Source: an uncultured bacterium (lineage in GTDB: Bacteria; Patescibacteriota; Gracilibacteria; Absconditabacterales; Absconditicoccaceae). From it: a stretch of DNA of 34,431 bases. The stretch spans positions 1 through 34,431 of the forward strand of contig CAMOEC010000035.1 in the NCBI GenBank assembly GCA_946611795.1, in the 5' to 3' direction. Under the pieces are notes generated by a model. That model had not been told where the DNA came from, searched no databases, and saw nothing but the letters and a program-made list of their open reading frames with translations. Shown here in pieces: positions 1-34,431 of this stretch (position 1 is the first letter of the stretch; each line of letters starts with the position of its first letter). The position numbers and the translations under genes were made by a program.

Positions 1-1371
1 AACTCATATAATGATTATTTGGTCTCATTTTTTTATCATTTTTTCTTCTTTTAGGGCTTCTATTGCTATTTCTTGATCTTCTGACATATGTTTAGAGAAT
101 TTTCTTATCTTTTTTGAAACTACTCCGAAGTTTATTCCCATAGAGTAGTGTGTTTCAAAGTCTTCTGTAAATGATATAACTGGAATGTTTGGCTTTAGTG
201 CTGAAAGATATCTTGCAAGGTTTCATGAATATGAAAAAGCAACAACGGCTTTTGCGTGTATTTCATCAGCAAGCATTAATGCATAGCGTGAAAGTGCTTT
301 TTTTAATACTTCTGCTTCATCTGTTGTTTGGATATCAAAGTCTTTATGTTTGTTGGTTGTAGTTTTTTCTGCTTCACTTATTATTTTTTCCATATATTGA
401 ACAGCTTTAATTGGGTATTTACCAACCGCTGTTTCATCGGAAAGCATAACAGCATCTGCTCTCATAATAACAGAATTGTATACATCACTTACTTCAGCTC
501 TAGTAGGGAATGGATTGTTAACCATACTCTTCATAAGTTCTGTTGCAATGATAACTGGTTTTCAGTATTGAAAACACATATCAAGTATTTTCTTTTGGTA
601 TACAGGTAATTCATATATAGGCATTTCTATTCCTAAATCTCATCTTGCAACCATGATTCAATCTGATTTTTTTACAATATCTTCAAGGTTTTCAATTGCT
701 TCTTTGTTTTCTATTTTAGAAATGATCTTTATGTGCTTTCCTCAATTTTTATCTAGGAAATTTCTTATTTCTTTTACATTTTCTCATGTTCTTATAAATG
801 AGGCTGCAACATAAGAAATTCACATTTTGATTCAAAACAAAATATCTGTTCTATCTTTTTCAATCATTGCAGGAAGTGATACTTTTACTCATGGGAGATT
901 GATGTGTCTTTTTGATCATATTTCAGCATCGTTTAGTGCTTTTACAATGAGATGGTCTTTTTTGATTTCTTTAACTTCAACAAGTAAAAGTCATGAATCA
1001 ATAATGATTTCTTGACCTGGTTTTACATCTTTGATAATTCCTGGATAGTCACAAAAAATATCTGAATTTTTAGTTAGTTTTGTTTCATCTATGTGGATGT
1101 TAAATACTTGATTCCTTTTTACTTGAAGAGGGGTTTCTCTTATACCTGTCCTTATATCGGGACCTTTAGTATCAAGAAGAGTACTAAGATGTGTATAACC
1201 TTTTTTATTAGAATCATTAATATCTTCTAAAAGTTTTTTACTACTTTCTGGTGTTGCATGGGTGAAGTTAATTCTAATAACATCAACTCATGCATTATAT
1301 AATTGCATAACTTTATCGATAGGGCAATCATCTTTAACTGTTGCGATAATTTTTGTTAATTGTGTTTGCAT
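1..1371 (-). CDS. pyk: pyruvate kinase, 3' end beyond window
   Basis: Catalyses phosphoenolpyruvate + ADP to pyruvate + ATP, the last step of glycolysis, in the cytosol. The 457 codons seen open with [12 protein letters not shown] and carry [10 protein letters not shown]. Residues about 236-247 read SDGIMVARGDLG, the metal and substrate loop, with G238 and G244 both encoded by TGA. The motif [18 protein letters not shown] with the following [10 protein letters not shown] follows, and a C-terminal allosteric-type domain runs off the window at KKGDQIIIIG without a stop. ATG at 1371 is the first start in frame and gives the usual pyruvate kinase N-terminus. It lies 24 bases downstream of murE on the same strand, so the two are probably co-transcribed. 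TGA read as glycine is required throughout. Very sure of the family. Confidence 0.97.
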
Positions 1372-1395
1372 GTTTTATTTTAGTTAGTAAATGTC

Positions 1396-2715
1396 TTAAT
1401 TAATATTGTTCTTAATTTTTTCTAGTTCGTTGTAGTCGCTCCATTCTCTTTTTCAGTAATTTGTTAGTTGAACAGTTTCATGTCATTTACCAGCAAGGAG
1501 AATAATATCTCATGGTTTTGCTATTTCTGTTGCGAATTTAATAGCATAATGTCTTTCTGGTATAATATATGATGTTTTTCATGGAGCTAAAAATCTTTCT
1601 TGGATAGGTTTGCTTAGTTCATCTAAGATACTAAGTCTGTTTTCTGTATCTGGGTCATCATCAGTACAAATAGCAACATCTGAAAACTTTCGAGCTAATT
1701 CTCACATGATTGGTCTTTTTTCTGTATCTCTATTTCAAGGAACTCCAAATACAGTAATAAGTCTATTATCACCTTTTTCTTTCTCTAAGAATGTTAGTGT
1801 CTTTTCTAGAGCATCAGGAGTATGTGCAAAATCAACAAAATAAGTTGCTCATTTTATTTCTTGTTTTTGAAGTCTTCCGTTTACTCCTTGAAAACTTTCA
1901 ACAGAAGGGAGGATTTTATTGATATCTAATCCTATTTCTATTCCTACTGCAATTGCAGCGAGAATATTGTTTACATTAAATGCTCATAAAAGATTTGTTT
2001 TACTTCTATAAAGTTTTCACAAATAAGAGAATGTGAATTCTGTATGATCAAGATATTCTATTATTTGAGTAGCTTTCAAAATTGATGAAGCAGATGATGA
2101 ATAACTAATTTTCTTATCAAGAGGCATTTCTTCAAATCGTTTTCTTCAAGTTGTATCATCTGTTGGAAATACTCAAATTTTAGTTTGTTTTTTGTTCGTT
2201 AATACGTTTTTAAATAGAATCTTTTTCGCATTAGCATATTTTTCCATATCTCAATGATAATCAAGATGATCATGTGTAATATTTGTTAGAACAGCGACAT
2301 CAAAATCTATTCCTTCAAATCTATGTTGATCTAATCATTGTGAAGAAGCTTCTAAAACTGCTATTTTACATCAATATTCTTTTGCACTTGTTAGTAGTGA
2401 TTGAAGGTCAAAAACATTTAAAGAAGTCATTTTTTTAGAATTTGCTTTTCTTTGGTTTCCAATTCTGATATCTGCAGTACTTATTGAAATTGTTGGAGCA
2501 ACGTTATCATTTAATATTTTTTGGAGAAGATTTACGGTTGTTGTTTTCCCATTAGTTCATGTTACTCCTATTATAAAAAAACCATTTCAAGGGTTGTTAT
2601 ATAAGGAATTTGCAATGTCTCATTGTGTCCTTTTGTAAAGGTGATATAGGGATGAATCTTTGATGATTGGATATAATTTATTGTATCAAAGTACTTTTTT
2701 AATTAGTTTTTTCAT
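1396..2715 (-). CDS. murE: MurE-like UDP-MurNAc-tripeptide ligase, short N-domain
   Basis: Mur ligase that should add the third residue to the UDP-MurNAc-dipeptide in peptidoglycan synthesis, using ATP, in the cytosol. 439 residues. The P-loop VTGTNGKTTT sits at about residues 51-60. It is followed by LEASSQ, LTNITHDHLDYH, the FAHTPDALE motif and a C-terminal domain ending in an HETVQL segment. MurE usually has its P-loop near residue 110, so the uridine-binding first domain is about half the normal size. The specificity position that reads DNPR in meso-diaminopimelate enzymes reads DDPD here, so mDAP cannot be assumed and a lysine-like or other residue is possible. A promoter lies at 2760-2787, and pyk follows 24 bases downstream. 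MurF-like or other Mur ligases are less likely given the HTPDALE motif. Confidence 0.9.
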
Positions 2716-2759
2716 AAGATAGAAAGGATTCAAATAAAAAATTCCCATAGTTAGATATA

Positions 2760-2787
2760 ATTATAAATAAGTTTTTCTTTTTTACAA
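2760..2787 (-). promoter_or_regulatory. predicted sigma-70 promoter of murE-pyk
   Basis: On the minus strand TTGTAA (2787-2782) is separated by 16 bases from a perfect TATAAT (2765-2760), about 45 bases before the murE start codon. Confidence 0.6.
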
Positions 2788-2833
2788 TAATTTCTCTATT
2801 TTTTCGGTTTTTTGTTAAAATTCTGGCGTTTTT

Positions 2834-2861
2834 TTGACATATAAAAATTTTTGATTAAAAT
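2834..2861 (+). promoter_or_regulatory. predicted sigma-70 promoter of the 2899-4141 cluster
   Basis: Perfect TTGACA (2834-2839), a 16-base spacer and TAAAAT (2856-2861), 37 bases before the first start codon. It is divergent from the murE promoter. Confidence 0.7.
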
Positions 2862-2898
2862 TTATATGTGAAATTTTTATTTCAGCAAACAAAAAATA

Positions 2899-3171
2899 AT
2901 GACAAAAAAAGAGTTTATGTTGAAGGTAATTGATGCTCTTCCAAACTGGAAAATGGGTTGGGGGTTAAAGGCATTGATTCAAAATAATCAACTAGATCCT
3001 GATGTTTTTGAAAAATTGTATGAAGTTTTTAAGAATAGCGTGAATCAAACTCATGCTGAAATTCAACAACAACAAATGCAAAAAAGAATGGATCAGGTCA
3101 ATGCAATGAAACAACAAGAGCAACAATCTGAAGAATCAGTGAATTTAGATGCGATGATGTCGTCTATATAG
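2899..3171 (+). CDS. small unknown protein, Gln-rich helical tail
   Basis: 90 residues, not recognised. The first half is a compact basic/acidic helical segment containing the run NWKMGWGLKAL. From residue about 54 it becomes a Gln/Met-rich stretch with QQQQMQKRMDQ and KQQEQQ, likely a coiled coil, ending NLDAMMSSI. No signal peptide or membrane segment. It is the first of three consecutive plus-strand genes, with 25 bases to the next and a good promoter just upstream. It contains no TGA codon; its four glycine-region codons are GGN or absent, which contrasts with its two neighbours. The gene is real on the strength of promoter, spacing and stop, but its function is unknown. Confidence 0.75.
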   Translation: MTKKEFMLKVIDALPNWKMGWGLKALIQNNQLDPDVFEKLYEVFKNSVNQTHAEIQQQQMQKRMDQVNAMKQQEQQSEESVNLDAMMSSI

Positions 3172-3196
3172 TTTTATTTCCTATCAAAATAATAAA

Positions 3197-3718
3197 ATGA
3201 AAAAATCAAAAAAAGTGGTAGGGAATAATGTCCCTGTAGAAGAAAAGGTATCATTAGATAATGCCATCTTTGATCTTATTAAGGAGACTTGAGCTTGAGC
3301 TTGATTGGAAGGTCTTTTGAATTTTGAAGATAAACTTTCAACAACAGAAAGACAGTTGACTCCATCTGAGATTGCTATGATAATTAATAAAGTAAAAGAA
3401 GATATTCAAAATCCTGAATTCCTTTCATTTGAAAGTTGAAAAAAGGATGATAAGGATTTCTGATTTGAGGGAGTTTGAACTGATGTAATACCTACATTGA
3501 GCCCTAATTGAGATTGTATCGTTCCGGTTAATTTTTGGTATGATGGTCAAAGAAGAACAATCTTATTAATTATTGAAGTTTTGCCTGATTGAGAAGAAGT
3601 TATATATCGTTTACCAGAATGAGATAATCGTTATTCGATGAAGATAAATGATGTAGAGTTTACTTATCAATTAGTAAAACAAGGGAAATCGTTTGAAATG
3701 AAGTTTAAAGGTAATTAA
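3197..3718 (+). CDS. unknown soluble protein
   Basis: 173 residues when TGA is glycine, starting MKKSKKVVGN and ending KFKGN before TAA. A short alternating stretch TGAGAGLEG near residue 36 is written with consecutive TGA-GCT repeats. The middle is acidic and helical. The last third has beta-like alternation with ILLIIEVLPDGEEVIYRLP. No transmembrane helix, signal peptide or cysteine motif is visible. Second gene of a three-gene run that includes a Gln-rich protein before it and a 134-residue protein 18 bases after it. I recognise no family. The tail resembles a small all-beta domain, but that is a guess. Confidence 0.75.
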
Positions 3719-3736
3719 TTTTATTTTTGATATATT

Positions 3737-4141
3737 ATGAAAATGGCTTTTTGAGAGCAATTGAATCCATATGAAGATTCTGATCAAACAAAAGAAGGAT
3801 TAAAATCAAAAGAATGATTAAATTTTCCAGATCAACCTGCTGATCCTTATGCTGTAAAAAATTTTTTGAGAGATACAGAATGAATGTCTCCTGATGATTA
3901 TGAACAGGCGTTGACTCCCAGGCTAATGAATGGTATAAATTGATTTGATCCAGAAACTTATAGAAAACTAGAAGTAGCGAGTGCTGCGATAGATGAGGTT
4001 ATGGGTAAAAATAATCCAACACTTCAGGATCCTAATAGATGGGAAGAGACAAAAGATGCAATGTTGACATCTGAAAGACGTCTTGATTTCTGAAGAACAG
4101 CAGTAACACCAAATGCATCAGAAGGTTCAAGTTTATGATAG
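3737..4141 (+). CDS. unknown small acidic protein
   Basis: 134 residues, starting MKMAFGEQLNPYEDSDQTKEG and ending EGSSLG before TAG. Low-complexity acidic N-terminus rich in Asp, Pro and Glu, then helical segments (SPDDYEQALTPRL, PETYRKLEVASAAIDEV). Most glycines are TGA. No membrane segment or known motif. Third gene of the plus-strand cluster, with only 8 bases between its stop and the end of the convergent proS. The length and strand coherence of the three genes suggest a small operon of lineage-specific proteins. Confidence 0.72.
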
Positions 4142-4149
4142 TTTAATAA

Positions 4150-5661
<1,512 letters not shown>

Positions 5662-5807
5662 TTTTTAATTGATTTAACAAAAAAATAAAAGTATCTAATA
5701 TTTATTGATTTTTTATCGTGGGGACATGGCGCGTATGAAGATACATACTTATATAATGATTTAAAAAACGACTTAATTTATACTTTTCTTAATTGTGTTT
5801 TCAATAA

Positions 5808-5832
5808 TAAAAAACTGCTACCGAAGTAGCAG
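5808..5832 (-). terminator. Rho-independent terminator with UUCG tetraloop
   Basis: On the minus strand CTGCTAC-TTCG-GTAGCAG (5832-5815) is followed by six T. C(UUCG)G is an extra-stable tetraloop. It closes the transcript of the DsbA-like gene ending at 5879. Confidence 0.85.
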
Positions 5833-5878
5833 CTTTTGTTTTTGCCTTTTTGTATAATTATTTTGGCTTTTTGTTTGG

Positions 5879-6829
5879 CTATGCGTTTAAGCAAGAGCTG
5901 AATTTTGAAGCGTCAATTTTAAGCTCTTTAGCAATACTTTCTAATGATTCATTTGTGAATTTTCCATCAGCTTCAGCAGTAGCGAAAGCTTTATCTAGGA
6001 AGTTATAGTAGGCATCTGTTCCAGCAACTTCTCCTGCACATTCAACTCATTTAGCACCTAAGTCTGCTGTTTCATGGAAATCAAGAGGCATGTTTTTGAA
6101 TACAAGAGCAACATTAGCATCTTCTTCTACGATATTTTCAAGAGTTTTGCTGTCATAATGTCTTTGACAGAATGGACAAATAAGATCTGAATATTCTACA
6201 ATAACGATTTCTGCGTTATTGTTGTTGTTCTTATAGAAAACTCCATCAAGAAGTTTTGCTAATTGTGTTTCAGTAAGAGTTCCTGCATTACCCATATCAT
6301 CTGTTTTTGCTGAACCATCTCTAACAGCAGCAATAGCTTCTTCAAAGCTTGCTTTTGGATAAGCACCTCCAACTGCTTTATACATACGAGTTTTTGTATT
6401 AATAACAGCGTTTCCTGGTGTTCCGCTTAGTCCGAATAATTTGTATGCTTCATCAGCATTTCAATTCCATTCTTCATCTGAAGGATTAACTGGTTCTCCA
6501 GAAGCTGCTTCTGAAGTTTCTTCACTTTCTCCTCACATACTAGCAATTTGTTGCTCGATTTGAGTATTAATGTTTTCAATATACTCGTCTGTCATAACAG
6601 CATCGTATACTTTGTTGAAGTTTTCATCAGATCAATAAGACATTTCGATAATTAATTTGTGCATTTGATCTAATGCTTGTTCTACTTTTCCTAATTTAGA
6701 ATTCATACAAAATCAAAGACAAGCTCCTCAGATAAGTGTACAAATAACTAGGATAAGTGTTCGTAGTCATGTTGAACCACAGCAACCGCAATTACATTTG
6801 CAATCGCAACTTTTTTCTTTCTTTTCCAT
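5879..6829 (-). CDS. membrane-anchored DsbA-like oxidoreductase, apparently permuted
   Basis: 316 residues. Short cysteine-rich cytosolic N-terminus (CDCKCNCGCC), one transmembrane helix at about residues 20-40 (LRTLILVICTLIGGACLGFC), then a Glu/Ser-rich linker and an outward-facing thioredoxin fold. The active site C218-P-F-C221 lies in VEYSDLICPFCQRHY, as in DsbA/DSBA-like thiol oxidoreductases. The segment carrying the cis-proline (FGLSGTPGNAVIN, P138) and its following helix (KASFEEAIAAV) lies before the CPFC, although in DsbA it comes after the helical insert. The protein ends right at KFSSCLNA, where a normal DsbA would continue into GTP. This indicates a circular permutation. It probably forms or shuffles disulfides in exported proteins. 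It is followed by a UUCG terminator, and the one-TM gene at 6861 sits 31 bases upstream. Confidence 0.85.
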
Positions 6830-6860
6830 AATATATTATAATAGGGATAAAATAAACAAA

Positions 6861-7232
6861 TTATTCTTGAGGAATTTCTTCCGTTTCATGAAGTTGTTTT
6901 TCAAGGTCATTTATTTCATTTTCAATATATTCTTTGTATTCTTGGCTTCAATAAATGGTATTTAGTCTTGTATAATTTTCAGTTCCTCAATTATATAATA
7001 GTGTCCAATTATTCATTTGGTTGAGTTTCTTGATTATTATAATTGATAGAATAAGGTTTGTTAATAGTATTACGAAACCTATAATTTTTATACATAATTT
7101 GTAATTAATCTTTGGTATGTCGGGTAGTTCGATTTTAATTTCTTTTTTAGTACTAGTTCTTTTTGTTGTTCTTTGTTTGGTCTTTCATTCTCTCACTTTC
7201 CCTGCATTTTCTTTGTCTTTTTTTAAAGGCAT
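6861..7232 (-). CDS. unknown single-pass membrane protein
   Basis: 123 residues. Lys/Thr-rich basic N-terminus (about 45 residues, ending in IKIELPDIPKIN), one hydrophobic helix at about 50-75 (CIKIIGFVILLTNLILSIIII), then an acidic Glu-rich coiled-coil tail to EIPQE and TAA. The basic N-terminus suggests it stays in the cytosol with the tail outside. It precedes the DsbA-like gene by 31 bases on the same strand, so the two may be one operon. I recognise no family. A FtsL/DivIC-like single-pass division protein would fit the size and topology (basic tail, TM, coiled coil), but no diagnostic residue supports it. Confidence 0.7.
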
Positions 7233-7270
7233 GTCAAAATAGAAAAATTAAAGAAATTTCAGCATTTAAT

Positions 7271-7291
7271 TATTCATTTTCTAAATGAATA
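7271..7291. promoter_or_regulatory. 9-bp palindrome between divergent genes, possible operator
   Basis: TATTCATTT (7271-7279) and AAATGAATA (7283-7291) form a perfect inverted repeat with a 3-base centre. The half-site AAATGAATA recurs at 7406-7414. Both lie in the 276-base gap between the divergent genes at 7232 and 7509. Regulator unknown. Confidence 0.35.
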
Positions 7292-7433
7292 CAAATATTT
7301 CTGAAAAAAATCATTTGACAAAATACAAATAATTTGAAAATAGGGTATTTCAATAGGATATGCTTGCTTTTTAATATTACAAATTTATTATGAAGTGTTT
7401 TTCTCAAATGAATAAACTTTTTTGATAATACTA

Positions 7434-7461
7434 TTGACATTTTCTATAAAATACATATAAG
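7434..7461 (+). promoter_or_regulatory. predicted sigma-70 promoter of the repeat protein
   Basis: TTGACA (7434-7439), 16 bases, TATAAG (7456-7461), 48 bases upstream of the ATG at 7509. Confidence 0.65.
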
Positions 7462-7508
7462 ATATATCGTTCGATTAAAAACCTTTTATCTTTTTTGTAC
7501 TATATATT

Positions 7509-9698
7509 ATGAAAAACCTCTTTTTGTATGCTGCATTCATTCTTTGATGAATGTGTATCATTCCTATGTCAGCTTCTGCTAGCTGTCAGGATATTCGTTT
7601 CTCTGACGGAAGTCGTTTTTGTTTTGATATTAAGAGAATTAACTCTTCAACTTTTGAAGCTCAAGTTAGTTCTAAATCAACATCTTCTTCAATCTCTTGT
7701 AATTTGACATTACCAGATAATAGATCTGTATCACTAAATAATTGTGAATGAAGATTTAACTATGACGGAAATGATATTGGACCAATTCATTTAAGAGCAT
7801 CTTGAAGAACAACATATGATTTGTTAACAAATTATGATTTTAGAAATTGAACTTTTGACGGATATTATAGTTCATATAATTCTTCTAGTTCTTATTATTA
7901 TAATGACTATTATCCTGAAATTAGTTATGTTTCTGACTCAAGACCAGATAGAGATGAATGGATTGATGTAACATTGAAAGTTAAAAGGAATAATTCATCT
8001 TATGATTATGACTGAAGAGTTGATTTTTATGTTGAAAGATATAATTGAGGTTCTTGGTCAAGAGCTTCAAGTTATGAATATGATTTAGATAAAACATCTT
8101 ATACTTTCTCTCGTTCAGATTGGTGAGAAGTTAAATTGTATAATTTGTTAAGATTTAGAGAATCATGAGAATATAGATTAGTTGCAGAATTACGTGATAG
8201 TTCATCTAATACATATGAAACATTTAATGTTGGTGGATATAGTTCAAGTAGTAGTTCTTCTTCATCATCATATAATGCAAGAGAAATCTCTGTTTATTCA
8301 ACTTCTCCATCAAATCCTTCAACTTATGAATGGGTTGATGTAACTATTAGAGCTATGGCAAGTAATTGAAATATTGCAAGTAATTATAATAAAAGAGTTA
8401 AGATTGAAGTTCAAGAATATAGAAATGGATCTTGGAGAACTGCTGAATTCTCAAATTATGATTTAAGCCAAGAATCTTATACATTCTCAACATCAGATGA
8501 TTGAAGAAAAACATTTAATTCATTAGTTAGATTTAGAAAAACTTGAGAATATAGATTAAAATTCACTGAAGAATATGATAGTTCTGTTTATGGTACAAAA
8601 ACTATTAATGTTGATTACACATCTGATAATTACTACAATAATTATAATAACTACAGTTCAAGCTCTTCATATAATGCAAAAGAATTATCAGTATATTCTA
8701 TTTCATCAACAAATCCTTCAACTTATCAATGGGTTAATGTAACATTAAGAGCGTTAACAAATAACTGAAGTGTTGCAAGTAATTATAATAAAAGAGTAAG
8801 AATTGAAGTACAAGAGTATAGAAATGGAACATGGAGAAGTGCTAGTTCTTCAGATTATGATTTAGATAAAACATATTATACCTTCTCAACATCAGATAAT
8901 GGAAGTAAAACATTTAATTCATTAGTAAGATTCAGAACATCTTGAGAATTTAGATTAAAGTTTACAGAAGATAATGATAGTTCTGTATATGGAACAAGAA
9001 CAATAAATGTTGGCTATTCAAATTCTTATAATTCATCTAGTAGTTATAGTTCTTCATATAGTGCAAGAGAATTGTCTGTATATTCTGTTTCATCAACAAA
9101 TCCTTCAACTAATCAATGGGTTAATGTAACATTAAGAGCAATGGCAAATAATGGAAATATCGCTGGTAACTATAATAAAAGAGTAAGAATTGAAGTACAA
9201 GAATATAGAAATGGATCTTGGAGAAGCGCTAGTTCTTCAGATTATGATTTGGATAGAACATATTATACCTTCTCAACATCAGATAATGGAAGTAAAACAT
9301 TTACATCATTAGTAAGATTCAGAACACCTTGAGAATTTAGATTAAAGTTTACAGAAGATAATGATAGTTCTGTATATGGAACAAGAACTTTTAATGTATG
9401 TGGTAGTAGTTATTATTATAATAGTTCCTCTCGTTATTATTATTCATATGGAAATTTCTCTGATAATGAATTGAAGAAAATTAGAGCAGTATATGATATT
9501 TGGGATAATGTTATTTCAGCATTGGAAAGAGATTATCCAAGATTAAGAAATAGCTCATCATGGAGAAGTAGATCTGATACTTTCAAAAGAAATATGAAAG
9601 ATGTATTAGCTGATAATCGTTCTTCATCATTTAGAGATTGGTCTGATTTCTATAACTGATTTATGGATTGGTTAAGATATACAACAGAAACTAGATAA
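7509..9698 (+). CDS. secreted Ser/Tyr-rich repeat protein
   Basis: 729 residues with a signal peptide (MKNLFLYAAF..., cleavage expected after SASA) and a small N-terminal beta domain with a few cysteines. Four tandem beta-sandwich-like modules of about 120-133 residues follow, each with WVDVT or WVNVTLRA, KRVRIEVQEYRNGSWR, YTFSTSD and SLVRFR motifs. Ser/Tyr/Asn-rich linkers separate them. A helical C-terminal domain of about 80 residues starts near 9460 (NELKKIRAVYDIWDNV) and ends TETR before TAA. The modules look like Ig-like or jelly-roll adhesion domains, and modules 3 and 4 are nearly identical in DNA. No sorting motif or membrane anchor is seen, so it may be released or held by the C-terminal domain. 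Its own promoter and terminator make it monocistronic. The family is not recognised; a surface adhesin is an inference. Confidence 0.85.
7905..9405 (+). repeat. four tandem in-frame modules within the surface protein
   Basis: Module boundaries fall near 7905, 8271, 8670 and 9057, giving spacings of 399 and 387 bases for the last copies. Modules 3 and 4 share long identical stretches, including the codons for YNKRVRIEVQEYRNG, pointing to recent duplication. Module 1 is the most diverged. Confidence 0.8.
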
Positions 9699-9721
9699 TT
9701 ACTATATTGTAACTATTAAAT

Positions 9722-9748
9722 ACTCCTCAGAAATGGGGAGTTTTTTTG
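9722..9748 (+). terminator. Rho-independent terminator
   Basis: ACTCC (9722-9726) pairs with GGAGT (9737-9741) and is followed by a run of T, 24 bases after the repeat-protein stop. Confidence 0.75.
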
Positions 9749-9795
9749 TGTTTGCAATAATTAATAGAAACTATATAGTAATTTTGTTTTATTAT

Positions 9796-10854
9796 ATGAG
9801 AATAAGCATGTTTATTAGTATAGTATTTATTATAGCATTCACATTTGTCTATTTTTTTAGAGAGAATTATTTCTCAGAGTTGGTTATAAGTTTTTTGCCA
9901 TATATTTGAGCGATTTTGTTGCTTATGGTTATCTATTGGCTTATTATGCTATGAAGGAAAATTTTCACTAAAAAGGTTATTGTCCCTGCGAAAGTAAGTT
10001 GATCTCCAATTATGTTAATTTTGAGTTGAGTGTTATTCTTTTTGTTTTTTTCAGAATTAGAAGTTTTTTATAATCAGAATTTTTTGGAGGACAATCTAGA
10101 TAATCCGATTAAGATATTATATTCTAATATTTATAAAGATAACAATAATTTTTCTTGAATAATAGCAAGTATTGAGAGTGAAAATCCTGATGTTGTAATG
10201 TTTGTGGAATATTCTGATGAACATGAGAATTGACTAAAGGACTATTTTTCTGAAAAATATCCTTATTATGATAAAACAAATTGGTCAAGAATTTATGGAT
10301 GAAGTGTTGTTATGAGTAAATATCCTGTAACAAATTTTATAAGTGATTTTGAACAAGAAGATTCTTGGAAATATGGTTATTTTAAAATAGATAAAGATGG
10401 TATTCCTTATTATTTTTATCTTCTTCACACAAGCTCTCCTGTTTCTTCTTTTGATTATCAGAAGAGGAATCAACAATTCATTTCAGTTAAGAAAGATTTT
10501 TACCAGCAACATGAAAGTTCAAGAGAGAAGAATTCAAAGATTGTGATGCTTGGAGATTTTAATGTGAGTCCTTGGTCTATTTTTTATAAGAGGTTTGCTC
10601 AGTCTTTCCCATTATTTAATAATATCACAAGATCACAAAAAATATTCTTTTCATGGAATTTGGCAGAAATGTTAAAGATACATGAGGACTTTTCATTTTT
10701 ACCACAGTGGTTTAGGGATAATGTTTGATATTTTCCAATACTTTGGAGTCATATTGATCATGTTTTTGTTAGTGATAGTTTGAAGGTATCTGATTTTAAG
10801 AAAATTCATATTGATTGAACTGACCATGATTGAATGGTTTTCTCAATTGAATAG
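9796..10854 (+). CDS. membrane-anchored EEP-family phosphodiesterase/nuclease
   Basis: 352 residues. Three hydrophobic helices in the first 100 residues (about 1-20, 30-55 and 68-85), then an endonuclease/exonuclease/phosphatase domain. Key motifs are IKILYSNIY (start of the fold), PDVVMFVEYSD with the metal-binding Glu, GGSVVMSKYP, LLHTSSP, MLGDFNVSP with Asp/Asn at about 254-256, SHIDHVFVS and GTDHDGMVFSIE with the catalytic Asp-His pair. All expected catalytic positions are present. The topology places the domain outside the membrane. Substrate cannot be told from sequence: extracellular DNA/RNA, phospholipid head groups or phosphoinositides are all known for the superfamily. An extracellular nuclease that recovers nucleotides would suit a host-dependent cell. 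It lies between the repeat protein and secD. Confidence 0.88.
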
Positions 10855-10971
10855 TTGTGTGTAATTATGCTATTCCATTATAAGTGCTTTTTTCTTTGTC
10901 AAGATTCACTTGTATTCATAAACAAAAACTATATATTTTTGTTCGTTATTTTTAGTTATTTTTTATGTAGT

Positions 10972-13194
10972 ATGAAAGGATTTTGGACAACGAGAAGAAT
11001 TGTTTTGACATTATTATTTGTAGTATGTCTTTTCTTTGTTTTATTTGTTGGAAGATCTTTTAATAAAGAAACTTTCGAGAGAGATTGGATTTTAACTCCA
11101 GATTGATTTAATTATTTTAGAAAGTGATTAGATATCTCTTGATGAACAAAACTTGTTTATAAGATTGATTATAGCAAGTATGAAGAGATTTATTCTGCAT
11201 GAGATTTAGCTGAGGCAAAAAAGAGTATCGAAGAAGTTATTTTGAGAAATATCGACTCTAGAATTTCTTCATTATGAGTAAGTGATTATAAGTCATATAT
11301 TCAAAAACTAGCTGATGAATCTCAAGTTGTTGTAGAAATCTGAGGTGTCGCAGATCTTGATCAAGCTAAAGAAATTATTGGTAAAACTGTTGAATTAGAG
11401 TTTAGATTGGCAAGTGATGATGATGTAACTCCAGAAACAATAGCACAAAGAAAGCAATTAGCTGAAAAAGTTAGAGCTGAAGCTGTTCTAAATCCTGATA
11501 AGATGGTTGAACTTTATGAGAATCAAGCATCTGAAAACATTTATGCACAAACAATTTCTTGAACATTAGCAGCTCTTCCTGAAATTTACAAAGAGAATGT
11601 AGAATTACTAAATACAATTCCTCTTAATCAAGTTTCAAATATCGTTGAAGGAACATATACTACATCTCTTTCTCAAGCTGAAGATGGTAGTGTAACAAGT
11701 GAAAATGTAGATTGATTCTTAGTATTCCGTGTTACAGCAAGAGATTCAGAAGAGAAAACAAGTTATTCTCCATCAGATATTATATCTGTAGCTAATCAAT
11801 TATGATATAAATATGATGTTGAAGATTTTAAAGAAGATAATTGAATAGCAGAAGGTGAATATAAAATAGATTGAGGTAAATTATTATATAATCTATGAAC
11901 AGGATCAGTTGAAGCTGATAAAAAAGCTTATAAGGTAAGAATTATTCAATTAGATAAGGAATCAACTCTTTGAAAAACAGGTGATGAAGTTGATCAAATT
12001 AATTCAGCATTTGATGCATTAGTTGCTTCAGTACAAGCTGATTTGAAAGCTAATCCTGAAATGGATGTTCAAACATGAACTGAATTAGCAAATGGATATC
12101 ATACAGAAGAATCTATTGAATCTTATGTTGGTGAATATGAACCAGCTGTTAAAGATGTAAAAGTTTATACAACTGCAACATCAACATATGTAGTATATAC
12201 TGATGATGTTAAGGAAGAAGGTGAAAGTATTTATTCTTTCTTAAAGATTGAATGAATTCAAGATGCTGCTGCATTTGAAGATACCTTAAAAAATCAAACT
12301 ACATATACAATAGATGAAATCTTTGTTCAAGATAGATTATTATGGAAAATTGCTCAAGGAAAAGATGGTAGTCCATTAAACTGAGCTTACTTCTCATTTG
12401 CAAGACCTGAAACTACTGAATTCTGAGAACCAAGTGTTGGAATTGAATTTAATGGAGCTTGAAAAGAAATCTTTTGTGAGGTAACTTCTCAAAATATTGG
12501 TAGAAGTATGTGAATCTTTATTTGAGGTGTCCCTGCTACAATTGCTACAATTCAAACTAGAATTTGTGATGGTAGAGCTCAAATTTCTTGAGGATTTGAT
12601 AAAGAAAAAGCTCAAGAAACTGCTAAAGAATTGAATTCATGAAATATGCCTGCTCCTTTGATTCTTTTACAAGAAGAAAAGGTTAGTCCTTCATTAGGAG
12701 ATTATGCATTCCAAGGAGCTTTAATTGCTACATTAGTTGGAATAATTGCTATTGTCTTATATATCTTCTTTATTTATGGACGAAGAAAAGCAATTGTAAC
12801 TGCTGCAACTATGGTAATGTTTATGGTTGTATTGGCTGCTTTCTTAAAGTTGGTTGATTATGCTCTTTCATTAAGTTGAATCGCTGCTATTATTCTTTCT
12901 ATAGGTATGGCTGTTGATGCGAATATTCTTATTTTTGAAAGAATGAATGAGGAAGTAAATGAATGAAAGACATATTTAGCTTCAATTAAATCCGCTAGAA
13001 AGAGAAGTTGGTCAGCAATTAGAGATGGTCAAATATCAACTTTGTTAATTTGATTATTACTATTCGCTTACGGTATTAATATGTTTAAGTGATTCGGATC
13101 AATGATTATCCTTACAGCTCTTATGACTATGTTTATAAATGTTCCATTTATTGAAGAAATGCTTGAGACTGTATATAGAGGAAAGAAAGATTAG
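10972..13194 (+). CDS. secD: protein translocase subunit SecD
   Basis: 740 residues, an RND-type subunit that uses proton motive force to help SecYEG export proteins. N-terminal TM at about 10-26, then KGLDISGGTKLVY (SecD motif at 52-60). The large extracellular P1 region carries VVVEIGGVADLDQAKEIIGKTVELEFR, and the five-helix RND bundle holds GMAVDANILIFERMNEE at about 645-661, with the conserved Asp of the proton path. It is longer than many SecD proteins because of a large extracellular insert (roughly residues 140-480). No SecF is fused or adjacent. It starts at ATG 10972 and not at an upstream in-frame Met near 10855, because MKGFWTTRRIVLTLLF is the family N-terminus. A strong terminator follows. 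Confidence 0.95.
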
Positions 13195-13212
13195 AAATTA
13201 GTTTAATATAGA

Positions 13213-13241
13213 AAAACATCTCCTTAATGGAGATGTTTTTT
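13213..13241. terminator. Rho-independent terminator, probably bidirectional
   Basis: AAAACATCTCC (13213-13223) and GGAGATGTTTT (13229-13239) form an 11-bp stem with a 5-base loop, with T-runs on both strands. It sits between convergent secD and the FemABX-type gene. Confidence 0.85.
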
Positions 13242-13255
13242 GTATATGATGTTTT

Positions 13256-14275
13256 TTAATGTTCTTTTTTAATTTTGTGTTTTAACCGAGTGAGGAATTT
13301 AAAGCTATAATAAAGAAGAGGATTTAGTACAAGGTCATAGTTTCAATAATATTCACATTTCATACCTCATAATGATTCTTTAAATTTACTTACTCAAACA
13401 AGTGGATGATCTGGGAATCCTGTAGGTGCTCATCCCATGAGGTCACAGAATTGGAATCAATGATCTCTTGCCCATTCAAACATTCAGTACTTTAAGTAAT
13501 GATGTCCTCAAAGGTTTGTATATTTTCTATCAGTGAATCAATAAAGATAAACAATAGTTTTTTCATGGAAGAGACAGATACTTCATGCAATAATGTCTCA
13601 ATCTAGTTCAGATACAAACATATTTCATCTTTTTGTTTTTGTGAGGATTCTAATAAGTTTATCATATTGTGATCTTGTGATTGTTGAAAAGCCTTTTCAT
13701 CATGCAGTGATTTGCCATTTATCAAAGAAAATATCGTAATCATAGAGATTTCATTCTCTTACTTTAACTCATTTTCTTATGGCTTTTTTTACTCTATCTG
13801 CACAACCATTATTCATTTCTTTTAATAGTTCTTCATCTGTTTTTTTTAGGTTGATTAGTATAGTTGTTTGAGGCATATTCTCTTTAAAAGAAACTTTTAA
13901 TCCTGTTTCTTTTTTGATTAATGCTCTTGTACGTAATCTCATTCATTTTACTTTCTCTACGATGTTTTGTTCTCTAGCCCAAGCATTATCAAAACTTGTT
14001 ATTTCATTAACAATACCGAGTTGGAAAAATATATTTCATCGACTTTTTCAGAATTGCTTTTTTAGTTTCTTAAGTTCTTTTCTTACCATGTTCCAGTTGT
14101 CTTCAGGTATCACTAGTCCCATAATTTGAAATTCTCTGAACTTAAATGGTCAGATTTTTTTTTCTTTAATAAGATAAAAATAATCCTTTCAGAAAAGATT
14201 AACGAAACCATATTGTTTTCTATAGATATCTATTTGAAGTGTCTTTCGAATTGGACTTTGATAAAGGGAATACAT
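13256..14275 (-). CDS. FemABX-family peptidoglycan aminoacyltransferase
   Basis: 339 residues. FemABX enzymes attach amino acids from aminoacyl-tRNA to the peptidoglycan stem peptide, working at the inner membrane face on lipid-linked precursors. The two GNAT-like halves are visible. The first runs from MYSLYQSPIRKTLQIDIYR through KKIGPFKFREFQIMGLVIP. The second includes TTILINLKKTDEELLKEMNNGC followed by VKKAIRKGVKV, then FDLMGAPTG-like and GVSKFKESLGGM segments near the end. The start at 14275 was chosen because it gives a family-like beginning and is the first ATG after an in-frame TAG. It lies 92 bases downstream of rsmI on the same strand. The transferred amino acid is unknown. Together with the non-DNPR MurE it hints at a Lys-like stem and a cross-bridge. 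Confidence 0.85.
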
Positions 14276-14367
14276 TGCATATATCTATATTTAAAACATT
14301 TTAGTTTTTATATTTGTTTTAAGATATTGATTTATGATGCTAATTCAAACAGAAACTTGACATCTTT

Positions 14368-15042
14368 TTATTTTATTGGATATAATCCAATAACAAATTC
14401 ACCTTTTATTTGGATTTCTTTTTTTTCAAATTTGTTTTTTAGCTCTTCAAAGCTACAAGTAATATGTTCTTCGAATAGTTTACTAATCTCTCTTGTCATT
14501 GATATTTTTCAAGAGTAATTGAGCTCATCTAATTCTTTTATTAATTTTTCTATTCTATGAACTGATTCATAAAAAAATGTTGGAATATCTCTTTCTATGC
14601 ATTCTTTTAGTGCTGTTTGTCTTCATTTTTTTTGTGGAAGGAATCCAATATAACAGAATGATGAGGTATCAAATCAAGATCAGACAACAGCAGGAATAAG
14701 CGCATTTGCTCCTGGAAGGATAGTATAAGGAAGATTATTTTCGCTACATATTTGTATAAGCTGTTTTCAAGGATCTGAAAGTCATGGAGTTCATGCATCA
14801 GAAAGCATTCAAATATCGTTCTCTTTTAATAGATTTAAGTAATGATTTAATTTTCCTTGATTTGTGAAACTTGTAAGAGAAAAAAATTGCTTATTTTCGT
14901 ATCAGATGTTAAGCATATTTAGTAATTTTTTTGTCGTCCTTGTATCTTCACAAATTAGAATTGGTAATTCTTTGAGTAAATTTAATGCTCTAATTGTGAT
15001 GTCATCTATATTTCAAATTGGTGTAGGGATAAGATAGAGCAT
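14368..15042 (-). CDS. rsmI: 16S rRNA (cytidine-1402 2'-O) methyltransferase RsmI
   Basis: Methylates the 2'-OH of C1402 in the 16S rRNA decoding centre, using S-adenosylmethionine. 224 residues, starting MLYLIPTPIGNIDDITIRAL, with ICEDTRTTKKL, then SDAGTPGLSDPG at about residues 81-92 (three of its four glycines are TGA), LPGANALIPAVVGSGF and YIGFLPQKKGR. The protein stops at GLYPIK, about 50-60 residues short of typical RsmI. The C-terminal helix-turn-helix-like extension found in many RsmI proteins is therefore missing. It is the upstream gene of a two-gene unit with the FemABX-type gene, divergent from secG. The family assignment is secure. Confidence 0.95.
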
Positions 15043-15208
15043 TGTGTTTTTTATTATAAAATATAACTTATTTATAAATACAATTATCTTTTTTTCAAGG
15101 CATTTCATCAGTTATTTTTTCACTCCCTTTGATAGCTTGAATTTTCTTAGCAAATCGTTAAACTCACTTTGTTATGAAAACTCTTTATTTTTTTGTTTGT
15201 TGTTTAAA

Positions 15209-15442
15209 ATGAGAACATTATTAATTGTATTAATGATTATCATTGGAATTATATTTGTATGAAGTGTTCTTCTTCAATCTCCAAAGTGAGGTGGTATTGG
15301 AATGTGAATTGGTTGAGCTTCAGCTGGTTGAAGTAATGAATATTGAAGCAAAAAAACAATGGAATGAAAATTAAAGATTATATCACTTTGTTGTGCTATT
15401 CTTTTTGTTATCATCGTTGTGGTTTATCCTTATGTTAAATAA
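15209..15442 (+). CDS. secG: protein translocase subunit SecG
   Basis: 77 residues, small partner of SecY/SecE in the plasma membrane. Two hydrophobic helices: the first at residues 2-25, and the second in the last 25 residues (KIISLCCAILFVIIVVVYPY). They flank the conserved loop LLQSPKGGGIGMGIGGAS, which is followed by GGSNEYGSKKTMEGK; most glycines here are TGA. Its stop overlaps the next start (taATG), so secG and the solute-binding protein are translationally coupled. With SecD in the window this confirms a working Sec system. Confidence 0.95.
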
Positions 15443-17664
15443 TGTGGTATCGTTCATATGAATCGAGCTCTCCTAAGAGAATTTTGACATATTTCTTTTG
15501 AGTGATTTGTGGATTTTGGGTCATAATCACCTCAATTCTTTGTTATCAATTTCTTAGTGATAATTGAGAAGTCGTAAGTAAAAAATGATGAACGTTTGTT
15601 GAAGCTATTTTTGATCAAATATCTTATTTGCCTTATTTAAAAAATGACTGACAAAGTGTTTTTTATCAGTCTTTTTTATTTGATTCTTGTATTGATTATT
15701 CAACGCTAAGTACTGAATGATTAGAAGGTACTAATTGTAAGATTATAACTCAAGATTATCAGACTTATTATGTATCAGTTGAATGAACTTGAAAGCAGTG
15801 GTCAGATGGTACTCCATGGTCAATAGATGATGTTTTCTTTACGTATGATAAAATTATCCGTCAAAATGCTTGGGAGATTAAGTCTTTGACATCATATCAA
15901 AGCCTTAAAGTAGAGAAAGAAGAATGACGTATTAAAATTACATTCCCAACAAGTACAACTGATAATAATTATTTCTTTACAAACTATATTTTACCAAATC
16001 ATATTTTATGAACTGCGTTATATTGAGATTATATTTGAGCTTTTGCCGCCGCTCCAATAACAAGTTCATGTGGTAAATTACAGCCAAAATCAAGTGATGA
16101 TCAAAGTTTGGTATTTAATCTTATGTGATGTGAAAATACTAAGTTATGATATTATCAGATTAAGAATTATGATAATTTTGAAGTGTTTTCTAAGTCTGTA
16201 ATTGAAGAGTGAAATAGAATTGTTGATATGTATGCACACCAACTTCAATTAGAAGATTATGCAAGAAGAAATATTATTAAAAGTGATATGTTGAGTTTCT
16301 TCTTTAATACTAAGTCTCCTAAAATGAAGGTTAGATTAAGAAGAGCTTTATGAGGACTTATTAATGCTAAATTCTATGTCTGAGATGAATATTGAAAATT
16401 CTTGAAAATGTATAGAGAACCTTTATTAACTTCTTTCTATTCAGATTGAAGTAATATTAAGGAGTTTATTAATCGCGTTTCATTAACTGAAAAGGATGAC
16501 TGAGTAGGAAAACAAGAATTAGAAGATAGTTGAGTACAAGTTTTGAAAACTCCAATTAGTATTAATTGAGTTGAGAGAAAGTTTATTTTCTATACTCCTA
16601 TTAGAACAGAAACCTTTAATTTTGAAATTAGATTCTCAAATCAATTTGAGAACATAAAAGTAACTGATTCTAAATGAAATCAATTTAGTCCTAAAAACTA
16701 TAAGAAAACCGATAAGAAGATTGTTTATCCATTAGAGGTTTGAAAGAATCTTAACCAATGATTAAATCAATATACAATTGTTTGAACAATTAAGTGAAAA
16801 ACTTATACGATTGCTAATATAGATTTATATATGATTAACATTGAGTGAACTCAACAAGTTGATGATCAAAATGATTGGAAGATTAAAGTTGTTTATTATA
16901 ATAATCTTGAATCTAATTTCTCAATAAAGCAATTTAAAAAGATTTTGGAGGATGCTTGAATCATTGAAAACTTTGTATTTGAACAAGTAAGCTCTCCAGA
17001 GGCATTGGAAGCAAAATTGATTATGGAAGATTATGATATTCTGTTGAATACAATCAATCTTTGAATGAAAAAAGATGTTTTAAGAATCCTTACTACAAGT
17101 GATGCTGCTGTTAATCCATCATTATATACTAATCCTAATTTAACAAGTTTGTTTAAGCAATATACAAAGGCTTCACAAAAAGATGAGATTATTGGACAAA
17201 TTAATGCTATTTATGCACAAGATATGCCGTTTGTAATTGTTTGATATCCATATTCATTTGTAAATTTGAAGAATGAGCTATTGGAGTCATCTCTATGAAC
17301 AAGTGGTTTCTTATATGAATTTACATGGAGAGATTATTTGTTAGAACATATTACCTTGATAAAATCAAAAAATTTAGATTTTTCAAAGTTGCTAGATTTC
17401 TGAGGATTCGTTTCTTATTTTAAGAATAAAATTAAGAATTCTTTTGATGGATTGAATATTAAGTTCTTTAAAAAAGAATCGTCTGAAGATGCTGTAACAG
17501 GAGAAGAAAATGGTTCATGAGATGTTATTACTAGTTGAGAGGTTGTGGAGAAAGTTAATACTTGAGAGGTCGTGGAGGAAGTTAATACTTGAGAGTATGA
17601 AATTATTGATAACTATGAGTGAAATTCAGATCCTTTTGCATGATTAATTCAACCGTTTAATTAA
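15442..17664 (+). CDS. membrane-anchored family-5 extracellular solute-binding protein
   Basis: 740 residues. An N-terminal TM helix at about 18-40 (FGVICGFWVIITSILCYQF) leads into a long periplasmic-type fold. The SBP_bac_5 hallmark WSDGTPWSIDDVFFTYDK lies at about residues 121-138, as in OppA/DppA and relatives. A second lobe follows around SPKMKVRLRRALGGLINAKF, the usual position of the AFD...AIDR block. The C-terminus adds a Gly/Glu/Val-rich tail with near-repeats of VVE(K/E)VNTGE. The family binds peptides, nickel or sugars for an ABC importer; no permease genes are adjacent, so the ligand is unknown. Being longer than the usual 500-600 residues and anchored by a TM rather than a lipoprotein box is odd. 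Translationally coupled to secG and followed by a terminator. Confidence 0.85.
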
Positions 17665-17683
17665 TTATTGAAAGATAAACAGA

Positions 17684-17718
17684 AAAGAGAGCTGATTTTT
17701 GTATCAGACTCTTTTTTT
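17684..17718 (+). terminator. Rho-independent terminator
   Basis: AAGAG..CTGAT (17685-17696) pairs with ATCAG..CTCTT (17703-17713) across a small internal loop, followed by a run of T. Confidence 0.75.
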
Positions 17719-17848
17719 ATATTGTCAATATATTAATCTATTCTTTAAAAAATAGATAGAAGAATCGTATCATGATATGTAATAATTCTTTTTTTAATTT
17801 AATTTTTTATGTATACTTAGGTTATCTTTTATTTTATTGAAGATATCT

Positions 17849-19810
17849 ATGTGAAAAATTAAGTATTTAGTAGTTCTAGCGCTGATTTTTTCTGTGTCTC
17901 CTTGTTTTGCTGTATGAGATGCAGTTGATTCAGATTTTACTAAAGATATTTCATTTAGAAATGCTATTGAGCAAGTATCATGATTAAAGAACTCATTGAT
18001 TATTTTTAAGCAAAGATTGGCTGAAATGGATGAGGCTTCTAAGGATAATCATGGCTGAGAATTAGATGACCAATATAAGGAGGTTAGATCTGAAATGGTT
18101 AAAGTTATTCAAGATATTAATGCATCTACTCAAAAGATGACTACCACAATTCAAACTCTTTATAGATTCAGAGAAGAATTACAAAAAAATGTAAAGGTAT
18201 TAGAGGAAACTAAATATCATTTAGAGGTTGCTAAAAAATATTTAAATCAACTTCTTTTTATGGTATATAAGATGGAAAGAGAAATTTATAATGAAACTTG
18301 AGATGAGGTGGATTTATTAAAGACTTTTGTAAAATCTGATGTTATGCCTCAATTGTTAGCATGAGATGATACTTTAAGAATTCTTTTAAATCAAATTAAT
18401 TCTTTATTACAAAAAACTTCTGCTCAAGAGCAGCAAAAGACTGATACTGTAAAGCGTTTAACAGAATTAAAAGTTTCTGCTCAAAAGTCTCTTGATTATT
18501 ATAAAACTGAAATGCAAAAACTTGATCAAAAGAGAGCTTATCTTATGAGTTTTATGCAACTTTATAGTGAGAAAAAATTACAAGATTATATTGATTTTGA
18601 TACTGCTTGAGATGAGTGAAAACTCCATAATTTAATTAATTGAATGGTTGCCGATATTGTTCAGAGAAAATATCTATGAACAAATGGCTTGTTATCAAAG
18701 ATTGCTGATTTAGATCATCATGTTGATAGCTCTGATAACGAAAATAGTGCAGTGGCTTGGCCAACCTATCCTATTACTCAAATTTTGACTGTTTTTAAAG
18801 ATCCTGCGTTTGAAAGAGAATATTGATTTAAGAATTTTTCAGTTAAATTATCTGTTGAACAAGGAACTCCTGTATATGCGATGAGAGATTGAGTTGTTTA
18901 TTATGTAAATAATTGAGTTTGAAATTTGAATTGGTTATTAATTTTACATACCGATGGATATGTTTCAACCTATGCATATCTTAGCACTATTTATGTTGAA
19001 CAATGAGATTATGTAAAAAGAGGACAAGTTATTGCTAAGAGTTGATGAGAAGCTTGAACTCAATGAGCATGATTTATTTCAAAAGGTGCTAATCTAACCT
19101 TTTCTCTTTTCAAAGATGGTGTTGCTATAGATCCTTTGACTGTATTGGATTTAAGTGTTGTTCAGGATAGAGAAACTGTACTTCCAGAAGAATATCGTTT
19201 AAAATATTTTAATGATCAGATGATTAGACCAATTGATGTATCTAATCTATCATTATTAAAGTGAGATACTGTTGATGTTAGAGCTCAAACATTCCTTAAT
19301 TCTTATGCTGTTTGAACATATAGAAATTTAGCATTTTGGGATGAAGTTGTGAAATGAACAAATATAGATAGAGATATGGTTATTTGTATTGCATTTGCTG
19401 AATCTACTTTATGAAGGTTCTTATCAACAGATAATAACATTGGTAATGTTTGAAATAATGATAGATGAGATCGTATAGCATATAATAATCCATATAATGG
19501 TGCGAGATTAATTCCTTTGACATTAAATAATAAGTATTTGTGAAATTATCATACTATTAAACAATTATCAAGATATTGAAACGAAGATTGAAAGATTTAT
19601 GCATCTAGTCCAATTAATTGGCAGTCTAATGTGCAAAAATGTCTTTCTAAGATTAAATGATTCTATATTCCTGAAGATTATCCATTTAGAACAGCTCCTA
19701 ATCCTAATTGAGTTGATAATGGAGAGATTGCAAATGGTGGATGAAATGAAATTAGTGCAATGATGAGTTGATCTGTGATGAAGAAAATTTGATGAGTTCC
19801 TGTTGAGTAA
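17849..19810 (+). CDS. EnvC/PcsB-like protein: coiled coil, dead M23 domain, lysozyme-like domain
   Basis: 653 residues. Signal peptide (MGKIKYLVVLALIFSVSPCFA), then about 230 residues of heptad-rich coiled coil. An M23/LytM-type domain at about 330-430 includes GTPVYAMRDGVVYYV, LLILHTDGYVSTYAYLS and GDYVKRGQVIAKSGG. All four zinc-site and catalytic positions are replaced: HxxxD is N..K, YAHLS is YAYLS and HLHF is NLTF, so the domain cannot be a zinc peptidase. A C-terminal lysozyme/transglycosylase-like domain follows, with the putative catalytic Glu at about 518 in IAFAESTLGRF and then NNIGNVGNNDRGD. Known EnvC and PcsB proteins use a coiled coil plus a degenerate or regulated LytM domain to activate wall hydrolases at division, under FtsEX. 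Here activator and glycan-cleaving enzyme appear fused. FtsEX is not in the window. Confidence 0.82.
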
Positions 19811-19828
19811 TTTTGCTTTCATAAATAA

Positions 19829-19855
19829 AAATAAGAGTCGTTATGACTCTTATTT
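19829..19855. terminator. bidirectional Rho-independent terminator
   Basis: AAATAAGAGTC (19829-19839) and GACTCTTATTT (19845-19855) form an 11-bp stem with a 5-base loop. It lies between convergent genes ending at 19810 and 19873. Confidence 0.85.
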
Positions 19856-19872
19856 CTTGCTTTTTGATATTT

Positions 19873-20628
19873 TTATTCCTTTGATTGTTTTGAGAATCCT
19901 TTAATAGCTTCTAATACTTCCATTGGAATCATCCAAATAGTTGTATTAGATTGATCAGAACTTAAATCGTTAATTGATTGAAGTGTCCTAAGATGTAAAG
20001 CACCAGGAGCTTCTGCAAGCATATTGGCGGCTTTTCTTAGATTCTCAGCACTTGCTAATTCTCATTCTGAAGTAATAATTTTTGCTCTCTTTTCTCTTTC
20101 AGCTTCGGCTTGTTTTCAGATTGTTCTTTTTAAATCATCTGGAATATTGATATCTTTAAGTTCTACTGATAGGATATCAACACCCCATGAATCAGATTTT
20201 GTATCAACGATTTTCTTAATTTTATCTGCTGCTTCTTCTCTTTTAGCAAGAAGTTCATCAAGTTCAAATTGTCATACAATATTTCTCATTGTTGTAAGAG
20301 CAAATTGAGTCATTGCATAGTCAAGATTTTTGACGTTAAGTACGGCTTTTTCTACTTGGTCTTCTTTAACTCTATAATAGATTACGGCATTTACTCAACA
20401 AGCAATATTATCTTTTGTCATTGCTTCTTGTGAAGGTAGATCAACAGCTTTTTCTCTGACATCAACATTGATTGTTGTTTCGATAATAGGAATTATAAGA
20501 TTTAGTCATGGAGTTAAAACTCTAGAAAATTTTCAAAGAGTTAAAACAACCTTTCTTTCGTATTGATTAACAACTCTGATCATTGTTAAGAATAGAAAGA
20601 TGATGATACATAGTAAAGTTCGTCACAT
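19873..20628 (-). CDS. SPFH/band-7 (slipin, stomatin-like) membrane protein
   Basis: 251 residues. One N-terminal TM helix (residues 3-16, LLCIIIFLFLTMI), then the SPFH domain. Motifs are VVNQYERKVVLTLGKFSRVLTPGLN, NVDVREKAVDLPSQEAMTKDNI, AVIYYRVKEDQVEKAVLNV, LDELLAKREEAADKI and GVDILSVELKDINIPDDL, followed by a helical AEAEREKRAKI segment. It oligomerises on the membrane in other bacteria and often works with an NfeD-like protease. No NfeD gene is adjacent. It is the second gene of a minus-strand pair with gatC, 25 bases apart. The role here is probably membrane organisation or protease control. Confidence 0.93.
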
Positions 20629-20653
20629 TATGTATGAATAGTGGATAAAACCT

Positions 20654-20926
20654 TTATTTTGTGAATGATGTTTTTACTCCTATTAAACTTCATTTTTGAT
20701 GAGTGCTGTTTTCTAGTAATTTCTTTGGATTCTCAAATGATTCTCAAGATGTGAAACAATTAAGTTTTTTTCATTCATTGTAATCTGATTTTTTAGATAC
20801 TTTTAATGCATCAAGAAAGTTTATAATACTATCCATATTTCCAAGGAATTTTTCTTTTTCTTCTGGTGTTAATTTTAATTTACTTAGTGTTGCTAAGTGA
20901 TCTAATTCTTTTTCAGTAATGCTCAT
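20654..20926 (-). CDS. gatC: Asp-tRNA(Asn)/Glu-tRNA(Gln) amidotransferase subunit C
   Basis: 90 residues. GatC links and stabilises GatA and GatB in the enzyme that amidates mischarged Glu-tRNA(Gln) and/or Asp-tRNA(Asn). The N-terminal pattern HLATLSKLKLTPEEKEKFL, then NMDSIINFLDAL, is diagnostic. The C-terminal half is less conserved and its glycines are TGA. gatA and gatB are not in the window, so the complex is encoded at scattered sites. First gene of a pair with the SPFH gene. Confidence 0.88.
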
Positions 20927-21086
20927 TTATGTTACTTTTGGATAAATATCTGATTTAGTGCTATTGATTATTATAAAAATAGCAAGAGATTTTTATAAAG
21001 AAAACATTTTCTAAAGAAAATCAGTTGATTTTTAATAGCTAATATTTATAAGACATAACAGTCTTATGTTTTTTTGATATTGATAT

Positions 21087-21160
21087 GGCACTATAGCTCA
21101 GCAGGTTAGAGCGCGCCTCTCATAAGGGCGAGGTCGGTGGTTCGAGTCTACCTAGTGCCA
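21087..21160 (+). tRNA. tRNA-Met(CAT), elongator type
   Basis: A 74-base cloverleaf with acceptor GGCACTA/TAGTGCC perfectly paired, D-stem GCTC/GAGC, anticodon stem CGCCT/GGGCG and anticodon CAT in loop CTCATAA. The TΨC arm is GGTGG-TTCGAGT-CTACC. The G1-C72 pair excludes the initiator. A CAT anticodon could also be tRNA-Ile with a lysidine-modified C34, which sequence alone does not settle. CCA is not encoded. Confidence 0.93.
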
Positions 21161-21221
21161 ATACTGTAGATCATCTCAAAAGTCATTCAAAAATATTTTA
21201 TTTATTTGCAAATGTTGTAAA

Positions 21222-21398
21222 ATGGCCGCAAAAAAGAAAAGTGGAGTAATTAAGGTTGCAATGGTTTGTAGTGAATGTAAGGCTACAAATTATTTTACAA
21301 GTATTAATAAAGCAGTTACTCCAAAACTTGCTCAACAAAAATATTGTAAGCATTGTAGAAAACATACTGAACATACTTCAAAAGAGAAGTTGAAGTAG
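21222..21398 (+). CDS. rpmG: 50S ribosomal protein L33, zinc-binding type
   Basis: 58 residues, a small protein of the 50S subunit. It has MAAKKKSGVIKVAMVCSECKATNYFTS with a first CxxC and KYCKHCRKHTEH with the second, so it is the zinc-ribbon (C+) form. It lies 61 bases after tRNA-Met and 34 bases before rpsP on the same strand, and the three are likely one transcript. Confidence 0.93.
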   Translation: MAAKKKSGVIKVAMVCSECKATNYFTSINKAVTPKLAQQKYCKHCRKHTEHTSKEKLK

Positions 21399-21432
21399 TA
21401 TTAAATTTTAGTTTTTTTATAACATTCTAAAC

Positions 21433-21732
21433 ATGTTAACAATTAGATTATCAAGACATGGAAGATCTAAGAGACCTTTTTATAGAATTGTTTTGACTGA
21501 ACATACAAAGTCTGCTAAGTTTTGATATAAAGAAGTTTTGGGTTCTTATGATCCATTGCATCATAAATTAGAAGCTGATGTTGAAGCTATTAAGACTTGG
21601 GTTTCAAAAGGTTCACAAATGTCTGAAAGAGTTGCTAAATTATTATACAAAGAAACAAATGATGCTCTATTTCAGAAATTCTTTGTAATGAGAGAAAGAA
21701 AAAGTTTACCAAAAAATGCAGATAAAGAGTAA
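21433..21732 (+). CDS. rpsP: 30S ribosomal protein S16
   Basis: 99 residues, cytosolic part of the 30S subunit. The N-terminus MLTIRLSRHGRSKRPFYRIVLTE is characteristic, followed by GYKEVLGSYDPL and VEAIKTWVSKGSQMSERVAKLL. The start at ATG 21433 gives the family N-terminus. A terminator overlaps the stop. Confidence 0.95.
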
Positions 21733-21756
21733 AAAATCCTTTAAGGATTTTTTCTT
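21732..21756 (+). terminator. Rho-independent terminator after rpsP
   Basis: The AAAAATCCT/AGGATTTTT hairpin with a 3-base loop and trailing T-run begins at the last base of the rpsP stop codon. Confidence 0.75.
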
Positions 21757-21774
21757 TTAAATTACAAAAATAAA

Positions 21775-22167
21775 ATGCCATATTTGCCAACAGTTGATGC
21801 TTGATTTGAAGAAATTGTGCTTTATATATTGGCTGCAGTTGTTCTTCTTATTTGTCTTGGTTGTATATATGCTTTTTTTAGAGCAATTATTCTTTTCGTT
21901 TTTTCAAATGGAAAGGCTGATAAAATTCAAGCAGCTTGGAGTAGTATAAGATATATGATTTTGTGAATGTTCTTTACAATTTTATTCTTATTTGCTGCGC
22001 CAACTCTATTGAAGTTTATGAATGTAAGAGGAGCTGATCAATATACTGCTAAGAATGTTTTCACATATATGTGAAAAATATTAACTAAAATAACTGGACT
22101 ATGAAATATTATGGTGGAATCTCAAGAGGCAAATAAGATGAACGGTCAATTGTATTATGATATTTAA
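21775..22167 (+). CDS. unknown two-TM membrane protein
   Basis: 130 residues. Two hydrophobic helices at about 14-45 (IVLYILAAVVLLICLGCIYAFF and continuing) and 62-85 (SIRYMILGMFFTILFLFAAPTLL) flank a short basic loop SNGKADKIQAAW. A polar C-terminus of about 45 residues ends QLYYDI. The two-helix hairpin with a charged turn resembles TrbC/VirB2-type pilin precursors found in many CPR genomes, but no motif proves it. It begins 43 bases after rpsP, beyond a terminator. Confidence 0.7.
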
Positions 22168-22198
22168 TGCGTTTCGTGATAATTATTATTTTAGATAG

Positions 22199-22227
22199 AA
22201 AATATCTTCCTAGTGAAGGTATTTTTT
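22199..22227 (+). terminator. Rho-independent terminator
   Basis: AATATCTTC (22201-22209) and GAAGGTATT (22215-22223) with a 5-base loop, then a T-run. It ends the two-TM gene. Confidence 0.75.
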
Positions 22228-22275
22228 ATTTAAATTAGCTTTCTTACTGCGTTTTAAGTTACTTCTTATTTTTTT

Positions 22276-22299
22276 AACCAATATGTTATTGGTTTTTAG
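22276..22299. terminator. second hairpin in the gap, terminator-like
   Basis: Perfect AACCAATA-TGT-TATTGGTT (22276-22294) with T-runs on both strands. It lies in the 319-base gap 22168-22486, which holds no gene: only this hairpin, the preceding terminator and the promoter at 22426. Confidence 0.5.
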
Positions 22300-22425
22300 T
22301 ATATAATTATAATTAAATTGTACTTATGTAAAGTGTTTTTTAGCGCATTACCTTTGACAATCTTCTTTATTTTAATAAAAATTTAGTGATTATTAAGTTT
22401 TTTAGTTGTATTGCTTCGTTGAAAT

Positions 22426-22454
22426 TTGACAAATCCCCTTAAAAAGGGTAAAAT
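22426..22454 (+). promoter_or_regulatory. strong sigma-70 promoter of the giant surface gene
   Basis: TTGACA (22426-22431), an exact 17-base spacer and TAAAAT (22449-22454), 33 bases before the ATG. The spacer contains a small CCCTT...AAGGG inverted repeat. Confidence 0.75.
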
Positions 22455-22486
22455 ATATCAGTCTTTTAATCCCTATTTTTTGCCTG

Positions 22487-25400
22487 ATGCAATCCCAGAA
22501 AAAAATAAAAAGTATAAAAAATAAGTTAATGTATTTGGCTTGTTTATCTGTACTTGTTTTTTCTTTTGTTTTCTATCTATATTCTGTTTCTGGTTCTGTT
22601 TTTCTTGCAAAGGCTGCTGGTGGTATTACCTATGGGGCAAAAGAAACTAATGCGAATATATATTGAGATGATGACTCGAGAAATGGTTTTTTATATAAGG
22701 AAATTGTTGTTTCAGATGGTTCGAGTTCTTTCACTTTAATGGATCGTAATCTTTGAGCTAAAGCAGCTTGGGATTGAGTAACAATTGTGGATGATCCTTC
22801 TAATTATGATACGGATAATGATTATTATGGTTATTATTATCAATGGTGAAATATTTGGTGATTTTCTTCAAAGACAATAAGATGAGATAGTTGAAAAGTG
22901 AATACAACATCTACGCCATCGAATTATTCATCAACTAAATGGAGTGTAAGAAACTCATGGAATTCTTCAAATGGTGATTTGTGGTGAGATGTAACTGATT
23001 CTCAACCAGCAAGGCGCTGACCATGTCCTGTTTGATGGCATGTTCCAACGCATGATGAGTGGGTATCTATTTATGATACATGGAATAATTCTGAAAACAA
23101 ATCGACAGGTGATTCGGTTACAATGAATTTTGCTAAAGATTTAAGGCTTCCTTTTGCTGGTTACCGTAATCAGACTAATCTTCAATTCGGTCGTCGTTGA
23201 GAATATGGATATTATTGGTCTTCTTCTCGTTCTAATAGTAATCAGTCTGCTCATGATTTTATTTTTAGTTTGTCAACTTTTAATCTTGATCATTCGGACT
23301 ATCGTTCTTTAGGAGCTCCAGTTCGTTGTCTAAAAAATAGTTCTTTAATTCAAACTTATACTGTGGCTTTTGATAGTAAATGATGAAATCAAATAGCGAG
23401 TCAAGATGTTAGAGAATGAGAATTGGTTACTAAGCCTCAAAATCCTACGAAAGTCTGAACAAATTTTATTAGCTGGAATACAATAGATTGAAAAGAATTT
23501 GATTTTAAGTTTCCTATTATTCAGAATATTACTCTTTATGCAAAATGGGAATGAGAGTGAGATGAAACTCTTAAAGATGAGGATAATTATTTATTAACAG
23601 CAGACTGAGTTGTCGTGACTTGAGTTGCTAATACTATTGAATATCTTACTTCGTTATATTTATATGTAACGGATCCATATGCATCTACTTCTGTTGAGTT
23701 GAAGTATGATGAAAATTTAAATGCCTTATTAATTAATTCTCCTATTAATGCAAATGCTATGGGTATTTGATTTAATAATTTCTGAGAGTGAATTGTTGGT
23801 AGTGTATCAATTTGATGATCTTGAAATGTCTTTAGAATAAGAAGTCAAGAAGTCTATAATGATTATGGAGATTATACTTGAACAAGGAATGGAAAAAATG
23901 ACAGTGCTGTTGGTATTTGATGAGAGAATAATAGGCCAAGTGCTGCATGAGGTGTTATTGTTTGATGAAAGAATAATACTGTTTCATTTACTGATTCAAC
24001 TATGGTTTGATGAATAGATAGTTCTGTTGGTTGACACAATTCGGTTTTCTTGTGATCAAGGAATAGTTCTTTAAATGTGCAGGATTGGAATTCAATTGAT
24101 ATGTGAACTCATAATCGTGGTGATAAATTTACTTATTTAATTTGAAGTTGAATTGATACTCATGCGCGTTGAACTTCTTGGGCTTTTACTGTAAATGGTG
24201 TATTTGCATGGTCTCCTGATGAAAAATGATTCCCGTTGTTTTGATGAGGTTTATGATGACAGCAATGATTTTATATTAATGCAAAAAATGGTTTTTGATT
24301 AAATACATCAACTCCAAGATTGACTTTTGATTTTAGATCATGATGACCATTGAAAGTTACTAAAACTGATTGAATTCAAAATAATTCATTAATATTTAGT
24401 AAGCGAGATTCAAATCCTATTACCTGCTGGGATAGAGGTCAAACAGTATTTTTCCGCTGAACAATGGCTTATGTTCAGAGTGGTGGTATTGGTTCTTTTT
24501 GTTGATGTAATGGGTCGTATTGGATGCCTTTGTCAGCAAATGCAGTTGAACAATCTTTGTGTGCTGAAGCTAATATAAATGCAAGAGATTGTGATTGAGC
24601 AGAGATACTTAATAATGTAATATTTCATACATGAACTAAATGAGCTGCAAGATGGGATGAAAATGCTAATGATTGAAAATGAGCTTGGATTAATTTGAAT
24701 TGGACATATATGTGAGTTCCAAGTCTTTTGTCTGGTGATATAAGAGAGTGCTCATATACTTGTGCTGTTTGATATCATCCTAATAATAAGAGTGCTAAAT
24801 GATGGTTTACGTGAGATTGTGTACCATGTGATGAGTTAACTGGTTGACAGTATGTTACGCCATGAACTTGAGTAAATGATTGTGAGTTTAGATGTAATGG
24901 TTGATATAAATATGATAAGTGGGCAGAAAAAAAGGCTGATAGATGTACTCCTTGTAAGGCTTGAGAATGGACTCCAAATTTAAATCAGTTTTCTAAGTGT
25001 AATATTTGTAAATTGCCAAATTGAGTATCTGCTCAATCTGAAACTTTAAGAGCTGGAATTATTTTTACTTGATGAGTTTTGTGGAATTGAACAACATGAA
25101 CATGAGAGCCTTATTTTAGAAAGTTTACTACTTTTGCTTCAACTGAAGATGGTTGTAAATTTGAGTGTGCTTCAGGATTTTATTTGTGATCTGGTTGAAC
25201 TACTTGTGTTGAATGTTGAATTTGAACATTTTCTAAATGAGGTAAAGATACTACTTGTTTCCCTTGTGAAAATATGGTGGAAAGAACAATTAAATTTAGT
25301 GTAACAGATGTTAATGGAAAATATTATGATGATGAAGTAAGAGTTTCTTGGTATACGACAAAATGAAAAAATTGATCAAAAAGTTGTGAATGGACATGTA

Positions 25401-27655
25401 ATCCAGGGGTTTGATTTGTTAAAGAATGAAATACTTGTAAATGTCCAGATGACTACCATTTAGAATTGGTCGGTGGACAACCTAAATGTATCTCAAATAT
25501 TGCTGATTTAGCTTGTACTTGAACACTTCCATGATCGCTAGCAATAAGATGATCTGCTATTGCAGAATGAGTTGCTGCTTGAACATTGACTGATAATGAT
25601 CGAGTAGCAAGAAATATTACATGGAAATATGCTGGTGATAATAAAGATCCAAAAACACTTAAAGCATGTGAGTGGACTTGTCCTGAAGATTATACTAAAG
25701 ATTGAAATAATTGTAAACCTCCTCAAATGTGAATTTGTGGTTCTGCTAATTGAAAAGTGGTTGATTCGTTAGATGATTCAAATCTATGTACAACTAATTT
25801 GTGACATGATTTTGTGTCATTAGATGAAGAAATTGAAATTAATTATTATTATAATGGAGTGTTCCAATTTTATCCAAAGCCTGGTTTGCCTTATTTTACT
25901 AATCCAGCAAAGTATTTTGCAATTTGGAAATGTAAATGATATAAATGAAAAGCAGAGTATAGTACAAATTGTTTTGCATATGTAAAGTGAAAAATGGAAA
26001 AGGCTCAATGTCCTGCTGTTCATCGGTCAAATGGTAATGCACAAGCAAAATGTATTTATAATTCTCCAGATAATTGTAAATCAAATCTTAATTGTCCTCC
26101 AATAATACCTGGTGCCCAATTGGATGTTATTAAGGTTCCTAGTATTAATTGGGATAATGTGTTGCCTCATTGATTGAAATGGACTTGCCCTGGTACATTT
26201 TGAATGCATACTGTTGAGTGTCATGATTGTGATGTGGATTATAGTTGGTGGACTTCGGAAAATGGATGTACAAAGACTGAAGTTATAACACCTTGTGATG
26301 GTACTCGTCCAAATGAAAGTGATCCTTTGCTTCTTATTGGAGATCATACTTATGTAAATAAATTTTACGATGTAGGTACTTGAGGATATAGACCATGAAT
26401 TATTAAATATCATAATATACCTGCTTGAAGTAATCCTGGTGCTTGTGAATACTCATGCCAAGCTGGTTCTCATTATTGTGGAAATAGGTGTTATTATGAC
26501 CCTAAGTGTTCGAATGGTCTTGAGTATGATTTATCATGAAATGCTGTTGATGGTACTTGTAGTGTGTGATATTCTGTCAATTTCCATACGTGAGCTGATG
26601 ATAAATATTATTGGTCTTGTCAAGAAGGTTGTCAGTCGGACCCTTGTTGATATACTTGATATTCGTGTCCAGAAGTTAATGTACATCATACTGTTTATGT
26701 TTGACCAAGGCATTGGTTAACTTCTGAGCCATCTGATAATCCTTTGTTTGCGAGTGAGGCAGCTGCACGTTGAGTACCTTGTTCTTTAGCTTGTGCTGAT
26801 GGTTTTGAATTATCTGATGGTGATTGTGTTAAAATTACATATTCATGTCCTAGTGAGCCAATTCCAGAACATTCAAGGCCTGTATGAGTAATGGATTGAT
26901 TAGAAGTTGAACCAATTTCAGGTAATGTCTTGTATGCTACTGAAGAAGCATGAAGATGAAAGCCTTGTGCTTATATATGTGATACTACACTTGGTTTTGA
27001 ATATGATGCTGAGACTGAATCGTGTGTAGAGAATGCTGAGTTACCTAAGTGTTGAGAACCTAATGGATGACAATGGAATTGGAGATCATCGCCACAATAT
27101 TGTGAAGAAGCTTTTTGAACAACTGATCTTGATGAATGTTTGGATTTAAAATGTGCTTATATCCATTGAAGAGGAACTGAAAATTATGATAAGTGTATGC
27201 AAAAAGGTATTTATAACTATTGTGAGGTTTGAGAATGGAAAAATTTTAATGTTGGTACTCAAGATGGTTTAAAAACTTGGGATTGTGTAAATTGAGATAA
27301 AGTAATTTCATGTAGTTCTTCTTGTACTCCATGAACGGATAATTATGATCCTTATTATTTATGTGCTGACGATAATGATGATTCGATTTATGTCAATTTG
27401 AATCATTCATTCTCATGGACCAATACTTCTCCGTGGTTAACGGTGACGAGGTCTTGGGCGTGATGAGTTAAAGATATGTGATATGTTCATTATGATGCTG
27501 CAGAAAATCCTAGTTCTAGTCCAAGAACATATACGGTAAAATTTGAAACAGATGATCCTAACTATTGTTCTAATTGGTCTCTTACATTAGTGCAGTGTTG
27601 AAAGGGTAAGAAGTGTAGTACTTCTAGATGAAATTGGACTTGTACGGATGAGTAA
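22487..27655 (+). CDS. giant mosaic Cys-rich surface protein
   Basis: 1722 residues, the largest gene here. In order it shows: an N-terminal hydrophobic segment/signal (about 17-45); a Fibrobacter-major-paralogous-like domain (about 80-285: LMDRNLGAKAAW, YYQWGNIW, CPVGWHVPTHDEW, DLRLPFAGYRN, YYWSSSRS, GAPVRCLKN); an InlB-type B repeat (290-358: YTVAFDSKGGNQIAS, then ITLYAKWE); and a beta-roll stretch at about 425-540 with YadA-head-like periodicity (VGIGGENN, VIVGGKNN, STMVGGIDSS). A tail-fibre-like link follows (FGLNTSTPRL), then over 1000 residues of Cys-rich modules with CxxC, C...C...C spacing and CxPG/CxxGY turns. Many glycines are TGA. A strong promoter precedes it, and a tail-collar gene follows 33 bases after. 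It probably acts in attachment. No membrane anchor is seen at the C-terminus, which ends GNWTCTDE. Confidence 0.9.
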
Positions 27656-27688
27656 TTTAATGTTATTTTATTTAATTAATATATAATT

Positions 27689-28309
27689 ATGAAAAATTCA
27701 TTTTTTGAAAAATCTACATGGAAGTGAATATTTGCATGATTAGCTGTTTGTTGAATATTCTTTCTAGGGGCTTTTGCAGCAAATTTCGCTTCTCTTGATG
27801 ATTTTTTAATAAAACAATCGCCATATCTATTAACACTAGGTAATTGGAATTGATTGATATGAAGTATTAATGGTTCATTCTCTGGTATGAATGCTACAAT
27901 GGAAAAATATACAATTCCTGCTTGAGCAACAATGATATTCCCATGAAGTTCATGTCCTAAATGATGGTCTCAATGGGTTTGATGATGAGAAAAAACCTTT
28001 CTCGTTCCATTGCAAGAGGGGCAATCTTTATGAGGTTGATGATCTAATACTATTTCAATCACACTTGAGCATATGCCAAAACATTCACATTATGTTTTGA
28101 GTAGTAATAGACCTGGTACTGAAGGGCTAGGTAAGGTGACTGCGCTTAGTATAGGAGATATTGATAAAGTAAATAATTGAGATTTTGATTATCTTTTAGC
28201 TTGAGTTAGTTCAACACCTGATGTTTGAAAATCTTCTGAAGTGTGAGAAGGTAAACCAATCACAATTGTGCCAAAATTTGTTAGTGTATTATTCTGTCAA
28301 AAAGATTAA
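27689..28309 (+). CDS. membrane-anchored phage-tail-collar-like protein
   Basis: 206 residues. An N-terminal TM/signal anchor (WKGIFAGLAVCGIFFLGAFAA) is followed by a linker. The collar-domain opening reads PAGATMIFPGSSCPKGWSQW with the typical GWxxW/C pattern. Later come TFLVPLQEG, the ISITLEHMPKHSHYV motif (mPxHxH in tail fibres) and the terminal IVPKFVSVLFCQKD, which matches the PPYxxLxYCxK ending of tail-collar proteins. All landmarks of the phage family are present, but the protein is anchored and sits behind a cellular surface gene, not in a prophage: no other phage genes are near. Likely a surface fibre or receptor-binding tip used with the giant protein upstream (33-base gap). Confidence 0.82.
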
Positions 28310-28344
28310 AAGTTGTTTATTTTATGTTTAAATGATAATTTCTT

Positions 28345-28376
28345 TAAAAGTAGGATGCTTTGTCATTCTACTTTTT
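28345..28376 (+). terminator. Rho-independent terminator
   Basis: GTAGGATG (28350-28357) and CATTCTAC (28364-28371) pair with one G-T, extended by AAAA/TTTT, followed by T. It ends the surface-gene pair. Confidence 0.75.
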
Positions 28377-28664
28377 AGTAATGAGAATTTGTTTTATAGA
28401 AAAAAACAAAAACCCTATGGCACACTTTATAAAGGTTCATCCCGAACCCCCGTACCATGGGATTTACTTTGTTGACATTAATATAATCATTATTTTTAGA
28501 ATTGCAAATCTTTGCCAACTGGGAAGTATAGAGTTGAAACACCTTCAAGCAAAGGTTTATTTTTGAGAGAAAATTTACTATAAAAAAAATGAAGGATTTC
28601 AAACCCCTCAACTTTCCGCTTTGTATAAGGCATTAGCCTCTATTCCAGACCCTAAAATCCTAAA
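28377..28664. other. gene-less segment of unusual composition
   Basis: No convincing gene. Overlapping open frames exist on both strands at 28375-28611, but they oppose each other over the same bases and match nothing I recognise. The segment is richer in GC than its surroundings and has short inverted repeats, for example GGTTC/GAACC on the minus strand inside a longer ATGG...CCAT pairing near 28424-28467. It lies directly downstream of tRNA-His on the minus strand, so it may be a transcribed tail or a decayed insertion. See findings. Confidence 0.35.
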
Positions 28665-28742
28665 TGGGGCGGGCTATGGGATTCGAACCCATGACCCTCT
28701 GGACCACAATCAGATGCTCTAACCAACTGAGCTAAGCCCGCC
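28665..28742 (-). tRNA. tRNA-His(GTG)
   Basis: Acceptor GCGGGCT/AGCCCGC, positions 8-9 T-A, D-stem GCTC/GAGC, anticodon GTG in loop TTGTGGT, TΨC arm ATGGG-TTCGAAT-CCCAT. The extra G at -1 opposite C73, the hallmark of tRNA-His, is encoded, and CCA is encoded after C73. The anticodon stem has an A31-C39 mismatch. Confidence 0.95.
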
Positions 28743-28797
28743 ATATCCATTTCCTCTTAGCAAAGAAGAATATAATAAAATCCTTTTAGTTTTCAAC

Positions 28798-28842
28798 AGA
28801 AACTATTTATATTTGACAATATGAATAGTTTCTCTATATAAA
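28798..28842 (+). promoter_or_regulatory. dinD promoter inside a 10-bp inverted repeat
   Basis: TTGACA (28813-28818) and TATATA/TATAAA (28835-28842). The arms AGAAACTATT (28798-28807) and AATAGTTTCT (28824-28833) are a perfect inverted repeat that spans the -35 and abuts the -10, ideal for a repressor. DinD in E. coli is LexA-controlled, so a LexA-like regulator is a reasonable guess. The site does not match the known Gram-negative or Gram-positive SOS boxes. Confidence 0.6.
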
Positions 28843-28876
28843 ATATGTATTTTATTTCTCTATATGCTTGTAAAAT

Positions 28877-29923
28877 ATGGATGAACAAGTTTTTGAGAAA
28901 ATTAAGAGAGTAAATGAATATTGAAAAGAATATTGGCATGCAAGAGAGCTTGCTAAAGTTTTAGAATATTCAGATTTTACTAATTTTTTAAGAGTAGTAA
29001 AGAAAGCTGAGACAGCATGTATAAAAAGTTGACAGAGTACGAAGAACCATTTTAGTGAATTTACTGAAGATGTGAAAATTGGTTCTTGAGCAAAAAGGGC
29101 TGTTAAAAATTGGAAATTAAGTCGTTATGCTTGTTATCTTATTATTCAAAATGCTGATCCGAATAAAGTTATTGTTGCGTTATGACAGAGTTATTTTGCT
29201 TTACAAACAAGACAACAAGAACTCTCTGCTCAAGCTCTTGAAGACCAGAAAAGATTAGAGTTAAGAGATGAAGTAACTAAACATAATAAGAAGTTATTTA
29301 AGACAGCAAGGGGTGCTTGAGTAAGTGATTATGCAACCTTCTATGATTCATGATATCAATGATTATATTGATTAAAGAAAAAGGATATTATAGAGAAAAA
29401 ACATCTTGATCCAGAAGATAATATTTTAGATCATATGAATAGCGAAGAGTTAGCAGCAAATCTTTTCCGTGCAACACAGGCAGAGGCTAAGATAAAAAGA
29501 GAAGCAATAAAATGACAAGATAAAGCTAGTCAGGCACACTTTGAAGTAGGACAAAAAATTAGACAAACGATACAAGAATTATGATGAACAATGCCTGAAG
29601 ATATTCCAGCAGTGGAAGATATTAAATTTGCAAGAAAAAGATTAGAAGAATTGGAGTATAAAGAATGAATAAATCGTCGTTGATTTGAGGAGAAGTTAGC
29701 TGAAAAATTAGCAGAAAAAGAATTTAAACAAGTAATGGAGACTTCAGAAAATGTTGAGAAGAGGGAACACAATTTCCCATTACCTGATAGTGTCTCTTTG
29801 TTAACTAGATTAGCTGAAATAATTAAAGGATATCCGTGAAATGAAGATCTTTTTTTGTGAGAAAAAAAGTTTAAAGTTTCTTCTGAATGATTAAGATTAG
29901 TTAATGAGTTGATGAAAAAATAA
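28877..29923 (+). CDS. dinD: DNA damage-inducible protein D
   Basis: 348 residues. DinD in E. coli is SOS-induced and inhibits RecA filament activity. The order matches: a BRO-N-like start (YWHARELAKVLEYSDFTNF), VKIGSGAKRAVKNWKLSRYACYLIIQNADP, YFALQTRQQEL, the conserved YQGLYGLKKKDI block (GYQGLYG in E. coli), HMNSEELAANLFRATQ, HFEVGQKIRQTIQELGGTMPED. After that it carries an extra C-terminal part of about 70 residues, Lys/Glu-rich and helical, not seen in E. coli DinD. ATG at 28877 follows the operator-bearing promoter. ruvA starts 21 bases after its stop, making a damage-response operon likely. Confidence 0.93.
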
Positions 29924-29944
29924 TTTATATTAAAGGAATTAAAC

Positions 29945-30502
29945 ATGTTACACTATTTTGTATGAAAATTGAAGATTGTTGGTAAAGAAAAATTCTTAGT
30001 TAATTCTTCTTTTTGAATTCAGGTATTATATTCATGAGGAAAAAGTGAAGGAGAATATTTTGTTTATCCTTATTTTGATGATCAGAAGAAAACATTCTGA
30101 TATTTTGCATTTGATACTATGGAACAAAAGGAAGTATTTGAAATGATGTTAAAGGTGTCATGAGTATGACCTAAAACAGCTTTCCAAATAGTTCAATTTC
30201 CATTAAATGAATTAAAAGATGCTGTTGAGAATTTAGATGCTAAATTCTTTCAGGCTATTCCTGGTGTTTGACCAAAAATGGCTAAGAAAATTGTCTTAGA
30301 ATTAAAAGATAATGTTAAAATTTTTGAGGCGGTTCAAATAGATCAAGATCAAAAGTTATTTAAGTCTGTGAGTAAGTCTTTACAGAATTTTTGATATGAT
30401 TCTGCTCGTGTTAAGGAATTGTTGAGAAATTATCCTGAGAAATTGACAGAAGAGAACCTTCCAAACGTTGTAAAATGGGTTATTTCGGAGATGGGGAAAT
30501 AA
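29945..30502 (+). CDS. ruvA: Holliday junction DNA helicase subunit RuvA
   Basis: 185 residues. RuvA binds Holliday junctions and loads RuvB for branch migration. N-terminal OB domain (MLHYFVGKLKIVGKEKFLV). Two helix-hairpin-helix motifs lie at about 71-80 (VSGVGPKTAF) and 105-114 (IPGVGPKMAK) with both GVGPK cores, TGA giving glycine in each, followed by KIVLELKD. The last 45 residues form the RuvB-contacting domain III (FKSVSKSLQNFGYDSARVKELL). Downstream of dinD in one likely operon. ruvB and ruvC are not in the window. Confidence 0.95.
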
Positions 30503-30540
30503 AGTGATGTTGAAATAGAATAGTTAATGTTTAAAAAGAT

Positions 30541-30693
30541 TGTAGGCTGACTATCTCGCAGTGAAGTTTACTATCAAAAATCTCAACTTATACCTGGGAG
30601 CCGAAAATCCTATCTGTATGGATAGTGAGGAGCTACCCACCTTTCCTTTAAGGAGAGATGATACACTTTGTTACGGCTAGTCGGTCTTTTTTA
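30541..30693 (+). ncRNA. structured RNA, rod-shaped, possibly 6S-like
   Basis: A 150-base region without coding potential folds into a rod. The closing stem is 9 bp, GGCTGACTA (30545-30553) with TAGTCGGTC (30678-30686), followed by T6. Inner helices are GTGAAGT/ACTTTGT (30561-30567/30665-30671), TCTC/GAGA, TGGG-AGC/GCT-A-CCCA (30595-30601/30632-30639) and the apical CTATC-TGTATG-GATAG (30610-30625). A rod with internal loops is the shape of 6S RNA; no SRP or tmRNA signature is present. It sits between ruvA and the pseudouridine synthase start, 8 bases before that gene, so a leader or attenuator role is an alternative. Confidence 0.6.
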
Positions 30694-30700
30694 TTATCAA

Positions 30701-31609
30701 ATGGTTATGGAAAAAGTTTCTTTAGTATTTGATTGAACTACTGAAAGAATTGATACGTGGTTAACGAAGCAGTTTTCTTATTCGAGGAATTTTTTTCATC
30801 ATATTATTGAAAGGTGAGGTGTGCTGGTTAATTGAAAAGTAGTTAAAAAATCAAATAAATTAAAGAGTTGAGATAATATTGAAATCGATGATTTAGAGAG
30901 ATTTATTTCACCTATTATTCTAGATGAAGCTCCAGATATTGATATCCCAATTGTTAAAGAAGAAGAGGATTATTTAGTAATTAATAAACCTAAGTGAGTT
31001 TTATCTCATCCAAATAGTATCTGGGATATTTCTAAACCAAGTGTTGTAGGTTTTTTATATCACCGTTATTCGGCTTTGCCTAGTGTCTGAAATTTTATTA
31101 GAGCGTGATTGTTACACAGATTGGATAAAGATACGGATTGATTAATGATTGTTGCTAAAACTGAAAAATGACTCGCACACTTCAAGGAATTATTTAAAGA
31201 AAAATCTGAATCTGAAAGTTTAGAGGATAAAGATAAGGTTCCATTGAAAAAATGGTATCGTGCTAGTTGTGAAATTACAATGGAGTGAAAAAAGTTTTTA
31301 AATACTGTAGAATGAAAGTTGCCATTTATTATTCAAGAAGTTGTTAAGGCAAAGGTTCCTAATATGACTCCTAAAATGTGAATTACACAAATTGAGAGAA
31401 TTGAAAAAATATCTGATAAAGAATGTAGACTTTATTTACAGATTTTTACAGGAAGAACACATCAAATTAGATATCATTTAAGCTCTCATTGATTGCCTAT
31501 CGTTTGAGATTATCTTTATTGAAAAGAAAGTAAGAGGTGAATGCAATTGACAGCATATAGGTTAGAATTTAAGGATCTTTCATGAGAGATGATTTGTTTG
31601 GAAATTTAA
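30701..31609 (+). CDS. RluA-family rRNA pseudouridine synthase with S4 domain
   Basis: 302 residues. Converts specific uridines in rRNA (or tRNA) to pseudouridine. An N-terminal S4 RNA-binding domain at about 14-60 (ERIDTWLTKQFSYSRNFFHHIIERGGVLVNG) is followed by the catalytic domain: YLVINKPKGVLSHP, then HRLDKDTDGLMIVAK with the catalytic Asp near 142, [26 protein letters not shown], and AYRLEF. All core motifs are intact. Two starts are possible (ATG 30701 or 30707). The structured RNA at 30541-30693 ends just before it. It is convergent with fic, with a shared terminator. Confidence 0.92.
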
Positions 31610-31684
31610 AATTGATTAGTCTTTAATTGTTGTGGATTGTGTTAGTTTGATAATATTGCAAAAAGATGGGGATGGAATAAATAA

Positions 31685-31720
31685 AAAATAAGTAGATGGT
31701 GAGCTTTATCTACTTATTTT
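31685..31720. terminator. bidirectional Rho-independent terminator, overlaps fic stop
   Basis: A perfect 13-bp stem AAAATAAGTAGAT (31685-31697) and ATCTACTTATTTT (31708-31720) with a 10-base loop and T-runs on both sides. It includes the fic stop codon on the minus strand. Confidence 0.85.
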
Positions 31721-32586
31721 CATTCTTCTTCGTAATAGTAACTGTAATCAATTCATTTCATAAAAACGTTTCTGTCGTTTATTTTGTCTGTGAGCGCTTC
31801 ATTGATTAGTTTTTTTATAGTTGTTGAATTGGATACGCTTTCAATCATAGCATTTAGATAATCATATTTGTTAATATTGCTCCAGTCTACACATTTTTTT
31901 AGTCTTTTTTTTAATATTAAGTCTAATCGAATTCTCGTTGTTCTTCAGTTTCCTTCTAGAAAAGGATGAGCAATATTCATTTCAATATATTTATTTATAA
32001 TTTCATCGAAGGTATTCTCAGGCATTATTTCAATGTTATGTAGTGTTTCATCAAGAAATTCTGCTGTTGCAAATCTGAATCATCATTTTGATATGTTTTT
32101 TTGTCTGATTTTTCATGCAAAATCATAGAGTCATCAGAATAAATAAGCATGAATTTGTTTTAATGCTTTAACAGTTCATATATCTTTTCCTTGGATAAGA
32201 TTGTTTTCAAATAAAGCATAAGCTTTTTTTCTACTTTGTCAGTCTATACTATTTTCACTATATAGAAACCGATCTAAGAAATCTTTTGCATTGTTGTTAG
32301 GGAAATTTTTTGCTAGTAAGATGATTCAATCACTATCTAGTACGTCAGTTAAATATTTTTTACCATCAGAAGCTGTTAATTTCAGTTGGTTACAATTTGT
32401 AACCAACTCATTTCATTCCTTTGAAAGTCTGTTTTTTAGTACTTTCCAGTAATTTTTTGGGTTTTTACTCTCAGATATAATTCAAACAATATCAACAGCA
32501 GAAAACCACCATTTGGAATCTTTTTCATCCCAAATAGCTCTAACTTCTTGATCTTTATAAAATCTTATAGAATATTTAGTTGACAT
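31714..32586 (-). CDS. fic: BRO-N/Fic fusion, class III-like Fic
   Basis: 290 residues. The N-terminal 1-107 is a prophage-antirepressor (BRO-N-like) domain ([54 protein letters not shown]). The C-terminal half is a Fic domain: [55 protein letters not shown] at 207-218 (HxFx[DE]GNGRxxR intact), ALTDKINDR and the end SYYYEEEGK. Fic enzymes usually AMPylate proteins. The C-terminal S282YYYE286 matches the class III inhibitory motif (S/T)xxxE(G/N), as in the N. meningitidis Fic, except that E follows instead of G. The fold is known as both a toxin and a regulator. Immediately downstream of the truncated clpB, 70 bases apart. Confidence 0.93.
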
Positions 32587-32656
32587 GTTCTATTATTCAA
32601 ATAATTAACTAATTTTTATGGTTTTATAGCTATTTTTCAAATGAAAAGAGGATTAA

Positions 32657-33961
32657 TTAATCGTTTTCATCTCTAATAAGTGCTTGTTTCTCTATTTCTA
32701 ATTTATTAATTTCTTTTTCTAATTGTAAAACGTCTTCAGGCATTGTAGTAAGATTTATTTTTTTACTTGCAGCTGCTTCATCAAGAAGGTCTATTGCTTT
32801 ATCAGGAAGCTTACGATCAGAGATATATCTCATTGAAAGATCAACTGCTGCAACAACAGCATCATCAGATATTTTTACTCAGTGGTGAGTTTCATAAGCT
32901 TTTTTAATTCAACGAAGAATGGCTAAAGTATCTTCTCTATTTGGTTCATTTACCATTACTGGTTGGAATCTTCTTTCAAGTGCAGCATCTTTTTCGATAT
33001 ATAAGCGATATTCGTTAATTGTTGTTGCTCAGATTACTCTTATTGATCATCTTGCAAGAGCCGGTTTTAGCATGTTTCACATGTCCATTGAACCTTCGGT
33101 TTTTCATGCTCAAACTACCATGTGGATTTCATCAATGAAGAGGATGATTTTTCAGTCAGATTTCTCTACTTCTTTGAGGATTGCTTTTAATCTTTCTTCA
33201 AAATCTCATCTATATTTACTACCTGCCATGAGTGCTCACATGTCGAGTTCTATGATTCTTTTGTCTTTTAGAGAATCAGGGACTTCTCATTTAACAATTT
33301 CTTGAGCGAGAAGTTCTATGATAGCAGTTTTTCAGACACCAGGTTCTCAAACAAGTACAGGGTTGTTTTTTGTCCTACGAGAAAGAATTTGTAGAACTCT
33401 TCTTAGTTCGTCATCTCTTCAGATGATTGGATCTAGTTTTCATTTTTCAGCGATGGCTGTGATGTCTTTTCAGTATTTTGAGAGAACTTCTAGACTTACT
33501 TCTGGATCATTTGTTTCAACTTTTTCACCTTTTCTCATATTTTTAATGGTAGTGTAGACATTATCATAAGTAATTCATAGTTTATTTAGCATGTTTCTTA
33601 CTTTGTTTTCTTTGTTTAGAATTGATAAGAAAAAGTGTTCGGTTGTGATGTAACTGTCTCACATTTCTTTCATTATCTTTTCACTTTCTTCAATGATTCT
33701 ATCAAGTTCAGAACTAATTCCTATTTGTGAATTTCATTGAATTTTAGGTAGGTTGTCTATGAGTAATATTGTTTCAGCTTTTAGTTGTTCCTTATTTGCA
33801 TCTAATTTTCTTAGAATGGCAGGAATATATCATTCTTCTTGTTCTAGCATAGCGTAAAAAAGATGTTCAGTAGTTATTTGGTTATTGTTCCTAGATGAAC
33901 ATACGCTATTTGCTTCTTGTATGGCTTCGCTAGCCTTTATTGTTAGTTTATTAAAGTTCAT
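32657..33961 (-). CDS. clpB: ClpB/ClpC-type chaperone, only N-domain and first ATPase
   Basis: 434 residues, ClpB-like, against about 860 normally. Clp N-domain with two repeats (1-150: [27 protein letters not shown]), then NBD1 with Walker A GEPGVGKT at 205-212 (two glycines are TGA), Walker [10 protein letters not shown] at 272-280, [15 protein letters not shown], the arginine-finger pair ERRF at 329-332 and [18 protein letters not shown]. It then enters the first helix of the middle coiled coil ([16 protein letters not shown]) and stops at RDEND, TAA. All ATPase residues of NBD1 are intact; the middle domain and NBD2 are absent. A CIRCE-like operator sits in its promoter. It could work as a single-ring ATPase, or with a separately coded second half. 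Confidence 0.92.
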
Positions 33962-33984
33962 GGATGTTTATGTTAGGAAATAAA

Positions 33985-34015
33985 ATATAGCACATAATTT
34001 ATATAGGTGCTATAT
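33985..34015 (-). promoter_or_regulatory. CIRCE-like operator (HrcA) of clpB
   Basis: ATATAGCAC (33985-33993) and GTGCTATAT (34007-34015) are a perfect 9-bp inverted repeat with a 13-base centre. The core AGCAC-N13-GTGCT is exactly the spacing of CIRCE, TTAGCACTC-N9-GAGTGCTAA. On the minus strand TTGACT (34022-34017) gives a -35 with an AT-rich -10 at about 33994-33999 within the operator, 24 bases before the clpB start. HrcA repression released by heat is the expected control. Confidence 0.8.
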
Positions 34016-34153
34016 TAGTCAAATATTTTTAAAATGCAAGAATATTAGTGAGAATTTTTAGGTTAGCATGAATTTTAAAAAAATAGTTGATTTTATAAGA
34101 GTATTTGATAATGTAGTGAATGCCAAATTATATATCTTATCTATACGAACAAA

Positions 34154-34277
34154 CTGTCCTTCTTTTTATGTTTGTAGTATGAAAAAATAGACGATTAGTT
34201 CTGTGATATCATACTGCTTCGAAAGAAGGATAGGATATATAGTTTGGCGACTAAAACAGGATTAGTCGTCTTTTTTT
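34154..34277 (+). ncRNA. structured RNA element 1 with alternative terminator
   Basis: No gene; strong pairing. The outer helix AGACGATTAGT (34189-34199) pairs with ATTAGTCGTCT (34261-34271) with two wobbles. Inside are ATATC/GATAT and the GNRA hairpin CTTC-GAAA-GAAG (34217-34228). The 3' arm can instead make a terminator, GGCGACTAA-AACAGGA-TTAGTCGTC (34246-34270), followed by T7. CTGTCCTTCTTT (34154-34165) can pair with AAAGAAGGATAG (34222-34233), so two exclusive folds exist. This looks like a regulatory RNA. Confidence 0.55.
34246..34277 (+). terminator. terminator hairpin of RNA element 1
   Basis: GGCGACTAA (34246-34254), a 7-base loop, TTAGTCGTC (34262-34270), then T7. Nine base pairs with one G-T. 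Confidence 0.7.
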
Positions 34278-34300
34278 ATGTTTAAGAAAAAAATATGGCT

Positions 34301-34398
34301 GTTCTGTGATTAGTAGCAAGCTACTTAAAAAGAAAGAGAGCTTGTAGTTAATCACTACTTCTTATTAAAAAATAGGTTGTATAATGGTTTGGCGACTA
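34301..34398 (+). ncRNA. structured RNA element 2, related to element 1
   Basis: A long hairpin with arms GTGATTAGTAGCAAGCT (34306-34322) and AGCTTGTAGTTAATCAC (34339-34355), 16 of 17 positions pairing, loop of 16. It shares GTTCTGTGAT at its start and TTTGGCGACTA (34388-34398) at its end with element 1, but the middle differs. The copy may continue past the window end. No gene in 33962-34431 otherwise. Confidence 0.45.
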
Positions 34399-34431
34399 TC
34401 GATTAATTATAAGTTCTCTTTGTTTTTTATT

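Follow-up and report, generated by a model that had tools for sequence, protein, structure and literature searches.

Circular permutants are easily made in the laboratory, whereas those seen in nature mostly go back to a single ancient event each. One natural case in the disulfide-forming pathway is that of VKOR and DsbB, where a four-helix bundle is circularly permuted and duplication/deletion has been proposed as the route (PMC4555120). It resembles the case considered here as a natural permutation within the same pathway, but it concerns the membrane partner, whose fold is different, and a single ancient split as opposed to repeated events. For DsbA itself, a circular permutant of the E. 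coli protein was engineered (Hennecke 1999) and its crystal structure is available as 1un2, as cited in PMC2213659 and PMC3281007; by its title, 1un2, that is, cpDsbA Q100T99, has a preserved global fold. In the engineered protein, as in ours, the helical insert is cut, the old termini are joined, and the cis-Pro half is followed by the CPFC half. However, the former was made in the laboratory from soluble periplasmic DsbA, whereas the latter is natural and membrane-anchored, is cut at loops of its own, and is joined by a natural linker. No prior report of a natural permuted DsbA was found in the open-licence literature searched. The original prediction, stating that no described permuted DsbA of this kind was known, agrees with this search as regards natural proteins, with the qualification that an engineered one was known already.

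The window, that is, the entire analysed stretch of 34,431 nucleotides, contains at 5879..6829 on the minus strand a gene encoding a circularly permuted membrane-anchored DsbA-type protein, as follows from the reading frame and from relatives with the same order of halves. This is a real ORF of 316 amino acids in code 25, with seven in-frame TGA codons read as glycine and a TAG stop; the host organism decodes TGA as glycine. All features of the protein listed below are on the minus strand. The cysteine-rich N-terminus, MEKKEKSCDCKCNCGCCGS (6773..6829), is predicted from the sequence to be on the cytosolic side. Its cluster CDCKCNCGCC lies just before the TM helix and is similar in the canonical proteins L006 and L039 and in the neighbour of L041; metal binding or lipidation are possible roles. 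The predicted TM helix (approximately residues 20–42, 6704..6772) appears in the structural model as a helix at 20–32, with low confidence there. It is followed by the helical stalk (residues 43–104, 6518..6703) with the motif GGxENF..LY..SMGG at the same position as in the canonical orthologues.

The remaining part of the protein is formed by two halves of a DsbA domain. The former C-terminal half (residues 117–171, 6317..6481) comprises the helix preceding the cis-Pro loop, GTPGN, a beta hairpin and the last helix. The motif GTPGNAVIN starts at residue 136; the GTP loop itself (residues 136–138, 6416..6424), with P138 as the cis-proline, is invariant in the profile of canonical proteins, A2, and is conserved in the window protein and its relatives. 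Then comes the new linker between the former C- and N-termini, GSAKTDDMGNAG (approximately residues 172–183, 6281..6316), delineated by profile and sequence comparison. The former N-terminal half (residues 184–316, 5882..6280) contains a strand, the CPFC helix, the second strand and the helices of the insert as far as the third, where the protein ends. The redox motif CPFC occupies residues 218–221 (6167..6178). Thus GTPGNAVIN precedes CPFC, as was stated originally. Two details had to be corrected. The protein was said to end exactly where DsbA would enter GTP, but it ends about one helix (~20 residues) earlier, this helix having moved with the GTP half. The Asn-rich loop (201–205), taken for the join, is an ordinary loop before the CPFC strand, YVKGNENARFVIFEYSD in the canonical protein, and the true join is the linker at ~172–183.

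The closest comparison is with canonical DsbA-type proteins, also membrane-anchored, from the same family (e.g. L004 and L039; PF13462/PF01323). They share with the window protein the TM helix, the stalk, CPFC, the GTP loop, two further invariant cysteines and the upstream TM–stalk gene, but have the normal order of halves, in one protein. Most of these canonical orthologues have 260–370 amino acids, with the TM helix, the stalk, CPFC and the GTP cis-Pro loop in one chain.

Profile A2 was built from 29 canonical proteins. When the window protein is compared with it, residues 118–169 match profile positions 241–292 (E 7e-16), and residues 175–315 match positions 100–236 (E 9e-44; ORF numbering +2 N-terminal residues for both matches). 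The canonical order, the CPFC half followed by the cis-Pro half, is absent. The two halves make up one complete domain, each present once, with about four profile positions lost at the cut and no overlap, and the same holds for L002 and L003. The window protein is very probably a naturally circularly permuted thiol:disulfide oxidoreductase of the DsbA type, its function being assigned by similarity.

A search of 59 related genomes with the window protein yielded a single collinear match only in the window genus (three genomes). In nearly all others the segment corresponding to residues 178–315 comes first and that corresponding to ~120–170 after it, within one ORF. The GTP motif is situated at +112 to +122 residues relative to CxxC in the canonical relatives vs −82 in the three congeners. 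These three species are 54–75% identical to each other, have the same swapped order, and carry the gene on contigs of 34, 157 and 261 kb. All of them retain CPFC, GTP and two further cysteines, with a conservative CPYC in L002. By our reading of the search output, 41 of the 49 genomes surveyed in the family have at least one canonical gene, four have a permuted one, one has a fragment at a contig end, and three have none. Among viral contigs, no relative was found by the patterns tried.

The upstream neighbour of the gene (6861..7232, minus strand) encodes a paralogue consisting of a TM helix and a stalk, without the DsbA domain. Elsewhere in the family such a gene is likewise located upstream of canonical DsbA genes (e.g. 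it adjoins L041), which supports positional orthology of the window and canonical loci. The encoded protein is a possible stalk partner. In many genomes of the family, one or two TM–stalk genes are located ahead of the DsbA gene.

Standard annotation sees only a part of this domain. The Pfam profile PF13462 (Thioredoxin_4) scores 34.5 bits on the window protein against a cut-off of 23.2, but the match covers only profile positions 10–117 of 165, stopping at the end of the protein, which is the cut. The best NCBIfam match, a thioredoxin-like (seleno)lipoprotein family, is below the cut-off. In each genome of the window genus this is the sole PF13462 protein. In two permuted proteins described below, L154 and L084, Pfam independently shows the swap: PF01323 matches first, by its C-terminal part, and PF13462 after it, by its N-terminal part. 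Since the swapped order makes a DsbA look truncated to standard profiles, the inventory of disulfide formation in the Patescibacteria is affected.

The structure of the window protein was predicted by AlphaFold2 using an alignment of permuted proteins, natural B–A segments of tandem proteins (here A is the CPFC half and B the cis-Pro half), and separate halves of canonical relatives. The block-mean pLDDT is ~89–98 over residues 121–316, and the stalk helices are predicted as well. The order of elements is a helix, two strands with the cis-Pro motif (139–144 and 149–154), the last helix (159–170), the linker, a strand (208–214), the CPFC helix, a strand (240–246) and the helical insert; CPFC 218–221 is situated after strand 208–214, and the helix begins at 219. 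The strands of the model suggest one thioredoxin core, and not two separate thioredoxin folds, the outcome that the original prediction had named as contrary to it. Most likely the halves come together again as a normal DsbA domain, in which cis-Pro138 would be beside Cys218 and Cys221, the contacts between the halves resting on the thioredoxin prior, since canonical halves entered the alignment as separate rows.

The model, a confident single mixed domain, was compared with solved structures, as had been proposed. The engineered permutant 1un2 is among the collinear matches: it aligns with model residues 122–289 (Z 9.0, rmsd 3.3, 136 residues), spanning both halves in order. Most solved DsbA-type structures align mainly with residues ~170–316. 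As a control, the model of a canonical relative matches DsbA-type structures end to end, the best Z being 22.4. Among solved structures, those closest to the canonical relative, and to the window protein in its CPFC half, are 4n30 (DsbA2, Pseudomonas aeruginosa), 6eez (alpha-DsbA2, Wolbachia), 4xvw (ScsC) and 3gyk (S. pomeroyi), all of them, unlike the window protein, unpermuted. Thus the canonical orthologues from the same family, the Pfam cross-check in other permuted proteins, the model and the 1un2 match agree that the two halves are swapped, as had been suggested.

The same order could in principle serve a domain-swapped assembly (dimer or oligomer) in which each CPFC half is completed by the cis-Pro half of a neighbouring chain. 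The linker is short (~12 residues), the anchored stalk helices, if formed as predicted, could bring chains together, and ScsC and BcfH, DsbA-type proteins that are oligomeric, are among the structural matches. However, AlphaFold yields a confident domain from a single chain, 1un2 retains the global fold according to its title, and the linkers vary between permuted clades. We consider such swapping unlikely and favour the single-chain fold.

The cut positions were compared in the numbering of the canonical model, where the insert helices are 162–188, 196–205, 210–218 and 223–237. Nearly all permuted proteins, including those from other lineages considered below, are cut between ~187–195 and 191–201, in L167 the cut lies between 205 and 210, and in the window genus it lies between 218–219 and 222–223, again in an inter-helix loop of the insert. 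Hence every cut is in one of three consecutive loops between helices. Four cysteines are invariant in the canonical relatives: the motif pair C123 and C126, together with C171 and C216. The latter pair presumably corresponds to the C97/C146 disulfide of Wolbachia alpha-DsbA1, a putative equivalence. In the proteins cut in the first loop, the equivalents of C171 and C216 are on opposite sides of the cut, and thus a disulfide between them could staple the new ends.

A search with a permuted profile had been proposed in the original prediction. We constructed a junction profile, A4, covering the join from cis-Pro to CPFC. Most of its rows are canonical halves joined in silico in the swapped order, for searching only. 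A4 was applied to 338 genomes of the class and 380 genomes of the phylum. Full-length matches were observed in the window genus, in one genome of g4, a second genus of the family (L084), in 12 genomes of family f5, and in 22 genomes from 12 further families; two genomes of genus g18 bearing tandem proteins also match, as expected. Thus the order is conserved in the genus and recurs in other families. The ORFs behind the matches were read and proved to be single permuted domains behind a TM helix. One f5 locus, L100, is identical to a Peribacteria record. Permuted proteins are also present in WWE3, Woesebacteria, Colwellbacteria, Kaiserbacteria, Nomurabacteria, Komeilibacteria, Gottesmanbacteria, Kerfeldbacteria, Amesbacteria and Paceibacterota and, outside the Patescibacteria, in two archaea (Woesearchaeota and Diapherotrites) and one Chloroflexi bacterium. 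Some apparent matches were not counted: L175, L201, L203, L212, L231 and L247 are tandem multi-domain proteins, and L183 and L243 are canonical proteins with a stray GTP or GSP.

The gene for the L084 protein (genome G070, genus g4) and the canonical orthologous genes of G005, G071 and G067 have the same neighbours. Relative to the G005 protein, the N-terminus of L084 is collinear (24–117 to 1–93), followed by 151–232 matching 221–302 (68% identity) and 238–337 matching 115–214 (74% identity); overall, its blocks are 68–75% identical to the canonical orthologues in the swapped order. Hence L084 is a recent, within-genus permutation of an orthologous gene. It is so recent that in other members of the genus the unpermuted gene still occupies this chromosomal site. 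Together, this case and the repeated permutation of a well-studied enzyme type offer a natural experiment on the course of a permutation, on the loops that admit it, and on its consequences for a membrane-tethered enzyme.

The conserved synteny in G070 also bears on the explanation of the swapped order by misjoined or rearranged contigs, that is, by an assembly or binning artefact. The genomes are indeed drafts in many contigs. However, two single-contig genomes, G474 and G560, carry the swapped order, and the three species of the window genus share it on contigs of the lengths given above. The chance of an artefact is negligible, and we treat the order as genuine.

The number of permutation events was estimated from a maximum-likelihood tree that included 38 permuted proteins and 66 canonical ones, with the halves arranged in one order (188 columns, some long branches). 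The tree requires eight changes of order (bootstrap range 8–9), some of which could be reversals, and at least five changes are forced by well-supported branches. The AU test rejects a single clade of all permuted proteins (p-AU 0.00011), as well as a single clade of those remaining after removal of the window genus and L084 (p-AU 0.0016). Hence a single origin is rejected. Since the swap is found across distant lineages and one clade is rejected, natural circular permutation of DsbA is recurrent, having happened several independent times. This much is firm; with so short an alignment and a bootstrap that had not settled, the figure of at least five independent permutations is put forward with less confidence. 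Unlike the usual single ancient events, the permutation of DsbA is repeated, and one case is recent.

The ancestor of these proteins very probably had the architecture TM–stalk–CPFC half–cis-Pro half. In the window genus the thioredoxin-like domain was permuted so that the cis-Pro half came first; a new linker of ~12 residues arose and the termini moved to a loop within the helical insert, while the TM anchor and the stalk stayed in place. The genetic route was likely a tandem duplication of the domain, after which the CPFC half at the front and the cis-Pro half at the end were lost: an A–B–A–B protein without the first A and the last B is B–A. Tandem A–B–A–B and A–B–A–B–A–B proteins are present in genus g18 of the same family, and tandem DsbA-type proteins also occur in the Anaerolineae, Woesearchaeota and Myxococcales. 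In such proteins, too, a cis-Pro half comes before the CPFC half of the following domain, but a CPFC half opens the chain and a cis-Pro half closes it, every domain being whole. The g18 proteins, with two or three domains, are encoded at L031:1342-3696, L032:1908-3605 and L033:1702-3300; three-domain proteins were seen in the Anaerolineae (L175, L201, L212) and Myxococcales (L247).

A remnant of a second cis-Pro half was sought downstream of the window gene. The stop codon is immediately followed by a terminator-like hairpin, and there is no such ORF among those listed in the window. As no direct remnant of a duplication was found, relocation of a segment may have occurred instead; the tandem duplication is still the likely route.

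The tandem arrays of g18 and the Anaerolineae suggest one more reading, in which they are the origin and the window protein is a worn-down remnant of two DsbA domains, devoid of catalysis. However, CPFC, GTP and the two further cysteines are conserved in the three congeners, the halves sum to a whole domain without overlap, the gene is the only one of the DsbA type in the genus, and permuted genes adjoin VKOR in several genomes. A degenerate tandem is thus quite improbable.

Combining these considerations, we tentatively suggest that DsbA may have been permuted at least five independent times in the Patescibacteria (plus DPANN archaea and Chloroflexi), always at one of three consecutive loops of the insert and via tandem-duplication intermediates. 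The permuted forms might have been kept since permutation attaches the membrane tether to the helical insert, which contacts the substrate and the re-oxidant, and no longer to the edge of the thioredoxin core. This scenario as a whole is somewhat less probable than its opposite.

The permuted protein would oxidise cysteines of proteins outside the membrane, an activity suggested by its retained motifs: CPxC and GTP are present in the permuted sets inspected. It would be re-oxidised by a membrane partner, possibly VKOR in some permuted relatives. VKOR is the usual re-oxidant of DsbA, and VKOR–DsbA pairs are established. In four genomes of family f69 (L154–L157) the VKOR gene is directly downstream of the permuted gene, as expected for a DsbA re-oxidised by VKOR, and in L163 and L221 it is close to it. 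VKOR HMM matches above the cut-off were obtained in G474, G423 and G549. With curated models, which divergent forms may escape, no VKOR, DsbB or DsbD-TM match was found in the window genus (G000–G002), and most other tested genomes of the family have no VKOR or DsbB match. In G549 (L163) a second DsbA-like gene (C1:11577-12032) is located between the permuted gene and VKOR.

Two other genes of the window encode secreted-looking proteins. The gene at 7509-9698 (plus strand), divergent from the TM–stalk gene, encodes a Ser/Asn/Tyr-rich protein of 729 amino acids with internal repeats. The gene at 22406-27655 (plus strand) encodes a protein of 1749 amino acids with 79 cysteines, many of them in repeats; at a guess, it is a plausible substrate of the disulfide machinery.
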